Below, piece by piece: positions 1 through 64,000 of a stretch of 64,000 bases of DNA. A program made the position numbers and the translations under genes. How positions within the stretch are numbered: the first letter of the stretch is position 1; the number at the start of each line of letters is the position of its first letter. Below the pieces are notes generated by a model. It saw only the letters and a list, made by a program, of their open reading frames with translations, was not told where the DNA came from and did no database searches. Origin of the DNA: an uncultured Deferribacterales bacterium (GTDB lineage: Bacteria; Chrysiogenota; Deferribacteres; Deferribacterales; Mucispirillaceae); the NCBI GenBank assembly GCA_947853665.1, contig CANTXF010000016.1, positions 186,001 to 250,000 on the forward strand, written 5' to 3'.

Positions 1-11
1 AGAAGAGACGA

Positions 12-1130
12 TTAATTAAGCCGTCTGCGCAGAAACAGTACGGCGGCAGTTATATATACGACGCCAAGTCCGGCCAGGGCGGCCGTCTCCGCTTTTAAAC
101 TGTCAAGATACAGCCCTTTAAGGAACACTCCCCTTATTATTACCAGAAAATAACGCACTGGATTTATATAAGTAACGTATTGTATTATTTTAGGCATATT
201 CTCTATCGGAAAAGCAAATCCTGACAGCAATATCAAAGGAAAAATCACCATAAAGGTCGACATCATCGCCTGCTGCTGGGTAGAGCTTATGGCTGAAATC
301 AAAAGGCCTATACCTAAAGTGGAAAGAATATAAAGCATAGACGAACACAAAAGCAAAGTAAGACTGCCCTTTACCGGAATACCGAACCAGAACACCGCAA
401 TGGCAACGATAAGAAGCACATCAAGAAAGCTTACAACGGCGAAAGGAACGCATTTGCCGGCAATAAATTCCCCCGCCGTTATCGGGCTTACGATAAGCTG
501 CTCCATGGTGCCCGTCTCTTTCTCATGAACGATAGCCATGCCAGAAAGAAGAACAGAAATGATAATAAGCAACATGGCAAGAATTGACGGTACAAAGAAA
601 TTACGGCTTTCAAAATTATCGTTGAACCATGTGCGAAAATCCACAGAAACGCCGGGAGAGAGAACCGACGAGGATTCACGCGCCATAAATTCCTTATTAA
701 AAAGCCCGATGACTCCGCTTACATAGCCTGAGGCCATGCCTGCGCTGACGGAGTTTGTAGCGTCAAGAATTATCTGGACGTCGCTGTTTTCTCCTTTTTT
801 CAGGCGTTTTTCAAAGCCCTTGGGTATATTTACTATCATGGCGGCGTCTCCGGCCAGAATCATACGCTCCGCGTTTTCCATATCCGTTTCCGCCGCTTTT
901 TTAAAAGTGCCCCCGGAAAAAAATTTGGCGGCAAGGGCTTTGCTTTCCTCAGAATCGTCCATATCCACAATTGCAGTTTTTACATATTTAAGGTCCATAT
1001 TTACTGCATAACCAAGGATAAGCGACTGAATTATAGGCACCGCAACGATTATTATCCTCATTTTCTTATCGCGGACAATATATATAAATTCCTTATAAAT
1101 CATTGCAAAAAGCCGGTTTATAATATTCAT
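12..1130 (-). CDS. ABC-2 type exporter permease (YbhR/YhhJ-like)
   Basis: Inner-membrane subunit of an ABC-2 family exporter, 372 aa. It has one membrane segment near residues 24-46, a long extracytoplasmic domain to about residue 180, then a block of five or six hydrophobic segments reaching the C-terminus, which ends in a basic tail. The family's coupling-loop motif HEKETGTMEQL lies between the first two segments of that block. It begins 4 bases after its paralogue stops and is the last visible gene of a five-gene operon with two ATPases and a membrane fusion protein. The layout suggests drug or lipid-like efflux in the style of YbhGFSR, but the substrate is not readable. The end of the operon lies at the window edge, so no terminator is visible. 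Confidence 0.9.
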   Translation of the reverse strand: MNIINRLFAMIYKEFIYIVRDKKMRIIIVAVPIIQSLILGYAVNMDLKYVKTAIVDMDDSEESKALAAKFFSGGTFKKAAETDMENAERMILAGDAAMIVNIPKGFEKRLKKGENSDVQIILDATNSVSAGMASGYVSGVIGLFNKEFMARESSSVLSPGVSVDFRTWFNDNFESRNFFVPSILAMLLIIISVLLSGMAIVHEKETGTMEQLIVSPITAGEFIAGKCVPFAVVSFLDVLLIVAIAVFWFGIPVKGSLTLLLCSSMLYILSTLGIGLLISAISSTQQQAMMSTFMVIFPLILLSGFAFPIENMPKIIQYVTYINPVRYFLVIIRGVFLKGLYLDSLKAETAALAGLGVVYITAAVLFLRRRLN

Positions 1131-1134
1131 GCGG

Positions 1135-2265
1135 CTAAGACCTCAAACGCAGTTTCATGCGGCATAAAAAAAGCATTAATGCGGAATAAGCAGCCAGAAA
1201 CGCCCCGTTTATGTAAAGATATTCTATCCCAACGCCTTTAAGATATATTCCGCGCAATATGGAAACGAAATATTTAGCGGGAAAAGCGTACGTCACTATC
1301 TGGATTATAAAAGGCATATTTGCTATGTCAAAAATAAATCCGGACAGCAGAAACGCGGGAAGCATAGTCGCAAGCGTCGTTATCTGGCTTGCGGCAAGCT
1401 GGCTTTTCATGGCGGTGCTTATAAATATTCCGAAAGACAGCATACTTAAAAGAAAAAGCATTCCAAAAAATAAAGTGAGTCCCACGCTGCCTCTCAAAGG
1501 CACTCCGAAAACGAACTCGCCCATTATAAGATATAATATTATATCTATGAAACCGATTACAAAATACGTCGCCAGCTTTCCCAGAATAAGCTCCCCTTCC
1601 GTCAGAGGAGTGGGAATAAGCTGCTCCATAGTTCCGTTTTCCCATTCCCTCGATATGGTAAGGGATGTTAAAAGCCCCGCCACCACCGACATTATTATGG
1701 CCACAAGGCCAGGAAAAAGATAGTTTACGGATCGCATTTCCTCATTGAACCAAAACCGCATTTCCGGAACCGCTATCCCCTGAGACACATATCCGCCGGA
1801 ATGGCGAAGAATTTTTTCGACGTTTATTTCGTTATAAAGAGAAGTGATGCCGGAAATATAATTCGTTATGGAAGAAGCCGTAGATACGTCTCCCCCGTCG
1901 ACCACAGCCTGTACGTAAGCAGGAGAACCGCCGGTAACCGCTTTGCCGAACCCACTTTTCACGACCAGAAAGACTTTGATTTTATCCGTATCCATAAGGC
2001 GCTCGGCCTCTTTATAGGTTTCCGGAAAATAATTTACGTCAAAAGTATAATTGGAGCGGAACATGGCGATATAATCGCGGCTTTCCACAGTTTTATCATA
2101 ATCTATAACGGCCATGGACACGTTTTCGACGTCAAGCTTCAGAGCGTAACCGAAAAGAACGAGAAGCAGCAGAGGAACGAATATTATTATAAGAAGGCTT
2201 CTCGGGTCCCTGAATAGATGTATAAACTCTTTATAACTTACGGCTTTTATACGTCTGACGTTCAT
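1135..2265 (-). CDS. ABC-2 type exporter permease (YbhS-like)
   Basis: Second membrane subunit of the exporter, 376 aa, with the same plan as its downstream paralogue: an N-terminal membrane segment (about 24-44), a periplasmic domain, then six hydrophobic segments from about residue 180. The coupling motif is SREWENGTMEQLIPTPL. The ATG overlaps the stop of the preceding ATPase gene as ATGA, indicating translational coupling. The two permeases probably form a heterodimer, matching the two non-identical ATPases. The C-terminus ends in a run of Lys and Arg residues. Substrate unknown. Confidence 0.9.
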   Translation of the reverse strand: MNVRRIKAVSYKEFIHLFRDPRSLLIIIFVPLLLLVLFGYALKLDVENVSMAVIDYDKTVESRDYIAMFRSNYTFDVNYFPETYKEAERLMDTDKIKVFLVVKSGFGKAVTGGSPAYVQAVVDGGDVSTASSITNYISGITSLYNEINVEKILRHSGGYVSQGIAVPEMRFWFNEEMRSVNYLFPGLVAIIMSVVAGLLTSLTISREWENGTMEQLIPTPLTEGELILGKLATYFVIGFIDIILYLIMGEFVFGVPLRGSVGLTLFFGMLFLLSMLSFGIFISTAMKSQLAASQITTLATMLPAFLLSGFIFDIANMPFIIQIVTYAFPAKYFVSILRGIYLKGVGIEYLYINGAFLAAYSALMLFLCRMKLRLRS

Positions 2266-3185
2266 GACCGGCCTCCGGAGAGGCTTACGAAAACATCCTC
2301 GAGAGACGCTTCAGTTTTTGAAACGCAGACATCCGTTTCTCCGGCGCTTTTAAGAATACGCTCTATATCGCATCCCGAAAGACCGGAACAGAGAAGCCTC
2401 ACGGAATCGGAAAGAAGCCCTACATCGAACACGCATTCCCTGCCCGTCATTATCTTCGCTATGCCGGCAAGATTTTTTCCGGTAATGCAGAAAACGTCCC
2501 ATATCATCCGGTCGGTTTTAAGCTGGGTAGGAGTTCCTATCTCCCTTAATTTTCCCGAGCTTATCATCGCTATCCTGTCGCAGTATTCGGCCTCGTCCAT
2601 ATAGTGCGTGGTTACGAATATGGTAACCCCCGCCGCCGAAAATGAATAAATCAAATCCCAGAAGCTCCGTCTCGTAACCGGGTCCACTCCGGAAGTAGGT
2701 TCGTCAAGAAATATTATTTTTGGACTGTGTATTATGGCGCAGGCTAATGAAAGACGCTGTTTAATACCTGCGGACAGGCTCCCGGCTCTTATTTTTTCAT
2801 ATCCGTCCAGCGATACCATTTTTACGGTTTCCGTAATCCTTTCTTCAAATATTCCGTATGGCACGCTGTAAAGCCTTGCGAAAAAACGCATATTTTCATC
2901 AACGGTAAGCTCGTCGTAAAGAGAAAATTTCTGGCTCATATAGCCGATGTTCTGCCTTACCATACCCGGATAGTCCGCAACGCTGTATCCGGCTACTACG
3001 GCTTTGCCAGACGTAGGCGGCAGTATCCCGCAGAGCATGCGTATGGTAGTAGATTTACCCGCCCCGTTAGCGCCGAGAAATCCGAAAATCTCGCCCTTTT
3101 CCACTAGGAAAGATACGTCTGAAACAGCCGTAAAACCGCCGAATTTCTTCGTAAGATTTTCAACGCATACTGCCGTTTCACTCAT
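2262..3185 (-). CDS. ABC exporter ATPase subunit 2
   Basis: Nucleotide-binding subunit of the exporter, 307 aa. The Walker A is GANGAGKST (about 40-48), the Q-loop region is YMSQKFSLYDELT, the signature is the variant LSAGIKQR instead of LSGGQ, the Walker B is IIFLDEPTSGVD and the switch His is in TTHYMDEAEYCDR. The C-terminal 80 residues form the DUF4162-like extension usual in exporter ATPases. The gene overlaps the upstream ATPase by 8 bases. In E. coli YbhF the two nucleotide-binding domains are fused in one chain; here they are separate genes. Confidence 0.92.
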   Translation of the reverse strand: MSETAVCVENLTKKFGGFTAVSDVSFLVEKGEIFGFLGANGAGKSTTIRMLCGILPPTSGKAVVAGYSVADYPGMVRQNIGYMSQKFSLYDELTVDENMRFFARLYSVPYGIFEERITETVKMVSLDGYEKIRAGSLSAGIKQRLSLACAIIHSPKIIFLDEPTSGVDPVTRRSFWDLIYSFSAAGVTIFVTTHYMDEAEYCDRIAMISSGKLREIGTPTQLKTDRMIWDVFCITGKNLAGIAKIMTGRECVFDVGLLSDSVRLLCSGLSGCDIERILKSAGETDVCVSKTEASLEDVFVSLSGGRS

Positions 3186-4092
3186 CGCCGCCCTCGCCTG
3201 AAGTCAGATATGTAAAAATATCTTCCAGCGTCGGTTCGATAACGGAAGCTTCATATCCTGAAGCGAGATTGCTTTTTAAAAATTCCAGGGCTCCGGAATT
3301 TTTAGACGCATGAATATGCAAAGCGGAACCGAAAGACCACAGCCTGCCCAGATTTCCCGGAAAGGACTTCATAAGGTCCCTTACCCTTTCGCCTTTTATT
3401 TCAATCACGTCTATATCCGGAATTCCCTTAAGATGCTCAATGGTGCCGGAAGCTATTATTGTACCTTTATTCATAAGATTTACGGTATTGCACCTTTCGG
3501 CTTCGTCAAGGTACGAAGTGGCGTATACGACGGCGGTGCCGCCGGAAGCGAATCTGTTAAGTATCTGCCAGAACTCCCTGCGGGAAACCGGGTCAACTCC
3601 GTTGGTCGGCTCGTCCAGAATAAGAACTTTCGGCTCGTGCACAAGAGCGCAGCAAAGAGCGAGCTTCTGCTTCATACCGCCGGAAAGCTTACCAGCCGCT
3701 CTGCCGGCAAAATTAAACATACCGCTGGCTTTAAGAAGAACGTCGCTGCGTTTTTTAATCTCTTTAGATGGAACTCCGTGAAGGTCGGCAAAAAAAGCTA
3801 TGTTTTCTTCCACCGTCATATCTATATAAAGGCCGAATTTCTGGCTCATATAGCCAAGACTCTGCCTTGCCAGCCTGTAATCGGAAACGGCGTTTCTGCC
3901 GTCTATATAAAGCTCGCCGGAATCAGGCGCGCTTACGGTGGAAAGTATCCTCATGGCGGTAGTTTTGCCCGCTCCGTCCGGCCCCACTACACCCGCAATT
4001 TTTCCCCTTTCCACAGAAATGGAAAAACCGGACAGAGCTTTCACATCCCCGAAGCTTTTGGAAAGACGCACGGCGTCTATAAGGCTTGCCAT
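3178..4092 (-). CDS. ABC exporter ATPase subunit 1
   Basis: First ATPase of the exporter, 304 aa. It has Walker A GPDGAGKTT, Q-loop YMSQKFGLYIDMT, a canonical signature LSGGMKQKLAL and Walker B VLILDEPTNGVD. The switch-region histidine usually found after Walker B is replaced: the local sequence is YATSYLDEAERC. Since its partner keeps that His, the pair may have one strong and one weak catalytic site, as in other heterodimeric ABC exporters; that is inference. It starts 5 bases after the membrane fusion gene stops and overlaps the next ATPase by 8 bases. Confidence 0.92.
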   Translation of the reverse strand: MASLIDAVRLSKSFGDVKALSGFSISVERGKIAGVVGPDGAGKTTAMRILSTVSAPDSGELYIDGRNAVSDYRLARQSLGYMSQKFGLYIDMTVEENIAFFADLHGVPSKEIKKRSDVLLKASGMFNFAGRAAGKLSGGMKQKLALCCALVHEPKVLILDEPTNGVDPVSRREFWQILNRFASGGTAVVYATSYLDEAERCNTVNLMNKGTIIASGTIEHLKGIPDIDVIEIKGERVRDLMKSFPGNLGRLWSFGSALHIHASKNSGALEFLKSNLASGYEASVIEPTLEDIFTYLTSGEGGDE

Positions 4093-4097
4093 GAATA

Positions 4098-5078
4098 TTA
4101 TTCTTTAATAACCGCGTCCGCAGGAATACCCGGCTTCAAAAGGCCCATCGTATCGGCGATTTCTATTTTTATTCTGTAAACCAGCTTTACCCGCTCTGTG
4201 GTTGTCTGTATCTGCTTGGGAGTAAATTCGGCCTGATCGGATATAAAGGTTACGACGCCGTCAAAAATCACGTTAGGCAGGCTATCAACGGTAACGGCCA
4301 TTTTCTGGCCCAGTTTGAGCATATGGGCTTTATTTTCAGGAAGATACGCCCGCAGCCACAACCTGTTAGGATCCCCTACCGACACGACGGGAGAACCGGC
4401 CTGGACAAATTCGCCCGCTTCCTTATACTCGTCCATAACCACACCCGATATGGGCGAGTAAGTTTTGGTAAAGGCAACCTTCTGCTCTGCCAGCTTGGTA
4501 TTGGCCTCGGCCGCCTCAAGCTGCGCTTTGGCTTGTTCTATTTTCTCATATCTTGGCCCTATTTGAAGCTGCTTAAGCCTTTCGGACAGCTCTGCGACTT
4601 TAAGCTGCGTTACTTTATAAGACGTGGACGTTTTATCGAAATCCGACGCGGCCATAGAATTAGCATCGTAAAGACGCTTTGCCCTGTCGTAATCTTTTTT
4701 GGCGTTCTGTTCTTCCGTTCTCGCCGAATCAAGCTGCTTTTTTGCCTGGGCGATTTCCTCCGCGGTATTTCCGGCGTTAAGCTCGGACAGAGCCCACTTG
4801 GAGGAAAGCTCGTCCGCCTTGGCCAGCTTAAGCTGATATTCATATTCTACGGAATCTAACTCCGCCACAAGATCTCCCTTTTTAACGGGCTGGCCTTCGG
4901 AAAAAAAACGTTCTTCAATCTGCCCGGAAACGCGGAAAGACACGTCTACCTTGGTCATTTCCAGCTCGCCGGAAAATTTCAGCACATTGACGGTTTCCGT
5001 TTTAAAATATCTGTAAAAAGAAAAACCGGCGGCGCTTACGGCTCCTGCCACAATTATTAAGATAATCAGCTTTTTCAT
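4098..5078 (-). CDS. HlyD-family membrane fusion protein (YbhG-like)
   Basis: Periplasmic adaptor that links an inner-membrane exporter to an outer-membrane channel, 326 aa. An N-terminal membrane anchor (residues 4-24) is followed by a split lipoyl domain (FRVSGQIEERFFSEGQPVKKGDLVAELD), a long Ala/Glu/Lys-rich coiled-coil hairpin (about 75-195), the second lipoyl half (YSPISGVVMDEYKEAGEFVQAGSPVVSVGD) and a beta-barrel domain. First gene of the five-gene efflux operon. There is no Shine-Dalgarno sequence before the ATG, and the predicted -10 element lies 6 bases from it, so the mRNA may be leaderless. Confidence 0.9.
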   Translation of the reverse strand: MKKLIILIIVAGAVSAAGFSFYRYFKTETVNVLKFSGELEMTKVDVSFRVSGQIEERFFSEGQPVKKGDLVAELDSVEYEYQLKLAKADELSSKWALSELNAGNTAEEIAQAKKQLDSARTEEQNAKKDYDRAKRLYDANSMAASDFDKTSTSYKVTQLKVAELSERLKQLQIGPRYEKIEQAKAQLEAAEANTKLAEQKVAFTKTYSPISGVVMDEYKEAGEFVQAGSPVVSVGDPNRLWLRAYLPENKAHMLKLGQKMAVTVDSLPNVIFDGVVTFISDQAEFTPKQIQTTTERVKLVYRIKIEIADTMGLLKPGIPADAVIKE

Positions 5079-5084
5079 GCTGCA

Positions 5085-5113
5085 ATTCTATAAAATTTTT
5101 GCGGCGAATACAA
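5085..5113 (-). promoter_or_regulatory. predicted sigma-70 promoter of the efflux operon
   Basis: On the minus strand TTGTAT (5108-5113) and TAGAAT (5085-5090) are separated by exactly 17 bases. The -10 element ends 6 bases before the ATG at 5078, so transcription would start almost at the start codon. Confidence 0.6.
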
Positions 5114-5126
5114 GACAAACGGACGC

Positions 5127-5147
5127 TTACAGGCAATTTACAGGCAA
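5127..5147 (-). repeat. tandem 10-bp direct repeat upstream of the efflux promoter
   Basis: TTACAGGCAA on the plus strand occurs at 5127-5136 and again at 5138-5147, an 11-base period, about 14 bases upstream of the -35 element. On the operon strand it reads TTGCCTGTAA twice. Two half-sites on one helical face are typical of OmpR/PhoB-type response regulators. The rest of the 5148-5258 gap shows nothing recognisable. Confidence 0.55.
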
Positions 5148-5258
5148 AAATATATATTAGGGCCGCGGAAAATATATAAAAATTAAGCCGACTATCCCCT
5201 AATGAAGACGGTTACGGCAAATAATTATACGTATCAGAAAACGGCTGCTGAAATTAAT

Positions 5259-5286
5259 AAAAAACCGCTTCCATGGAGGAAGCGGT
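5259..5286 (-). terminator. rho-independent terminator of the DUF134/NifX gene
   Basis: A perfect 9-bp stem, ACCGCTTCC with GGAAGCGGT, and a 5-base loop are followed on the minus strand by a run of T. It lies 14 bases after the stop at 5300. Confidence 0.88.
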
Positions 5287-5299
5287 CATTAAAAACTGC

Positions 5300-6085
5300 T
5301 TATTTACCGCCGCTGCACTGGCAGGAAGAACCGGAGGAATGATGATGGTGGTCTCCGCAGGACGAACCGTCCGCATGGCTGTGATGGCTGCAGTTAGCCT
5401 CCGAACCGGCGTTAAGCTCCCCTTTAGCAAAAGCGGCGATAACATCGTCCGCGCTGCCGGAAACTCCGCAAAGAAGCTTTATGCCCCTGGATTCCAGCGC
5501 CTGTTTAGCTCCTCCGCCGATGCCGCCGCATATTAGCACGGATATTTCGTTATCTTCGAGAAAACCTGCCAAAGCCCCGTGTCCGGTGCCGTTGGTATCA
5601 AGAATTTTTTTATTTTTTACCTCGCCGCCTTCTACCTCGTACACGGCGAAAGCCGGAGTGTGGCCGAAGTGCTGATAAACCTTTCCGTCTTCATAAGTAA
5701 CTGCAACTAACATATTTTCACCTCTGTATTTAATCTTTTCATCCGGCTCGGCGTCGCGATAACCGCAGTAAAAGCAGAACCGCTCCCCAAGGCAGCAGCC
5801 GGTTTCTTCAACCTCTCCCGAACCGTCCGATATGGAAATATTTTTACTCTGAACCAAAGCTTCCGCTACTTTGCGCCTGGCGGAATAAAGCATACGCTGC
5901 AAAGTTCCGCGCGAAACGCCTATTTTTTCAGCGGCCTGCTCCTGTTCCATGTTTTCATAATCTACAAGTCTGAGAGCCTCAAGTTCGTCCAGAAAAACGG
6001 TAACGCAGGGATAACCTGCGCCGGCTTCAAAAAGCACGCTGTCGGGACGAAAACATACTTTCCTGCATTTTTTATTTCTGGCCAT
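5300..6085 (-). CDS. DUF134 helix-turn-helix / NifX-type domain fusion with His-Cys tail
   Basis: Three-part protein, 261 aa. Residues 1-95 match the DUF134 family: CRKVCFRPD at the start, then a sigma-70 region 4-like helix-turn-helix (EQEQAAEKIGVSRGTLQRMLYSARRKVAEAL). A Cys-rich linker follows (CCLGERFCFYCG). Residues about 125-225 match the dinitrogenase FeMo-cofactor-biosynthesis (NifX/NifB C-terminal) fold, with MLVAVTYEDGKVYQHFGHTPAF and GGIGGGA. The last 30 residues are a His/Cys/Ser tail (HHSH, DHHHH, CQC), probably metal-binding. No nif genes are nearby. It is a single-gene unit with its own promoter, palindrome and terminator. I infer a metal- or Fe-S-responsive regulator, probably of its own gene; the targets are unknown. 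Confidence 0.85.
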   Translation of the reverse strand: MARNKKCRKVCFRPDSVLFEAGAGYPCVTVFLDELEALRLVDYENMEQEQAAEKIGVSRGTLQRMLYSARRKVAEALVQSKNISISDGSGEVEETGCCLGERFCFYCGYRDAEPDEKIKYRGENMLVAVTYEDGKVYQHFGHTPAFAVYEVEGGEVKNKKILDTNGTGHGALAGFLEDNEISVLICGGIGGGAKQALESRGIKLLCGVSGSADDVIAAFAKGELNAGSEANCSHHSHADGSSCGDHHHHSSGSSCQCSGGK

Positions 6086-6102
6086 AGCCTTGACCGGTCA
6101 TT

Positions 6103-6118
6103 GTGTGCATATGCACAC
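6103..6118. promoter_or_regulatory. 16-bp perfect palindrome, candidate autoregulatory operator
   Basis: GTGTGCATATGCACAC is a perfect palindrome that overlaps the last bases of the predicted -10 element and covers the expected transcription start of the DUF134/NifX gene. A dimeric repressor bound here would block that promoter. The obvious candidate ligand is the gene's own helix-turn-helix product. Confidence 0.65.
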
Positions 6119-6144
6119 TATATACCTGGCGGAAATAATGTCAA
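6117..6144 (-). promoter_or_regulatory. predicted sigma-70 promoter of the DUF134/NifX gene
   Basis: Minus-strand TTGACA (6139-6144, perfect consensus) and TATAGT (6117-6122) are separated by 16 bases. It sits just after the ptsI stop, so the gene is not simply the tail of the PTS operon. Confidence 0.75.
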
Positions 6145-6154
6145 TAAAAATCGG

Positions 6155-7882
6155 CTACATATAGATGCCGTTGACTTTTTCGTTATTAAAGCCCGCAAGG
6201 ATTTTTTCGGCTGCTTTTACGGTAGGCGCGGCAAGCATATCGTCGATAAGGCGGGCGCATTCGGAAGTATCAAGCCTCGACACGACCTTGCGTACCATAT
6301 AAGACGCTCTCGGATTCATACTAAACGAGCGGTAGCCCATACCGATAAGCATCGATATATAACGGCAGTCTCCGGCTATTTCCCCGCACACGGAAACCTC
6401 TTTTCCGGCCGCTTTAGTATCATTGGACACTTTGGACAGGAGAGTTATTACGGAATGGTGAGCCGGAGAATAAATATGGCTTACATTTTCATTATTGCGG
6501 TCTATTCCCAGAAGATACTGTATAAGATCGTTTGTTCCCACGCTGAAAAAATCGGCGTAGGGGAAAAATTTGTTTATACACATTGCGGCCGACGGAAGCT
6601 CCACCATAATGCCTATTTTAACGTCCTTATTATGAGGCACGCCGCCGGCCTTAAGCTTTTCGCATTCGGAAGCGATTATTTTTCTTACCTCTATAAGCTC
6701 GTCGGCAGAAGAAACCATAGGAAGAAGCAGTCTTACGTCTCCAAGAGAAGCGGCTCTTAGAATGGCCCTCAGCTGGGTTCTGAAAAAATTATCGTATTTA
6801 AGGCAATACCGTATGGCTCTGAGCCCCATGGCGGGATTCTGCTCCTCCGGATGGGGCATATACCGGCTCATTTTATCCCCGCCCAAATCGAAGCTCCTGA
6901 GTACAAGATGCTTGCCGTGGAGCATGGACACGGCCTCCGAATATATCCTGTACTGCTCCTCTTCGCAAATATTGCCGCCGTTCATATAAAGAAACTCAGT
7001 ACGGTAAAGCCCCACGCCTTCGAGGCCGTGAACGTCCAGCAGGGTTATCTCTCCGTTATTCTCTATATTGGCAAAAAGGCGCACGGCGGCGCCGTCCTTT
7101 GAGAAGCATCGCGTATCTTTAACCGCTTTGAAAGACGACAGGAACCTGTTATATTCCTCCATCTTTTTTTCATAGCACTTAAGGGTGTTCTCATCCGGCT
7201 CCACCACGACCTGCCCCAGAAAGCCGTCTATAATAACGGTATCGCCGTCCGAAACGCAGTCGTATATATCGCCCAGCCCTATTACGCATACTATTCCGGC
7301 AGATTTCGCCATTATTGCGTTATGGGAGGTTTTGCTGCCTATGTCGATAGCGAAACCCTTTATACCCTTCTTGATTATCGTATCTATATCGGAAGTGGTA
7401 AGATCGTGGGAAATTATAACGGAACCGCTTCCCGCTTCGTCAAATTCATCGTATTTAATATTATACATATGCCTCTGCATACGCTGGTAAATATGCTCTA
7501 TGTCGTGCAGCCTGTCTCTCATGTATTCGTTGTCCGAAGACATCATGGTGCTTATAAAATTATCCCTTACCTTTTTAAGGGCGTATTCGGCGTTTACTTT
7601 TTCATTTTTTATTATGGATTCGGCCTCTCCGATAAATAACTCGTCCTCAAGAAGCAGCTTATAAGCGTCGTAAAGTTCGGTGTTTATTTTTCCGGCAATA
7701 TTGGAATACTGCAGTCTGTCCAGAACCCCGGACGTGTAGCTGACGGCGGCCTTAAGCTTTTTCACTTCTCCGTCCACGTCCGTTACGGTATAACCTGTTA
7801 TAAAAACCTTATTCCTGTCTACAAGACAGCATTTTCCTATGGCTATGCCGCTTGATACGGCCACGCCTTTCTTAATTATCAC
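6155..7882 (-). CDS. ptsI: PTS enzyme I (phosphoenolpyruvate-protein phosphotransferase)
   Basis: Cytoplasmic enzyme that takes phosphate from PEP and passes it to HPr, 575 aa, the normal length. The phospho-histidine is His187 in IGSKTSHNAIMAKSAG. The PEP-binding barrel has LEGVGLYRTEFLYM, the motif SVGTNDLIQYLLGIDR and the acid-base cysteine in VSVCGEIAGD. The start is GTG, overlapping the HPr stop as GTGA. It is the last gene of the PTS cluster IIA-IIB-IIC-IID-HPr-EI, and no hairpin terminator follows its stop. Confidence 0.96.
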   Translation of the reverse strand: MIIKKGVAVSSGIAIGKCCLVDRNKVFITGYTVTDVDGEVKKLKAAVSYTSGVLDRLQYSNIAGKINTELYDAYKLLLEDELFIGEAESIIKNEKVNAEYALKKVRDNFISTMMSSDNEYMRDRLHDIEHIYQRMQRHMYNIKYDEFDEAGSGSVIISHDLTTSDIDTIIKKGIKGFAIDIGSKTSHNAIMAKSAGIVCVIGLGDIYDCVSDGDTVIIDGFLGQVVVEPDENTLKCYEKKMEEYNRFLSSFKAVKDTRCFSKDGAAVRLFANIENNGEITLLDVHGLEGVGLYRTEFLYMNGGNICEEEQYRIYSEAVSMLHGKHLVLRSFDLGGDKMSRYMPHPEEQNPAMGLRAIRYCLKYDNFFRTQLRAILRAASLGDVRLLLPMVSSADELIEVRKIIASECEKLKAGGVPHNKDVKIGIMVELPSAAMCINKFFPYADFFSVGTNDLIQYLLGIDRNNENVSHIYSPAHHSVITLLSKVSNDTKAAGKEVSVCGEIAGDCRYISMLIGMGYRSFSMNPRASYMVRKVVSRLDTSECARLIDDMLAAPTVKAAEKILAGFNNEKVNGIYM

Positions 7883-8154
7883 CTTTCTTCCCCGAACCTT
7901 GCGGCCACAAGTTTTTTAAGCTCTCCCACGCAGTCGGCGGCGTCGTCTCCGGTCGCGCTTATTTCAAGCATCGCGCCTCTGGGAGCAGTAAGCATAATAA
8001 GGCTGGTAATACTTTTTCCGTTGGCGTCGTGGCCGTCCTTTTTTACTATTATAGTGGAATTGAACCTGGATGCGGTCTTTACGAATAAAGCCGCGGCTCT
8101 GGCATGCAGGCCGAGCTCGTTTGTAAGAGTAACGGTTTCTTTGATTTCCTGCAT
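7879..8154 (-). CDS. ptsH: PTS phosphocarrier protein HPr
   Basis: Small phosphocarrier between enzyme I and IIA, 91 aa. His17 in LGLHARAA is the phosphorylation site; Ser48 in GKSITS matches the regulatory serine of HPr. The frame is open further upstream, but the ATG at 8154 is chosen because it has GGGAG at fair spacing and gives the standard N-terminus MQEIKETVTL. It lies 5 bases after the IID stop and overlaps ptsI by 4. No HPr kinase gene is present in the cluster, although the Ser is conserved. Confidence 0.95.
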   Translation of the reverse strand: MQEIKETVTLTNELGLHARAAALFVKTASRFNSTIIVKKDGHDANGKSITSLIMLTAPRGAMLEISATGDDAADCVGELKKLVAARFGEER

Positions 8155-8159
8155 TATGT

Positions 8160-8870
8160 TTACACTCCCATCATCAGCATTAATCCTAAAATACCCGCTG
8201 CGCACATAAAGCCTACGGGCGCTTTGACCGTTCTGGCCACTATCGCGCCTGCCGAAAAAAGCACCGCCGCTTTAAAAATAGGCATGGCATGACCGCCCGA
8301 CGAGTACCTTACGGCGGCGGCAAGAGCGGCACCCGCCATAAATGTGGAGAAAGAATCAAAAATCTGAGTCCACCTGCTGAAGGCTATTTTTCTGAATATC
8401 ATTATAACGTTCCTGCCCAGGCCGTATCCGTAATAAAACCCCAGGAACCTGAAACCAATATGAAAGAAATTATATAAAATCAGATAAAAAAGTACCGCCA
8501 TATTAGGGTCTATCATAGCTACCCAAATGGAGAGGAAAAACGTAAAAGGCCTCAGCGAATGCCAGAAAAAACTATCTCCCAAAGCCGCCAGAGCCGAAGC
8601 GTAGGTTTTGCTGTATTCAAGGGGTCTGCCGTTTTCCTCGCACTCCTTCATCAGCATACCCAGTATAAACGTTATCAGATAAGGATTAGTATTAAAATAG
8701 GAGGGAACTTTCGTATTTTCGCCGAAATTGGCGGGAAATTTTATTCCGTTGCGCTTGAACAGGTCTTTAACGAGCCATGAAAAACCGGTTCCCTGCATAT
8801 TGTCCACATTCCAGTTGGCCTGGTAAAACATGCTTCTGAAAAGAGTCGGAATAAATACGGGCCTTTTCAT
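8160..8870 (-). CDS. PTS mannose-family membrane component IID
   Basis: Inner-membrane partner of IIC in a mannose-family (Man) PTS, 236 aa, shorter than typical ManZ (about 280). The N-terminus has the family pattern RSMFYQANWNVDNMQGTGF, followed by a conserved cytoplasmic part and hydrophobic segments at the C-terminus. The start is placed at the ATG at 8870, which overlaps the IIC stop as ATGA; a GTG 12 bases earlier is less likely. The sugar is not predictable. The compact form resembles those in PTS clusters linked to rpoN/rapZ. Confidence 0.88.
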   Translation of the reverse strand: MKRPVFIPTLFRSMFYQANWNVDNMQGTGFSWLVKDLFKRNGIKFPANFGENTKVPSYFNTNPYLITFILGMLMKECEENGRPLEYSKTYASALAALGDSFFWHSLRPFTFFLSIWVAMIDPNMAVLFYLILYNFFHIGFRFLGFYYGYGLGRNVIMIFRKIAFSRWTQIFDSFSTFMAGAALAAAVRYSSGGHAMPIFKAAVLFSAGAIVARTVKAPVGFMCAAGILGLMLMMGV

Positions 8871-9532
8871 AGCGCTAACCACCCGAAAACCATACCGCCT
8901 GCCAGAAGCCCCACTTTAAAAAGAGTGTTAACGGAAAAGAATCTTACCAGATAACCGCCCATAAATATGGCCAGAAGAATGAGAGACATATAGGGAGGGT
9001 ACGACGTATTGTGCATTTTATCGACAAGATAGAGAAAGCACCATATAACGGCAGCCGCCGCATTGTAGACCACGACGCCCCGCAGAAAAGATACTATAAG
9101 CCCGTAAGATATAAGCCGGCTTTCAAAATCGGACCTGTTGTTTTTTATACTTTGGTCTATAAGCCACCGGTTGAAGCTGCGGCAGTATTTATCGCTCAAG
9201 GTAACCGGATACATCATTATGACTGTGGCGCAAACGCAGAAAAGCAGACTTACCGCATTATGGGAAGCCGCCCCTGTAGCCACCAGAAGGGAAGCCGCGT
9301 AGCCGCCGAAAGTGTCGTCGTTCGCAACTGTTGTGCCGACCGGCACTTCAAGCATACCCATAAATTCAAAAAGTATACCTATAAAAAGACAGATGCCGAG
9401 GTTATCGAAAGTGTAGCCCACTATTCCTGCAACTACAAAAGGGCGGGACAGCATAACGTTCATACCGGCCAGCCTGTCGAGAGACGCGAGGCCGGAAAGA
9501 AGGATCATTCCCGCGGCCTGGACGGCTGTCAT
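8867..9532 (-). CDS. PTS mannose-family membrane component IIC
   Basis: Hydrophobic transport subunit, 221 aa with about six to seven membrane segments and the family motif GMLEVPVGTTVANDDTFGGYAASLLVA near residues 60-85. It is shorter than ManY (about 265). The ATG overlaps the IIB stop as ATGA, and its own stop overlaps IID in the same way. With IID it would form the membrane channel, but transport activity in this reduced form is inference. Confidence 0.87.
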   Translation of the reverse strand: MTAVQAAGMILLSGLASLDRLAGMNVMLSRPFVVAGIVGYTFDNLGICLFIGILFEFMGMLEVPVGTTVANDDTFGGYAASLLVATGAASHNAVSLLFCVCATVIMMYPVTLSDKYCRSFNRWLIDQSIKNNRSDFESRLISYGLIVSFLRGVVVYNAAAAVIWCFLYLVDKMHNTSYPPYMSLILLAIFMGGYLVRFFSVNTLFKVGLLAGGMVFGWLAL

Positions 9533-10023
9533 TTTTTATCCTCCGCCGGGTGGTTTTCAAAACCCCTTATATCAAGAGGCATATCCCAGGGCAGCTTATG
9601 CACGAACACATCGTGGCTTAAAGACATTTCCTTAAGCATATCGAGCTGTTCGCAGTCGAGATAAACGGTGTCTGTAACCTCTATCGCTCTCCCGCCCGTC
9701 GCGATACACCCGATATTTATATAGGAGTCTTCGTCCGGCAGATCCCTTATGGAATACATATCACGTACCGAGCCTACTATTATCAGAACGCCGCCTTTTT
9801 TAAATTTTTTATACGGCTTTTTTTTCTCGAAATCGGAAACCGTAGTTACAAGCAGCCTGCTGCCCATTGGCATTATGCTTTCGTAAATGAGGCGCTGGCA
9901 GGAATCGCCCGCTATACGGTCGTTCACAAGGATAATGTTAGGGATATTGTAATAATTAATCCATCCCTCGATTACCTGCCCGTGAATAAACCTGTCGTCG
10001 ACCCTGTATATTATCCGCTTCAT
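9529..10023 (-). CDS. PTS mannose-family component IIB
   Basis: Cytoplasmic phosphotransfer protein, 164 aa. The phospho-histidine is His14 in RVDDRFIHGQVIEGW, an almost exact match to the IIB-Man signature. It receives phosphate from IIA (His9) and passes it to sugar bound by IIC/IID. It overlaps IIA upstream and IIC downstream by 4 bases each, so the four components are probably made in a fixed ratio. Confidence 0.93.
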   Translation of the reverse strand: MKRIIYRVDDRFIHGQVIEGWINYYNIPNIILVNDRIAGDSCQRLIYESIMPMGSRLLVTTVSDFEKKKPYKKFKKGGVLIIVGSVRDMYSIRDLPDEDSYINIGCIATGGRAIEVTDTVYLDCEQLDMLKEMSLSHDVFVHKLPWDMPLDIRGFENHPAEDKK

Positions 10024-10427
10024 TTTACCTTATTAAGCAATTCTCCCGCCACTTTTATACTCTCCTGCCCCGCCCTGGCCGACTCCGACGCTATTTCCGA
10101 AAGAGTGCGCTTGCCGTCCATACGCATCGTAAACGCCTTCAAAAGCATGGGCAGATTAACGCCGGAAACCACTTCCACCGTATCGGCTCCGAGATAAGCC
10201 ATGGATATGTTCGAAGGGCTGCCTCCGAACATATCCGTAAAAACCAGACAGCATTCAGAGCCGTAAAGGTTTATTACGCCTTCAAGCCTGCCTGCGACGT
10301 CATCCAGAGAAAACCCCGCCTGCATGGATATTATCTCCACTTTATCCTGTCTGCCCACTATCATTTCGGCGGACCTGTAAAGCTCTTCGCCGAAAAGCCC
10401 GTGAGTAAGAATAACTATGCCTACCAT
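10020..10427 (-). CDS. PTS mannose-family component IIA
   Basis: Cytoplasmic phosphocarrier, 135 aa, single-domain IIA of the mannose/fructose/sorbose family. His9 in IVILTHGLFGEELYRSAEMI is the phosphorylation site, and TDMFGGSPSNIS is the conserved second motif. It is not fused to IIB, unlike E. coli ManX. It follows rapZ by 17 bases, which ties the PTS to RapZ and sigma-54 as in many Proteobacteria. Confidence 0.93.
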   Translation of the reverse strand: MVGIVILTHGLFGEELYRSAEMIVGRQDKVEIISMQAGFSLDDVAGRLEGVINLYGSECCLVFTDMFGGSPSNISMAYLGADTVEVVSGVNLPMLLKAFTMRMDGKRTLSEIASESARAGQESIKVAGELLNKVK

Positions 10428-10444
10428 AATTAAAACACCTTAAG

Positions 10445-11278
10445 TTATTTTTCGATATCCCTGTGCTTTACGGGACACTTTAAAAAACCGGCGAGACGCT
10501 CCGCCGCAGCTACCGAACGGTGGCGGCCTCCCGTGCACCCGATCGCCACCGTAAGATACTTTTTACCTTCTCTGGCGTATAGAGGTATAAGCATGGAAAG
10601 CATATCTTCAAGCTTTTCCATGAAAATACCGTAAGAAGCGTCGGCCTCCACATAATCCCTTACGTCTCCGTCAAGGCCGGTCTTATGTCTCAGACCGTCT
10701 GCGAAATGAGGATTGCGCAAAAACCTTACGTCGAACATAAGATCCGCTTCGGCAGGCACTCCGTGCTTAAACCCGAAAGATTCCACAAGAACGCTTAAAC
10801 CGCCGGAAACATAATCCTTAAAATAGCTTTGAATCTCATCCGCCAGCTCGTGAACGTTTTTACCGTCGGAATCGAATACTATATCGGCTATATCTTTAAT
10901 ATCGGCCATAAGAGCAGTTTCGCGCTTTATGGCTTCAACCAGATCTCCTCCCTGGGGATGCTTTCTGCGGGTCTCTTTATACCGCTTCACAAGGGTATCT
11001 GAGGAAGCGTCCATAAAAAGCAGGGCGGCGGAATATTTTTCTTTAAGCATTTTTATAGTATTATAAGCAAGAGCGCTGTCCTTCGATCTGGAATCTATTA
11101 CAAAAGCCACCTTGGAACCGGCGGTATCGAGGGAATAAAAAAGCTCCACGATCTTTTCCACAACCTGCGGAGGAATATTGTCTATAGTATTATAGCCCAA
11201 ATCCTCAAGCACTTTGGCGGCGTTTGACTTGCCGGCCCCGGAAAGACCCGAAATAATTACGATTGAAAGATTATTCAT
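10445..11278 (-). CDS. rapZ: RapZ-family RNase adapter / nucleotide-binding protein
   Basis: P-loop protein of the YvcJ/RapZ family, 277 aa; in E. coli RapZ controls glmS through small RNAs and RNase E. Walker A is GLSGAGKSNAAKVLEDLGY, and the C-terminal domain has the hallmark IGCTGGRHRSVAAAERLA. The ATG at 11278 is preferred because AAGGA lies 8 bases before it; an ATG 6 bases earlier is too close to that site. It is separated from hpf by a terminator and about 185 bases, so it may have its own promoter. The hprK gene often found between hpf and rapZ is absent. Confidence 0.93.
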   Translation of the reverse strand: MNNLSIVIISGLSGAGKSNAAKVLEDLGYNTIDNIPPQVVEKIVELFYSLDTAGSKVAFVIDSRSKDSALAYNTIKMLKEKYSAALLFMDASSDTLVKRYKETRRKHPQGGDLVEAIKRETALMADIKDIADIVFDSDGKNVHELADEIQSYFKDYVSGGLSVLVESFGFKHGVPAEADLMFDVRFLRNPHFADGLRHKTGLDGDVRDYVEADASYGIFMEKLEDMLSMLIPLYAREGKKYLTVAIGCTGGRHRSVAAAERLAGFLKCPVKHRDIEK

Positions 11279-11353
11279 ATCCATAATCCTTAAGGACAGC
11301 CGTAACGCGATAAAATTTCCGGCCTGCGGAAAAATATTCACAAGACCGAGTTT

Positions 11354-11376
11354 TATTATCTTACCACAGGATAATA
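11354..11376. promoter_or_regulatory. inverted repeat upstream of rapZ
   Basis: TATTATC and GATAATA are separated by 9 bases in the gap between hpf and rapZ. The left arm reads GATAAT on the minus strand and could serve as the -10 of a rapZ promoter, but no good -35 is visible. Confidence 0.3.
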
Positions 11377-11407
11377 TTTATGTCTGCGTTAAAATGGCGC
11401 ATAATGT

Positions 11408-11432
11408 AAAAAGGCGCCTTTAAAGGCGCCTT
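11408..11432 (-). terminator. rho-independent terminator after hpf
   Basis: AAGGCGCCTT, TA, AAGGCGCCTT: a strong GC stem followed by TTTTT on the minus strand, 33 bases after the hpf stop. Each arm is itself self-complementary. It separates the lpt-rpoN-hpf unit from rapZ and the PTS. Confidence 0.8.
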
Positions 11433-11464
11433 AAAATATCATAAAATGCCGTACGCGCGGCGCG

Positions 11465-11998
11465 TCAGGACTCTATAAGGCCAATCTGCCCGTCGTCCCT
11501 TTTATAGACCACGTTTATATCTGCAGTCTGGGAATTGCGGAAAACAAAGAAATTCTTGTTAAGAAGGTCCATCTGCATAACGGCTTCGTCTATATCCATA
11601 GGCTTGGACGGTATGGATTTGGTTACTATTATTTTGGGCTCCGCGTCCATCATGGTATCCGTATCGTAAACGTTCAGTTTAAGAGTTTCATCCGGTTTCC
11701 TTTCGGAATTTTTCCTGTTTTTCAGACGCTCCTTATATTTGACGAGCTGTTTTTCTATCTTGTCTACGGCGATATCGATGGACGCGTACATATCCTCCGA
11801 CTTTTCGTACCCTTTGAGAAAAACCCCCTTAACGTCTGCAAGCACCTCCGCTATATGCATGTTCCTCTGAACTTCCAGATTAACCTGAATATCCATAATA
11901 TCGTCAAAATACCTGGAAATTTTAGTTACCTTTTTCTCGGCATACTCGCGGATAGCGCCGGTCAGCGCCATGTTCTTTGCGGTAACGTTTACTTTCAT
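11465..11998 (-). CDS. hpf: long-form ribosome hibernation promoting factor
   Basis: Ribosome-associated protein that dimerises or silences 70S ribosomes in stationary phase, 177 aa. Residues 1-100 form the S30AE/YfiA domain (MKVNVTAKNMALTGAIREYAEKKVTKISRYF...). After a charged linker, residues about 120-177 form the C-terminal dimerisation domain (KIIVTKSIPSKPMDIDEAVMQMDL...FFVFRN). The long form means 100S formation without a separate RMF. It lies 3 bases after rpoN, a widely conserved neighbour. Confidence 0.94.
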   Translation of the reverse strand: MKVNVTAKNMALTGAIREYAEKKVTKISRYFDDIMDIQVNLEVQRNMHIAEVLADVKGVFLKGYEKSEDMYASIDIAVDKIEKQLVKYKERLKNRKNSERKPDETLKLNVYDTDTMMDAEPKIIVTKSIPSKPMDIDEAVMQMDLLNKNFFVFRNSQTADINVVYKRDDGQIGLIES

Positions 11999-12001
11999 AA
12001 A

Positions 12002-13468
12002 TTACCTCCTTAACCTTTTTCTCTGGGACATGGTGGGAATATTCATTTCGTCCCTGTATTTTGCAACGGTGCGCCTGGCTATTTTTATTCCCTTGTCTCC
12101 CATCAGCTCCACTATGCGCTGATCGGAAAGAAGGTCGTCAGGGCTCTCGCTGTCAATAAGCTCTTTAATTTTAGACTTAACGACGTTTGTGGACATATCT
12201 CCTTCGTCCGAAACGGCGCTTTTCGCAAAAAACGCTTTCAGCTCTATCAAACCGTGGTCAGTCATGGCGTATTTTCCGGACGTAACGCGGCTTACGGTAG
12301 ATTCGTGAAGCTCGGTAACGTCGGCTACGTCCTTAAGTTTTAAAGCCTTAAGCCTTGCCGCCCCGTGTTTCAGAAAATCCTCCTGAAAATCCGTGATGGC
12401 CTTAACGACCTTATATATGGCTTTCTGGCGTTTCTGAAGGCTCTCTATCACCCATACGGCGTTTTTTACCTTCTCTTTTATATACTGCCTCGATTCTGCG
12501 TCGAGGGAGGCGTCCCTCATCATTCTGGCGTAATAGTTGTTAAGCCTTACCGGAGGAAGCCCCGATTCGTTAAGAATTATATCAAACTTTTCTCCGTTAC
12601 GCACTATAAATACGTCTGGAGTGATAAACCGCGTTTCGCTTCCCGAAAAATTAAGGCCGGGCCTCGGGTCCGTCTTTTTTATGAGAGACAGTATATAATC
12701 GAAAGTATCCCGTTCTATGCTCATGCCCTTCATTATCTCATCGTACTTGAAAGACGCAAGCTCCGACGGGTATTCTTCGAGAATTTGCCCGGCGAATTGA
12801 GCGTATACTTCCTCGCAGCCGCCGTCAAGCATCTGGGTTATTATACATTCGCGCAGGGAACCGGACGCTATACCGGAAGGGTCGAAAGTTTTTACGACGG
12901 AAAGAACGCTTTCAAACTCATCTTCGGAAACGCCCAATTCCTCGCAGGCCGACGCGGTATCGGTTCTGAAATAACCGTCGTCGCTCAGATTTCCTATAAT
13001 ATATTCGCCTATTCTGAGCCGTTTTTTATCAAAAGGCTGTATTTTCAGCTGATTCATCAGATAATCGTAAAGAGATACGGAGGCTCCCACAAACTGCTCG
13101 AAATCTACGCCTTCGTCGTCGTTCATAGGCCTGTAGCTTATATCGTCCCCGGCTTCGTAGCCTATATATTCTTCCCAGTCGTCTCCGCTGACGGTTTCAG
13201 CCATATCCGGCTCGGTTTTAGTTTCCTCATCCGGCTGCGCAGGCTCGCCATCCTCCCGCCCGTCGGACGGAAATTCATCGGCGAAATCGTCTCCGCCGTC
13301 GTCCGCAACTTCGAGAACCGGATTTTCTTCCAAAATAGAAGATATTTCCTGAGAAAGCTCCTGGAGAGGCATTTGAAGCATGGCAAGAGACTGTTTCATC
13401 TGCGGGGTAATATAAACGGTGGTCTGGAGAGTATTTTTAATATCTATATTCTGACGCAGGTTGTTCAT
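12002..13468 (-). CDS. rpoN: RNA polymerase sigma-54 factor
   Basis: Alternative sigma factor, 488 aa. Region I has the Gln/Leu-rich activator-interacting segment (QSLAMLQMPLQELSQEISSILEENP). An acidic region II follows (about 50-110), then the core-binding domain (120-310), the helix-turn-helix (VADVTELHESTVSRVTSGKY) and the RpoN box IARRTVAKYRDEMNIP near the C-terminus. Its ATG overlaps the lptB stop as TGATG. It implies sigma-54 promoters and enhancer-binding activators elsewhere; none of the latter is in this window. Confidence 0.97.
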   Translation of the reverse strand: MNNLRQNIDIKNTLQTTVYITPQMKQSLAMLQMPLQELSQEISSILEENPVLEVADDGGDDFADEFPSDGREDGEPAQPDEETKTEPDMAETVSGDDWEEYIGYEAGDDISYRPMNDDEGVDFEQFVGASVSLYDYLMNQLKIQPFDKKRLRIGEYIIGNLSDDGYFRTDTASACEELGVSEDEFESVLSVVKTFDPSGIASGSLRECIITQMLDGGCEEVYAQFAGQILEEYPSELASFKYDEIMKGMSIERDTFDYILSLIKKTDPRPGLNFSGSETRFITPDVFIVRNGEKFDIILNESGLPPVRLNNYYARMMRDASLDAESRQYIKEKVKNAVWVIESLQKRQKAIYKVVKAITDFQEDFLKHGAARLKALKLKDVADVTELHESTVSRVTSGKYAMTDHGLIELKAFFAKSAVSDEGDMSTNVVKSKIKELIDSESPDDLLSDQRIVELMGDKGIKIARRTVAKYRDEMNIPTMSQRKRLRR

Positions 13469-14187
13469 CAGATTGTAAATCCCTTGCCGAGATATCTGTC
13501 TATAACGTCTTTATTGGAAAGTATTTCGCTGGGGCTGCCCTGGGTAAGCACCGTCCCGTCCGTTATTATATAGCCTCTGTCCGTAATCTTTAAGGTATCG
13601 CGTACGTTATGGTCCGTAATAAGAACGCCTATGCCTCTGTTTTTAAGCTCGTACACCATCCCCTGAATATCAGCCACGGATATCGGGTCTATACCGGCGA
13701 AAGGTTCGTCAAGCAGTATGAAATCAGGCTCGGTGGCAAGGCATCTGGCTATTTCCACCCGTCTGCGTTCCCCTCCGGATAACGCGTACCCGTAGTTTCC
13801 GGCAACATGCTTAAGATGAAATTCTTCTATTAACGTCTCAGCCCTGTCGTTCATAGCCGAGCGGTCTTTGTCCGTAAACTCCAAAGCGGCCATAATATTA
13901 TCGTAAACTGTCATTTTGCGGAATACGGAGGCTTCCTGTGGAAGATAGCCTATCCCGGCCTTACAGCGCTCGTGCATGGGCTTGCGGGTAATATCTTCGT
14001 CCCTCAGAAAAATATTTCCGCCGTCAGGACGCAGAAGGCCGACTATCATATAAAAAGTAGTGCTTTTGCCAGCGCCGTTAGGCCCAAGCAGGCCCACGAT
14101 CTCGCCCTTTTCAACGTTCAGAGAAACGCCGTTTACGACTGTGCGTTTACGAAAAGATTTTCTAAGGCCTTTTACTTCCAGACTCAA
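13468..14187 (-). CDS. lptB: LPS export ABC transporter ATPase LptB
   Basis: ATPase that powers extraction of LPS from the inner membrane through LptFG, 239 aa. Walker [14 protein letters not shown], signature [13 protein letters not shown] and Walker [14 protein letters not shown] are all intact. The start is TTG, supported by AAGGAG 7 bases upstream, and it overlaps lptA by 26 bases. The LptFG permeases are not in the window. Part of the run lptC-lptA-lptB-rpoN. Confidence 0.96.
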
Positions 14188-14689
14188 AAGGCTTCTCCTT
14201 ATCGTCGGGCTTGAATATTATGGTAACCCTCGTTTCCTTGCCTTTATCCACAACGATTCTGTTATCTACATAATACATTATAACCCTGTCGCCTTCAAGG
14301 AAGTTTTCTCCCTGCCACACTTTTACGCCGCCGGAAAGAACGGCCGTCTGCGAGGTCTGGTCCACTTCGGCGTTTTTGGATACGGACACGATATCCTTCG
14401 TTTTAAAGTTGACGTTTCCGTTGCATATTATCTTATCCACATCCATGCTGTTATTAAGAACTACCGTAACATTATCGGCCGTCAGGGTAAAATTATCATT
14501 CACGGCCACCACATTGCCGGAAAATACGGACTTTTTTTCGTTTCCGAAATACTTCATAGTGTCCGACTGTATTTTAACAGGCGAAGAAGCCGCTATTTTA
14601 GAAGCGTTATCCGGGGAAGCGGCCGTAAGGAAAACCGCGGCCAAAGACCCGGTCAGAATTTTCAGCAAATCTGCCGTCCGTTTTTTCAT
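14162..14689 (-). CDS. lptA: LPS transport periplasmic protein LptA
   Basis: Periplasmic beta-jellyroll bridge for LPS, 175 aa. A signal peptide occupies about residues 1-30 ([26 protein letters not shown]), followed by the OstA-like domain with repeated beta strands ([25 protein letters not shown]...). It starts 6 bases after lptC and overlaps lptB. The length is normal. Confidence 0.88.
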
Positions 14690-14695
14690 ATTAAG

Positions 14696-15280
14696 TTACC
14701 TCGCCTGCTTTTCGGGCGCCTGAGCAAAATATTCGACGCTCACGTTATCGCTGAAAAGCACATAATTATCGTTAACGTTAAAATCGGCCCTTCCGGCTTT
14801 TATATTATTTTCTCCCTGATTAAGGGTTATTCCGTTTTCCACGGCGCCTTTACCGTCTTTATAATCGTAGGTAAGCGTTCCGTCCTCCCCGGCTTTAAAC
14901 TCCATGTCGTTCATACTGCCGGTAATATTTCCGCTGGCCCGCAGCACTCTCTGAAGCTCGTACGTGCCTCTGTCTGCGTCGGCGTCAAGATTTATGTTTC
15001 TGCCGCCGTATTTTATGGAAACTTTCTCAAGGGACACGGCGCTCGATACTCTGTCTGCGAAAGCGGACTCCGAACGCAGATTCATATAACTGGAGTTATC
15101 GAAAACGTACACCATTTCTATACCGGTCATTTTAAGCCGGTTTTCCTCTATAAGCGCCGAGTAAGGTCTTTCCACCCCGGCATCCTTCATAACAACTATA
15201 CCTATAAGTATTATAAAAAAGCCTCCGAGAAAAATAACGAAGGCTTTTTTTAATTTTTTCTTCAGGTCCGGTCCGAACAA
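14696..15280 (-). CDS. lptC: LPS export protein LptC
   Basis: Bitopic protein that passes LPS from LptFGB to LptA, 194 aa. An N-terminal membrane helix (about 14-31) after a Lys-rich start is followed by an OstA/LptC-type beta-jellyroll that ends in YVLFSDNVSVEYFAQ. The likely start is TTG with AAAGG 8 bases upstream; no ATG lies in a suitable place. The call rests on fold pattern and position between kdsD and lptA, since LptC sequences are weakly conserved. Confidence 0.82.
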   Translation of the reverse strand: MFGPDLKKKLKKAFVIFLGGFFIILIGIVVMKDAGVERPYSALIEENRLKMTGIEMVYVFDNSSYMNLRSESAFADRVSSAVSLEKVSIKYGGRNINLDADADRGTYELQRVLRASGNITGSMNDMEFKAGEDGTLTYDYKDGKGAVENGITLNQGENNIKAGRADFNVNDNYVLFSDNVSVEYFAQAPEKQAR

Positions 15281-15291
15281 TATATCAACCT

Positions 15292-16263
15292 TTATACCAG
15301 GCCGGCTTTAAGCAGGTCCTGCAAATGGATTATGCCTTCCAGCTTTTTATTTTCGTCCAGAACGAAAAGAGCGGAAATACTGAACGTTTCCATTATTCTC
15401 AAGGCGCTTGCCGCAAGATCGTGATCCGCTATAACCTTAGGATTAACCGTCATAATATCCGAAGCCTTCATATTGTAAGGGTCCCCGTATTTTGACATGG
15501 CCCTGCGCAGATCTCCGTCGGTTATTATGCCCACTACGCTGCCTTCACCGTCTATGACAGCCGTGGAGCCGAAACGTTTGGAATTTATTACGGATACGGC
15601 TTCCCTCACGCCAGAGTCCTGATTTACGGCGGGAAGTTCGTTTCCCGTATGCATAAGATCCGCAACGGTAAGCAGAAGCCTTTTGCCCAAGGCGCCGGAA
15701 GGATGCAGCATGGCAAAATCTTCCTCTTTAAAACCGCGGCGCTCTATCAGCGCCACGGCCAGCGCGTCTCCCAAAGCCAGAGAAACGGTAGTGCTGGAAG
15801 TAGGAGCAAGGTTTAAGGGGCAAGCCTCTTTGACAACGGAAGCATCCAAAACATGGTCGCTCTTTCTGGCAAGGGTCGAATCCACGCTGCCCACTATCGA
15901 TATAAGACCGACTCCCAGACGCTTTATAAGCGGCAGCAGGATTTTTATTTCATCGGTCTCGCCGCTGTTGGAAATGGCGATAACAACGTCGCCTTTAACG
16001 AGCATCCCCAAATCCCCGTGAACGCCTTCCGCCGGATGCAGAAAAAAGGCCGGCGTACCTGTGCTGGCGAGAGTGGCGGCGATTTTTTTGCCTATAAGGC
16101 CGGATTTACCCATGCCCGTAACGACTACCCTGCCTTTGCAGGCCATTATCATCTCCACAGAATCGGCAAAGTCGCCGCCAATGCGGGACATAGTCCTTTC
16201 CATAGCCTCTATTTCGGTTCTGAGAGTATTTACGCCTATCTTCACCAATTCGTTTTTGTCCAT
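15292..16263 (-). CDS. kdsD: arabinose-5-phosphate isomerase KdsD
   Basis: Converts ribulose-5-phosphate to arabinose-5-phosphate, the first step to Kdo for LPS, 323 aa. A SIS domain (about 35-175, GRVVVTGMGKSGLIGKKIAATLASTGTPAFFLHPAEGVHGDLG) is followed by two CBS domains (about 205-320). The ATG at 16263 is chosen over an upstream one inside the pyrG tail because it has AGCAGG at good spacing and gives the usual N-terminus. kdsA and kdsC, often next to it, are missing here. Confidence 0.95.
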   Translation of the reverse strand: MDKNELVKIGVNTLRTEIEAMERTMSRIGGDFADSVEMIMACKGRVVVTGMGKSGLIGKKIAATLASTGTPAFFLHPAEGVHGDLGMLVKGDVVIAISNSGETDEIKILLPLIKRLGVGLISIVGSVDSTLARKSDHVLDASVVKEACPLNLAPTSSTTVSLALGDALAVALIERRGFKEEDFAMLHPSGALGKRLLLTVADLMHTGNELPAVNQDSGVREAVSVINSKRFGSTAVIDGEGSVVGIITDGDLRRAMSKYGDPYNMKASDIMTVNPKVIADHDLAASALRIMETFSISALFVLDENKKLEGIIHLQDLLKAGLV

Positions 16264-16276
16264 AATAAATAACCTG

Positions 16277-17923
16277 CTAAACTTTTTTGTCGTCGTTATC
16301 CGAAGGGGCGGAAAGCCTCTCCGTTTTATATTTATAAGCCGCCTCCACAAAACTCGTAAAAAGAGGATGCGGGTCGAAAGGCTTGGATTTAAACTCGGGA
16401 TGAAACTGGCAGCCTATAAACCACCTGTGAGATTTAAGCTCGATAATATCGGCAAAGCCGGTGTCGGGGTTTATCCCGGTTATGGAAAGGCCTGCGCCGC
16501 GCAGATCGTCGGCGTATCCGTTGTTAAGCTCAAGCCTGTGCCTGTGGCGTTCGTATATCGGCGTTCCGCCGTATACGGAAAGCGCCAGACTGCCATCCGC
16601 CAAATCGCATCTGTAAGCGCCAAGCCTCATAGTTGCGCCCATTTCGTCATTATAGTGCTCGTCATGGCGGTAATCGATCACCAGGTTGGACGAACGTTTG
16701 CACATGGTCATTTCCGCGCTTGTGGCGTCCGTCAGCTTCAAAACGTTTCTGGCGTATTCTATGACGGCGGCGTGCATGCCGAGGGATATGCCGAAAAAGG
16801 GTATATCCTTGCTGCGTGCAAAATTAACGGCAACTATCTTTCCTTCAACCCCTCTCTCGCCGAAGCCTCCCGGAATAAGGATACCGTCAGCTTCGCTGAG
16901 ATATTCGCTTGGCATGCGGTTTTCCAGCGTTTCGGCGTCGACCCATTTTATATTGACCTTAAGGCTGTTGGCAACTCCCCCGTGGCGCAGAGCCTCCGTA
17001 AGGCTTATATAAGCGTCCTTCATATTCAGGTATTTGCCTACTACGGCCACAGTAACGCTGTCTCTGGGCTGCTTTATCCGGCGCACTATCTCGTGCCACT
17101 TGGAAAGATCGAACGGGCGCTCGCTCAGCTTAAGTTTTTTAAGCACAACCCTGTCCATTCCCTCTTCGTTAAGAGCAAGGGGCACCTGGTAAATAGTGCT
17201 GGCGTCTATACAGTTTATAACGGCTTCCTTTTCCACATTGCAGAAAAGCGCAAGCTTCCTGCGTATTCCTTCGTCCAGAGGGTACTCGCTCCTGCATACG
17301 AGAACATCCGGGCTTATGCCTATTTCCTGGAGCTGTCTTACGGAATGCTGGGTAGGCTTTGTTTTAAGCTCGCCAGCCATTTTTATATAAGGAACGAGGG
17401 TAACGTGAATATAAAGTATGTCGTCCTCGTCAAAGTCGAATTTCATCTGCCTTATAGCCTCAAGAAAAGGCAGACCCTCTATATCGCCCGTAGTACCGCC
17501 TATCTCTATTATAACGATATCGTAATTTTCGGCTCCGGCGGATATGCACGCCTTTATTTCATCGGTAATATGCGGTATAACCTGAACGGTGCTTCCCAGG
17601 TATTCCCCCCTTCTTTCCCTCTCGATAACCGTATAATATATTTTACCGGAGGTAAGGTCGGAATTTTTATTCATATCCGAATTTATAAAACGCTCGTAAT
17701 GGCCAAGATCCAGATCGCCTTCTGCGCCGTCTTCCGTAACGAACACTTCTCCGTGCTGGAGAGGGCTCATAGTGCCCGGACCGTAATTGAGATAAGGGTC
17801 GAATTTCTTTATGGCGACTTTATATCCTCTGGCTTCGAGAAGAGCTCCCAGAGAAGCCGCAGTAATGCCTTTTCCCAATGACGAAAGAACTCCGCCGGTA
17901 ACAAAAATATACTTGGTGCCCAT
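16277..17923 (-). CDS. pyrG: CTP synthase with Ser replacing the glutaminase nucleophile Cys
   Basis: Makes CTP from UTP, ATP and an amino group, 548 aa. The synthase domain (about 1-265) is normal (TGGVLSSLGKGI at the P-loop, DPYLNYGPGTMSPLQHGEVFVTEDGAE). The class I amidotransferase domain (about 290-548) keeps the oxyanion strand GGFGERGVEGK and the His-Glu pair in CQFHPEF. The nucleophile motif GICLGMQ reads GISLGMH: codon TCC at 16784-16786 gives Ser380 where E. coli has Cys379, and the following Gln is His. By family knowledge the glutaminase should be lost or weak, leaving ammonia-dependent synthesis. It lies between kdsB and kdsD. Confidence 0.96.
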   Translation of the reverse strand: MGTKYIFVTGGVLSSLGKGITAASLGALLEARGYKVAIKKFDPYLNYGPGTMSPLQHGEVFVTEDGAEGDLDLGHYERFINSDMNKNSDLTSGKIYYTVIERERRGEYLGSTVQVIPHITDEIKACISAGAENYDIVIIEIGGTTGDIEGLPFLEAIRQMKFDFDEDDILYIHVTLVPYIKMAGELKTKPTQHSVRQLQEIGISPDVLVCRSEYPLDEGIRRKLALFCNVEKEAVINCIDASTIYQVPLALNEEGMDRVVLKKLKLSERPFDLSKWHEIVRRIKQPRDSVTVAVVGKYLNMKDAYISLTEALRHGGVANSLKVNIKWVDAETLENRMPSEYLSEADGILIPGGFGERGVEGKIVAVNFARSKDIPFFGISLGMHAAVIEYARNVLKLTDATSAEMTMCKRSSNLVIDYRHDEHYNDEMGATMRLGAYRCDLADGSLALSVYGGTPIYERHRHRLELNNGYADDLRGAGLSITGINPDTGFADIIELKSHRWFIGCQFHPEFKSKPFDPHPLFTSFVEAAYKYKTERLSAPSDNDDKKV

Positions 17924-17925
17924 TG

Positions 17926-18660
17926 TTAAAAAGACTCCTCCTTAAGATGGCGCCTCGCCGCTTCGAGATCTGCGGGAGTATCTACGGATACCGGATCGTA
18001 ATCCGTTTTTATCACTTTAATGCGGGTCCCGTTTTCAAGGGCCCTTAGCTGCTCAAGGTTTTCCGCCTTCTCAAGAGGCGTTCTTTCCAGGGAAGCAAAT
18101 TTAAAAAGAAAGTCCCTCCTGAAACCGTAAATCCCTATATGCCTGTATCTTATCACGCCGTCTATGCCGTCCCTGTTATAAGGTATCGGACAGCGGGAAA
18201 AATAAAGGGCGAAACCGTTTTTATCCATGGTTACCTTCACATCGGAAGGGTTTTCGGAAGAAAGCGAATCCTTAAAATGAGTACAGGCCGTTATCATCTC
18301 CAGCCCCGCGTCGGAAGCAAAGCCGTCGATAAGGGAATTTATAAGCCCGGCAGGTATGAAAGGCTCGTCCGCCTGAACGTTTATTATAATGCCGTCAGTT
18401 ATCGTTCTGGCGGCAAAAGCCACTCTGTCAGTACCGGTGGCAAGGTCAGAAGGACTCATTATAACTTTAAGACCCGATATTTTTGCGCATGCGTCGCAAA
18501 CCTTTTCATTATCGGTAACAACAACCACGTTGTCTGCGGCGGTTTCCAGACACCGTCTGGCGACAAGTGCTACCATTGGCTCTCCGCCCACGTCGGCAAG
18601 CACTTTGCCGGGAAACCTTGTGGAGCCGTATCTGGCGGGTATTATAACTGCGCTGCTCAT
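17926..18660 (-). CDS. kdsB: 3-deoxy-manno-octulosonate cytidylyltransferase KdsB
   Basis: Activates Kdo as CMP-Kdo for LPS core synthesis, 244 aa, cytoplasmic. It has the nucleotidyltransferase start SSAVIIPARYGSTRFPGKVLADVGG, the signature NVQADEPFI and the C-terminal YDPVSVDTPADLEAA. The ATG at 18660 overlaps the acpS stop as ATGA and has AGGAGG 4 bases upstream, so it is preferred to an upstream codon. CMP-Kdo formation uses the CTP made by the next gene. Confidence 0.96.
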   Translation of the reverse strand: MSSAVIIPARYGSTRFPGKVLADVGGEPMVALVARRCLETAADNVVVVTDNEKVCDACAKISGLKVIMSPSDLATGTDRVAFAARTITDGIIINVQADEPFIPAGLINSLIDGFASDAGLEMITACTHFKDSLSSENPSDVKVTMDKNGFALYFSRCPIPYNRDGIDGVIRYRHIGIYGFRRDFLFKFASLERTPLEKAENLEQLRALENGTRIKVIKTDYDPVSVDTPADLEAARRHLKEESF

Positions 18661-19007
18661 GGGGCCTCCTTTATATGGCAAACGGCTATGGCGTTATATC
18701 TGGAATGGGAAATCGAAACGGAAATATCGTCTCTTTTCACGCCTTTCAGGGCGACTTCCGGCCGGCCAGTCATATCCGGCAGTATTTCTATATCGGTAAA
18801 AGCGAGACCCGTGCCTATGCCGCAGCCCATAGCTTTAGAGACGGCCTCTTTAGCGGAAAAGCGCCCGGCCAGAAATTCGGCCTTACGCCCTCTTTCCGTA
18901 TAAACGGCCGCCTCTGCGGAAGTGAGAATCCGACCGATAAATTTATCCCCGTATTTATCCGCGGCCTTTTCAACACGCTCTATTTCGACGATATCGCAGC
19001 CTATCAT
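18657..19007 (-). CDS. acpS: holo-[acyl-carrier-protein] synthase
   Basis: Transfers 4'-phosphopantetheine from CoA to ACP, 116 aa. Metal-binding residues are in MIGCDIVEIERVEKA and GRFSAKEAVSKAMGCGIG, and the C-terminal ISHSRYNAIAVC motif is intact. It starts at TAATG shared with the pdxJ stop, the common pdxJ-acpS pairing. Confidence 0.95.
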   Translation of the reverse strand: MIGCDIVEIERVEKAADKYGDKFIGRILTSAEAAVYTERGRKAEFLAGRFSAKEAVSKAMGCGIGTGLAFTDIEILPDMTGRPEVALKGVKRDDISVSISHSRYNAIAVCHIKEAP

Positions 19008-19729
19008 TATTTGACCGCATTTGAAATAACGGCTTTCATATCGGCCACGGCGGCGGCAAGCCCGGAAAAAACAGCACGAGCTATTATGGAGTGGCCTATA
19101 TTAAGCTCGTTAATGCCTTTTATAGCCGCAATAGGCGCGGTGTTGCCGTAATTAAGGCCGTGACCGGCGTTTACTTTCAGGCCCTTTCCCTCAGCATAAG
19201 CGGCGGCTTTTTTAATACGCTCCAATTCCGTGGCGAGAAGCTCGCCGGTTTCGTTAGAATACCTGCCGGTATGTATTTCGATATACCCGGCTCCCATATC
19301 AGCGGCCGCGTCTATCTGCCTTTCTTCCGGCTCGATAAAAAGGCTTACCTCTATGCCGCCTTCCAGAAGCGCTTTAACCGCGGCCGACACCCGCCCGTAC
19401 AGCCCGGCGGCGTCAAGGCCGCCTTCGGTCGTTATTTCACGGCGCTTTTCAGGCACCAGGGTACACATGCGAGGTTTTACGTCCAGCGCTATGCCCACTA
19501 TTTCGTCATTGCACGCCATCTCCATATTCAGCGGAACGCTTACGGCGTTTTTTAAGGAATAAATATCCTTATCCTGTATATGGCGGCGATCCTCGCGCAG
19601 ATGAACCGTTATGCCGTCTGCCCCGCTTTCCTGAGCAATAAGGGCGGCCCGCACCGGGTCCGGCTCAAAACCGCCTCTGGCCTGCCGAAGAGTGGCGACA
19701 TGGTCTATATTTACGCCTAATAATACCAT
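19007..19729 (-). CDS. pdxJ: pyridoxine 5'-phosphate synthase
   Basis: Last step of DXP-dependent vitamin B6 synthesis, 240 aa. It shows LGVNIDHVATLRQARGG at the start, the HLREDRRHIQDKD active-site segment, and GHGLNYGNT. AAGGAG lies 5 bases before the ATG. A hairpin in the 55-base gap after glmM may lower its expression relative to the upstream genes. Confidence 0.96.
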   Translation of the reverse strand: MVLLGVNIDHVATLRQARGGFEPDPVRAALIAQESGADGITVHLREDRRHIQDKDIYSLKNAVSVPLNMEMACNDEIVGIALDVKPRMCTLVPEKRREITTEGGLDAAGLYGRVSAAVKALLEGGIEVSLFIEPEERQIDAAADMGAGYIEIHTGRYSNETGELLATELERIKKAAAYAEGKGLKVNAGHGLNYGNTAPIAAIKGINELNIGHSIIARAVFSGLAAAVADMKAVISNAVK

Positions 19730-19740
19730 CTTAACTCCTT

Positions 19741-19775
19741 AAAACCGCCAGAAAGCGCCATAAGCCGCTTTCCGG
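19741..19775 (-). terminator. hairpin between glmM and pdxJ, possible attenuator
   Basis: On the minus strand CCGGAAAGCG pairs with CGCTTTCTGG (10 pairs, one G-U, 8-base loop), then CGG and TTTT, immediately before the pdxJ ribosome binding site. The T run is short, so partial rather than full termination is more likely. Confidence 0.4.
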
Positions 19776-19784
19776 AGGAAAACA

Positions 19785-21137
19785 TCAGGAAAACCCGTTA
19801 ATTTCCTTAACCGCCGCCGCCGCTATATCCTCGGCAAAAGCGTCTATCATATCGTAATCCCTGCCCTCTATCATTACGCGCAGTTTATTCTCCGTGCCGG
19901 AATATCTGACGAGAATACGGCCGGAAGAAGCCAGCTTATCGCCGGCTTTCTTTATCAGAGCGCCAGTTTTTTCAAGATTCTCAAGGGGTATCTTCGTTTT
20001 GACGGAAACGTTTTTAAGAACCTGAGGATAGGTTTCTATAAACGAACAAAGCTCGGACAATGGTTTGCCGCTTTTTACAACGGCGCTTAAAAGCTGCATG
20101 GAACTTATAAGGCCGTCGCCAGTGGTATTGTAGTCGGAAAAAATCAAATGGCCCGACTGTTCTCCTCCCAGATTGCATCCGTGTCTGGCCATATCCTCCA
20201 TAACGTATCTGTCGCCCACTTGAGAACGAATAAGGCTTACCCCCATTCTGTTCATAGAACGCTCGAAACCGATATTGCTCATAACGGTTGCCACAATGGT
20301 ATCGTTATTAAGGCGCCCTTCGTTCATCATCTCAAGAGCGCACACGCCCATTATTTTATCCCCGTCTACAATATTTCCCTTTTCGTCGGCAAATATAACG
20401 CGGTCCGCATCGCCGTCAAAAGAAATGCCTATATCCGCTCCGCGCTTTACGACTTCCGCCGCCATAGCTTCCGGATGCACCGCTCCGCAGTTTTCGTTTA
20501 TATTGGTTCCGTCAGGCTTTACGTTAATAAGGAAAAGATCCGCGCCAAGCTCGCTTAAAGCAAGGGGCCCCACTCGGTATGAAGCACCGTTGGCGCAGTC
20601 AAGAACTATCTTTAGGCCCTTAAGGTCCATGCTTTTACAAAAAGTATTTTTAACGAATTCAACGTACCGGCCTATGGCAGTTTCAATCCTTGAAGCCTTG
20701 CCAACGCGCTCGAAAGAAAGCCCGGGTTCGTTTTCATCTATCATGCGCTCGATTTCAAGCTCCGTAACGTCCGCCAGCTTATATCCGTTGGCGTTGAAAA
20801 ATTTAATGCCGTTATCGTAATAAGGGTTGTGCGACGCGGATATAACCACTCCCGCGTCCGCCCTTAAGGACTTCGTAAGAAAGGCCACGGCCGGAGTCGG
20901 AAGCACGCCTACCATAACGGCGTCTATACCGGCGGAACATATACCCGCCACAAGGGCGTTTTCAAACATATAGCATGAAAGGCGCGTATCCTTGCCTATA
21001 ACTATCTTTCTGTGGGTATCGGAATTATTTCTGAAAAGCCCGGCCGCCGCCCGGCCCAGCTTTATCGCGAAATCCGCCGTCATAGGCTCCACGTTAGCCC
21101 GTCCCCTTACTCCGTCCGTACCGAAATATTTTCTCAT
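19785..21137 (-). CDS. glmM: phosphoglucosamine mutase
   Basis: Interconverts glucosamine-6-phosphate and glucosamine-1-phosphate for UDP-GlcNAc, 450 aa. The phosphoserine is Ser102 in VVISASHNPYYDNGIKFF, the metal loop is DGDADRV, the sugar-binding loop is GGEQSGH and the phosphate-binding loop is VRYSGTENKLRVM. It begins as TAATG on the ybbR stop. The neighbours cdaA and ybbR reproduce the cdaA-cdaR-glmM operon known from Firmicutes. Confidence 0.97.
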   Translation of the reverse strand: MRKYFGTDGVRGRANVEPMTADFAIKLGRAAAGLFRNNSDTHRKIVIGKDTRLSCYMFENALVAGICSAGIDAVMVGVLPTPAVAFLTKSLRADAGVVISASHNPYYDNGIKFFNANGYKLADVTELEIERMIDENEPGLSFERVGKASRIETAIGRYVEFVKNTFCKSMDLKGLKIVLDCANGASYRVGPLALSELGADLFLINVKPDGTNINENCGAVHPEAMAAEVVKRGADIGISFDGDADRVIFADEKGNIVDGDKIMGVCALEMMNEGRLNNDTIVATVMSNIGFERSMNRMGVSLIRSQVGDRYVMEDMARHGCNLGGEQSGHLIFSDYNTTGDGLISSMQLLSAVVKSGKPLSELCSFIETYPQVLKNVSVKTKIPLENLEKTGALIKKAGDKLASSGRILVRYSGTENKLRVMIEGRDYDMIDAFAEDIAAAAVKEINGFS

Positions 21138-22039
21138 TACCTTATCTCAAAATTTATTTTACGCGGCGTGATAGAAAGCACCTCTACCCCGTCCACACCG
21201 GATTTATACGCCACCGTACCCAGATATTTTCCCGGTTTGGTTATCTTCGCGCAGTTTACCACAAACGAAGACGACGCGGCAAAGGATTCCACCAGATCGG
21301 ACCTTCCCGACACGGTAACGGAGGTCAGCCTGGGCTCAGTTTTCATGGAAAGGCCTTTCTGAAGATCCATACAGCTTACGGAAACGTCTTTAAGGTCCTT
21401 TTTAATAATATCCGGCCTCATTTTTACGCGTACTTCAACGGATTCCGGTTTTATGCTTTTAACGCCTTCCTCCGTCCTGAAGCCTATATTGAAAACGGTG
21501 CTGTCCTTCATTCCGGAAATATTTACCGGCAGCGTTACGACGGAGCTGATGCTCTTAAGCTTGGACCTGGCGCCTTCTATCTCCACGGAATTAGGTTTTG
21601 TGGAAACAGACTCCACTTTAAATCCCTGCCCCACATCCCCGATAAAAGTGGGAACTATCCTGGCGCTTTTAACCGCTATCTGGTCTATCGTAACTGTAAG
21701 CTCTTTCGGAGTTACTTCGACGACCTCCACTCCAAGGGGAGTCTTAAAATCCTCGGGAAGTATGCGCCTGGCGGAATCCCCGGACGGAAGCGAATTAACG
21801 TCCATATTAAGGATAATGCTGGAATAATTCATATTCTTAAGGACCTTAGCGGCGCCCTTTACCGTTACCGAAACGCTTGTAACGGACGATACTGCCACAT
21901 AGCCTTTGGGAGCGTTTATAAGCCTTACCGGAACGGACATGCTTTCCGTCTCAATCTGGCCCATAACCACCATCACCCATAAAAACAGCGCTATAACCAC
22001 GCTTAAAATTTTAAGATAATTGTTATTTATCATGGTCAT
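21137..22039 (-). CDS. YbbR/CdaR-like regulator of diadenylate cyclase
   Basis: Membrane-anchored protein, 300 aa, with one N-terminal membrane helix (about 8-26) and then about three YbbR repeats of roughly 80 residues, recognisable by strands such as MSVPVRLINAPKGYVAVSSVTSVSVTVKG and SVEIEGARSKLKSISSV. In Firmicutes CdaR modulates CdaA. The start overlaps the cdaA stop as ATGA, and its stop overlaps glmM, so the three are translated together. Confidence 0.85.
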   Translation of the reverse strand: MTMINNNYLKILSVVIALFLWVMVVMGQIETESMSVPVRLINAPKGYVAVSSVTSVSVTVKGAAKVLKNMNYSSIILNMDVNSLPSGDSARRILPEDFKTPLGVEVVEVTPKELTVTIDQIAVKSARIVPTFIGDVGQGFKVESVSTKPNSVEIEGARSKLKSISSVVTLPVNISGMKDSTVFNIGFRTEEGVKSIKPESVEVRVKMRPDIIKKDLKDVSVSCMDLQKGLSMKTEPRLTSVTVSGRSDLVESFAASSSFVVNCAKITKPGKYLGTVAYKSGVDGVEVLSITPRKINFEIR

Positions 22040-22812
22040 GCTTCCGTTTTTTTAAGATTGAAAATATGGGACAAAGTGTCTCTCAGCATATTAGCGTCAA
22101 GCTCGGAAGTAATAGTGCCGTTCATGGCGACGGCGATGGCCCCCCTTTCCTCGCTTACGACGATAGCCACCGCGTCCGTCTCCTCGGTAATCCCTATGGC
22201 CGCTCTGTGGCGCGTGCCGTACATCTGGGAAATGTCCTCGCGTTTAGTCAGGGGTAGTATGCATCCGGCATAGGTAAGGCGCGAGCCTTCCAGAAGAACG
22301 GCGCCGTCGTGCAGCGGCGAATAAGGGATAAATATACTTAAAAGCAAATCCCTGCTCACTATCGAATCTATATGCTGCCCAAGCTGCACATAATGGGTAA
22401 GGTCCGTATTTCTCTGGATAATAATCAAAGCGCCCAGCTGTTTATTGGCAAGAATGGTAGCGGAACGAACAAGCTCGTCCACAACTCTGGAGTTAAGACT
22501 AGTGGCCGTTTCAAAAAAGTTGGATTCCCCTATAAAGGCCAGAGCCCTACGGACTTCCGGCTGAAAGATTATTATAAGGGTTAAAAAAAGATATCCGGAA
22601 AGATTGTTAAGCGCCCAGCTTGTAACCCTCAAGCCCACTATCTGCGAAAAGCCGAGAAGAAGAAGCAGAAGAAAGATTGAGATAAGCATATATATGGCTC
22701 TGGTACCTCTGATAAGCAGCAGTATCCTGTAAACCACATAACTGATAAGGGCGATATCTATAACGTCTATTATTGAAAACGTCGATATTATCGTTCTCAT
22801 AGTCTCTATCAT
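22036..22812 (-). CDS. cdaA: diadenylate cyclase CdaA
   Basis: Makes cyclic di-AMP from two ATP, 258 aa. Three N-terminal membrane helices (about 14-80) precede the DAC domain, whose catalytic motifs DGA (SPLHDGAVLL) and RHRAA (YGTRHRAAIGI) are both intact, as is the SEERGAIAVAMNG strand. It overlaps folP and ybbR by 4 bases each. The product implies c-di-AMP signalling, probably to cell wall precursor supply through GlmM, and a phosphodiesterase elsewhere. Confidence 0.94.
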   Translation of the reverse strand: MIETMRTIISTFSIIDVIDIALISYVVYRILLLIRGTRAIYMLISIFLLLLLLGFSQIVGLRVTSWALNNLSGYLFLTLIIIFQPEVRRALAFIGESNFFETATSLNSRVVDELVRSATILANKQLGALIIIQRNTDLTHYVQLGQHIDSIVSRDLLLSIFIPYSPLHDGAVLLEGSRLTYAGCILPLTKREDISQMYGTRHRAAIGITEETDAVAIVVSEERGAIAVAMNGTITSELDANMLRDTLSHIFNLKKTEA

Positions 22813-23996
22813 CGCGCTTCCGCCTTCATAACAGCATTTATAACTTTAACGGTATCAACGCCCTGGGCCACGTCGTGCACCCTTAAAATGTCGGTTCCCG
22901 CGAGAAGGGCCGCGGCTCCTGCGGCTACGGTGCCTGCAAGCCGTTCCGAAGTATCCCTGCCCGTAACGGCGCCTATCATCGATTTTCTCGATATGCCGGT
23001 AAGCAGTGGCATACCGAAAACGTCGAACTCGCTTAAATACTTAAGCAGGGTATAATTCTGCTCCGCCGATTTTCCAAACCCGAAACCGACGTCAAGTATT
23101 ATAGACTCTTCCATAATACCCGCTTTGACGGCTTTTTCAATACGTTCCGAAAAAAAATCTTTTATTTCCGAAATAATATCCTCATAACCGGTATCTTTCT
23201 GCATCGTTTCGGGCATTCCCCTCATATGCATTATGCATACGGCGGCTCCAGAACCGGCGCATACCCGCACCATATCGTCAGAAGAGAGCCCCGAGATATC
23301 GTTTATTATAAGCGCGCCGCCTCTGGCGGCAGCTAAAGCCGTTTCATGGTTGCAGGTATCGACGGACACCGGTATATCGTATTCCGACACGGTATGGCGC
23401 AGAATACCCGCAATCCTTTTGATTTCTTCTTCCGCCGGCACGTGGCAGGCTCCCGGCCTGCTGGACATGCCTCCTATGTCTATAATACCAGCTCCTTCGT
23501 CCGCCATGCGCCTCACGCGTTTTTCCGCTTCAAGGCAGTCAGTATACATGCCGCCGTCGCTGAACGAATCGGGAGTAACGTTTAAGATACCCATTACAAT
23601 GGGCTCCGCCACGCTTATCTTCCTGCCGCAGGCGACAAAATAGTCCCTTTTTCCCGAAGCCGTTATTTTTTCAATATCGGAAGCGAGCTCTTTAAGGCCG
23701 AAAGGCTGGATTTTCAGCCTTTTCACCAGCCTTAGAAAAGAATTGCGGCTGCCCATTATAAGGGCGTCAGAATATTCCACCGAGCAAGAAACGACGCCGC
23801 GTTTAACGGCGGCGTCCATTCCGGAAGCCAGGGCTTCCTGTTTAAGTATATTGGCGGCGGGAGATTTTATATCCTTAACGAGGATATTGAGAGGGAGGCC
23901 TTTTTCAACCATCCGCAGAGCGTGCCTGTCCACCCCTATGTCAGACAGGGCCTCAAAAAGCCTGCTCCTATCCGCAGAAAGTTTATAAAGCCTCAT
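22809..23996 (-). CDS. folP: dihydropteroate synthase with N-terminal extension
   Basis: Joins pABA to the pterin pyrophosphate in folate synthesis, 395 aa against about 280 for E. coli FolP. The catalytic TIM barrel starts near residue 132 at VMGILNVTPDSFSDGG and includes DIGGMSSRPGA, VDTCNHE, NDISG and GISRKSM. The first 130 residues form a separate domain of unknown role (LSADRSRLFEALSDIGVDRHALRMV...), also known in FolP of some anaerobes. It follows ftsH by a few bases. folK lies about 16 kb away. Confidence 0.94.
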   Translation of the reverse strand: MRLYKLSADRSRLFEALSDIGVDRHALRMVEKGLPLNILVKDIKSPAANILKQEALASGMDAAVKRGVVSCSVEYSDALIMGSRNSFLRLVKRLKIQPFGLKELASDIEKITASGKRDYFVACGRKISVAEPIVMGILNVTPDSFSDGGMYTDCLEAEKRVRRMADEGAGIIDIGGMSSRPGACHVPAEEEIKRIAGILRHTVSEYDIPVSVDTCNHETALAAARGGALIINDISGLSSDDMVRVCAGSGAAVCIMHMRGMPETMQKDTGYEDIISEIKDFFSERIEKAVKAGIMEESIILDVGFGFGKSAEQNYTLLKYLSEFDVFGMPLLTGISRKSMIGAVTGRDTSERLAGTVAAGAAALLAGTDILRVHDVAQGVDTVKVINAVMKAEAR

Positions 23997-24001
23997 TTAT
24001 G

Positions 24002-25939
24002 TTACTCTTTTTCGCCGTCCGGATTTTTACGGACCGTATTTTCGGCGGCGTCTCCGCTTTCTTCCGCTCCGGAAGATTCAACGGCGCGCTCTTCCTCTTT
24101 CTTCTCTTTCCTGCTTTCCTTGGGAAGGGATTTCGGCTCCGTTTTAGCGTACAGTTTCACAAGCTCGTAAATTTCTTTCGTATCGATAGTTTCTTTTTCC
24201 AGGAGAAACTCGGCCATTTTATTCAGAAGGTCGATATTCGTTTCCAGAGCGGACCTGGCCTCGTTATAGCACTGCAGAACGATAGCGCTTACTTCCTCGT
24301 CTATTAATTCCGCAGTCTTTTCGCTGTAATCCTTCTGGCTGGAAATTTCCTTGCCCAGGAATATGGCCTCCTCCCGCTTGCCGAAAGAAAGGGTGCCCAG
24401 CTTTTTGCTCATACCCCAGCTCATAACCATTTTTCTGGCCAGGCTTGTAAGCCTTTCAATATCGTTGCCAGCCCCTGTCGACATGGAGCCGAATTTTATC
24501 TCCTCGGCTATACGGCCACCCAGAAGGACTTTTATCTGACCTATGAGATATTCCTTAGTGTGCATGTATCTGTCGTCGTCAGGTAGCTGCATCGTAAGCC
24601 CAAGAGCCATCCCTCTGGGTATGATGGTAACCTTATGCACAGGGTCGGCGCCCTCCGTCATTATGGCAACGATAGCGTGCCCCGCTTCATGGAAAGCGGT
24701 AACGCGCTTTTCATTTTCCGGGATGGCCATGCTGCGGCGCTCCGCCCCCATCATTACTTTGTCTTTGGCCGCTTCGATATCCGCCATCGTGACTTTATCC
24801 TTATTCTCCCTGGCAGCAAGAAGAGCGGACTCGTTTATAAGATTGGCAAGCTCCGCGCCGGCAAAGCCAGGAGTGCCTTTGGCTATCACCTCTAAATCCA
24901 CGTCGCCGCCCATCTGAACCTTCTCCGCATGAACCTTCAATATCTGGAGCCTGCCGTTCAGATCCGGCCTTGGAACCACAACCTGCCTGTCGAAACGGCC
25001 GGGCCTTAAAAGAGCCGGGTCGAGCACGTCGGGACGGTTTGTAGCCGCGATAAGGATTACGCCTTCATTGGAATCAAAACCGTCCATTTCAACGAGAAGG
25101 GCGTTAAGGGTCTGCTCCCTTTCATCGTGGCCTCCTCCCAGACCCGCTCCCCTGTGACGGCCCACAGCGTCTATTTCATCCATAAATATTATGCACGGAG
25201 CGTTCTTTTTGCCCTGTTCGAAAAGGTCCCTTATGCGCGCGGCGCCGACCCCTACGAACATTTCCACAAAATCAGAGCCGCTTATGCTGAAAAACGGAAC
25301 GCCCGCTTCTCCCGCCACGGCTTTGGCAAGCAGCGTTTTTCCGGTTCCCGGAGGGCCAACAAGCAGCACGCCTTTTGGGATTTTGCCGCCCAGCTTCTGA
25401 AATTTGGTAGGGTCTTTAAGAAAATCAACTATTTCCGTAAGCTCTTCCTTAGCTTCCTCAATGCCCGCCACATCTTTAAAGGTTACTTTAACGTTATCCT
25501 GATTAAGCATTTTAGCGCGGCTTTTACCGAAGGAAAACGCTTTGCCTCCCCCTCCCTGCATCTGGCGCATAAAAAATATCCAAATTGCCACAAGGATAAT
25601 GATGGGAAGCCAGGACATGAGAATCTGCATATAAAACGGCGTGGTGTCGGGCGGCTTGGCGAAGATATCGACCTTGTGTTCCCTCAAAATAGAAACAAGG
25701 TCCGAGTCTTCCGGCGCATATGTTTCAAACTGGGTGCCGGAGGACACGAATTCGCCGGTAATATGGTTTTGCTTTATGACAACTGTTTTTACATCGTTAT
25801 TGGTAACGTTATCGATAAATTCGGTATATGAAATATTCTTTCTGACCGTTTCTCCGGTGCTGAATATATTAAAAATAAGCACCATCAAAAGGGCGATTAC
25901 AAGCCACAGCGCAAAATTCTTATACAGATTGCTGTTCAT
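24002..25939 (-). CDS. ftsH: ATP-dependent zinc metalloprotease FtsH
   Basis: Inner-membrane AAA protease for quality control and regulated proteolysis, 645 aa. Two membrane helices (about 8-27 and 108-125) flank a periplasmic domain. They are followed by the AAA module (Walker [14 protein letters not shown] near residue 195, [11 protein letters not shown], the SRH with RPGRFDR) and the zinc protease site HEAGH near residue 418. The tail from about 610 is very rich in Glu and Lys. In E. coli FtsH controls LPS synthesis, which fits the LPS genes downstream. Confidence 0.97.
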
Positions 25940-25956
25940 CTATCCTCCAAAAGATC

Positions 25957-26487
25957 TCAAGACACAATTTTACAAATATTTTTCAGATTGCGGTATTTAT
26001 TGCCGGCGTCGAGACCGTATCCTACTACGAAATGGTCTTCGACGGAAAAGCCCAGATAATCCGGATTTATATTTTTTATCCTTCTGGACGGCTTATCAAG
26101 AAGAGAACATATCTTAAAAGACCTTACGCCCTTTTCCTTTAAAAAATATTCCCTAAGGCTGCTCAGCGTAACGCCTGTATCTACGATGTCTTCTATTATC
26201 AGCACGTCCCTGCCGGCTACTGGCCTGTCCACGTCCATGCGTATATTTATCCTGCCGGAGGACGACGTGGCGTCACCGTAACTGGAAACGGCCATAAAAG
26301 CCATTTCCACAGGCAAATCTATGTTTCTGACGATATCGGCCGTAAAAATCACGCTGCCTTTCAGCACCGAAACGGTAACAAGATCCTTTCCGGCGTAATC
26401 GGCGGTTATTATCCTGCCAAGCTCTTTGACTCTTTCGGCAATGGCAAGTTCGCCTATCATTTCTTCAAGCACGACGTTTTCTGTCAC
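25957..26487 (-). CDS. hpt: hypoxanthine phosphoribosyltransferase
   Basis: Purine salvage enzyme, 176 aa. The PRPP-binding motif is VLIIEDIVDTGVTL, with VLKGSVIF and the SLLDKPSRR hood region. A GTG at 26487 is chosen as start: GAGAGG lies 6 bases upstream and the product begins VTENVVLEEMIG. This overlaps the end of tilS by 23 bases. The order tilS-hpt-ftsH is widely conserved in bacteria. Confidence 0.92.
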   Translation of the reverse strand: MTENVVLEEMIGELAIAERVKELGRIITADYAGKDLVTVSVLKGSVIFTADIVRNIDLPVEMAFMAVSSYGDATSSSGRINIRMDVDRPVAGRDVLIIEDIVDTGVTLSSLREYFLKEKGVRSFKICSLLDKPSRRIKNINPDYLGFSVEDHFVVGYGLDAGNKYRNLKNICKIVS

Positions 26488-27721
26488 CGGAAAACCTCTC
26501 AAACTCGACGTATTCGTTATTTATATCCAAATACTCCGCCCACAGTATATCGGAGCCGGAAGCCGCCACAATCGCCCTGTCCCTGTCGAACAAATCTATC
26601 TTTCTGTCGATAAAAGCGTCTTTTAACTTTTTTCCGCCGGGCAGCCTGTCTCCGGGCCGACGGTTCCTAACCGTTAAAAAAGACGGAACGAACCCGCCTC
26701 TGAATTTTATCCTAAAATCAGAAACATTAATAGTATCAATTCCTGCCTCTTTTTCAACCAAAAAAGCGTCTAAAAAAAACTTTTTAAATAATCTTATTCT
26801 GGAGAAGGAAACCTCGAAGCAATAGCCTCCTCCCACGTCGGCCCGGCGGGAACCTCCCCTGTCAAGGAGTTTTAGCGCCTCTTCCAAAGCCGCTTTAGTA
26901 AAGCGAAACCGTCCGGAAAAAATCCTGCCCAGCAGGTATTCCTTTTCGATACCGTCAAATCCGTTAAATTTCGCCGCGTCTATTTCGACGATGTCCTGTT
27001 CGTCCGAAAGCACGGCGGAAAAAGTAGTTTTATAGAAATAATCATTAAGCCTGGCGGAATCCCTCTGTATGCGCTTTACCGACGGCACGAAATCGCCCCC
27101 GGCTTCATAAAGGGCCGGGAGCACCTTGCGGCGTATTTTGTTCCGCACGAATTTGGTATCGTTATTTGAACGGTCGAAAACTGGTACAAGCCCCCTTCTG
27201 GCAAGATAATCCTCCACATGAAAAGTGCCTGCCCCCAGCATTATGCGCAGTACCATGCCGTTTTTTTCCCTTATCCCCCCAAGGGTAAAAACCGAAGCTC
27301 CCGTGTAGATGTCCGTAAAAAACGATTCTATCTGGTCGTCCGAAGTGTGAGCCGTAAGAATATAATCGCACCCCAGACTAAGCGCCGTTTCTTTCAGAGC
27401 GGCGTAGCGGTGGCGTCTGGCGGCGTCCTCCGTACCGGAGGATAAATCCCTTTTGAGCTTTTCCCCTATCGACACGGATACGAAAGGTATGTCTCGGGCC
27501 TTGCAGAAGCCGCGGCAGAATTCCTCGTCGCGCGAAGCTTCCCGCCTTAATCCGTGGTTTATATGACAGGCGTGGAGAGCGAAAGAAAAGTTATCCTTGC
27601 TCTCGTTCAGAAAATCCAGCAGAGCAAGAGAGTCCTTGCCGCCGGAAAAAGCGACAAGGACTTTTTTACCTTTGATTTTATAAAGCTCAGCAGAGAGAAT
27701 ATCCTCAAAGGACAAAGTCAT
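26465..27721 (-). CDS. tilS: tRNA(Ile)-lysidine synthase
   Basis: Modifies C34 of the CAU tRNA-Ile to lysidine so that it reads AUA, 418 aa. The PP-loop is VLVAFSGGKDSLALLDFL, with HINHGLRREASRDEEFC as second motif, and the C-terminal substrate domain ends with RPGDRLPGGKKLKDAFID. This is of special weight here because the genes use ATA very often for Ile. It overlaps pgi upstream and hpt downstream. Confidence 0.95.
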   Translation of the reverse strand: MTLSFEDILSAELYKIKGKKVLVAFSGGKDSLALLDFLNESKDNFSFALHACHINHGLRREASRDEEFCRGFCKARDIPFVSVSIGEKLKRDLSSGTEDAARRHRYAALKETALSLGCDYILTAHTSDDQIESFFTDIYTGASVFTLGGIREKNGMVLRIMLGAGTFHVEDYLARRGLVPVFDRSNNDTKFVRNKIRRKVLPALYEAGGDFVPSVKRIQRDSARLNDYFYKTTFSAVLSDEQDIVEIDAAKFNGFDGIEKEYLLGRIFSGRFRFTKAALEEALKLLDRGGSRRADVGGGYCFEVSFSRIRLFKKFFLDAFLVEKEAGIDTINVSDFRIKFRGGFVPSFLTVRNRRPGDRLPGGKKLKDAFIDRKIDLFDRDRAIVAASGSDILWAEYLDINNEYVEFERFSGDRKRRA

Positions 27722-29066
27722 CGCTCTTTTTGTATATCTCCTCGAACTGGCTTTTTTTGGCTTCGAATCCCTTTCTGTCCATCATGCCGTAAGCGTATTC
27801 CTTAGCTTCTTCGACCCCGGGCTGATCGAAAGGGTTTATATCGGCGGAAAGCCCTATAACGGGAACGATATACTGAAAAAACATAAAAAGCTGACCGAGA
27901 GAATATTCGTCTATTACATCCACATCCATACGCACGGAAGGCACTCCCGAAGTAAGCAGGGCGGCTTCCGTAGCCTTAAGCTCCGAATTGAGAAGCTCTC
28001 CCAGGCCCACACCTTCAAGATAAGAAAACCCCTTATGAAAAGCTCCCTTTATCGTTTTTTCAGCGGAGTGGGATTTTACGCCGATAAAGGTAACGGTTTT
28101 ATCCAAAGGACCTTCCCTGAAAAGCTGTATCTGAGAATGCTGGTCTATCGCTCCCACCGTACGCAGGGGCGTAGTGCCGAAACGCACTGTTTTTCCGGAA
28201 TATGTGTTTTTCTTACCCAGACTTTCTCCCCACAACTGGCAGAACCATTCGGCAAATTTTTCAAGACGGGAACTGTAAGGCATAAGAACGTTTATGCTTC
28301 TGCCCTTTTCCATAAAATAAATATATACCGCGCACGCCGTCAAAATTTTGTCATACCCGCCTGCCGTAACGTCGGCCGCACCTTTAAGAAGCTTATCGAT
28401 ATCCACGCCCATAAGGGCGGCGGGCAGCAGGCCTACGGGGGAAAGAACGGAAAACCGTCCGCCTACGGACGGGGCTATATCGAAAACAGGAAGCCCGTTA
28501 TCGTTGGCAAAGGCCCTTAAATTGCCTTTTTCAGGGTCGGTTATCACGGCTATATGGCCAGAAATATCCTTTACGCCATTTTTAAGCCATTCGAATATAA
28601 CGGAAAAATTAGCCGCCGTTTCCACAGTGCTGCCCGATTTGGAAATTACCACAGTAAAAGTGCTTTCGGGGGAGCAATGCTCCAATATCCCGCTTATTTT
28701 TGAAGGATCGGTGTTATCGGCGACCCATATCCTGGGAAAACCGCCCCGCAGATCTTTGCCCAAAGCGTTATAGCCGTATGGCAGCAAAGCGTTTACAACG
28801 GCCTCTATACCGAGGGCCGAACCGCCTATGCCCGCCACGATAAGGTCGTCGAAACGGCCTCTTACCTCCGAAGCCAGCTTTTTTATTGAAGAAAGGTCCT
28901 GATTTACAAGATCGGGAAAACCTACCAAACCTTTTTCCGCCATATCGCGGAGTTTTTTAAGACCTTCCCCGGCCTTATCGCCGCAGATTTTGAGAGCTTT
29001 CCGCGAAATACCGCCCGGAAGGCGTTCTTCCGAGGCAAAATTATAGTCGAACAGCAGTTTATTCAT
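27705..29066 (-). CDS. pgi: glucose-6-phosphate isomerase, short type
   Basis: Glycolytic isomerase, 453 aa, the short class seen in Bacillus and many anaerobes. Motifs: VVISKSGSTVET, GGRFSVLSPVGLLPAAL, and the catalytic segment NPFDQPGVEEAK near the C-terminus. The ATG at 29066 has GGAGG 5 bases upstream and overlaps the dinG stop by 8 bases; an earlier in-frame start is less likely. It supplies fructose-6-phosphate for the amino-sugar branch that GlmM serves. Confidence 0.95.
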   Translation of the reverse strand: MNKLLFDYNFASEERLPGGISRKALKICGDKAGEGLKKLRDMAEKGLVGFPDLVNQDLSSIKKLASEVRGRFDDLIVAGIGGSALGIEAVVNALLPYGYNALGKDLRGGFPRIWVADNTDPSKISGILEHCSPESTFTVVISKSGSTVETAANFSVIFEWLKNGVKDISGHIAVITDPEKGNLRAFANDNGLPVFDIAPSVGGRFSVLSPVGLLPAALMGVDIDKLLKGAADVTAGGYDKILTACAVYIYFMEKGRSINVLMPYSSRLEKFAEWFCQLWGESLGKKNTYSGKTVRFGTTPLRTVGAIDQHSQIQLFREGPLDKTVTFIGVKSHSAEKTIKGAFHKGFSYLEGVGLGELLNSELKATEAALLTSGVPSVRMDVDVIDEYSLGQLFMFFQYIVPVIGLSADINPFDQPGVEEAKEYAYGMMDRKGFEAKKSQFEEIYKKSDDFVL

Positions 29067-30852
29067 AAGCCCCTCCGTCAATAAATTTCAACGCGTCTTC
29101 AACGTTTCTTACCACTTTGACATTATCTAACACATCAAGAAAATACTTTCCATAACTTTTACTCAATATACGGTGATCGAGAACGGCCCATACGCCCGAG
29201 TCCTCCTCATGCCGTATAAGCCTTCCCGCCGCCTGTTTGAAATAAAGCACCGCCCTGGGCAGATAAAAGTTTACGAAAGCGCCCCCCGTCTCGCGTTCGA
29301 CCTTTTCCGCCTTGCTTTTGAGAAAAAAGTCCTCAAAATACTCGAAAGGGAGCTTATCCAGTATAACGCACCGGAATCCCCCTCCGGAAAGGTCTATTCC
29401 TTCCCTAAGGGATGCGCAGCCAATCAGTATCACGTCCTGAGACGCGCTGAGATTAGTCAGATCAGCTCCGTTCTGTAAAATTATCTTTTTATTTCCGGCG
29501 CGGCTCTGCATGATTTCGCCCACTTTCCACATACGCTCTATGCTGTTGCATATTATAAGTACGGAGCCTTTGATCTCCGCGGCCAGTTTCAGATATATGT
29601 CGTCCTTTTTCAGACAGTCTTTTTCCGAGGGCACGAAAAGCCTTGCCTGTTTTTTGAAATTAAAAGCGGCAGGAAGAACCGCCGTGTCGGTTTCGTCCTC
29701 TTTAAGGCCGGTTTCCGCTAAAAAATAATCGAAGCGGCCGCCCGCGCTTATGGTGGCGCTTATAAAAACCGACGATATGACCGTTTCCCTGAGACCTTCC
29801 GCAAAGCTTTCCCCCGCGTCCGTCGGTATAAATTTTACGGACAGGCGGTGTTCGTTTTTTTCCGCTATGCGAACCCCTTCCCTGTCCCGTTCTATTTCTT
29901 CAAGGCCGGAAACGTAACGCCCGTATTCCTCCGCCAGTTCCTTGTCGCCGGTTTTCTCCACTGCAGCAGACCCGGCTTCCACAAGCTTTCTGACGCCGTC
30001 CTTAACCGCGTCGTAAAGCGCCCTTCCCTCGTTCATGCTTCCCACTGCCGAAAAATAAAGGGACTGTATCCCTTCTGTTTCAGCCGGACCGAAAACGTCC
30101 TTATTTTCCCTGAAAAACATCGTAAGGCCGAAAAGCGAAAGCTCCGCTCCGGCATACTGGGCGTAAATATCCGGCAGTGAATGGGCTTCGTCGAAAACGG
30201 CGTGATCGCGGAAATCAAAAATACTGCCCTGAGAACCCGACGCCTTAAGCCCCATATCCGACAGAAACAAATGGTGATTGGTTATTATAACGTCTGCGTC
30301 GTTGGCTTCCTGCCGCTGGAGATAAAAAGGACATACGGAATAATAGGGGCACCTGGACACCCGGCACTGAAAACGATCCGCCGTCATAAGGTTGCACACG
30401 TCGGAATCCAGTTTGCCCCACGGAGCTTCTGTTATACCGTTTTTTACCTGGTCTTCATACCAGTTCACGGCGTCTGCATAAAAGCCTGCGTTAGGGAGAA
30501 CAAGACGGTAAAAACGCTGGGGACAGAAATAATTTTTACGCCCTTTAAGAAGTTTTACCGAGTATTTTGAGCCGACGAATTTTTGCACGACGGGAACGTC
30601 TTTAAGCATAAGCTGCCGCATAAGCTGCTTCGTTTTAGTCGAAATAATGATTTTTTTGCCGCCTGCGAAGGCCGGTATCAGATAAGCCATGGTCTTTCCG
30701 GAACCGGTGGGGGCCTCTATTACAGCGTTTCTAAAATTATCCATGGAAGACGCTATTATCCGCGCCGCTTCCTCCTGGACTGGCCTGGGGCGGTAACCCG
30801 GCAGAAAAGACGGAAGATAACCCTCTTCCGTAAAGAATTTATCTATGAGCAT
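29059..30852 (-). CDS. DinG-type superfamily 2 Fe-S helicase
   Basis: XPD/DinG-family DNA helicase, 597 aa. Walker A is IEAPTGSGKTMAYL, and the Fe-S cysteines are four in the segment DVCNLMTADRFQC...RCPYYSVCPF. The DEAH box is DHAVFDEAHS, motif V/VI is near LREGIDLSGGGF and QAAGRLIRHEEDSG. It lacks the N-terminal exonuclease domain of Firmicute DinG. First gene of the long minus block. There is no Shine-Dalgarno before its ATG, and the predicted -10 element ends 9 bases upstream, so the mRNA may be nearly leaderless. Confidence 0.9.
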   Translation of the reverse strand: MLIDKFFTEEGYLPSFLPGYRPRPVQEEAARIIASSMDNFRNAVIEAPTGSGKTMAYLIPAFAGGKKIIISTKTKQLMRQLMLKDVPVVQKFVGSKYSVKLLKGRKNYFCPQRFYRLVLPNAGFYADAVNWYEDQVKNGITEAPWGKLDSDVCNLMTADRFQCRVSRCPYYSVCPFYLQRQEANDADVIITNHHLFLSDMGLKASGSQGSIFDFRDHAVFDEAHSLPDIYAQYAGAELSLFGLTMFFRENKDVFGPAETEGIQSLYFSAVGSMNEGRALYDAVKDGVRKLVEAGSAAVEKTGDKELAEEYGRYVSGLEEIERDREGVRIAEKNEHRLSVKFIPTDAGESFAEGLRETVISSVFISATISAGGRFDYFLAETGLKEDETDTAVLPAAFNFKKQARLFVPSEKDCLKKDDIYLKLAAEIKGSVLIICNSIERMWKVGEIMQSRAGNKKIILQNGADLTNLSASQDVILIGCASLREGIDLSGGGFRCVILDKLPFEYFEDFFLKSKAEKVERETGGAFVNFYLPRAVLYFKQAAGRLIRHEEDSGVWAVLDHRILSKSYGKYFLDVLDNVKVVRNVEDALKFIDGGAYE

Positions 30853-30861
30853 AACGGTTAG

Positions 30862-30890
30862 ATTCTACTTGCCGCATATATCTTTTGCAA
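30862..30890 (-). promoter_or_regulatory. predicted sigma-70 promoter of dinG-pgi-tilS
   Basis: Minus-strand TTGCAA (30885-30890) and TAGAAT (30862-30867) have a 17-base spacer. The start of transcription would fall about 2-5 bases before the ATG at 30852. Confidence 0.6.
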
Positions 30891-30940
30891 CAGGAAAATA
30901 ATACGCTCCGGCTCTTATAAATACGCTGTTCCGATAATCC

Positions 30941-30969
30941 TTGACCGCAAATAAAATATTCTGTTTAAT
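30941..30969 (+). promoter_or_regulatory. predicted sigma-70 promoter of mobB
   Basis: TTGACC (30941-30946) and TTTAAT (30964-30969) have a 17-base spacer, 31 bases before the mobB start. It is divergent from the dinG promoter. Confidence 0.6.
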
Positions 30970-31000
30970 ATGGAAAATCACAATCAAGGAGCTTAAAACC

Positions 31001-31501
31001 ATGACTCCGTACTTTACCTTCGCAGGTTTTTCGGGAAGCGGCAAAACAACCCTCGCAATAGAAGTAATCAGACTCTTATCGGATAAAGGCTATAAAATCG
31101 CCGCACTTAAACACGACGGGCATAAGTTTCAAATGGATAAGGAAGGCAAAGACACTTACCGCCTTAAAGAAGCCGGAGCGAAAGCGATAGCGATTTCCTC
31201 GGCGGAAAAATACGCCATGATAAGCGACAGCGGCCACAGATTATCCTTTCACGAGCTTATGGCGCTCATGCCGGAAGGATTGGACATTATTATCGGAGAG
31301 GGCTTTAAAGATAACGACGTACCTAAAATAATAGTGCACAGGAAAGACAACCGCAAGGACAGAGCCTGCCCAGACGACGGAAACGTAATAGCCGCAGCCA
31401 CGGACTGTCCCGAGGATTTTCCGGAAGTAAGCCCCGTTTTCGATATAAACGACATAAAAGGCATAACGGATTTTATAGAGAAAAGATTTCTGAGCAGATA
31501 A
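31001..31501 (+). CDS. mobB: molybdopterin-guanine dinucleotide biosynthesis protein MobB
   Basis: Small GTP-binding accessory protein of molybdenum cofactor guanylation, 166 aa. Walker A is FAGFSGSGKTTLAIEVI, then KHDGHKFQMDKEGKDTYRLKEAGA and the GLDIIIGEGFK strand with the Walker B-like region. The ATG at 31001 has AAGGAG 9 bases upstream; the frame is open earlier but without a site. It stands alone on the plus strand; moeA is 29 kb away, and mobA is not in the window. Confidence 0.93.
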   Translation: MTPYFTFAGFSGSGKTTLAIEVIRLLSDKGYKIAALKHDGHKFQMDKEGKDTYRLKEAGAKAIAISSAEKYAMISDSGHRLSFHELMALMPEGLDIIIGEGFKDNDVPKIIVHRKDNRKDRACPDDGNVIAAATDCPEDFPEVSPVFDINDIKGITDFIEKRFLSR

Positions 31502-31589
31502 CAGACAGGCGGCGAGCTTTTAAAAATAAAGCGTATCTTATGCTCGGAATGAACGATACGGTTAAACTGCGAATAAACCGTCGCACACG

Positions 31590-32438
31590 CTATTTTTTAC
31601 TGTAAACTCCGTATTGCCTGGAATCGAGCCCCCCTCCGAACTCTATAAGGCTTTCGGAGTGGCCCACCAGCAAATAGCCGCCTTTCGCCAGCCTGGAGAT
31701 AAATCTCTCCACAAGGGCCTTTTTAACGGCCGAGTCGAAATATATCATTACGTTGCGGCAAAATATAATATCAAAATCCTTAACCGGAGAAACGTAAGCG
31801 AAATTGCCGTAAACAAGATTGAATATTTTAAACTCCACGCTTTTCCTGACAGACTCCCTTACGCTGTATAAGGTTTCCCCTCCTTCCGTTTCTTTTATAA
31901 AATAAGCGTTGAGCTGGCCTGCGGAAAGCCCGGTAATGGCATTTGCGCCGTATTTGCCCGCCTTGGCTTTTCCCAGAGCTTTTTCAGAAATATCAGTAGC
32001 GAGTATGGAAATTTTGCCGTAATCGTATCCGTTTCCCAAAAGCTCTCTCAGAAATATGGCGATAGTGTAAGGCTCCTCCCCTGAAGCGCACCCCGCAGAC
32101 CATATATTCAGACGCCCGTCTTTCTTGGACGCCATATATTCTTTAAGATTGGCCTTAAGAAACTCCCATTGTCTCGGTTCTCTGAAAAAAGAGGTTACGT
32201 TGGTAGTAACCGCGCTTATAAAATACCCCAGTTCGTCGTCCCTGCTGCGGCGCAGAAATTCGTAATACTCCCCGTAGCTGCCTATGCCGAGAGCCTTAAG
32301 GCGTTTTTTCAGCCTGTTGCGCAGCAGCCCTTTTTTATGGTCCTCGATGTCTATGCCGACTTTATCGTAAATATATTTTTTAAACAGAAGAAAGTCTCTG
32401 TCGGTTAAATCGCCGTTTTCGTTGTTATAAATATTCAT
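31590..32438 (-). CDS. cheR: CheR-type chemoreceptor glutamate methyltransferase
   Basis: Methylates chemoreceptor glutamates with SAM, 282 aa. The N-terminal helical domain (about 10-75) carries TNVTSFFREPRQWEFL. The methyltransferase domain shows IWSAGCASGEEPYTIAIFL (SAM-binding motif I), ILATDISEKALGKA and the terminal strand FDIIFCRNVMIYFD. It has no C-terminal pentapeptide-tether features to speak of. Its ATG overlaps the stop of the upstream unknown gene as ATGA. No other chemotaxis genes are in the window, so it is an orphan or part of a non-motility pathway. It faces mobB, with an 88-base gap that holds no clear terminator. Confidence 0.92.
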   Translation of the reverse strand: MNIYNNENGDLTDRDFLLFKKYIYDKVGIDIEDHKKGLLRNRLKKRLKALGIGSYGEYYEFLRRSRDDELGYFISAVTTNVTSFFREPRQWEFLKANLKEYMASKKDGRLNIWSAGCASGEEPYTIAIFLRELLGNGYDYGKISILATDISEKALGKAKAGKYGANAITGLSAGQLNAYFIKETEGGETLYSVRESVRKSVEFKIFNLVYGNFAYVSPVKDFDIIFCRNVMIYFDSAVKKALVERFISRLAKGGYLLVGHSESLIEFGGGLDSRQYGVYSKK

Positions 32439-33595
32439 ATCCGCCGGTATGTGTGTAATATTATCTGGAGCTTCAAAACAGCTTCGTACAAATCGTTCTC
32501 TATATCAAAAAGGCTGCCGCCGATATATTCTCCGTTTGAAAAAGCGGCTGATTCCGCAAGGGCCGCGTCCGTATCCTTAAGCGCTTTCGTTAAGGAGCAG
32601 CGATGAAATTCAAGCTCCTCCGAAGGAGAATAGGACGACAGGAAATTTTCAAGCGAACAAAAAATATCCATAGAACCGGAGTAAAATCCGGCCGTTTCTC
32701 TCATGCGGCTGAAGCTGCCTATGCCGGGAGAACTATCTTCCAGAGCGGTTTCAAAAAGCGCTGGGGAATCGAAATTAAACGGTAAACGCCGTTTTCCCGG
32801 GACGTCCGATATATCAGCCGCCTTTCCGAATTCCTCCCCGTCTATCGCCAGATATATTTTACAGAAATCCCGGTCTGCCGTTATATATTTTTCGGCGGCG
32901 GAATAAAAAGCGGCTTCTTTCATTATACCGCAAATATTTTCTCCGTTCATAAATAATATAATTATGCGGCGCGCGTCCGCCGCCGCGCCGACCGTTATTT
33001 TCAAATCTTTCAGAAAGCATTTTACAAGAAAATCGTATAAAAAAGAAAATACCCGAATGTAAATAAGATTCCCGGACAGACCGGGCCTTACGTTAAGGCT
33101 CCCAAAACGTCTGTTCATGGAAAGTATATCGTTATACCCGGACACTTCCGTAATAAAAGAGCAAAACTTTCCGCTTTGCGCGGAGACCGCTTCGTCATGG
33201 ATCTTTCTTTCCCTTCTGGAACGTATAATATCCGTATAGTTTTTAATAACGTATAAAAAATTATCATTTGAAATATCTTCCGGAAAAAAAGAAAAGGCTC
33301 CAGCCTCTCTGCACTTTTTTTCAAGCTCTCCGCCGGCTTCCGAGTGAAACGCAGCCACCGCGATAAGGGACGGCGGATAGATTTCCGCAAGCCTTTTTAT
33401 CACGGCGAAAACATCCGTATCCTCCGGGAAAACGCGGAAAAAAACCAATTCCGGAACAACTGACTCCGCCAGAGCTGCGGCGTCCGCTCCGCACTCGCAC
33501 CCAAACACGCAGATATCGCGTATCATGAGGCAAACGTTCATATCCGCGTTTCTTGAGACGCTGTCCCTGTTCACAATAAAAACGTTAACGCTCAA
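32435..33595 (-). CDS. unknown protein with degenerate receiver domain, coupled to CheR
   Basis: 386 aa, function not recognised. Residues 1-120 look like a response-regulator receiver that has lost its chemistry. After strand PELVFF the phosphoacceptor Asp position is Arg54 (LVFFRVFP for the usual LVFLDxxxP), the acidic pair is reduced (VNRD), and the conserved Lys before Pro is replaced (FFPEDI). Residues about 150-380 have no family I recognise; they are alpha/beta with predicted helices and many aromatic residues. The start is TTG with GAGGG 6 bases upstream. It is translationally coupled (ATGA) to cheR, so it probably acts with CheR, perhaps as a scaffold or allosteric partner. Confidence 0.7.
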   Translation of the reverse strand: MSVNVFIVNRDSVSRNADMNVCLMIRDICVFGCECGADAAALAESVVPELVFFRVFPEDTDVFAVIKRLAEIYPPSLIAVAAFHSEAGGELEKKCREAGAFSFFPEDISNDNFLYVIKNYTDIIRSRRERKIHDEAVSAQSGKFCSFITEVSGYNDILSMNRRFGSLNVRPGLSGNLIYIRVFSFLYDFLVKCFLKDLKITVGAAADARRIIILFMNGENICGIMKEAAFYSAAEKYITADRDFCKIYLAIDGEEFGKAADISDVPGKRRLPFNFDSPALFETALEDSSPGIGSFSRMRETAGFYSGSMDIFCSLENFLSSYSPSEELEFHRCSLTKALKDTDAALAESAAFSNGEYIGGSLFDIENDLYEAVLKLQIILHTYRRI

Positions 33596-33694
33596 AGTAA
33601 ACCCTCGTTTAAAGGAAAAGTACCGAGGAACCGTAATGTTTTCAGTAATTATAGTAATATAAAAATCCGCCGAATTCCATATATAATTGATAAC

Positions 33695-33723
33695 TTGAAA
33701 CGGAGCCTGTTTGGTGGTATAAG
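33695..33723 (+). promoter_or_regulatory. predicted sigma-70 promoter of rarD
   Basis: TTGAAA (33695-33700) and TATAAG (33718-33723) have a 17-base spacer, 23 bases before the ATG at 33747. Confidence 0.7.
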
Positions 33724-33746
33724 TCTAGCTCGGCAGAGGCTTGACG

Positions 33747-34655
33747 ATGGAAAAAAACAATAAAACTGCTCTTTTGATATGCGTGGGTTCTTTTCTTACA
33801 TGGGGAATGCTGGCGATATACTGGTCACAGCTTAAAAGAATCCATCCCGTGGAAATAGTTGCCCACAGAGCGGTCTGGTCGCTTATTTTCTCAGGAATAC
33901 TGGTAGTAGCCCTGGGCCAGGGCCTTCAGGCGGCAAAAGCCTTCAAAACGCCAAAGCTTCTATTTGCGCTCATGTGCTCCAGCTTTATGATAGCATTAAA
34001 TTGGGGAATATATATATGGGCGGTCACAAGCGGGCATATTGTCGAAACAAGCATGGGTTACTATATAAATCCCCTTTTAAACGTGGCCGCTTCCGCCCTG
34101 ATATTCAAAGTGCCTATGAATAAATTTCAGATAGCCGCCATACTGCTCGCCGTTATAGGAGTGGCGAATATCATAATAGGGTACGGCTCCGTCCCTTATG
34201 TGGCCATAAGCCTGGCAGTATCTTTCTGCCTTTACGGAATAATAAGAAAAGTAGCGCCTATAGACGCGATAGCCGGTCTTTTCGTGGAAACCGCCATTAT
34301 AGCGCTGCCCGCAGTTATATTTATATTATATAAAACGCTTAACGGCACTGGAGCTCTGCTTACTTCCGACGCATTTACAATATCTCTCCTGATGCTTGGA
34401 GGCGTCGTCACCACGCTGCCCCTTGCCGGCTTCGCTTACGGAGCAAAGCACCTTAATCTCAGCACGGTGGGAGTTATGCAGTACATTTCCCCGACGACAT
34501 CTTTTTTAATAGGAGTATTTATTTACCACGAAGTATTTACGAAAGATCACCTTATATCTTTCGCATTTATATGGGCCGGGCTTATAATATATACCGCCGA
34601 CAGCATAATACGTTTTGAAGCTAATAAAAAAATCAGAAAAGAAAAAACAGCGTAA
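33747..34655 (+). CDS. rarD: EamA/RhaT transporter, RarD type
   Basis: Drug/metabolite transporter of the RarD subfamily, 302 aa with ten predicted membrane helices. The N-terminal repeat has the family features GSFLTWGMLAIYWSQLKRIHPVEIVAHRAVWSL, typical of RarD. The ATG at 33747 has AGAGG 7 bases upstream; an in-frame TTG two codons before is less likely. It ends 2 bases from the stop of the convergent LOG gene. The substrate is unknown; the name derives from chloramphenicol sensitivity work and does not prove drug export. Confidence 0.88.
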   Translation: MEKNNKTALLICVGSFLTWGMLAIYWSQLKRIHPVEIVAHRAVWSLIFSGILVVALGQGLQAAKAFKTPKLLFALMCSSFMIALNWGIYIWAVTSGHIVETSMGYYINPLLNVAASALIFKVPMNKFQIAAILLAVIGVANIIIGYGSVPYVAISLAVSFCLYGIIRKVAPIDAIAGLFVETAIIALPAVIFILYKTLNGTGALLTSDAFTISLLMLGGVVTTLPLAGFAYGAKHLNLSTVGVMQYISPTTSFLIGVFIYHEVFTKDHLISFAFIWAGLIIYTADSIIRFEANKKIRKEKTA

Positions 34656-34657
34656 TA

Positions 34658-35314
34658 CTAAAAATCGGAAAGAAACTTTATTATCTCTTTGGGGTCGTCC
34701 AAAACGGTCATTATTTTAAGCTCCCTTTCCGTAATAAATTCTCTGGAAACCATTTCTCCGCTCATCCAGGACCAAAGGCCTTCCCAATATGAAGATCCGG
34801 CAAGAACCACAGGAACCGGCTTTGCTACACCGGTAGCCGCAAGGGTAACTATTTCAAACAGTTCGTCAAGAGTTCCGAAACCGCCTGGCATTACCACAAA
34901 ACCGCAGGAATTTCTCGTAAGGAGTATTTTCCTGGTAAATAAATATCTGCAGAAATAGGGAACGCTTATATAAGGGTTCATCCCCTGCTCGCGAGGCAGC
35001 TTTACATTTATGCCGTAAGTAACTCCGCCGCGGAGAAAGGCTCCTTTAGCGGCGGCTTCCATTATTCCGGGGCCTCCTCCCGTAACCACGGAATATCCCG
35101 CCTCCGCCGCCGCAGCCCCGATATCGCACCCGAGGATATACTCCGGTTCGTTCTCCTTAATCCTGGCCGAGCCGAATACGGATAAAAACCTGCCGCCTCT
35201 ATCAAATATTTTAAAACCTTCCGTTAATTCCCGTATTATAAATTCCAGCGCGTCGCTGTCTTCGGCCTCCCCGTTGATTTTATATACGGACGAGGAAAAT
35301 ACGGAATCTTTCAT
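34658..35314 (-). CDS. LOG-family protein (TIGR00730, possible cytokinin riboside phosphoribohydrolase)
   Basis: 218 aa. The family signatures GGGPGIMEAAAKGA and PGGFGTLDELFE are both intact, with GSARI in the N-terminal half. Related enzymes cleave nucleoside 5'-monophosphates to free base, and were long misnamed lysine decarboxylases. It lies after the LysM lipoprotein gene but behind a strong terminator, with its own AGGGTG ribosome site, so its transcription is probably partly separate. Confidence 0.88.
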   Translation of the reverse strand: MKDSVFSSSVYKINGEAEDSDALEFIIRELTEGFKIFDRGGRFLSVFGSARIKENEPEYILGCDIGAAAAEAGYSVVTGGGPGIMEAAAKGAFLRGGVTYGINVKLPREQGMNPYISVPYFCRYLFTRKILLTRNSCGFVVMPGGFGTLDELFEIVTLAATGVAKPVPVVLAGSSYWEGLWSWMSGEMVSREFITERELKIMTVLDDPKEIIKFLSDF

Positions 35315-35330
35315 AATTATTCACCCTAAT

Positions 35331-35356
35331 AAAAAAGGCGGCCAAATAAGGCCGCC
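35331..35356 (-). terminator. rho-independent terminator of the LysM lipoprotein gene
   Basis: GGCGGCC and GGCCGCC with a 6-base loop, then TTTTTT on the minus strand, 21 bases after the stop at 35378. Confidence 0.9.
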
Positions 35357-35377
35357 CTGAAAATAAGTCGCTCTTAA

Positions 35378-36187
35378 TTATTTGTTGTCGTAGAGAGACC
35401 AGGGACCGCGGGTTTTGGCAAACTCCGTGGCTTTTATCTGATCGGCTTCCGCGAAATCAAAAATAATATCAAAATTCTGTCCGGGGAAGATAAGATCCGG
35501 GTCGTTTATCTGAGATTTATTTGCCCAGTAGATTATCGGCCACATAAAAGGGTTGGAGTATTCCGCGCCGGCAATATTCCACAGGCAGTCGCCTTTTTTA
35601 ACGGTATATACTTTGCCTTCCACGGCAACAGCAACGTCTTCCTCAACCACGATAGTCTGACCGGCGAATTCGTCAAGAATAGCGCTTGCGGCGTCAAGTT
35701 CGGCCTGGGCTTTCGCAGGGTCGCACGCAGCGTAAGCGGCTTTGGCGTTCTCTATGTGCTGGTTAACGACGGGAAGAGCTTCCTGCCATTTCTGCACCGC
35801 TTCGGCGGATTTAGGATCGCCTGCAGCAGCCGCCATATCGGCGTCTATCGAATCGCGGCGGGTAGTTATCTCGCCAAGTCTGGAGTTCTGCGCTTCATTA
35901 GCGTTATTAAGCTCGATATATTTGGGCTCCTCCGCTTTGAAAAGCTCGACGGCTTCGTCTCCAGCTTTCCTGCTTTCGGCGGCGTTGCCCTCCTCTTTGT
36001 ACTTATCGGCCTCTCCCAGCTTCGCAATTGTCTGAGGAAAGGCGACATCGGCACAAGCGTTGTTGTAATTGGCCAGCGACCGTTTAAGGGCATCCGTCGG
36101 ATCTTCCTGGGGCGCTGTCTCGGACTTTGCGCCGCAGGCGGAAACGACCATCAGCACGCCGCACAGCAAACCGATGTATTTTAACAT
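35378..36187 (-). CDS. LysM-domain lipoprotein
   Basis: 269 aa. A lipoprotein signal peptide ends at Cys18 (VLMVVSACGAK). Residues 30-180 are a helical, Ala/Glu-rich coiled-coil-like region. A LysM domain follows (about 195-245, VYTVKKGDCLWNIAGAEYSNPFMWPIIYWANKSQINDPDLIFPGQ), which should bind peptidoglycan. Strong AGGAGG, 8 bases before ATG. It has its own promoter with a 5' hairpin and its own terminator, so it is monocistronic and likely abundant. Probably an outer-membrane protein tethering envelope to wall. Confidence 0.9.
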   Translation of the reverse strand: MLKYIGLLCGVLMVVSACGAKSETAPQEDPTDALKRSLANYNNACADVAFPQTIAKLGEADKYKEEGNAAESRKAGDEAVELFKAEEPKYIELNNANEAQNSRLGEITTRRDSIDADMAAAAGDPKSAEAVQKWQEALPVVNQHIENAKAAYAACDPAKAQAELDAASAILDEFAGQTIVVEEDVAVAVEGKVYTVKKGDCLWNIAGAEYSNPFMWPIIYWANKSQINDPDLIFPGQNFDIIFDFAEADQIKATEFAKTRGPWSLYDNK

Positions 36188-36215
36188 ATTAAGAACCTCC
36201 TGATTTATTTCTTTA

Positions 36216-36237
36216 TTTAAGGAGTCTGCTCCTTAAA
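36216..36237 (-). promoter_or_regulatory. 5'-UTR hairpin of the LysM lipoprotein mRNA
   Basis: TTTAAGGAG and CTCCTTAAA form a perfect 9-bp stem with a 4-base loop, at the predicted 5' end of the mRNA and about 28 bases before the ATG. A hairpin there could protect the mRNA from 5'-dependent decay. Confidence 0.6.
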
Positions 36238-36245
36238 CAAAAATT

Positions 36246-36274
36246 ATTATCGGCTCAGTTTCACTAAAAATCAA
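36246..36274 (-). promoter_or_regulatory. predicted sigma-70 promoter of the LysM lipoprotein gene
   Basis: Minus-strand TTGATT (36269-36274) and GATAAT (36246-36251) with a 17-base spacer; start of transcription near 36239. Confidence 0.65.
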
Positions 36275-36297
36275 GCGGCATATTACCGCGTATATTT

Positions 36298-36371
36298 AAA
36301 ACCGTGCCGCAAACCCGCCGCGCACGGCCCGCAAGGCTGAGCCCCGCAAAAAAGAACCTTTCTCCGGCGGT
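36298..36371 (-). ncRNA. candidate small RNA between aspS and the LysM gene
   Basis: About 74 nt, bounded by a near-consensus promoter (36378-36406) and a terminator-like hairpin at 36302-36327 (CCGTGCGC pairing with GCG-G-CACGG, one bulged G), followed by TTTT. There is no start codon with a ribosome site inside. No known RNA family is recognised. It could instead be the leader of a longer lipoprotein transcript with an attenuator. Confidence 0.35.
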
Positions 36372-36377
36372 TGACGT

Positions 36378-36406
36378 ATTATCTTGCATAAATGAAAGAT
36401 TGTCAA
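36378..36406 (-). promoter_or_regulatory. predicted strong sigma-70 promoter downstream of aspS
   Basis: Minus-strand TTGACA (36401-36406, consensus) and GATAAT (36378-36383) with a 17-base spacer, 28 bases past the aspS stop. Confidence 0.75.
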
Positions 36407-36434
36407 CAACTAAGCTTGCTTTTATTATTTTCTG

Positions 36435-38222
36435 TCAGATATTCATTTTGTCAAGCTTTATGGAAAGCTCCTTAAGCTGCTTATCGTCCACAATATTGGG
36501 CGCTTCGCACATCAGGTCGGTCGCTTTCTGCGTCTTTGGAAAAGCAATAACGTCCCTTATGGAATCGGCCCCGGCAAAAATGGAAGCGATACGGTCTATA
36601 CCGAAAGCTATACCCCCGTGGGGAGGCGTGCCGTATTTAAGAGCGTCAACAAAAAAACCGAAACGGTTTTTAAGCTCTTCATCGGAAAATCCCATAAGAG
36701 AAAACATTTCTTTCTGAATATCGCTGCGGTGTATCCTGATGCTTCCTCCGCCGATTTCCGAGCCGTTAAGAACAAGATCGTACGCCTTGGCCCTTACGGA
36801 TGCCGGATCAGTTTTAAGCAGAGGAATATCTTCGTCCATAGGAGATGTAAAAGGATGGTGGACGGCAACATAGCGCTTATCCTCCTGCGACCATTCGAGC
36901 AGAGGAAATTCAAGAACCCATACAAGGTCGAACCTGCCGTCGTCTATAAGCCCAAGCATACGCCCGAGCTTAAGCCTCAGTTTAGACATTGTGAGATTGA
37001 CAAGGGCCTTATCTCCCGCGCCGAAGAAAATAATGTCGCCCGGCCTGCCGTTCATGGATTTTACGATGGAAGCCGTCGTCTCCTCTCCGAGAAATTTTAT
37101 AAGGGGAGACTGATAACCGTCTTCGTTTATTTTTATATAAGCCAGTCCTTTTGCCCCAAGGCTCTCCACAAAAGCGGCAAGCTCGTCTATGTCCTTGCGT
37201 GAAAAGGATTTGCCAGCGCCTTCAGCGTTGACGGCTTTTACCACGCCTCCGTTTTTTACAGTGTCGGTAAAAACTTTAAATCCGGAATCGGCAACAATAT
37301 CGTTTATCGTTTTCAGATGCAGGCCGAAACGGGTATCGGGCGCGTCATGGCCGTAAAGCTCCATAGCGTCTTTATAGAGTATTGTAGGAAAGGGCCTTGT
37401 GACTTTTATACCGAGAAGCCTGTCGAAAAGACGCTCCATAAGGCCCTCTATAAGGTTCATAACGTCCGGCCTGTCTATAAACGACATTTCTATATCGAGC
37501 TGGGTAAATTCCGGCTGTCTGTCAGCCCTGAGATCCTCGTCGCGGAAACAGCGGACTATCTGAAAATATTTATCGTAGCCCCCCACCATAAGAAGCTGCT
37601 TAAACATCTGAGGCGACTGAGGCAGCGCGTAAAACCTGCCCGGGTTCACCCGGCTTGGCACAAGGTAATCCCTGGCGCCTTCCGGCGTGCTTTTAGTGAG
37701 AAAAGGCGTTTCTATGTCGATAAAGCCGTTATCCCACATATATTCCCTGATATTTCTCGTAAGGTTATGCCTCATTATTATATTATGCTGAAGCTGAGGA
37801 CGGCGCAGATCGAGATATCTGTATTTAAGACGCACGTCTTCGGCGGCGTCGGTATGTTCGTCTATCATAAACGGAGGAGTAAGGGACTGATTAAGTATTT
37901 TTATCTCGCTTACGACCACGTCTATGGCTCCCGTTTTAAGGTTAGGGTTTGCCATACCTTCCGGGCGCGGAACAACTTTTCCCTTAACGGCGACCACATA
38001 CTCGCTTCTGACAGCGTCTCCCGTTTCTCTGGCTTCCGGGCTGGACTCGTTCATAACGATCTGGGTTATGCCCTCCCTGTCTCGCAGGTCCACGAATATC
38101 ACCCCTCCGTGATCTCTGCGGCGCTGCACCCAGCCCATAAGTAAGACTTCTTCTCCCACGTTCTTTTCGGTAAGGCTGCCGCAGTCGTGAGTTCTTCTCC
38201 AGTCGCCCAAGTTGCTAAGCAT
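36435..38222 (-). CDS. aspS: aspartate-tRNA ligase
   Basis: Class IIb synthetase, 595 aa. The OB-fold anticodon-binding domain is at 1-140 (GWVQRRRDHGGVIFVDLRDREGITQ). Then come motif 2 (RCFRDEDLRADRQPEFTQLDIEMSF), the bacterial insertion domain (about 290-430) and motif 3 (GIAFGIDRI). Full bacterial length. It follows hisS by 38 bases, a frequent hisS-aspS pair. Confidence 0.97.
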   Translation of the reverse strand: MLSNLGDWRRTHDCGSLTEKNVGEEVLLMGWVQRRRDHGGVIFVDLRDREGITQIVMNESSPEARETGDAVRSEYVVAVKGKVVPRPEGMANPNLKTGAIDVVVSEIKILNQSLTPPFMIDEHTDAAEDVRLKYRYLDLRRPQLQHNIIMRHNLTRNIREYMWDNGFIDIETPFLTKSTPEGARDYLVPSRVNPGRFYALPQSPQMFKQLLMVGGYDKYFQIVRCFRDEDLRADRQPEFTQLDIEMSFIDRPDVMNLIEGLMERLFDRLLGIKVTRPFPTILYKDAMELYGHDAPDTRFGLHLKTINDIVADSGFKVFTDTVKNGGVVKAVNAEGAGKSFSRKDIDELAAFVESLGAKGLAYIKINEDGYQSPLIKFLGEETTASIVKSMNGRPGDIIFFGAGDKALVNLTMSKLRLKLGRMLGLIDDGRFDLVWVLEFPLLEWSQEDKRYVAVHHPFTSPMDEDIPLLKTDPASVRAKAYDLVLNGSEIGGGSIRIHRSDIQKEMFSLMGFSDEELKNRFGFFVDALKYGTPPHGGIAFGIDRIASIFAGADSIRDVIAFPKTQKATDLMCEAPNIVDDKQLKELSIKLDKMNI

Positions 38223-38260
38223 AGTCGTTTTCTCCAGAATATGATATATATTATAAAATT

Positions 38261-39517
38261 TCAGACTAACGATTTTTTTATTGTTTCAGCCAAATCCGCC
38301 AGATTACATTCTTTCTGACTGCCGCTTTCCATATCTTTTAAAGCGGCTTTTCCAGACTCTATTTCATTTTCGCCCAATATGACTGTAAATCTGGCGCCGG
38401 ATCTGTTGGCCTTTTTCATCTGGCTTTTCATGGAAGCGACGTCGTAATCGTATTCGGCTGTAATCCCGGCTCCCCGGAGTTCCTTGACTAAGGAAAGGCC
38501 TATTTTCTCAGCCTTTCCGCTGAAAAACACGATAAAAACGTCGGCTTTACGCTCCGCTATACGTTCTTTTTCCTTCATCAGGGAAACAACCCTGTCCATA
38601 CCTATGGCAAAGCCGATTCCTGGAATTTCCCCGCCGCCCATAAGTCTGACCAGCCCGTCGTATCTGCCTCCGGCCCCTACGGCGGAAGCCGCGCCCAATT
38701 TATCCGTAACCATTTCGTAAGCGGTACGGACGTAGTAATCAAGCCCTCTTACCATGCGGCTGTTAACAGTGTAAGGAGTGCCAAGCTTTTCGAGATATTT
38801 TTTTACGCTGTCAAAATGACTTCCGCATTCGCCGCAAAGATAATCCAGTATTACGGGAGCGTCCTCGGAGACCCTTTTGCAGCCTTCGTTTTTACAATCG
38901 AGTATGCGCAAAGGGTTTTTGTCCAGACGTCTCAAACAATCGGAGCAAAGAACTTCCCTGCGGGCGGAGAAATATTCCGTCAGCTTTTTTCTGTAAGCCG
39001 GGCGGCATTCCGGGCATCCGATGGAATTAATCTCCATCCTGACGAAATCTTCTATACCGGCGGCTTTGGCCGCGTCCAGGAGAAGGGTTATCATTTCCGC
39101 GTCAAGAAGGGGGGATTCACATTCCAGGACCTCCGCCCCGCTTTGGGTAAACTGCCTGAAGCGCCCTTTCTGAGGACGCTCTCTGCGGAACATATTTCCC
39201 ATGTAGCAATACTTTTTGACTCCGGGAGGATTGCCAAGACCGTTCTCGATATACGCCCTTATAAGGGAAGCCGTGCCTTCCGGGCGGAGGCTGACGCTCT
39301 CGCCGTCTCCGTCAGTAAAGGTAAACATTTCTTTTTCCACAATGTCTGTGGTTTCCCCGATACCTCGGTTAAAAACGGCAGTTTTTTCAAGGACAGGCAG
39401 CCTGAACTCTTTAAAACCGTAGGTTTTATAGAGCTTCTTTAACGCGCCCTCAAGCTTTTCCCAGTATTCTATATCCTCGCCGTATATGTCGTGAAAGCCT
39501 TTTACAGTGCGAAACAA
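38261..39517 (-). CDS. hisS: histidine-tRNA ligase
   Basis: Class II synthetase, 418 aa. Motif 2 has YCYMGNMFRRERPQKGRFRQF, the His-binding motifs are VRGLDYYVRTAYE and GGRYDGLV, and the C-terminal anticodon-binding domain starts near 330. The start is placed at a TTG (39517), because GGGAG lies 6 bases upstream and the product then begins with the family's FRTVKGFHDIYG. Unusual for the family, a four-Cys cluster CPEC...CSDC and further pairs (CKNEGCK, CGEC) occupy the insertion region, possibly binding zinc. Confidence 0.95.
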   Translation of the reverse strand: MFRTVKGFHDIYGEDIEYWEKLEGALKKLYKTYGFKEFRLPVLEKTAVFNRGIGETTDIVEKEMFTFTDGDGESVSLRPEGTASLIRAYIENGLGNPPGVKKYCYMGNMFRRERPQKGRFRQFTQSGAEVLECESPLLDAEMITLLLDAAKAAGIEDFVRMEINSIGCPECRPAYRKKLTEYFSARREVLCSDCLRRLDKNPLRILDCKNEGCKRVSEDAPVILDYLCGECGSHFDSVKKYLEKLGTPYTVNSRMVRGLDYYVRTAYEMVTDKLGAASAVGAGGRYDGLVRLMGGGEIPGIGFAIGMDRVVSLMKEKERIAERKADVFIVFFSGKAEKIGLSLVKELRGAGITAEYDYDVASMKSQMKKANRSGARFTVILGENEIESGKAALKDMESGSQKECNLADLAETIKKSLV

Positions 39518-39592
39518 TGCAGTCTCCCTTCCGTCCGTCGTATAATCTTTCAATAATAGAGCAAGCGCTATACTTTTTCAATCAATATATTT

Positions 39593-40096
39593 TTAAAAAA
39601 ACCGGCAAGAAATCCCCGACACCCGCGATATACGGAGATCATCTTCAAGCGAACGAATCATATCGTCAGGGGAAAGGCCCGTTTCCGGATGCCTGTAATC
39701 CGGAAAAATATCCCTTAAAGGATAAAGAACGAAGCTTCTGTGAGGAATACCGGGATGCGGAATCCTGAGCCTTTCGGTTTCCATAATCGAACCGTCCCAG
39801 TCGAGGATATCTATATCTATCGCTCTGGCCCCCCACCGGCCGGTATTTTTAACCCGGCCGATCTTTTTTTCGGCGTCCTGAAAAAAATCTAAAACTTCTT
39901 CCGGCCTCCCCTCAGCACGGCAGGAGCACACGATATTATAATAATCCTCCTGGCCGTCATTAAGCAGTGAACGGGACGAATAAACGGGAGAAACCCGGCC
40001 GGCGGCAAAAGCTCCAGAAATAATATTCAGAGCCCTTTCAAGGTTTCCCGCCCTGTCTCCCAGATTGGAGCCAAGCCCCAGAATAAGATGCGCCAT
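39593..40096 (-). CDS. folK: hydroxymethyldihydropterin pyrophosphokinase
   Basis: HPPK, 167 aa, makes the pyrophosphate substrate that FolP uses. Signatures: LILGLGSNLGDRAGNL at the N-terminus and the metal-binding segment WGARAIDIDILDWDG with RLRIPHPGIPHRSFVLYPL. It starts 4 bases after plsC. Confidence 0.94.
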   Translation of the reverse strand: MAHLILGLGSNLGDRAGNLERALNIISGAFAAGRVSPVYSSRSLLNDGQEDYYNIVCSCRAEGRPEEVLDFFQDAEKKIGRVKNTGRWGARAIDIDILDWDGSIMETERLRIPHPGIPHRSFVLYPLRDIFPDYRHPETGLSPDDMIRSLEDDLRISRVSGISCRFF

Positions 40097-40100
40097 AACT

Positions 40101-40802
40101 TTAAAGGGAATTTCTGACGGCCGCTTCCACCAGAGCCATAGCTTCCTTATCCTTTAAGCCGGAAGCCTGAACCGTGGGAAGATATTTTATCGAAACGTGA
40201 GCCGGATAAATGGCAAAACCCGATTTAGGCATAAATTTTTCCGAGCCGTGTATGACGAAAGGCGCTATATCCATACCGGCCCTTGAAGCGAGTATGAAAC
40301 CGCCGCGTTTAAAAGGCAGGAGCCTGCCGTCGGCCGAGCGGGTGCCTTCCGGAAACATAACGAGATTTTTACCGTGTTTTACGGTTTCTATTGCCTTTAC
40401 AAGGCTTTTAAAAGCCTCGGCGGACTCTTTTCTGTCAACGCCTATCATACCTAGAGATTTCATGGCGCTGCCCAGAAGAGGCACTTTAAATATCTCTTTT
40501 TTAGACATGAATATCACATCCCTTTTAGCAACGGCCATAGAAAGAAACACTATCAATATATCCGTATAACTGCGGTGATTGCCCATAAGGACATAGGTTT
40601 TTTCCGGGTCGAGATTTTCGAGCCCTTCTATATCTATCGTCGATTTAAGGCGGTTAAGAATCTTAAAGCCGGAAGGCCCGATACGTTTCCTGTAAAACTT
40701 CTCCTTATCGGTAAAAAAACCGGCCGCGTGCCCTTTTATGCAAAACCACAAAATAGCTATAACCACATAAACGAATCTTATATTTCCGATAAATTTTTTC
40801 AT
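40101..40802 (-). CDS. plsC: 1-acyl-sn-glycerol-3-phosphate acyltransferase
   Basis: Membrane-bound acyltransferase for phosphatidic acid synthesis, 233 aa. One N-terminal membrane helix (about 8-25); the catalytic HX4D is NHRSYTDI near residue 75 and the substrate motif is FPEGTRS. The ATG overlaps the upstream flavoprotein stop as ATGA. Confidence 0.92.
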   Translation of the reverse strand: MKKFIGNIRFVYVVIAILWFCIKGHAAGFFTDKEKFYRKRIGPSGFKILNRLKSTIDIEGLENLDPEKTYVLMGNHRSYTDILIVFLSMAVAKRDVIFMSKKEIFKVPLLGSAMKSLGMIGVDRKESAEAFKSLVKAIETVKHGKNLVMFPEGTRSADGRLLPFKRGGFILASRAGMDIAPFVIHGSEKFMPKSGFAIYPAHVSIKYLPTVQASGLKDKEAMALVEAAVRNSL

Positions 40803-42157
40803 TTTATTTTTTCCGCCAGTTCAGAAATCAATTCGCGAAACACTGGACTTGTGTATATAAAATCCGCGGCTTTGTCAACGGTTACGCCCGCCTGTATAAC
40901 GACTGAAAAAGCCGACACTAGGTCCATAGCCATACGGCCTATGGCATGAAGCCCTAAAAAAGTCCTGTCAGTTTTATTATATACGACTTTGGCAAAAAGA
41001 GGCGGCACCGAAGGCATTGCCGCCCTGTACATATCCCCGAAAGTATATTTGACTACCCCGCATTCATACCCTGCTTTTTTGGCATCTTCCTCCGTAAGTC
41101 CCACGCAGGCTATTTCCGGATCTGCCGACAATATGGTCGGGGCGGCTTCGGAATTATACTTTACGTCGCTTCCGAGCATATTTTTAGCGGCTATCGCAGC
41201 CGAGTGAAAAGCCCAGCCGGAGTGCATGCGGATTCCAGTAACGTCTCCGGCCAGATATATGTCCGGATTATCCGTTTTAAGATCAGGATAGTAGCGCAGC
41301 GCGCCTTCTTCAGCGAAAATCCCGGCGTTTTCAAGATTGAGCCCTTCTATAAGAGGCGTTCTTCCTATACATACGAAAACCTCTTCGCTTTCAAGTTTCC
41401 CGTCCTCAAAAAGGATGACGTATTTCTGCCCTATCCTCTCTATCTTCTGAACGGTACGGCCGGTAACTATATCTATGTCTTTCTTTTTAAGGGCGTCTTC
41501 ATATTTTTTGACTATAGTATGGTCGACGCCGCCAAGTATTCTGTCAGTCTTTTCAACGACGGTAACCTTAGAGCCTATGCGGGAAAAAAGCGTGGCGGCT
41601 TCCGTGCCGACAAGGCCTCCGCCGATTATAACAACGCTGGAGGGCACCGTTTCGAAATTAAGTATGGTGGATATGTTCAGCGATTTGGCTCCGCTCAGTA
41701 TGTCCAGCTTCTGGCCGGAAGAGCCGGAGGCTATAAGGCATTTTTTAAAGGAATAAATCTCCTCCGAACCGTCCGCTTTTTTTACGAGGACCTTATTTTT
41801 ACCGATAAACTCCACGGAGCCTTCTATGAATTCCGCCCCATTTTCCTCAAGCTCGTCGGAAAAAGCCTTGCGGACCCTTGCTATAACGCCGTCCACATAC
41901 TTTTTTACGCGTTTAAAATCTATTTTGGCGGGCGCCGCCGGAGTTTCGGCAAAAAACTGCATAGCCTGCTTGTATCTGTCATAAAGGGACGACACATAAA
42001 GAAGGGAATTAAGAACCACCCGGCCATCGCCGCAGAAGGAGCCTCCAAGAGCTTTACCGGCTATAACGGTCTTACCTCCGCTTCCGGCCAAAATATTTGC
42101 GGCGCAGACCCCTGCGGGGCCGGCGCCGATTACGAAATAATCTACTTTTTCAGGCAT
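40799..42157 (-). CDS. lipoamide-dehydrogenase-like flavoprotein lacking redox cysteines
   Basis: 452 aa with the full pyridine nucleotide-disulfide oxidoreductase plan: FAD GxGxxG (VIGAGPAGVCAAN, 10-22), NAD-binding (VVIGGGLVGTEAA near 180), FAD/central motif TDNPDIYLAGDV and the dimerisation domain. The active site is not normal. The usual CxxxxC (GGTCLNxGC) reads GGSFCGDGR, so the two Cys positions are Phe41 and Arg46, with one displaced Cys42. The C-terminal His-Glu pair (HAHPTxxE) reads YTSPVFRE, so the catalytic His is gone. It should not reduce lipoamide, glutathione or mercury. It may be a diaphorase or transhydrogenase-like enzyme. It sits between ahcY and plsC. Confidence 0.85.
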   Translation of the reverse strand: MPEKVDYFVIGAGPAGVCAANILAGSGGKTVIAGKALGGSFCGDGRVVLNSLLYVSSLYDRYKQAMQFFAETPAAPAKIDFKRVKKYVDGVIARVRKAFSDELEENGAEFIEGSVEFIGKNKVLVKKADGSEEIYSFKKCLIASGSSGQKLDILSGAKSLNISTILNFETVPSSVVIIGGGLVGTEAATLFSRIGSKVTVVEKTDRILGGVDHTIVKKYEDALKKKDIDIVTGRTVQKIERIGQKYVILFEDGKLESEEVFVCIGRTPLIEGLNLENAGIFAEEGALRYYPDLKTDNPDIYLAGDVTGIRMHSGWAFHSAAIAAKNMLGSDVKYNSEAAPTILSADPEIACVGLTEEDAKKAGYECGVVKYTFGDMYRAAMPSVPPLFAKVVYNKTDRTFLGLHAIGRMAMDLVSAFSVVIQAGVTVDKAADFIYTSPVFRELISELAEKIK

Positions 42158-42163
42158 TACTTT

Positions 42164-43426
42164 TTATGTTCCGGCTTCCCAGGAAGTAAGATAGCTGCGC
42201 TGTTCTTCCGTAAGGGTATCTATGGATACCCCCATAGTGCCCAGCTTGGTGGAAGCTATCATCTGCTCTACCTCGTGAGGCAGCACGTAAACTTTTTTAT
42301 CGAGCCTGCCGCTGTTCTTTACCACATATTCGGAAGAAAGGGCCTGGGTAGCGAAGCTCATATCCATAACTGATGCCGGGTGTCCCTCCGCGCACGCGAG
42401 GTTAACTAGGCGGCCTTCTCCTAGAACATATATTACCCTGCCGTCCTTCATGTGGTAAGCGTCTACGTTTTTGCGGATGTCCTTCTCGGTTTTTACGGCC
42501 ATTTTGCTTAAAGCCACAAGGTCAAGCTCAACGTCGAAATGCCCGGAATTGGCTACCAGACAGCCGTTTTTCATCACTTCAAAATGCTCGCCCCTTACCA
42601 CGTGTATATCTCCCGTAACGGTGCATATAACGTCGGCTATTTTTGCAGCCTCGGCCATAGGCATAACGCGGAAGCCGTCCATAACCGCCCCTAAAGCCTT
42701 AACGTTATCGACCTCTGTAACGATTACATGGGCTCCCATGCCCCTTGCCCTGTCGGCAAGGCCCTTGCCGCACCAGCCGTAACCGGCGACAACAAAATTC
42801 TTCCCGGCAAGCAGAACGTCGGAAGCCCTTATTATGCCATCTATGGTGGATTGACCCGTGCCGTAACGGTTATCGAACATAAATTTCGTCTGCACGTCGT
42901 TAACTGCTATAACTGGAAACTTGAGAACGCCGTCCTTCTCCATGGCTCTGAGACGTATCACTCCTGTGGTGGTCTCCTCCATGGAGCCCATTATATGGTC
43001 GTAAAGCTCGGGATGTTTCTTAAGTATTTCGCTTACGAGATCCGCCCCGTCGTCCATAGTGATATTGGGCTTATGGTCTATGGCGGCGTTTAGGTGCTTG
43101 TAATAGGTTTCGTTATCCTCTCCCCTTACCGCGTGAACGGAAACGCCGAAATCCTTAACGAGGGAAGCAGCCACATCGTCCTGGGTGGAAAGAGGGTTGG
43201 AAGCGCATAGCACCACGTCGGCCCCTCCGGCCGTAACCGTGCGCATAAGGTTCGCCGTTTCCGCCGTAACGTGGAGGCAGCAGGACATTTTAAGCCCTTT
43301 AAAAGGAAGTTCTTTTTCAAAGCGCGCCCTTATTTCCGCAAGAACCGGCATATCCTTATCTGCCCACAATATGCGCTTTTTACCCTCCGGCGCCAGGTCT
43401 ATATTTTTAATATCGTAATTTGCCAT
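42164..43426 (-). CDS. ahcY: adenosylhomocysteinase, short form
   Basis: Hydrolyses S-adenosylhomocysteine to adenosine and homocysteine, 420 aa. NAD site [21 protein letters not shown]; substrate segments [12 protein letters not shown] and [11 protein letters not shown]. It ends in YLTSWEAGT and lacks the roughly 45-residue insertion and Lys-Pro-Asp-His-Tyr-Arg-Tyr tail of the longer bacterial and eukaryotic form, so it is of the short archaeal/Thermotoga-like class. Next to metK it completes a SAM recycling pair. Confidence 0.95.
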
Positions 43427-43429
43427 AAA

Positions 43430-44584
43430 TCAGCTCCCTAGTTTTCCGGCCAGATCTTTCAGCTCGGCCGCTTTGTTCGTGTCTTCCCAGGTAAATTCCT
43501 TCCTCCCGAAGTGGCCGTATGCGGCGGTACGCCTGAATACCGGCTTTCTCAAATCGAGAGCGGATATAAGCCCCTTGGGAGTAAGGTCGAAAACCTTTTC
43601 TATAATTTTTTCTATTTCCCCGTCAGGTATGACTCCGGTACCGAAGGTATTGACGCATACAGATACGGGCTCCGCCACGCCTATCGCGTAAGCAAGCTGT
43701 ATTTCGCACCGCCCCGCAAGGCCTGCTGCGACAACGTTTTTAGCCACCCATCTGGCTCCGTAAGCCGCGGAACGATCCACTTTGGTGGCGTCCTTGCCGG
43801 AAAAAGCCCCGCCTCCGTGACGCCCCATTCCGCCGTATGTATCAACTATTATTTTGCGCCCGGTAAGGCCGCAGTCTCCCATGGGGCCGCCTATAACGAA
43901 ACGCCCGGTAGGATTGATGTGAAAAGTCGCCTCTTTTTCGTCAAAAATATCGTCCGGCATAACCGGCTTTATCACTTTCTCTATAATATCTTCCCTGAGC
44001 CGTTCCATATCTGCGTCTTCGGCGTGCTGGGAAGATATGACGACGGTATCTACCTTAACCGGCCTGAAACCGTCGTATTCGATAGTAACCTGGGACTTGC
44101 CGTCCGGCCTGAGATAAGGCAGCGCTCCGCTTTTGCGCACCTCCGCAAGCTTCATTGCCGCCTTATGGGCAAGCATTATGGGAAGGGGCATAAGCTCTTG
44201 GGTTTCGTCGCAGGCAAAGCCGAACATAAGGCCCTGGTCTCCGGCCCCGCCGGTATCAACGCCCATGGCTATATCCGGCGACTGACGGTTTATGGCGGAA
44301 AGGACGCCGCAGGTCATGTGGTCGAAACCGTATTTGGCCCTTGTGTATCCAATGTCCTCCACGGTTTTCCTTACGACTCCCGGTATATCCACGTAAGTGG
44401 ACGTGGTTATTTCTCCCGACACCACAACAAGACCGGTCGTAAGAAGAGTCTCGCAGGCCACGCGGCTGAAAGGGTCTTTTTCGAGCATGGCGTCAAGTAT
44501 GGAATCCGATATCTGATCGGCCATCTTATCGGGATGGCCTTCCGTAACCGATTCCGATGTAAAAAGATAATTTCGGTTGCTCAT
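43430..44584 (-). CDS. metK: S-adenosylmethionine synthase
   Basis: Makes SAM from methionine and ATP, 384 aa. Motifs: [51 protein letters not shown]. It begins 12 bases after the DUF465 gene and is followed 3 bases later by ahcY. No SAM riboswitch is seen; the gene is internal to a long operon. Confidence 0.97.
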
Positions 44585-44596
44585 GATTGCCTCTGA

Positions 44597-44827
44597 TTAT
44601 GCGTTTCTGCTTTTATATTCTTCAATGATGCGGTTCATCTTATCTTTTCCCCGCAGTTTTTGAACTTTAATATCTTTGATATTCTTTTCCACTTCGGGAG
44701 GGAAATATTTCAGACTGTAAAGAGCCTCAAGATCCTGCTCCAAACGTATATGTTCCTTGAAAAGCCTGTGAAATTCGTCGTTTTTGCCGCAAAGTTCGCT
44801 GATTAAATCGTCGTTTTCTGGTATCAT
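44597..44827 (-). CDS. DUF465 (YdcH-like) small protein
   Basis: 76 aa, almost wholly alpha-helical. It shows the DUF465 pattern: DEFHRLFKEHIRLEQDLEAL, then EVEKNIKDIKVQKLRGKDKMNRIIEEY. Function is unknown across the family. The ATG overlaps the rimI stop as ATGA. Confidence 0.8.
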   Translation of the reverse strand: MIPENDDLISELCGKNDEFHRLFKEHIRLEQDLEALYSLKYFPPEVEKNIKDIKVQKLRGKDKMNRIIEEYKSRNA

Positions 44828-45270
44828 GCTTCATTACCTCTTAAAGACACAGCTTCACGCAGCATTCTGAAAGCGTTTCGCCCCTGTCCGTAATAATTTT
44901 TAATCACGCCGGCCTCCACGAAACCGTAGGATTCGTAAAGGCGTATAGCGGCCTCGTTGTCGCAGGCCACTTCCAGCCGCCATTCCGCTCCGGCTCCGGA
45001 GAGGATCAGGGCATAATCCAAGAGCTTCCTGCCTATTCCCTTTCGCCTGAACCTTTCGGCAACGGCCACCGTAACCACCTCCCATTCCGGGCCGAGATCC
45101 CAGATTATAATATATCCGGCCAGAATTCCATTTTCCTCGTAAACGAAAAAATGCGAATAATCCTTATAAAACTCGGCTTCGACGGAGGCTCTGCTCCACG
45201 GCTCCTCAAAGGAAGCCCTCTCGATGCTCTCTATCTCGTCAAGATCTGTTATCAAAGCGTCTCTTATCAA
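44824..45270 (-). CDS. rimI: ribosomal protein S18 alanine N-acetyltransferase RimI
   Basis: GNAT acetyltransferase, 148 aa, with VTVAVAERFRRKGIGRKLL as acetyl-CoA loop and LEVACDNEAAIRLYESYGFVEAG typical of RimI. The start is a TTG at 45270 with GGAG 7 bases upstream, overlapping tsaB by 32 bases. tsaB-rimI is a classic pair, which supports the family name over a generic acetyltransferase. Confidence 0.9.
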   Translation of the reverse strand: MIRDALITDLDEIESIERASFEEPWSRASVEAEFYKDYSHFFVYEENGILAGYIIIWDLGPEWEVVTVAVAERFRRKGIGRKLLDYALILSGAGAEWRLEVACDNEAAIRLYESYGFVEAGVIKNYYGQGRNAFRMLREAVSLRGNEA

Positions 45271-45838
45271 GATTAAGCTCCGCTTCCGACTTCCTTAAAT
45301 AAAGGGGCGCACACTCCCCGCGGAATTCCATATACCTTCCGCCGGACACGGCCCTTTCAAGCTGGACAGACGAACCGTTCCCGCCGTTCACGTTTATATA
45401 GCCCTCCGACTCAGGCTCTTTTATCTCTCTGCACAAATAACCGGAAAATTCGCTGCGGCCGAAATCATACTCCCTTACGGCGAAAATATCGCCTTTGAGC
45501 CTGGAGGCTGTTTTACAGACGTCAAGCCCGGAGGCAAGAGCGGCGGCGTCAAGGGACGTTATCCCGTAGCATGGCCTGGAAGCTCCGGCTGCAAGGCCCA
45601 TCGCCATAGCCACGCCTATCCTTACGCCGGTAAACGAACCGGGGCCAGTAATCGCGTAAAACTCGTCTATACGGCTTATATCCGCGCCGCAGGCGGCGGC
45701 AAGGCCCTCGATCTGCCCAAGCAGCTCTTCGCTTATCCTGCGCCCGGCCAAAAGCCTTAAAGACGACAAAACCTCCTCACGGGAGGTCAGAACCAGCGAA
45801 AGATAATCGCTCGAAGTGTCGATAAATAACTTGAACAT
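45239..45838 (-). CDS. tsaB: tRNA threonylcarbamoyladenosine biosynthesis protein TsaB
   Basis: Partner of TsaD and TsaE in t6A37 formation, 199 aa. N-terminal LFIDTSSDYLSLVLTSREEVLSS and ITGPGSFTGVRIGVAMAMGLA are diagnostic. The ATG at 45838 gives the standard N-terminus; no good ribosome site is visible for it or for an upstream ATG, so the start is less sure. The C-terminal half is short compared with E. coli TsaB. Confidence 0.92.
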   Translation of the reverse strand: MFKLFIDTSSDYLSLVLTSREEVLSSLRLLAGRRISEELLGQIEGLAAACGADISRIDEFYAITGPGSFTGVRIGVAMAMGLAAGASRPCYGITSLDAAALASGLDVCKTASRLKGDIFAVREYDFGRSEFSGYLCREIKEPESEGYINVNGGNGSSVQLERAVSGGRYMEFRGECAPLYLRKSEAELNLDKRRFDNRS

Positions 45839-45890
45839 GATTTTCAATATAAACCATTTCAACCGTATAAGTCAACGGCTCAAATTAAAA

Positions 45891-46526
45891 TCAGCCCCTT
45901 ACGAAAGGATTGGAGGTTTTCTCGTGCCCTATGGACGTGGAAACGCCGTGCCCGGGAAATACCCTCGTATCGTCCGGCAGTATATAGAGTTTTTCTTTTA
46001 TGGACGCTATCAGAGCTTCGGGGTCGCCGGTTTCAAAGTCCGTCCTGCCCACGGATTCGAAAAAGAGAGTGTCGCCGCTTATAAGCGCGCCCAGAGGCTC
46101 AATATAAAAGGATACCCCGCCCGCCGTATGTCCCGGAGTATGTATAACCTTTATCCCGAGGCCCAAAAACTCTATAACGTCTCCGTCCGATAAAAGCCTA
46201 TCGGCGCCTGGACGGATATATGGCCCCATACCGTACATGGCGGAATGGGCCGCGCCTTCATCCAAAAGTCTCTCGTCCGCTCCGTGTATCATAAACCGGG
46301 CCCCGCAGCCGGCTTTCATCTCGGCGGCGGCTCCAGTATGGTCGAAATGGCCGTGAGTGGCTAAAATATATTTTACCGAAAGCGCGTTTTCATCAAGAAA
46401 CTTTTTTATAACCGGATAATCGCCTCCCGGATCGAACACGACCGCTTCCTTTCCGCCGTGCAAAACGTAGCAGTTTTCGCACATGGGAGTTACGGTTATT
46501 TTTTTTATGCCTAAAATTTCACTCAT
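45891..46526 (-). CDS. metallo-beta-lactamase fold hydrolase (glyoxalase II-like)
   Basis: 211 aa. The zinc motif is ATHGHFDHTGAA, followed by HTPGHTAGGVSFY, SGDTLFFESVGRTDF and VFPGHG, the set typical of the YcbL/glyoxalase II-like group. The ATG overlaps the dtd stop as ATGA. Substrate unknown; a hydroxyacylglutathione-type thioester is only a guess. Confidence 0.88.
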   Translation of the reverse strand: MSEILGIKKITVTPMCENCYVLHGGKEAVVFDPGGDYPVIKKFLDENALSVKYILATHGHFDHTGAAAEMKAGCGARFMIHGADERLLDEGAAHSAMYGMGPYIRPGADRLLSDGDVIEFLGLGIKVIHTPGHTAGGVSFYIEPLGALISGDTLFFESVGRTDFETGDPEALIASIKEKLYILPDDTRVFPGHGVSTSIGHEKTSNPFVRG

Positions 46527-46972
46527 ACTCTTTTCTCCAGCAATATTGTAACGGGGCCGTCGTTTATAAGAGCCACCTCCATATGAGCTCCGAATACGCC
46601 GAAGGCCGTCTTGTCTTCGCCTATTATTTCCTTTACGGCATTTATAAATTTTTCATAAATAGCTTTTGCCTTTGCCGGAGCCTCCGCCCGGCCGAAGTCC
46701 GGCCTGCGGCCTTTCGAAGCGTCCCCGGCGAGAGTAAACTGGCTTACGATAAGCACGGAGCCGCCTATATCCAGCACGGAACGGCTCATTTTGCCCTTTT
46801 CATCCTCGAATACGCGCAAATTGGCTATTTTGCCCGCGGCCCAATCGGCGCATGCCGGGCCGTCGCCCTTTTCGACGCCTATAAGAACGAGGAGACCACG
46901 CCCGATTTTCCCGGCGGTTATCCCGTCCGCCTTTACGGACGCTTCCGAAACCCTTTGTATACAGCATATCAT
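46523..46972 (-). CDS. dtd: D-aminoacyl-tRNA deacylase
   Basis: Removes D-amino acids and glycine mischarged on tRNA, 149 aa. Signatures SQFTLAGDASKGRRPDF and NDGPVTILLE; the substrate-site Gly-cisPro is present as GPV. The N-terminus is MICCIQRVSEASV, near to the usual MRAVVQRV. It overlaps murJ by 4 bases. Confidence 0.95.
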   Translation of the reverse strand: MICCIQRVSEASVKADGITAGKIGRGLLVLIGVEKGDGPACADWAAGKIANLRVFEDEKGKMSRSVLDIGGSVLIVSQFTLAGDASKGRRPDFGRAEAPAKAKAIYEKFINAVKEIIGEDKTAFGVFGAHMEVALINDGPVTILLEKRV

Positions 46973-48450
46973 CTTAAAAGCCTCAAAAAATTAACTTTCA
47001 TAAAATAAAGAGCGGCAAAATAGGCGGCGCAGCAAAGTCCGATATTTATAAGCACGTGCACTCCGAAGAACCTGCATACAAGCATAACGGAAATCATTAT
47101 AACGTTAGCGGATAAGGTTTTCGCAAGCAAAACCTTATTGGCCGCAAAAGAAAACCTGTAATCAGGAACAAGCCTGTAAAGCATAAAAGCGTTGACAAGA
47201 GCCGCAAGAGACGACGCGAGAGCGACGCCGGAATGACCCATCGGCTTCATAAGCAGCAGATTAAAGGCTATATTTACCAGGAATGAAACAAAGGCGCATT
47301 TTACCGGAGTTTTAGTGTCTTTATCCGCGTGGAACACTCTGGTAAGCACATTAACCAAAGAAAAAAACATAAGCCCGCAGGCGTACATGCGCAGTGCGGA
47401 AGAAGTACCCGCCACGTCCGCCGCGCTGAAAGCTTTTCTTTCATAGATAAGCGCCGTTATTTCATAGGAAAGGCCGATAAGGCCTGCCGTCGCGGGCAAA
47501 ATTATAGTTAAAAGCGACACCATGGCCTTATTTATCATTTCGTTGCGCCTTTCCGTATCACCCGCAGCTCTGGCTTTGGAAAGCTCCGTCAGGGACACAA
47601 CGCCGACAGCTACGGAAAAAACCCCCAAAGGGAACTGAAAAAGCCTGTTGGCGTAAAAAAGCCACGAAATACTGCCGAAAGGAAGAAAAGACGCTATAAC
47701 CCTTCCTATAAGGAAATTAAGCTGGCTTATGCCCACGCCCGCCATAGACGGGACCATAAGCAGGTAGGTTTTTTTTACGGCTTCGTCCAGTCGTTTTAAA
47801 ATTACCGGCTTAAAACCGTAAATAACGGAGAAAAAGTAGACGACGGCAAGCTGGACCGCACCGCCGGCGATGGTTCCCCAGGCAAGATACATTATGTCTC
47901 CGGAATGTTTATAGCCTAACCATGCTCCGGCAATCATAAGGATATTAAATAAAGCGCTCGAAGCGTAAGATATAAAATAGCTTCCGTGTATGTTGAGAAA
48001 GCCCGCGAACATACCGCACAGGCTTATTATAAGCAGAAACGGCATAACCACCCGCAGTATTTCGGCGCCTTTTCTTATAATTTCCGGGTCGTCCGAGTAG
48101 CCGGGGATAAATATCTTTATTACTAATGGAGCAGCCAGCATTATAAGAGCGCAAAGGACGGTTATTACAGCGGCCTGAAGGCAGATAAGCTGCGTAAGAT
48201 AGGCGTTCTGAGCGGCCTTGCCGCCGCTTTTGAATTTATCAGCCAGAAAAGGCATAAAAGCGGACGACATAGCCCCTTCCACAAAAAACTGGCGGAAAAG
48301 ATTAGGTATGGCAAAAGCCACGAAAAAAATATCGGTAACGCCGGTGGCGCCGTAAACGGCCGCTATGGCCATATCCCTTATCAGGCCGAACACCCTGCTT
48401 ATAAGGATGCCGGCTCCAGAACGTACTATGCTGAATAGAAAATTTGTCAT
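46969..48450 (-). CDS. murJ: lipid II flippase MurJ
   Basis: Flips peptidoglycan precursor lipid II across the inner membrane, 493 aa with about 14 membrane helices of the MATE/MOP fold. The N-terminal GAGILISRVFGLIRDMAIAAVYG and FFVEGAMSSAFMPFLADK are characteristic. First gene of the 46.9-34.6 kb minus block. Its promoter is interlocked with that of ihfB. Confidence 0.95.
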   Translation of the reverse strand: MTNFLFSIVRSGAGILISRVFGLIRDMAIAAVYGATGVTDIFFVAFAIPNLFRQFFVEGAMSSAFMPFLADKFKSGGKAAQNAYLTQLICLQAAVITVLCALIMLAAPLVIKIFIPGYSDDPEIIRKGAEILRVVMPFLLIISLCGMFAGFLNIHGSYFISYASSALFNILMIAGAWLGYKHSGDIMYLAWGTIAGGAVQLAVVYFFSVIYGFKPVILKRLDEAVKKTYLLMVPSMAGVGISQLNFLIGRVIASFLPFGSISWLFYANRLFQFPLGVFSVAVGVVSLTELSKARAAGDTERRNEMINKAMVSLLTIILPATAGLIGLSYEITALIYERKAFSAADVAGTSSALRMYACGLMFFSLVNVLTRVFHADKDTKTPVKCAFVSFLVNIAFNLLLMKPMGHSGVALASSLAALVNAFMLYRLVPDYRFSFAANKVLLAKTLSANVIMISVMLVCRFFGVHVLINIGLCCAAYFAALYFMKVNFLRLLR

Positions 48451-48470
48451 CCGCTACCGGCCTAAATAGC

Positions 48471-48499
48471 TTTACATTTATAAACCAGTTCGTTATAAT
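48471..48499 (+). promoter_or_regulatory. predicted sigma-70 promoter of ihfB
   Basis: TTTACA (48471-48476) and consensus TATAAT (48494-48499) with a 17-base spacer; start near 48506. The -35 hexamer lies in the left arm of an 11-bp inverted repeat (48470-48480 and 48511-48521). Confidence 0.75.
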
Positions 48500-48520
48500 T
48501 AATAAGTTTTTAAATGTAAA
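48492..48520 (-). promoter_or_regulatory. predicted sigma-70 promoter of murJ
   Basis: Minus-strand TTTACA (48515-48520) and TATAAC (48492-48497) with a 17-base spacer; start near 48485, 35 bases before murJ. Its -10 shares four bases with the -10 of the ihfB promoter. Confidence 0.7.
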
Positions 48521-48543
48521 GAGCACAATTGGGGGGCATAGAA

Positions 48544-48825
48544 ATGACAAAGTCCGAATTAATCGAACAAATTTCGGCGTCTTATCCCGATATGACAAAA
48601 AAACAAATCGAATTTATCATCAATACCGTTTTTATTTCTATCAAAGAAGCCCTTAAAGACGGGGATAAAGTCGAGATACGCGGTTTCGGAAGCTTTAAGG
48701 TCAGGGAGAAAAATTCCAAAACCGGACGCAACCCTAAAACCGGCCATAAAGTTCTGGTGCCGGAAAAGAAAGTTCCCTATTTTAAGCCCGGAAAAGAGAT
48801 TAAAGAGATTCTTATCAACTCCTAA
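48544..48825 (+). CDS. ihfB: integration host factor beta-type DNA-bending protein
   Basis: HU/IHF family, 93 aa. MTKSELIEQISASYPDMTKKQIEFIIN and KVEIRGFGSFKVREK, then the DNA-intercalating arm GRNPKTGHKVLVPEKKVPYFKPGKEIKE, match IHF-beta better than HU. The ATG at 48544 follows a G-rich GGGGGG ribosome site by 7 bases. With sigma-54 in the genome, IHF is the expected DNA-bending partner for enhancer-dependent promoters. The alpha subunit is not in the window. Confidence 0.92.
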   Translation: MTKSELIEQISASYPDMTKKQIEFIINTVFISIKEALKDGDKVEIRGFGSFKVREKNSKTGRNPKTGHKVLVPEKKVPYFKPGKEIKEILINS

Positions 48826-48901
48826 AAGAACGCGGCTTTATATCGGCGGCACAATCCGTTTTAAGCTCTACCGGCGGATTTCGTGCCACAGGGCGGTCAA
48901 A

Positions 48902-50674
48902 ATTTTCCTCAGAAAAAATTTTTACAAACAACGCGCGGAGGATATCGAAAAGGCTCTTTCACACGCGCAAAAACGCAGAAATATCCTCGCCGTATCCAAG
49001 CTTATTCTATTCCTCCTGTTTTTATGCTTTATATTTTTATGGATAAAATTTTCATACGCATACGTTTATTTTTCAATAGCCTCTTTGTCCGCCTTTATAA
49101 TCCTCTCCGTCAGAGACAATAAGCACGAGGAGGGTTATTTATTATTAAAGGAATTGCTGAACATAAATAAAGACGAAGCAGACGCTGCCTCCGGCGGTAA
49201 AGCCCGGTTCGGGGACGGCTCAAGGTTTATAGACGCGGGCCACGCGTACAGCTTCGATCTTGACGTATTCGGAGAGGATTCTTTATTTTACGCCGTAAAC
49301 AGATGCGCCACAAGGGAGGGGGAAGAAGCCCTCGCCATGGAGCTTTCCTCTACGGATAAGAGGCCCCCCGAGGAGATTTACCGCCGTCAGCAGGCTGTAC
49401 GCGAGCTGTCGCAAATGACTGAGCTACGCCAGCAAATATACGCCTGCGGAAGACCTGAGCCGGTATCTTTCGGGGATTTTATATCGATAGCCTCCTCTCA
49501 CAAAAGGGCGATTCCGCGCTGCGTATATATTTCGGCTGTAATTTCGTCCGCCGTTACTGTAACGCTTACGGCTGCGGCAGTCTTTAAAATACTGCCTCCC
49601 TGGCCTGCAATAATTATGTTTCTGCTGCAGCTTGCAATATCCGCCCTTTTCACGGCAAGAACCGGAAAACAATATTCAAAAGTAACCAAAGCCCGCAGAT
49701 CCGTAAAAGGGTACGGCAGGATATTATCCTTAATAGGCGAAAACGGCGGTTTCAAATCGGCGGAGCTTTCGGAAATCGAAAACGGCCTTAAAAATATGAA
49801 AAACGAGATAAAGGCTCTTGACAGGATAATAAACGAATTCGACCAGAGAAACAGCGGCCTCGTATATATTATAGTTAACGGTTTTATGCTGAGAGATATA
49901 ATTCTTTCCCACAAAATAGACGCATGGTTTTTAAAAAACGGGGCAGGAACCGGCCTTTGGCGCGAGCTGGCTTCAAAATTCGACGTTATAAGCAGTTTCG
50001 CGAATTTCGCTTTCAATAACCCTGATTTCGCCTATCCGATTATAGACGAAAAGGTAATAATAAAAGCGGAAAATATGTGCCACCCGTCCATACCCCCGGA
50101 AAGACGCTCCGGAAATAATATAACGATAAAACGGCCGCATATATTCTATATCGTTACAGGCGCCAATATGGCCGGAAAAAGCACCTTTATACGCTCAGTA
50201 GGCATAAATACGGTGCTGGCCTCCTGCGGCGCTCCAGTGTGCGCGTCGGAGTTCGCCTTCCGTCCGGTAACGCTCTTTACCGGGATGAGAACCAGCGACA
50301 GGCTGCGCGAAGGCTCGTCTTATTTTCACGCGGAGCTTGCTCGGCTGGAAAAGCTGAAAAAAACGGCGGAAAAAAGCGCCGTTACCTTGGCGCTGCTCGA
50401 CGAAATACTTAAGGGCACAAACTCGAAAGACAAGCTAGAAGGCTCCGCCCTGGTTCTGAAAACATTGGTATCGCTTCCTTTGGCCGGTATAGCCGCTACC
50501 CACGATCTGGAATTGGGCGCTCTTGAAAAAGAAATGCCGGAACGGTTTAAAAATTTCCGTTTCGAATTTGAAATAAAAGACGGCGAAATGATCTTCGACT
50601 ATAAGCTGAAAGAAGGCGTTACAAAAAATATGAACGCCACCCTTATGCTGAAAAAAATATTTCCCGGAGTCTGA
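48902..50674 (+). CDS. MutS-like membrane-associated ATPase, start codon uncertain
   Basis: MutS-related protein without the mismatch-recognition domain. Two N-terminal membrane helices (encoded about 48998-49050 and 49061-49110) precede the MutS core domain (about residues 80-400) and the ATPase with Walker A GANMAGKSTFIRSVG and Walker B ALLDEILKGTNSKDK. Family members begin with FYxxR...; the matching FYKQRAEDIEKALSHAQKRR lies at 48920-48979, in frame and open back to ihfB, but without ATG, GTG or TTG. The first standard start, a TTG at 49085, would cut off the first membrane helix. I place the start at ATT 48902, which has GGGCGG 5 bases upstream, as a placeholder. A frameshift at the A6T5 run (48913-48923) joining a GTG at 48883 is the alternative. 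Confidence 0.75.
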   Translation: MFLRKNFYKQRAEDIEKALSHAQKRRNILAVSKLILFLLFLCFIFLWIKFSYAYVYFSIASLSAFIILSVRDNKHEEGYLLLKELLNINKDEADAASGGKARFGDGSRFIDAGHAYSFDLDVFGEDSLFYAVNRCATREGEEALAMELSSTDKRPPEEIYRRQQAVRELSQMTELRQQIYACGRPEPVSFGDFISIASSHKRAIPRCVYISAVISSAVTVTLTAAAVFKILPPWPAIIMFLLQLAISALFTARTGKQYSKVTKARRSVKGYGRILSLIGENGGFKSAELSEIENGLKNMKNEIKALDRIINEFDQRNSGLVYIIVNGFMLRDIILSHKIDAWFLKNGAGTGLWRELASKFDVISSFANFAFNNPDFAYPIIDEKVIIKAENMCHPSIPPERRSGNNITIKRPHIFYIVTGANMAGKSTFIRSVGINTVLASCGAPVCASEFAFRPVTLFTGMRTSDRLREGSSYFHAELARLEKLKKTAEKSAVTLALLDEILKGTNSKDKLEGSALVLKTLVSLPLAGIAATHDLELGALEKEMPERFKNFRFEFEIKDGEMIFDYKLKEGVTKNMNATLMLKKIFPGV

Positions 50675-51208
50675 TCAACGCTCCGCGGCATAAACGTCGT
50701 GAGGCATATCCATGCCGTAATAACGCTTTATAAAGGTTTTCTCATATTTCATGCCGACTCGGACGGCAACGGCCCTCGACGGCAGATTGATATCCCGTAT
50801 TGTGGAAACGACCCTCGGTCTCTCCAAAATACGAAACGCATATTCCATGCACCCTTTAGCCGCTTCTGTGGCATACCCCCTGTGCCAGAAATCCTTATTG
50901 AACAGATAACCTATTTCAAGCTCCTCCGCTCCTTCCACATTCTGCCAGGTAAGCCCGGCCTGCCCTATAAAAAGGCCGTCCGCCTTTCTGATTACGGCCC
51001 AAAGCCCGAAGCCGAAACGCCCGTAGCGCTCAAGCTGCCCGGTAAGCCACGCCGCGACTTCATCGTCCGAAAAAGCGTGCTCATAAAAACGCATAGTTAC
51101 GGGACACTGAAGAATTTTGCACATATCCGCAAAATCATTTTCTGAAATACGTCTTACAAAAAGCCTGTCAGTTTGAAAAACGATATCCGCGCCGCAAAAT
51201 GGTGTCAT
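50675..51208 (-). CDS. GNAT N-acetyltransferase (RimJ/RimL type)
   Basis: 177 aa, Acetyltransf_3 pattern: TDRLFVRRISENDFADM at the start, GYLFNKDFWHRGYATEAAKGCMEYAF as the acetyl-CoA region and SRAVAVRVGMKYEKTF near the end. The ATG at 51208 comes after the trxA terminator and has no clear ribosome site. Its stop abuts that of the convergent MutS-like gene. The substrate is unknown. Confidence 0.82.
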   Translation of the reverse strand: MTPFCGADIVFQTDRLFVRRISENDFADMCKILQCPVTMRFYEHAFSDDEVAAWLTGQLERYGRFGFGLWAVIRKADGLFIGQAGLTWQNVEGAEELEIGYLFNKDFWHRGYATEAAKGCMEYAFRILERPRVVSTIRDINLPSRAVAVRVGMKYEKTFIKRYYGMDMPHDVYAAER

Positions 51209-51217
51209 AGGTGGGGG

Positions 51218-51240
51218 AAAAGCCGGGCGCAAGCCCGGCT
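51218..51240 (-). terminator. rho-independent terminator of trxA
   Basis: AGCCGGGC and GCCCGGCT form an 8-bp perfect stem with a 4-base loop, then TTTT on the minus strand, 12 bases after the trxA stop. Confidence 0.8.
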
Positions 51241-51251
51241 AAGATAAGTTT

Positions 51252-51569
51252 TTAGAGATATTTATTCAGAGCGTCTGTATAAACGTTTTTAGGCTGTACG
51301 CCTACAAACTGTTCGACGATTTTGCCGTCTTTAAAAATAATGACGGTAGGTATGCTCATAACGCCGTATTTAGCGGCAACGTCCTGATTCTCGTCGACAT
51401 TGACTTTTCCGATTTTCGCCTTGCCTTCGTATTCTCCAGCAAGTTCATCGATAGTTGGGGTCAGCATCTTGCATGGACCGCACCATACGGCCCAGAAATC
51501 AACCAATACAGGCTTGTCAGAGGAGAGTACCTCAGCCTGAAAATTTTCCCCGTTAAAAGTAATAGCCAT
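51252..51569 (-). CDS. trxA: thioredoxin
   Basis: General disulfide reductase, 105 aa. Active site WCGPCK with Cys30 and Cys33; cis-Pro in SIPTVIIFKDG. A good GGAGG lies upstream of the ATG. A TTGACT at 51617-51622 (minus) may be a -35 element, but no convincing -10 follows. It is ended by a strong terminator. Confidence 0.95.
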   Translation of the reverse strand: MAITFNGENFQAEVLSSDKPVLVDFWAVWCGPCKMLTPTIDELAGEYEGKAKIGKVNVDENQDVAAKYGVMSIPTVIIFKDGKIVEQFVGVQPKNVYTDALNKYL

Positions 51570-51618
51570 TAGCTTTCCTCCATTTATAAAAGATAACTAT
51601 CCCCTTTTAAGGTTAAAG

Positions 51619-52416
51619 TCAATTGAAAAGACATCCGGTTTTATGAACGCAGGAAGAACATTTTTCATTTTCCGAATATTGACAACCTGTTACGATTCCA
51701 AGGCGCGTTATGGAAAAGTCATATTTCGCCGGGTCAAAAGGGTTCAGCTCTCTGAAAAAAGCGGTCACTTTATCCACCGCTTTTCTGCCCGACTCGCCGC
51801 GGCCTATAACGCCCAGATTAGAGGCCATACGCAGTATGTGCGTATCGGAGGGCATATAAAGCGTAGTTTTGTCAAAATGGCTCCAGAGGCCGAAATCTAC
51901 CTCATCAGAGCGTATCATCCACCTGAGGAACATATACAGCCTTTTGGAAGCGGATTTTCCGGGAACGGGCGCAAGGAAATTCATACCGTGGGTCATCTCC
52001 CCCATATAGGAGCGAAGAAGCTTTATACCTCTGTCCACAGTGTCTACGGTACAGGCTCCGGCAGTTTCGAACAGCTTGCCAATGGAGCCGTACTTTTCAT
52101 AAACCCTTTTCATGAAAAGGGAATAAGCGGCCACGTCTGCGGAAGTCTGAAAACGATAGTAAAGATTGCCGTCCGGCTCGGTATTTAAAGAAAAAGGGTC
52201 GGTCCCCGCATAGTCGAAATAACGGAACAGGAACGACTGTATGGCTTTCATGTTGCCGTAAGCGAAGCACGATGCTGTAAAGGCGATAAACTCCGTGTTT
52301 CCGTCCAATTCGTGAGGAAACCTTATAGGGTCCGTTTTTATATAATCCTTTTTGTTATACATACCGTAAAGAACTTCAAAAAAATCTCTCGCGGCGGCGT
52401 ATTTTTCGTTCAGCAT
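51619..52416 (-). CDS. TIGR02757 (DUF2400) family protein
   Basis: 265 aa, HhH-GPD-related family of unknown function. Recognised by DPIRFPHELDGNTEFIAFTASCFAYGNMKAIQSFL, the segment KRLYMFLRWMIRSDEVDFGLW and the end FDPAKYDFSITRLGI. The last 20 residues add four cysteines (C-x7-C-x2-C-x5-C), close to the Fe-S loop of endonuclease III. It overlaps the radical-SAM gene by 7 bases. Confidence 0.85.
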   Translation of the reverse strand: MLNEKYAAARDFFEVLYGMYNKKDYIKTDPIRFPHELDGNTEFIAFTASCFAYGNMKAIQSFLFRYFDYAGTDPFSLNTEPDGNLYYRFQTSADVAAYSLFMKRVYEKYGSIGKLFETAGACTVDTVDRGIKLLRSYMGEMTHGMNFLAPVPGKSASKRLYMFLRWMIRSDEVDFGLWSHFDKTTLYMPSDTHILRMASNLGVIGRGESGRKAVDKVTAFFRELNPFDPAKYDFSITRLGIVTGCQYSENEKCSSCVHKTGCLFN

Positions 52417-54794
52417 ATCCCCTCCCCAGCCTTTTCGACGGATATTCTGGAAATATCCAGCTCCTCAGGCCGCATACCTCTCGTTTTAAAAAACTCAAGC
52501 AGATTGAAACCTCCGGAAGAACCGGCTTTTAAGGTTATAACGTTGCCTTCTTCAGAAACTATGAAATCCGAAAGCGAGACCCTTTTTAAAGAACCGTTTT
52601 TCGATTTGCGCATATAATGACAGCCGCCGCACGCGCGGGCTTTTTTAAACTCCTCAAAGGCCTTTTCCCCAAGCCTGTAAGACGAAATAAAATCGGAACC
52701 GGTTTTTATAGTGGAAACGGTTTTAATGCCTTTGACGGTAATCCCTTCCGGCAGGCGGCGGGAAAGCTCGTCCGCAAAAGCGCCGGCGTCCGGCAGAACG
52801 GCCTCGAACAGCAGCTTTTCATTCTCACCCTCCATCCCAACGGGGAGCGGTAGGCACATAACGACTCTTGGCATCGGGTTAAAACCTTCGGAATATTTAA
52901 GATACGCTCCTGCGGCCCGCAAAACCAGACAAAATATGCGGTTCAGCTCAAGAGCCGAAAGAAACACTGCGCCGCCCTTCTTCCCGTACACAAGCTCGTA
53001 TTTTTCATACGTATCCGTATTCTTTCCGGCCTCCGGTATTTCGGCGCCGGCTTCGGGAGCCTTTACCGGTTTTACGGCCTTAAAATCGCATACCCCGCAC
53101 ATGCTGCATCTTCCGCGCCTGCAATCGGGCGTCGAAGCCTCCTGAAAGGCCTTTTTCAGTTCGGATTCATAAAATTCGTCGGACACTCCGGTGCGGATAT
53201 TGCCCCAGGGAGTTTTCCCCGCGCCTCCGTATCCTCTGGACGCGTATTCTTCAGGATCGATGCCGAACACGCCGAAAGCGGAAACCCATTTCTCAAAATC
53301 AAAAAAATCGTCCCATGAATCCAGATAAAAACCATTATCGGCCGCGTATTCAAGGACGTCTCCCAAGCTGGAGTCCCCGCGGGACATAACGGCTTCCATT
53401 ACGCTCATGCGGGTATCATGAAATTTAAACTTAAATCTGCGCCGTTTCAACTCGTCCTTAAGCATATACATACGGCGCTCCAGCTCCGGTTTAGGAACCT
53501 GACCGAAACATTGGAAGGGAGTATGGGGCTTAGGGACGAAGTGAGATACGGAAACGGATATTTCAAACCCGCGCCTGACGGCGCTTTTTATTTTGGACGC
53601 AAGCTCCGCTATGCCTAATATGTCTTCGTCCGTCTCCCAGGGAAGGCCGATCATAAAATAAAGCTTTACGCCGTTATATCCGTTTTCGGCGGCGGAAACG
53701 ACGGCCTTCAATATATCGTCTTCCGTAAGATTTTTATTTATTACCCTGCGCATACGCTCCGTGCCGGCTTCGGGAGCTATGGTAAAGCCTGATTTGCGCA
53801 CGCGGGATATTTCCCTGAAAAGGCTTTCCGAAACGCTGTCCGCCCGCAGAGACGGGGTGGAAAGCGACACATGCATGGGATTAAGCCTGCCGTTAAGGGA
53901 AACGACAAGGGGTTCAAGCTGCGAAAAATCCCCGGTTGAAAGCGAGAGCAGGGACACTTCCTGATGGCCCGTATCCATTACCTGACGGCAGGCGTCGCCT
54001 ACAATTCTATCCACAGGCCGTTCCCTGACCGGCCTGTATATTATCCCCGCCTGGCAAAAGCGGCACCCGGCTGTGCATCCCCTGGCTATTTCCACGGCCA
54101 CCCTGTCCTGCACGGCAGGCATTATGGGAACAAAAGGCCTTTTACATCCTTCCGACTCGGAAAAGCCGGAATAGATATCCCTTTTCACTGCCTTATCCGG
54201 CTCTACGGAAGGAACGTACATAAAATCGAAACCGTTTATATATTCCAGAATACGCAGGCGGGAGGCGTTTTCATCTTTTAAGGATTTTACGCCTTCCAGT
54301 ATCCTGCGCAGATTAACGTCGCCCTCTCCTATATAGAAAGCGTCTATGAAGGGAGACATGGGCGCGGGATTATACGCGCAGGAACCCCCCGCCATTACGA
54401 TAGGCCCTTTATCCCTGTCCGCAGAACGCATGGGAATACCGGAATGTTTGAGAATGGCAAGCACCGTTGTATAACACATTTCATACTGCAGGGAAAACCC
54501 GAGCACGTCGAAATCTTCAAGAGGCTTTTTCTCTTCAAGGCTGCGGAAAATATCCTTTCCCATAAGCTCAACGGCGTCGGGCCAGGGAGCGAAAAACCGC
54601 TGACAGCACACGTTTTCCGACCTGTTTACCAAATCGTAAAGAAGGCGGTATCCCACATGGCTGGCCCCTATTTCATAAATATCCGGAAAAATAAGGCAGA
54701 AATCGAGACAGCCGTTTTTCACGGGAAAGGAATTTAACTCCCCGCCTATATAACGGGCAGGTTTTGAAATATTGAGCAAACGAGTATCCGACAT
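52410..54794 (-). CDS. radical SAM protein (TIGR03960) fused to DUF2344 (TIGR03936)
   Basis: 794 aa in two parts. The N-terminal part has a B12-binding-like domain (to about 190) and a radical SAM barrel with the cluster motif Cys240, Cys244 and Cys247 in EIARGCTAGCRFCQAG, then a C-terminal TIGR03960 region to about 560. A Cys-rich linker (CRRGRCSMCGVC) joins it to a DUF2344 domain (about 585-794, VYGKKGGAVFLSALELNRIFCLVLRAAG...). Function unknown. Position after rodA is conserved in several Gram-negative groups, often with rng next; rng is absent here. The ATG at 54794 is chosen over an upstream GTG. Confidence 0.9.
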   Translation of the reverse strand: MSDTRLLNISKPARYIGGELNSFPVKNGCLDFCLIFPDIYEIGASHVGYRLLYDLVNRSENVCCQRFFAPWPDAVELMGKDIFRSLEEKKPLEDFDVLGFSLQYEMCYTTVLAILKHSGIPMRSADRDKGPIVMAGGSCAYNPAPMSPFIDAFYIGEGDVNLRRILEGVKSLKDENASRLRILEYINGFDFMYVPSVEPDKAVKRDIYSGFSESEGCKRPFVPIMPAVQDRVAVEIARGCTAGCRFCQAGIIYRPVRERPVDRIVGDACRQVMDTGHQEVSLLSLSTGDFSQLEPLVVSLNGRLNPMHVSLSTPSLRADSVSESLFREISRVRKSGFTIAPEAGTERMRRVINKNLTEDDILKAVVSAAENGYNGVKLYFMIGLPWETDEDILGIAELASKIKSAVRRGFEISVSVSHFVPKPHTPFQCFGQVPKPELERRMYMLKDELKRRRFKFKFHDTRMSVMEAVMSRGDSSLGDVLEYAADNGFYLDSWDDFFDFEKWVSAFGVFGIDPEEYASRGYGGAGKTPWGNIRTGVSDEFYESELKKAFQEASTPDCRRGRCSMCGVCDFKAVKPVKAPEAGAEIPEAGKNTDTYEKYELVYGKKGGAVFLSALELNRIFCLVLRAAGAYLKYSEGFNPMPRVVMCLPLPVGMEGENEKLLFEAVLPDAGAFADELSRRLPEGITVKGIKTVSTIKTGSDFISSYRLGEKAFEEFKKARACGGCHYMRKSKNGSLKRVSLSDFIVSEEGNVITLKAGSSGGFNLLEFFKTRGMRPEELDISRISVEKAGEGIC

Positions 54795-54812
54795 GATTCT
54801 CACCGGAAATTT

Positions 54813-55925
54813 TTATTCTTCCGCCCCCGCGAAACGGCGGATATAGACGGAATTCACAAGGCCCAGCATTGTATAAAACGACATAAGGGAAGAGCCGCCG
54901 TAGCTTACGAAGGGCATGGGTATCCCCACAACGGGCATCATGCCTACCGTCATATAGCTGTTTATTATGAACTGAAAAAATATATAACACGCCACAGCAG
55001 CGCACAGTATTTTGGCGGCGGGTTCTTTCGAGCGCGTGCCAGTCTGGAATATCCGCAAAAGAAGTATCACAAAAAGCACGAGGATAGCCGAACCGCCTAT
55101 AAGGCCAAATTCCTCGTTTATAACGGAATATATGAAATCCGTGTGTCTTTCCGGTATAAACCGCAGATGCGACTGGGTGCCTTTAAGATAGCCTTTGCCG
55201 TCCACCCCTCCGGAACCCACTCCGATTTTGGACTGTATTATATGATACCCGGCGCCGAAAGGGTCGTGCTCCGGGTTAATAAAGGTTATCACCCTTTTTT
55301 TCTGATAATCGTGCATGTGGGTCCACATTACGGGGCCTACGACGGCCATAAGCACGAGAGCTATTATAAAAGTCGCGCGGCTTATGCCGAGAATTAGTAT
55401 TATACATCCCCATATCACGAGATACGTGGCGGACGTGCCAAGATCCGGCTGCAAAAACACGAGAAGAAAGGGAGGCACCAAAAGCAGGGACTTTTTAAAA
55501 ATCTTTATTATATTGAATTTTTTGTCGTCAAAATCCATAAAAAGCCACGCAAGGGTGATCACCCATATGGTTTTAAATATCTCGGAGGGCTGGAGCTTTA
55601 AAGGCCCTATACCAAGCCAGCGCTGAGCGCCCATGCCGATGTGGCCGCTTATCAGCACCATTATAAGAAAAAGCACTCCCAAACCGTATATAAACGGAGC
55701 AAATCTTATTATTTTTTTATAGCTGATAAACGATACTACAAAAAAAATACATATCCCCATAGCAAACCACAGCATCTGGCGGGAATAATAATTCTGAACG
55801 GCTCCGGTGGAAGGGTCGTACCCGGCGCTGTAAATGGCTATTATGCCGACGGCGGAAAGGGATGCGGCCAGACAAAGCATCCAGTAATCGGTTGCGGCGA
55901 AATATTTTTTAATTTTTTGAAACAT
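54813..55925 (-). CDS. rodA: rod-shape peptidoglycan polymerase RodA
   Basis: SEDS-family glycosyltransferase, 370 aa, ten membrane helices. Motifs WLGIGPLKLQPSEIFK, LQPDLGTSATYLVIW (catalytic Asp), HLRFIPERHTDFIYSVINEEFG and GMMPVVGIPMPFVSYGGSS are intact. It overlaps mrdA by 17 bases and works with that transpeptidase. Confidence 0.96.
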   Translation of the reverse strand: MFQKIKKYFAATDYWMLCLAASLSAVGIIAIYSAGYDPSTGAVQNYYSRQMLWFAMGICIFFVVSFISYKKIIRFAPFIYGLGVLFLIMVLISGHIGMGAQRWLGIGPLKLQPSEIFKTIWVITLAWLFMDFDDKKFNIIKIFKKSLLLVPPFLLVFLQPDLGTSATYLVIWGCIILILGISRATFIIALVLMAVVGPVMWTHMHDYQKKRVITFINPEHDPFGAGYHIIQSKIGVGSGGVDGKGYLKGTQSHLRFIPERHTDFIYSVINEEFGLIGGSAILVLFVILLLRIFQTGTRSKEPAAKILCAAVACYIFFQFIINSYMTVGMMPVVGIPMPFVSYGGSSLMSFYTMLGLVNSVYIRRFAGAEE

Positions 55926-57735
55926 AGCCCAATTCCAGCATTTTTTTAATAACGTCTCCGCCTACGGGAGCCGCGCTTTTGCCGCCCCCTCCTCCGTGCT
56001 CTACCATAACCACCACGACGTACTCGGGCTTCTGGGCGGGAAATACGCCGGTAAACCAGGAGTGATCCCGCCAATGCTCGGGGATTTCATCGTCCTTCAT
56101 ATCTTCAGTTCTTTTCAGGCTGACTACCTGGGCGGTGCCGGTTTTTCCTCCCACCGTCACTTCGGACACGCGCGCCCTCGAAGAAGTACCCCCTTTTTCG
56201 TAAACGGAATCCACAAGGCCGTCCATTATAAGCTTGCTTATTTCTTCCGGAATGTCCATCGAATGAACGAGACCGGAGTCAAGGCCTACGACTTTTTCGC
56301 CTTCGTTGTTTTCTATCCTGTCGGCGATTCTGGGTTTATATATTTTGCCGCCGTTAAATATACCGGACATCATCACCCCTATCTGCAAAGGGGTGGCCGT
56401 CATAAATCCCTGGCCTATGGAGGTTATGATAGTCTCTCCCGGAAACCAGGCTTCGCCCCTCATTTTAAGCTTCCACTCCCGGGACGGAAAAAAACCGGCC
56501 TTTTCATTGGGAAGGTCTATCCCAGTCTGGCGTCCGAAAGAAAAGAAATCGGAATATTCCTGTATTTTATCTATTTCGAGAAGCCTGCCCAGATTATAAA
56601 AATAAACGTCGCAGGAAGCGGAAAGGGCTTTGCGCAGATTCATATCGCCGTGGCCCCACTTTTTCCAGCAGTTATAGGAAAAATTACTGTTAAGGCGATA
56701 AGAGCCGGTGCATCTGAAAACAGTGTCGGGAGTAACCGCTCCTTCTTTCAACCCGGCAAGAGCCATAAGCACCTTATAAACCGAACCGGGAGGATACATC
56801 CCTTCGATATTTCTGTTAAGCAGAGGTTTTATGGGATTTTTGACGAGCGCCGCCCAATCCTGCTCGGTAATAAAGGGAGTGAACATATTAAGGTCGTAAG
56901 AAGGGGCGGAATACATGGCGAGGATAGAATTATCCTTTATATCGAGCACGGTAACGGCTATGCGCCTGTCGTGATATTTATCGGCGATATATTTCTGAAG
57001 GTCATAGTCCACGGTAAGGACCACGTTATTACCGGAAACGGCTTCCCTTTCGTTTAATATTTCATACACGCGGCCAAAGCTGTCCACCTCCACCTGCCTG
57101 GCCCCGTCCACGCCGCGCAGATAATTTTCATAAAACTTTTCCACACCGCTTTTGCCTATAAGATCTCCCGGCAGGTAGGAAGAACCTTCGCTCAAGTCGT
57201 CGTCCGTAACTTCGCCCATATATCCAATGAGATGGCTTACGGACTTTCCGTCCGGATAGCTTCTTACGGACTGCAAATCTATCTCAAGACCTGAAAAATC
57301 GGAAGAATGCTCAAGAAAATAGGCGACATGGGGAAAATCGAGGCCGCGCAGAATTACAGTCGGCTGATAAAAATAGGAACGCTTTATATTGCGCCTGGCC
57401 TTTTCCACGTCAAAGTCCGAAACCGCCTTTACTCTTTCAAGAAGGGCGTCCAAATCCTCCGCGTCCTCTTTAACAACCCTAAGCTCGTAAGCCGGAGCGT
57501 TTTTTACGAGAATGTTGCCTTTCCTGTCAAGAATAAAGCCCCTTTCCGCAGGAACTCTCATTATCCGTATCCTGTTTGAGTCGGACAGTCTGGCAAAATC
57601 CTCATATTTTATTACCTGCAGATAAAAAAGGCGGGCGAACAGCACAACGCTGAACAATATGAGAAACGCCGAGGCGAGATATATCCTGTTTTTATAAAAA
57701 GCGAGCAGATTATCTTTTAGCGACGGAAAAAGCAC
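55909..57735 (-). CDS. mrdA: penicillin-binding protein 2
   Basis: Class B transpeptidase of the elongasome, 608 aa. One N-terminal membrane helix (about 18-40), a dimerisation/pedestal domain, and a transpeptidase domain with SxxK in PPGSVYKVLMAL, SCD in SASCDVYFYNLG, and KTG in VGGKTGTAQV. The start is GTG with GGAG 7 bases upstream, overlapping mreD by 26 bases. Confidence 0.96.
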   Translation of the reverse strand: MLFPSLKDNLLAFYKNRIYLASAFLILFSVVLFARLFYLQVIKYEDFARLSDSNRIRIMRVPAERGFILDRKGNILVKNAPAYELRVVKEDAEDLDALLERVKAVSDFDVEKARRNIKRSYFYQPTVILRGLDFPHVAYFLEHSSDFSGLEIDLQSVRSYPDGKSVSHLIGYMGEVTDDDLSEGSSYLPGDLIGKSGVEKFYENYLRGVDGARQVEVDSFGRVYEILNEREAVSGNNVVLTVDYDLQKYIADKYHDRRIAVTVLDIKDNSILAMYSAPSYDLNMFTPFITEQDWAALVKNPIKPLLNRNIEGMYPPGSVYKVLMALAGLKEGAVTPDTVFRCTGSYRLNSNFSYNCWKKWGHGDMNLRKALSASCDVYFYNLGRLLEIDKIQEYSDFFSFGRQTGIDLPNEKAGFFPSREWKLKMRGEAWFPGETIITSIGQGFMTATPLQIGVMMSGIFNGGKIYKPRIADRIENNEGEKVVGLDSGLVHSMDIPEEISKLIMDGLVDSVYEKGGTSSRARVSEVTVGGKTGTAQVVSLKRTEDMKDDEIPEHWRDHSWFTGVFPAQKPEYVVVVMVEHGGGGGKSAAPVGGDVIKKMLELGYVSKN

Positions 57736-58204
57736 TGCCTAGCTCCAATATTAAAAAAATAGCCACGTACACGGCAAAATCCGCCGTGAAGCCGAACAGC
57801 CCGTACCATACGGAACGGGGCATTTCGTAGTTAAAATAAAAAAGATTGAAAACCGTGAAAGCAAGTATAATAAACATGGAAAGAAAAAGCCTGGTGGAAA
57901 GCTTCGTAAGGTCGAAAAAAATATCCGAACCGATCTTCACCACGGAAAAGAAAATAAACAGCAGCACCCCGGTGCCTATATGGGCGTCTATCAGATAGTC
58001 GTAAAAAAGCCCGAATATAAGGGAATAAGGCAGCATGGTGTCTTCGCGAATGAAAGGTATGAAAAAAAGAAATATGACAATTATATAATCGACCCTTCCG
58101 AAACCGCTGAAAACGGTATTGGACAGCACATAGCAGATAAGGAGCAAAATAGAGAGAATAAAATAATTATTTTTTAAAATTCTTAACAACAAAGACGTTT
58201 TCAA
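57710..58204 (-). CDS. mreD: rod shape-determining protein MreD
   Basis: Polytopic membrane protein of the elongasome, about 164 aa with five to six helices; LPYSLIFGLFYDYLIDAHIGTGVLLFIFFS is family-like. The start is uncertain: an ATG at 58240 would overlap mreC by 74 bases. I prefer a TTG at 58204, with AGGA 11 bases upstream and a product beginning near the basic patch before the first helix. Confidence 0.82.
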   Translation of the reverse strand: MKTSLLLRILKNNYFILSILLLICYVLSNTVFSGFGRVDYIIVIFLFFIPFIREDTMLPYSLIFGLFYDYLIDAHIGTGVLLFIFFSVVKIGSDIFFDLTKLSTRLFLSMFIILAFTVFNLFYFNYEMPRSVWYGLFGFTADFAVYVAIFLILELGSAFSVAKR

Positions 58205-58964
58205 GCTTGTAAAAATCCTCGTCCTGCTCCACGTAAACATTTTGGAAAAGCCCGGTTTTGGCTTTAACGACCCTGCTTACGCGCCCTACGGGTATACCCT
58301 TGGGAAAAAGCCTCCCCAGACCGGAGGTTATTATAACGTCCCCAGGCAGCACTTCGTCCAGACGATCGTAATAATCTATAAACAAATGCCCGCGGCCGTC
58401 GCCGCGCAGTATCCCCACCGCCCTCGTGCGGCTGTTCATTACGCTTACGTTGGAGGAAATATTAAGGATAACGCCGACTTCCGACGTTGTGGCGAAGGTT
58501 CTCGAAACCCTGCCGACAAGCCCCTGGAAACCTATTACGGGATCGTCCTTCTCAACACCGTCAAGGCTGCCTCTGTCTATGACGATATGCTTTACGTAAC
58601 CGTCGCTGGCCCCTATAACGTTGCTGGCCACGGTGGAAAAATCGTAAGCCTCGTTAAAACGGAGAAGGTCGTGCAGACGCTCGCTCTGGCTTACCTTTTC
58701 CCTGAGCAGGACGTTTTCCAGCGTAAGGTTGTCAATAAGGCGTTTATACTCGTCGTTTTGAGCCTGCACCCCTACGAGAGCCACATAAGAATGCCACAAA
58801 CCGCTTATGCCGCCGAAAAAACCGTTCGCCAGATAGACTACCGGGTTTAGAAGATTGCCTAAGAGCCCTTTAAACGGCCCCGATATTTCCTCGTTTCTCG
58901 ACTGAATAATAATGATGCATAGCAGGAAACATACTATTGCTAAAAGTCGTTTCCACCTAAACAT
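58167..58964 (-). CDS. mreC: rod shape-determining protein MreC
   Basis: Bitopic periplasmic scaffold, 265 aa. A membrane helix (about 5-22), a coiled coil (about 65-100, NDEYKRLIDNLTLENVLLREKVSQSERLHDLL), then the two beta-barrels with VIGASDGYVKHIVIDRGSLDGVEKDDPVIGFQGLVGRV. It starts 1 base after the mreB stop. Confidence 0.95.
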   Translation of the reverse strand: MFRWKRLLAIVCFLLCIIIIQSRNEEISGPFKGLLGNLLNPVVYLANGFFGGISGLWHSYVALVGVQAQNDEYKRLIDNLTLENVLLREKVSQSERLHDLLRFNEAYDFSTVASNVIGASDGYVKHIVIDRGSLDGVEKDDPVIGFQGLVGRVSRTFATTSEVGVILNISSNVSVMNSRTRAVGILRGDGRGHLFIDYYDRLDEVLPGDVIITSGLGRLFPKGIPVGRVSRVVKAKTGLFQNVYVEQDEDFYKLENVFVVKNFKK

Positions 58965-58965
58965 T

Positions 58966-59991
58966 CTATTCTACTGTTACCTTCTTCAGCAAATCCAGCT
59001 CGTCAAGAACTTTGCCGCTGCCTAAAGCAACCGCCTTAAGCGGGTCGTCGGACACTATTATAGGCAGACCTGTCTCGTGGGAAAGGCGTTTATCCAGATT
59101 TTTAAGGAGAGCTCCGCCGCCGGTTAAGACTATGCCCCTGTCCACAATATCCGCCGAAAGCTCCGGCGGAGTTTTTTCCAGAGCTATGCGCACGGCTTCC
59201 ACTATTTTGTAAACCGCGTCCTTAAGAGCGTCCCGTACTTCAGAATCAGATATCTCTATGGTTTTGGGAATACCTGTTACTATATCCCGGCCCTTTATCT
59301 CCGTTCTTATTTCCTGCTCCAGAGGAAAAGCGGACCCGAGCTTAATTTTAAGATCCTCCGCCGTAGCGGTTCCCACAAGGAGGTTATATTGGCGTTTTAT
59401 ATAGTTTACTATGCAGTCGTCCATTTCATCGCCGCCAACCCGTACGGAATTGGCGTAAACTATCCCGGAAAGGGAAATAACCGCCACCTCGGTGGTACCG
59501 CCGCCTATATCCACAACCATATTGCCGGAAGGCTCCTGAATAGGAAGCCCCGCGCCGATAGCGGCGGCCATAGGCTCCTCTATAAGATAAACTTCCCTTG
59601 CTCCGGCCTGTATGGCGGAATCCTTAACAGCCCTTTTCTCCACCTGAGTCACCCCGGACGGTATGCATATAACTATACGCGGCCTTACGAGGGTGCGCCG
59701 GTTGTGAACTTTTAATATAAAGTGGCGCAGCATTTTTTCAGTGGTGTCGTAATCGGCGATGACTCCGTCCTTCATGGGCCTTACGGCGACGATGTTGGCA
59801 GGCGTTCTGCCAAGCATATTTTTGGCTTCCTGGCCGACGGCCAGGATCTCTTTCGTATCCCTATTTATGGCAACGACGGACGGCTCGCTTGTGACGACGC
59901 CCTTTCCCCTTACGTATATAAGAGTATTGGCAGTGCCCAAATCCACCGCCAGATCGTTTGAAAATATATTATAAATCTGGTTTAACGCCAT
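58966..59991 (-). CDS. mreB: rod shape-determining actin MreB
   Basis: Bacterial actin, 341 aa. Phosphate-1 loop [34 protein letters not shown] and adenosine motif [12 protein letters not shown]. The ATG at 59991 has GGAGG 8 bases upstream and gives the usual length. First gene of mreBCD-mrdA-rodA, behind its own promoter. Confidence 0.98.
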
Positions 59992-60014
59992 TAAAAATAC
60001 CTCCGCAGGGGGTA

Positions 60015-60043
60015 ATGCTATCAAAGTATTCAAAGATATTCAA
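60015..60043 (-). promoter_or_regulatory. predicted sigma-70 promoter of mreB
   Basis: Minus-strand TTGAAT (60038-60043) and TAGCAT (60015-60020) with a 17-base spacer, about 24 bases before the ATG. Confidence 0.5.
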
Positions 60044-60155
60044 GCAGGTTTTGCAACGAAACCGGCAATATCTTTCACTCCGGACGCCATTTTGAGAAAT
60101 ACCCGTAAAGCTCCGGCGGTTTTAGTTATATATCAATATTTTCGGAAAGCCGCAA

Positions 60156-61343
60156 TTATAAATAATAATTTATAAATGTTTTATACACGCCTCCCCTCTC
60201 CGCCTCCGTAAGCCCGCAGGGAATAGCAAGCACGCTTCTGAAGGCTCCCGCCGTGTCCGGCGTGCTTTCTCTTTCGTAGCTTATCAGCCGCCCGTTTTCC
60301 ACTTTGGTAAAACAGGTGGAAAGTTTGTAAAACCCGGCCCGCTTTCTTACGGGAAAAGCCGCTTCGCTCTCTACGGGCTCCATTTTCCTGCCTAGCCCGG
60401 CGGAAAGCCACGCCGTAAGGAAAAGCTCCGAGCACACCATGGCTGCCTGCGGAGTGCCGGGCAGCACAAAAAACGGCTTTCCGCTTACCATACCGAAACG
60501 GAAAGTCTTTCCGGGGCTTGAGTTCAAACCGTCGATGATAATGTCTCCGCCTAGATTTTTTATAACCGTTTCCATCAGGTCGTAGCGGCTGAAAGCGGTA
60601 CCGCCGAAAGATATCATAGCGTCGAAATTATCTATGCCGGAAGCGATGGTACTTTCAAGCATATCCCTGTCGTCAGCGCAGACGCCGAGGCTCGAATGAG
60701 GCACGCCGTAAATATTAAGAAGGGAGGAAAGCGCGTAATAGTTGCTGTTTAAAATATAATCCTTGGAATAAAACTGGTCCGTTATCTCCGAACCGGTTGA
60801 GAGAATACCTATTCTGGGCGCGCCTTTAACATACACGTTATTTATGCGGAGGGTGGCCAGGGTCTCAATATGGCGGTGGTCTATTTTTGAGCCTTCCTTA
60901 ATAAGGAGCTGATTGGACTTTACGGCGGAACCGGCCTTTTCTATATAATCGCTGCCTCCGGCAAATTTATTAAGATAAAGGATTCCCGCGTTCATATTGG
61001 AATCTTCGAGCCTTATCACTGCGTCGGCGCTTTCAGGAACCCTGGCGCCGGTGGCTATGCGTATACATTCGTTAGGCCCCAGCTCCTCCTCGTAAACGTC
61101 GGCCGCGGAAATATCGCCGCATACGGTAAAGGGTCTGTCGAAATCGGAAACGCCGGAATTGCACGCGAAACCGTCCATACGGGAACGCCTCCAGAGCGGA
61201 TAATCGGACGGAGAGTAAATATCACCGCTGGCATATCTGCCCACCGCGTCCTTCAGGGCCACAAGCTCGCTGAAAGAACGCCTGCTGTATCCGGAAACGA
61301 TTTCCAGTGCCTCAAATATATCGACTATATCGCGTTTAACCAT
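60156..61343 (-). CDS. moeA: molybdopterin molybdenumtransferase MoeA
   Basis: Inserts molybdate into adenylated molybdopterin, 395 aa. N-terminal RRSRMDGFACNSG, IRIATGARVPESADAVIRLED, GILSTGSEI, FGGTAFSRYDLMETVIKNLGGD and LPGTPQAAMVCSELFL follow the MoeA order. In the usual GGxSxGxxD loop the first Ser is replaced (GGTAFSRYD). The ATG at 61343 has AAGGCGG 8 bases upstream; an open frame extends further but lacks a site. The gap 61344-61616 holds a minus-strand hairpin and the tRNA promoter. Confidence 0.9.
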   Translation of the reverse strand: MVKRDIVDIFEALEIVSGYSRRSFSELVALKDAVGRYASGDIYSPSDYPLWRRSRMDGFACNSGVSDFDRPFTVCGDISAADVYEEELGPNECIRIATGARVPESADAVIRLEDSNMNAGILYLNKFAGGSDYIEKAGSAVKSNQLLIKEGSKIDHRHIETLATLRINNVYVKGAPRIGILSTGSEITDQFYSKDYILNSNYYALSSLLNIYGVPHSSLGVCADDRDMLESTIASGIDNFDAMISFGGTAFSRYDLMETVIKNLGGDIIIDGLNSSPGKTFRFGMVSGKPFFVLPGTPQAAMVCSELFLTAWLSAGLGRKMEPVESEAAFPVRKRAGFYKLSTCFTKVENGRLISYERESTPDTAGAFRSVLAIPCGLTEAERGGVYKTFINYYL

Positions 61344-61507
61344 AAATCTGTCCGCCTTAAAAATTTCATATCCCGGCAGGAATACGTGTAATTTATAAAA
61401 ACCGGTTTCCTTAAAAAAACCGATCCGGCTATAATACAACGCGCGGGATAATATTTAAACATAAATTACAATAATTTTACATAAAATACGTTTTGCCGGG
61501 CGTAGGA

Positions 61508-61530
61508 TAAAAAGCCCGCCTCCAGCGGGC
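61508..61530 (-). terminator. minus-strand terminator-like hairpin upstream of tRNA-Leu
   Basis: GCCCGC and GCGGGC with a 5-base loop, followed by TTTTT on the minus strand. No minus-strand gene ends next to it; it may stop read-through from the LysR gene before moeA. Confidence 0.6.
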
Positions 61531-61568
61531 AAAGCCTTATGAAGAACCTTTCCCCGTTAATTTTTTGC

Positions 61569-61598
61569 TTGACTTAATGACGTAAATAACGCTATAAG
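61569..61598 (+). promoter_or_regulatory. predicted sigma-70 promoter of tRNA-Leu
   Basis: TTGACT (61569-61574) and TATAAG (61593-61598) with an 18-base spacer, 18 bases before the tRNA. Confidence 0.7.
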
Positions 61599-61616
61599 GT
61601 TCTCTCGTTAAATAAC

Positions 61617-61700
61617 GCCGAAGTGGTGGAACTGGTAGACACGCAGGTTTCAGGTACCTGTGAGGTAACACTTGTGGGGGTTCAAGTCCCCCCTTCGGCA
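61617..61700 (+). tRNA. tRNA-Leu (anticodon CAG)
   Basis: 84-nt class II tRNA. The acceptor arm GCCGAAG pairs with CTTCGGC, discriminator A; the anticodon stem CAGGT/ACCTG encloses loop TTCAGGT with CAG at 61651-61653; there is a long variable arm, and the T arm GGGGG-TTCAAGT-CCCCC is intact. CCA is not encoded. Confidence 0.97.
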
Positions 61701-61707
61701 TAAAAAT

Positions 61708-61742
61708 AAAAGGCGGTTCTTTGAGAGTCGCCTTTTGTTTTT
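61708..61742 (+). terminator. terminator after tRNA-Leu, probably bidirectional
   Basis: AAAAGGCG and CGCCTTTT pair around a 13-base loop and are followed by GTTTTTT on the plus strand; on the minus strand TTTTATTTTT follows, so it also suits the LysR gene ending at 61743. Confidence 0.85.
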
Positions 61743-62615
61743 TCAACAGGACTTCAGCCTCTCCAGAAATAAACCGGCGGCTTTTGAAAATACAGGATAT
61801 TTTTTCCACACGACGCTTATGTCCGCTTTAAGCTCAGGTTCGAAAGGCTTAAAACAAAGCTCCCCGTCGCCTTTCACGTTAATAAGGCCGTCGAAGCCCA
61901 AAACGCAGCCCAAGCCCCCGCGCACCATTACGGACGCATTGAAAATAAGATTATAAGTAGCCACAATATTAAGCTGTTCGTAATTTTTACCAAGCCAGCT
62001 CGTAATGTTGCTTCTCACCCTCGCAAGCCTGGGATATATAAGAGGCAAACCAGAAACGTCCTCCGGCGACAGGGCCTTTTTAACCGCAAGGGGGTTATCT
62101 CTGCGCATAAGCACGCCCCATCTGTCTGTCAGCGGCAAACGCAGATAGCCGTATTTTTCAGCGTCGACGGGGCCTAAAAGAAGGCCGAAATCAAGGAGCC
62201 CTTTATCTATCCTTTCCATTACGGTTTCGGCGTCCCCGCTGAATATATGGAATGATACTCCCGGATATTCCGCCCGGATATCCCCGGCCGCTTCGGCAAT
62301 CACGCTCATACCCCGGGATTCTCCCGCTCCGATGTAAACGTCGCCGGTTATAAGCTCTTCCGGAGCCTGAAGCTCTGCTTCAGTCCTTTGCAGCAATTCC
62401 ACTATTTCCCCAGCTCTTTTGCGCAGAAACATGCCTTCGTCGGTAAGGGTTATCTTTCGCCTTCCGCGTATAAAGAGCTTTACACCAAGCTCTTCCTCCA
62501 GATCCATAAGCTGCTTTGACAGAGCGGGCTGGCTTACGTGTAGCTGAACGGCCGCTCCGGAAATGCTTTCCTCTCTGGCTACGGCCAGAAAATATCTTAA
62601 TATTCTCACGTCCAT
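61743..62615 (-). CDS. LysR-family transcriptional regulator
   Basis: 290 aa. The N-terminal winged helix (MDVRILRYFLAVAREESISGAAVQLHVSQPALSKQLMDLEEELGVKLF) is canonical, and the effector domain spans about 90-290. The closest in style are CynR/YbhD-type regulators. It is transcribed away from the small gene at 62737 and the SUMF1-domain gene, its likely targets. The regulator's ligand is unknown. Confidence 0.93.
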   Translation of the reverse strand: MDVRILRYFLAVAREESISGAAVQLHVSQPALSKQLMDLEEELGVKLFIRGRRKITLTDEGMFLRKRAGEIVELLQRTEAELQAPEELITGDVYIGAGESRGMSVIAEAAGDIRAEYPGVSFHIFSGDAETVMERIDKGLLDFGLLLGPVDAEKYGYLRLPLTDRWGVLMRRDNPLAVKKALSPEDVSGLPLIYPRLARVRSNITSWLGKNYEQLNIVATYNLIFNASVMVRGGLGCVLGFDGLINVKGDGELCFKPFEPELKADISVVWKKYPVFSKAAGLFLERLKSC

Positions 62616-62647
62616 AGGCTCCTCCTACGGTATATTACCATTTTTTA

Positions 62648-62666
62648 ATATAACTTCAAATTATAT
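62648..62666. promoter_or_regulatory. inverted repeat, candidate LysR operator
   Basis: ATATAA and TTATAT separated by 7 bases lie in the 121-base intergenic region between the divergent LysR gene and the 62737 gene. The spacing fits the T-N11-A core of LysR sites, but the region is AT-rich, so chance is possible. Confidence 0.4.
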
Positions 62667-62736
62667 CTAACTATCTAATATAAGTATTTTACATATCAAA
62701 ATTTACGATTTATTTTCTGCCTGTGAGGTTGATTTT

Positions 62737-63006
62737 ATGGAAAACCGGTTTAAGGATTCTTTCACTCTGAGGGACCTTGAGGACGCGGGATGCGGGGCGG
62801 ATATAATAGAGCGTTTCGTATGCCTGGAAAAGGATAAGAAAACGAAAGAGCAGCTGCGTATGCTTACCCGCCACAGGCACAGGCTTTTAGACAATGCGCA
62901 TAAAGCCCAGAAAGAGCTGGATTGCCTGGATTATATCGTGCGGCTGCTAAAAAAGGAAGATTCCGCGGCGGAATATCGGGAAAAACAGCCGGAAAAAAAC
63001 CTATAA
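62737..63006 (+). CDS. small helical protein of unknown function divergent from LysR
   Basis: 89 aa, almost all alpha-helical and highly charged, with FTLRDLEDAGCGADIIERFVCLEKDKKTKEQLRMLTRHRHRLLDNAHKAQKELDCLDYIV. Similar short proteins with the DLEDAGC start are common in gut anaerobes next to LysR regulators and oxidoreductases; no function is established to my knowledge. Two or three conserved-looking Cys (19, 29, 63) suggest redox sensing, which is only a guess. The tail after residue 75 looks disordered. Confidence 0.7.
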   Translation: MENRFKDSFTLRDLEDAGCGADIIERFVCLEKDKKTKEQLRMLTRHRHRLLDNAHKAQKELDCLDYIVRLLKKEDSAAEYREKQPEKNL

Positions 63007-63111
63007 ATAAAACCTGAGAGGTAAAGGCGCCCGTAAAAAACGCCGTTAAAGTTTTGCTGAATGAGCAGATCGGGCAAGAAAACGGATATATCGTATCTAT
63101 AAACAGGAACG

Positions 63112-63132
63112 GTTTTAATAATATATTAAAAC
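63112..63132. promoter_or_regulatory. inverted repeat before the SUMF1-domain gene
   Basis: GTTTTAATA and TATTAAAAC form 9-bp perfect arms around a 3-base centre, 10 bases before the AAGGAG site. Possible operator or mRNA leader hairpin. The rest of the 63007-63154 gap shows no clear promoter. Confidence 0.5.
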
Positions 63133-63154
63133 ATCAAAAATCAAGGAGAAGGGC

Positions 63155-64000
63155 ATGGAAACAACGAGAAGAAACATTTTAAAATATGCCGCGTTAGGCT
63201 CGCTGTCCCTATCGCTGGGAGGTTTTCCGGGAATTTCGGCGGCTCAGGCCGATAAAAGCGGCAGATACGTTTTAATAAACGGAGGCGGCTTTACTATGGG
63301 AAGCCCCGATTCTGAGTTTTTGAGAGAAAAAGACGAATCGCAGCATAAAGTAACGGTAAGCGGCTTTTATATGGGAAAATATCACGTTACCCAAAAAGAA
63401 TACGCGGAGCTTATGGGCCGCAACCCTTCCGAATTCAAAAGAGAAAACGCTCCGGTGGAAAACGTCACGTGGTACGACGCGGTGGAATACTGCAACGCCC
63501 TGAGCGTAAAAGAAGGATTTACCCCAGCCTACGCTTTAAACGGCCGCGCCGTTACATGGAATAAAAGCGCAAACGGATACCGCCTGCCTACGGAAGCGGA
63601 ATGGGAATACGCAGCAAGGGCGGGCACCGTTACCCCATTCTACACGGGGGAAAATATCACGGTAAAGCAAGCCAACTGGTACGGCACGTATCCATATAAA
63701 GACGGCGAAAGCGGCGAAGCCCGCCAGAGAACCTTAGACGCGGGGAGCTTCGCTCCCAACCCCTGGGGATTGTACGATATGAGCGGCAACGTGTGGGAAT
63801 GGTGCTGGGACTGGTACGGGCAGTATGACGCGCAGGCTCAGATCAACCCGTCCGGCCCGGAGGAGGGAGTATATAAAGTGCACAGAGGCGGAGGATGGAA
63901 CGATTTCGGCAGACATCTGCGCCTTGCTTACAGAGCGGCTTTTACCCCCGTAAACCGCATGTATAACATCGGGTTCCGCGTAGTGCGCAGCGCGGCGCCG
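63155..64000 (+). CDS. Tat-exported SUMF1/formylglycine-generating-enzyme-like protein (3' end cut by window)
   Basis: 282 residues visible, frame open to the window end. A twin-arginine signal (ETTRRNILKYAALGSLSLSLGG, cleavage after the Ala-Gln-Ala near 32) is followed by the SUMF1 fold: GGGFTMGSPDSE, VTQKEYAELMG, PVENVTWYDAVEYCNALS, GYRLPTEAEWEYAARAG, NPWGLYDMSGNVWEWCWDWY, RGGGWNDFGRHLRLAYR and IGFRVV. The two active-site Cys of true formylglycine-generating enzyme (RGGSWxC...C) are absent (GGGWNDFGRH), so it should not make formylglycine. ATG with AAGGAG 6 bases upstream. Periplasmic; role unknown. Confidence 0.88.
   Translation, partial: METTRRNILKYAALGSLSLSLGGFPGISAAQADKSGRYVLINGGGFTMGSPDSEFLREKDESQHKVTVSGFYMGKYHVTQKEYAELMGRNPSEFKRENAPVENVTWYDAVEYCNALSVKEGFTPAYALNGRAVTWNKSANGYRLPTEAEWEYAARAGTVTPFYTGENITVKQANWYGTYPYKDGESGEARQRTLDAGSFAPNPWGLYDMSGNVWEWCWDWYGQYDAQAQINPSGPEEGVYKVHRGGGWNDFGRHLRLAYRAAFTPVNRMYNIGFRVVRSAAP

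Follow-up and report, generated by a model that had tools for sequence, protein, structure and literature searches.

A CTP synthase of the Mucispirillaceae lacking its glutaminase nucleophile: a probable ammonia-using enzyme with counterparts in other lineages

The window, a stretch of 64,000 nucleotides from an uncultured Deferribacterales bacterium of the Mucispirillaceae (contig CANTXF010000016.1, positions 186,001 to 250,000), belongs to a genome of 2.43 Mb that is 97% complete. It carries a gene for CTP synthase (pyrG copy 1) within an LPS cluster (Table 1), and the order kdsB-pyrG was also found in Mucispirillum. The encoded protein has the make-up of a CTP synthase, with CTP_synth_N including the conserved ATP, UTP and Mg residues and with a C-terminal class I GATase domain; of the catalytic residues of a glutamine-hydrolysing enzyme, it retains the His-Glu pair and lacks the Cys. 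Its score against TIGR00337 (775 bits, cut-off 462.75) is well above the threshold and the NCBIfam label remains "glutamine hydrolyzing CTP synthase"; the change of nucleophile is thus invisible to the profile match.

Table 1. Features at the pyrG copy 1 locus, with positions in the window.
Feature	Position	Strand	Basis or remark
pyrG copy 1 (kdsB-linked), CTP synthase, 548 aa, glutaminase nucleophile lost	16277..17923	(-)	TIGR00337, Pfam and alignment
Codon TCC, Ser380, column of E. coli Cys379	16784..16786	(-)	Alignment to E. coli PyrG
His384, column of E. coli Gln383	16772..16774	(-)	Alignment to E. coli PyrG
Oxyanion strand GGFGERGVEGK, intact	16838..16870	(-)	
His508-Pro-Glu510, His/Glu pair of triad, intact in window; Cys-Pro-Glu in Mucispirillum	16394..16402	(-)	
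PF06418, the synthase (amidoligase) domain, residues 4-266; the catalytic and substrate residues named in the text are conserved	17126..17914	(-)	Pfam
Gly48 replacing Asp48	17780..17782	(-)	Sole change among 72 canonical-invariant synthase positions
GATase domain PF00117, residues 301-527, full length	16343..17023	(-)	Pfam
kdsB (CMP-KDO synthetase, CTP user), directly upstream of pyrG copy 1	17926..18681	(-)	
kdsD/kpsF arabinose-5-phosphate isomerase, directly downstream of pyrG copy 1	15292..16266	(-)	
lptC-like gene and lptA, same LPS cluster	14162..15280	(-)	First without Pfam match; lptC by position and size

A sequence-only reading of this DNA had reported that the glutaminase nucleophile is changed to Ser, with a second change of Gln to His four residues on, in a protein with an otherwise intact synthase domain, oxyanion strand and His-Glu dyad. 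All of this was borne out by alignment (motif GISLGMH in the single genome of the window genus, with HPE, as part of QFHPEF, intact). Invariance was judged from 62 Cys-bearing PyrGs, which agree (at least 97%) at 72 positions of the synthase domain and 43 of the GATase domain; at these positions the window copy departs by D48G in the former and by C379S and E499D in the latter. The window copy, like the other tabulated copies, retains residues K18, K40, D70, D72, Q114, E140, D147, E149, K187, Q192, K223 and H57, and its GTP-site and tunnel residues T51, P54, H57, V60 and E68 are unchanged.

Alignment of the relatives at the motif, which the same reading had proposed as a check, showed that the Cys is absent from all kdsB-linked copies of the family, in three genera: it is replaced by Ser or Gly in 14/14 family genomes holding such a copy. 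Mucispirillum (9 genomes) carries GISMGLQ together with PAGFGERG and a change of His515 to Cys (CPE), and the third genus (4 genomes) carries GIGLGMC or GIGLGMS; no PyrG was found in one further family genome, which is 57% complete. The suggestion of a lineage-wide loss was thereby upheld, as was the view that a read error is improbable, since the Cys column holds Ser or Gly in every sister-genus genome with a kdsB-linked copy. Sequencing error was rejected on this ground and because the sister-genus genes have uninterrupted reading frames on which purifying selection acts. A general loss of glutaminases from the window genome was likewise rejected, since GuaA, CarA, the TrpG/PabA-like protein and HisH keep their Cys.

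Selection was assessed in the two sister genera (the window genus being a single genome) from medians of pairwise dN/dS with dS up to about 1. In Mucispirillum the altered copy gave 0.039 for the synthase and 0.081 for the GATase domain, against 0.040 and 0.083 for the Cys-bearing copy described below; the corresponding values in the third genus were 0.036 and 0.112, against 0.033 and 0.088. The altered copy is thus under strong purifying selection in both genera and, the ratios being low and near those of the Cys copy, the gene is kept by selection with its dead domain included. A pseudogene was rejected, the frame being open in all family members and the synthase dN/dS about 0.04. The continued constraint on the dead GATase domain fits a structural role, and a regulatory role as well.

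Other families of the order have a single, Cys-bearing PyrG, with the exception of one family (f4). In two of its genomes (G017, 95% complete, and G031) the sole PyrG found is without the nucleophile and is sister to the Mucispirillaceae copies; three others (G024, G035, G037) have a different, Cys-bearing PyrG. The PyrG of G017 and G031 reads GLGSLGLQ or GLGSMGMQ, with one extra residue ahead of the nucleophile site, and has Leu for His515. The family f4 may correspond to the insect-gut sister clade of PMC12887300. The simplest reading is a single loss of the Cys in a common ancestor followed by separate gains of Cys copies; we infer that the loss came before the Mucispirillaceae genera diverged, and probably before their family and f4 separated. 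A distant genome (G052, 1.2 Mb, 99% complete) was without any PyrG match.

A search of the window genome for a second pyrG, also proposed in the sequence-only reading, found one that bears the Cys (G000:C33), located between guaA and glmS. Both this genome and 12/13 relatives in which PyrG was found have a further PyrG, whose GICLGMQ and HPE motifs are intact, so that two PyrGs occur together in 13/14 Mucispirillaceae genomes with PyrG; in Mucispirillum the glmS neighbour was confirmed as well. The two PyrGs of the window genome are 48.5% identical. In a FastTree phylogeny the kdsB-linked copies group with the order's Cys PyrGs and are thus vertically inherited, and the second copies lie far away, which suggests gain by transfer; no donor was found. 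The grouping of guaA, pyrG copy 2 and glmS (L065:6008-11258) places three glutamine amidotransferases side by side, and the three genes were possibly gained together. Since the second pyrG has an intact Cys, the cell is not dependent on ammonia for CTP. Two type III-like glutamine synthetase matches were also found in the window genome.

A motif scan of 84,980 species returned 62 loci with a non-Cys PyrG, each one confirmed as a PyrG; as the scan motif rules out Gly and AGY Ser along with Cys, this is an undercount. Eight loci belong to Mucispirillum and 54 to others. Across nucleophile-less PyrGs outside the Mucispirillaceae, the residues Ala, Gly, Asn, Thr, Gln and Phe all occur at the site. 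Biogas-reactor MAGs account for 23 of these 54, with names fitting one study of 1,635 MAGs in total (PMC7038595), where about 1 was expected (binomial p 2e-25); the expectation assumes that every one of the 1,635 MAGs is a species representative, habitats were taken from record titles only, and the p-value makes the excess look more certain than it is, since related genomes each enter the count. The other titles include Sporosarcina, Atopostipes, Tissierella, Erysipelothrix urinaevulpis, gut Bacteroidales and methanogens. No Cys copy was detected in 40/50 non-Mucispirillum nucleophile-less genomes, the remaining 10/50 having one, whole or partial; many of the genomes are phylogenetically non-independent MAGs whose completeness is unknown, and those free of a Cys copy include the cultured Sporosarcina jiandibaonis, Atopostipes suicloacalis and Erysipelothrix urinaevulpis. 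On the tree a minimum of 7 changes of state is required, or 13 if only losses are allowed. One genome has two PyrGs and a Cys in neither (a Ser copy and a Gly copy, AVGFGMQ; L188, G070:C316). Peptococcaceae and Clostridia MAGs (L126, L129, L130) have a PyrG with GINMGME and Leu for His, which in the two genomes checked is paired with a Cys PyrG, as in the Mucispirillaceae. No description of nucleophile-less natural CTP synthases was found in the open-access literature, which is weak evidence of novelty.

Sporosarcina has a single full PyrG, and the Cys is absent from it in 61/61 genomes (30 Gly, 28 Ser, 3 Ala). With a Cys-specific pattern, a Cys PyrG was detected in 132/151 genomes of the family to which the genus belongs, and 15 of the 19 others are known Sporosarcina. 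All eight Sporosarcina genomes read (L334-L341) have Gly at the nucleophile position of CarA (GIGLGHQ or GIGMGHQ), making this a second dead glutaminase; the GuaA Cys is kept where read. S. pasteurii reportedly requires ammonia (or urea), and its glutamine synthetase and glutamate synthase activities were reported absent (PMC7775470). Nothing tying nitrogen use by CTP synthase to Sporosarcina was found in the open-access literature.

Glutamine synthetase (PF00120) was absent from 31/50 nucleophile-less genomes and from 24/40 of those without a Cys copy, counts that gaps in MAGs inflate; it was present in 29/29 controls (14 control genomes, 10 Sporosarcina relatives and 5 relatives of the window genome, both sets of relatives being Cys-bearing). 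The cultured S. jiandibaonis, A. suicloacalis and E. urinaevulpis are the safer negative cases. Three further Sporosarcina lacked the enzyme and one had fragments only; in the latter (G124, C1:1289519-1289887) three short fragments, one with an internal stop, resemble a recent pseudogene. The GuaA glutaminase domain scored over its cut-off in 7/33 genomes of a set mostly lacking glutamine synthetase, versus 14/14 controls. GuaA is reduced to about 437-442 aa, its glutaminase domain largely gone, in L314, L316 and G106 (Rikenellaceae, Erysipelothrix urinaevulpis), and in Atopostipes and relatives (L306, L307, L309) its catalytic Cys is changed to Asp (AIDYGAQ). A published survey lists PyrG and GuaA as 100% glutaminase-fused, with no exception (PMC3376133).

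Because GTP acts on glutamine hydrolysis, the GTP site should relax once that hydrolysis is lost. Residues T51, V60 and E68 have been assigned to the GTP site or the tunnel gate (PMC9138612). Among 13 nucleophile-less clades, 12 of the 47 changes at invariant synthase positions fell on these three residues, versus 3.3 expected (p about 7e-5), the expectation having been computed for the five-position GTP-site and tunnel set; in the same clades the 11 catalytic or substrate positions showed 1 change versus 7.2 expected. Mucispirillum carries V60I, and T51, V60 or E68 is altered in several other nucleophile-less clades. The window copy keeps all three residues, along with the catalytic His and Glu, and this argument therefore rests on other lineages.

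From these sequence comparisons, the altered copy most likely makes CTP with ammonia and keeps its dead glutaminase domain as a structural element. On this reading the Cys nucleophile has been lost and the synthase domain would go on with free ammonia, which the E. coli enzyme accepts from outside (PMC9138612), the dead GATase domain being retained as a structural part. The loss would precede the split of the Mucispirillaceae genera, probably also that from f4, and the family now also holds the distantly related Cys PyrG beside guaA and glmS, able to use glutamine. The same conversion appears to have taken place at least seven times on the tree, often with glutamine synthetase and other glutaminases gone. 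We assign a probability of about 0.75 to this reading as a whole, that is, ammonia use, a structural GATase domain and recurrent conversion. Of the earlier proposal that the enzyme depends on free ammonia, the part concerning the altered copy is thus supported, and an extension to the organism is not supported, given the second PyrG and the Cys kept by the other glutaminases of the genome. The suggested ammonia-rich niche finds support in a link with such habitats that appears across other lineages and that we infer to be adaptive. Ammonia may still be plentiful for the Mucispirillaceae, as M. schaedleri reduces nitrate to ammonium (PMC5285517).

That Ser380 acts as a weak nucleophile and sustains slow glutamine hydrolysis, the other option in the sequence-only reading, would be compatible with His508, Glu510 and the oxyanion strand of the window copy; it is disfavoured, and we consider it very unlikely, given Gly in one sister genus, Ser with the catalytic His lost in Mucispirillum, the variety of residues in other lineages and the variation between Ser, Gly and Ala among Sporosarcina relatives. 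Still harder to sustain is a decaying, functionless paralogue replaced by the acquired Cys copy: that copy is indeed present and GATase catalytic residues are eroded, but the reading is largely refuted by a synthase dN/dS equal to that of the Cys copy, and the frame is open throughout the family with its place in the kdsB operon kept.

CTP synthases assemble as tetramers and filaments, and the altered copy might mainly be a regulatory or structural partner of the Cys PyrG that tunes activity or filaments and makes little CTP. The regular co-residence of both PyrGs in the Mucispirillaceae and the conservation of the dead domain speak for such a role; it is nevertheless improbable, if less so than the two preceding alternatives, as the synthase domain retains its catalytic residues, no Cys partner was found in G017 or in the 40 genomes elsewhere, and the two copies of the window genome share less than half of their residues. 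For the preferred ammonia-using enzyme, the value of such a copy in the window genome is not obvious, given the Cys PyrG and the glutamine synthetase matches. Candidate reasons for the retention of both copies are a division of labour by nitrogen supply, mixed assemblies, or a dedicated CTP source next to kdsB that serves CMP-KDO synthesis.

More broadly, the balance of evidence tilts towards a recurrent natural switch of CTP synthase from glutamine to ammonia only, within a wider retreat from glutamine in ammonia-rich niches (loss of glutamine synthetase, dead or deleted GuaA and CarA GATases). This would include all sampled Sporosarcina and might be one reason for the ammonium requirement of S. 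pasteurii, of which the nucleophile-less PyrG offers a testable partial explanation; the Mucispirillaceae would have lost the use of glutamine and later gained a glutamine-using copy. CTP synthase is held to be universally glutamine-dependent and GTP-activated, and annotation labels the nucleophile-less proteins as "glutamine hydrolyzing". Should ammonia-only forms prove widespread in nature where ammonia is plentiful, annotations and metabolic models would have to be corrected, the glutamine analogues DON and acivicin should not hit these enzymes via the usual Cys, and the PyrG nucleophile would be a simple sequence marker of ammonia-based nitrogen metabolism.

The altered protein shares family, two-domain architecture, length and synthase active site with glutamine-hydrolysing PyrG (TIGR00337; E. 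coli PyrG, PDB 1S1M/2AD5), from which it differs in the replacement of Cys379 by Ser in the window and by Gly in a sister genus, Mucispirillum also being without the catalytic His. Type N NadE, a single-domain ammonia-dependent NAD synthetase (PMC3376133), is likewise an amidoligase working on free ammonia and sets a precedent for both forms in one family; it has no glutaminase domain and its ammonia form is judged ancestral, whereas the altered PyrG retains a dead version of that domain and its ammonia form would be derived. A third comparison is with glutaminase-dead laboratory variants of the E. coli enzyme such as G352P, which lost glutamine-dependent activity and remained almost fully active with NH4Cl (PMC9138612); those variants were engineered, whereas the altered PyrG is natural and fixed in its lineage.
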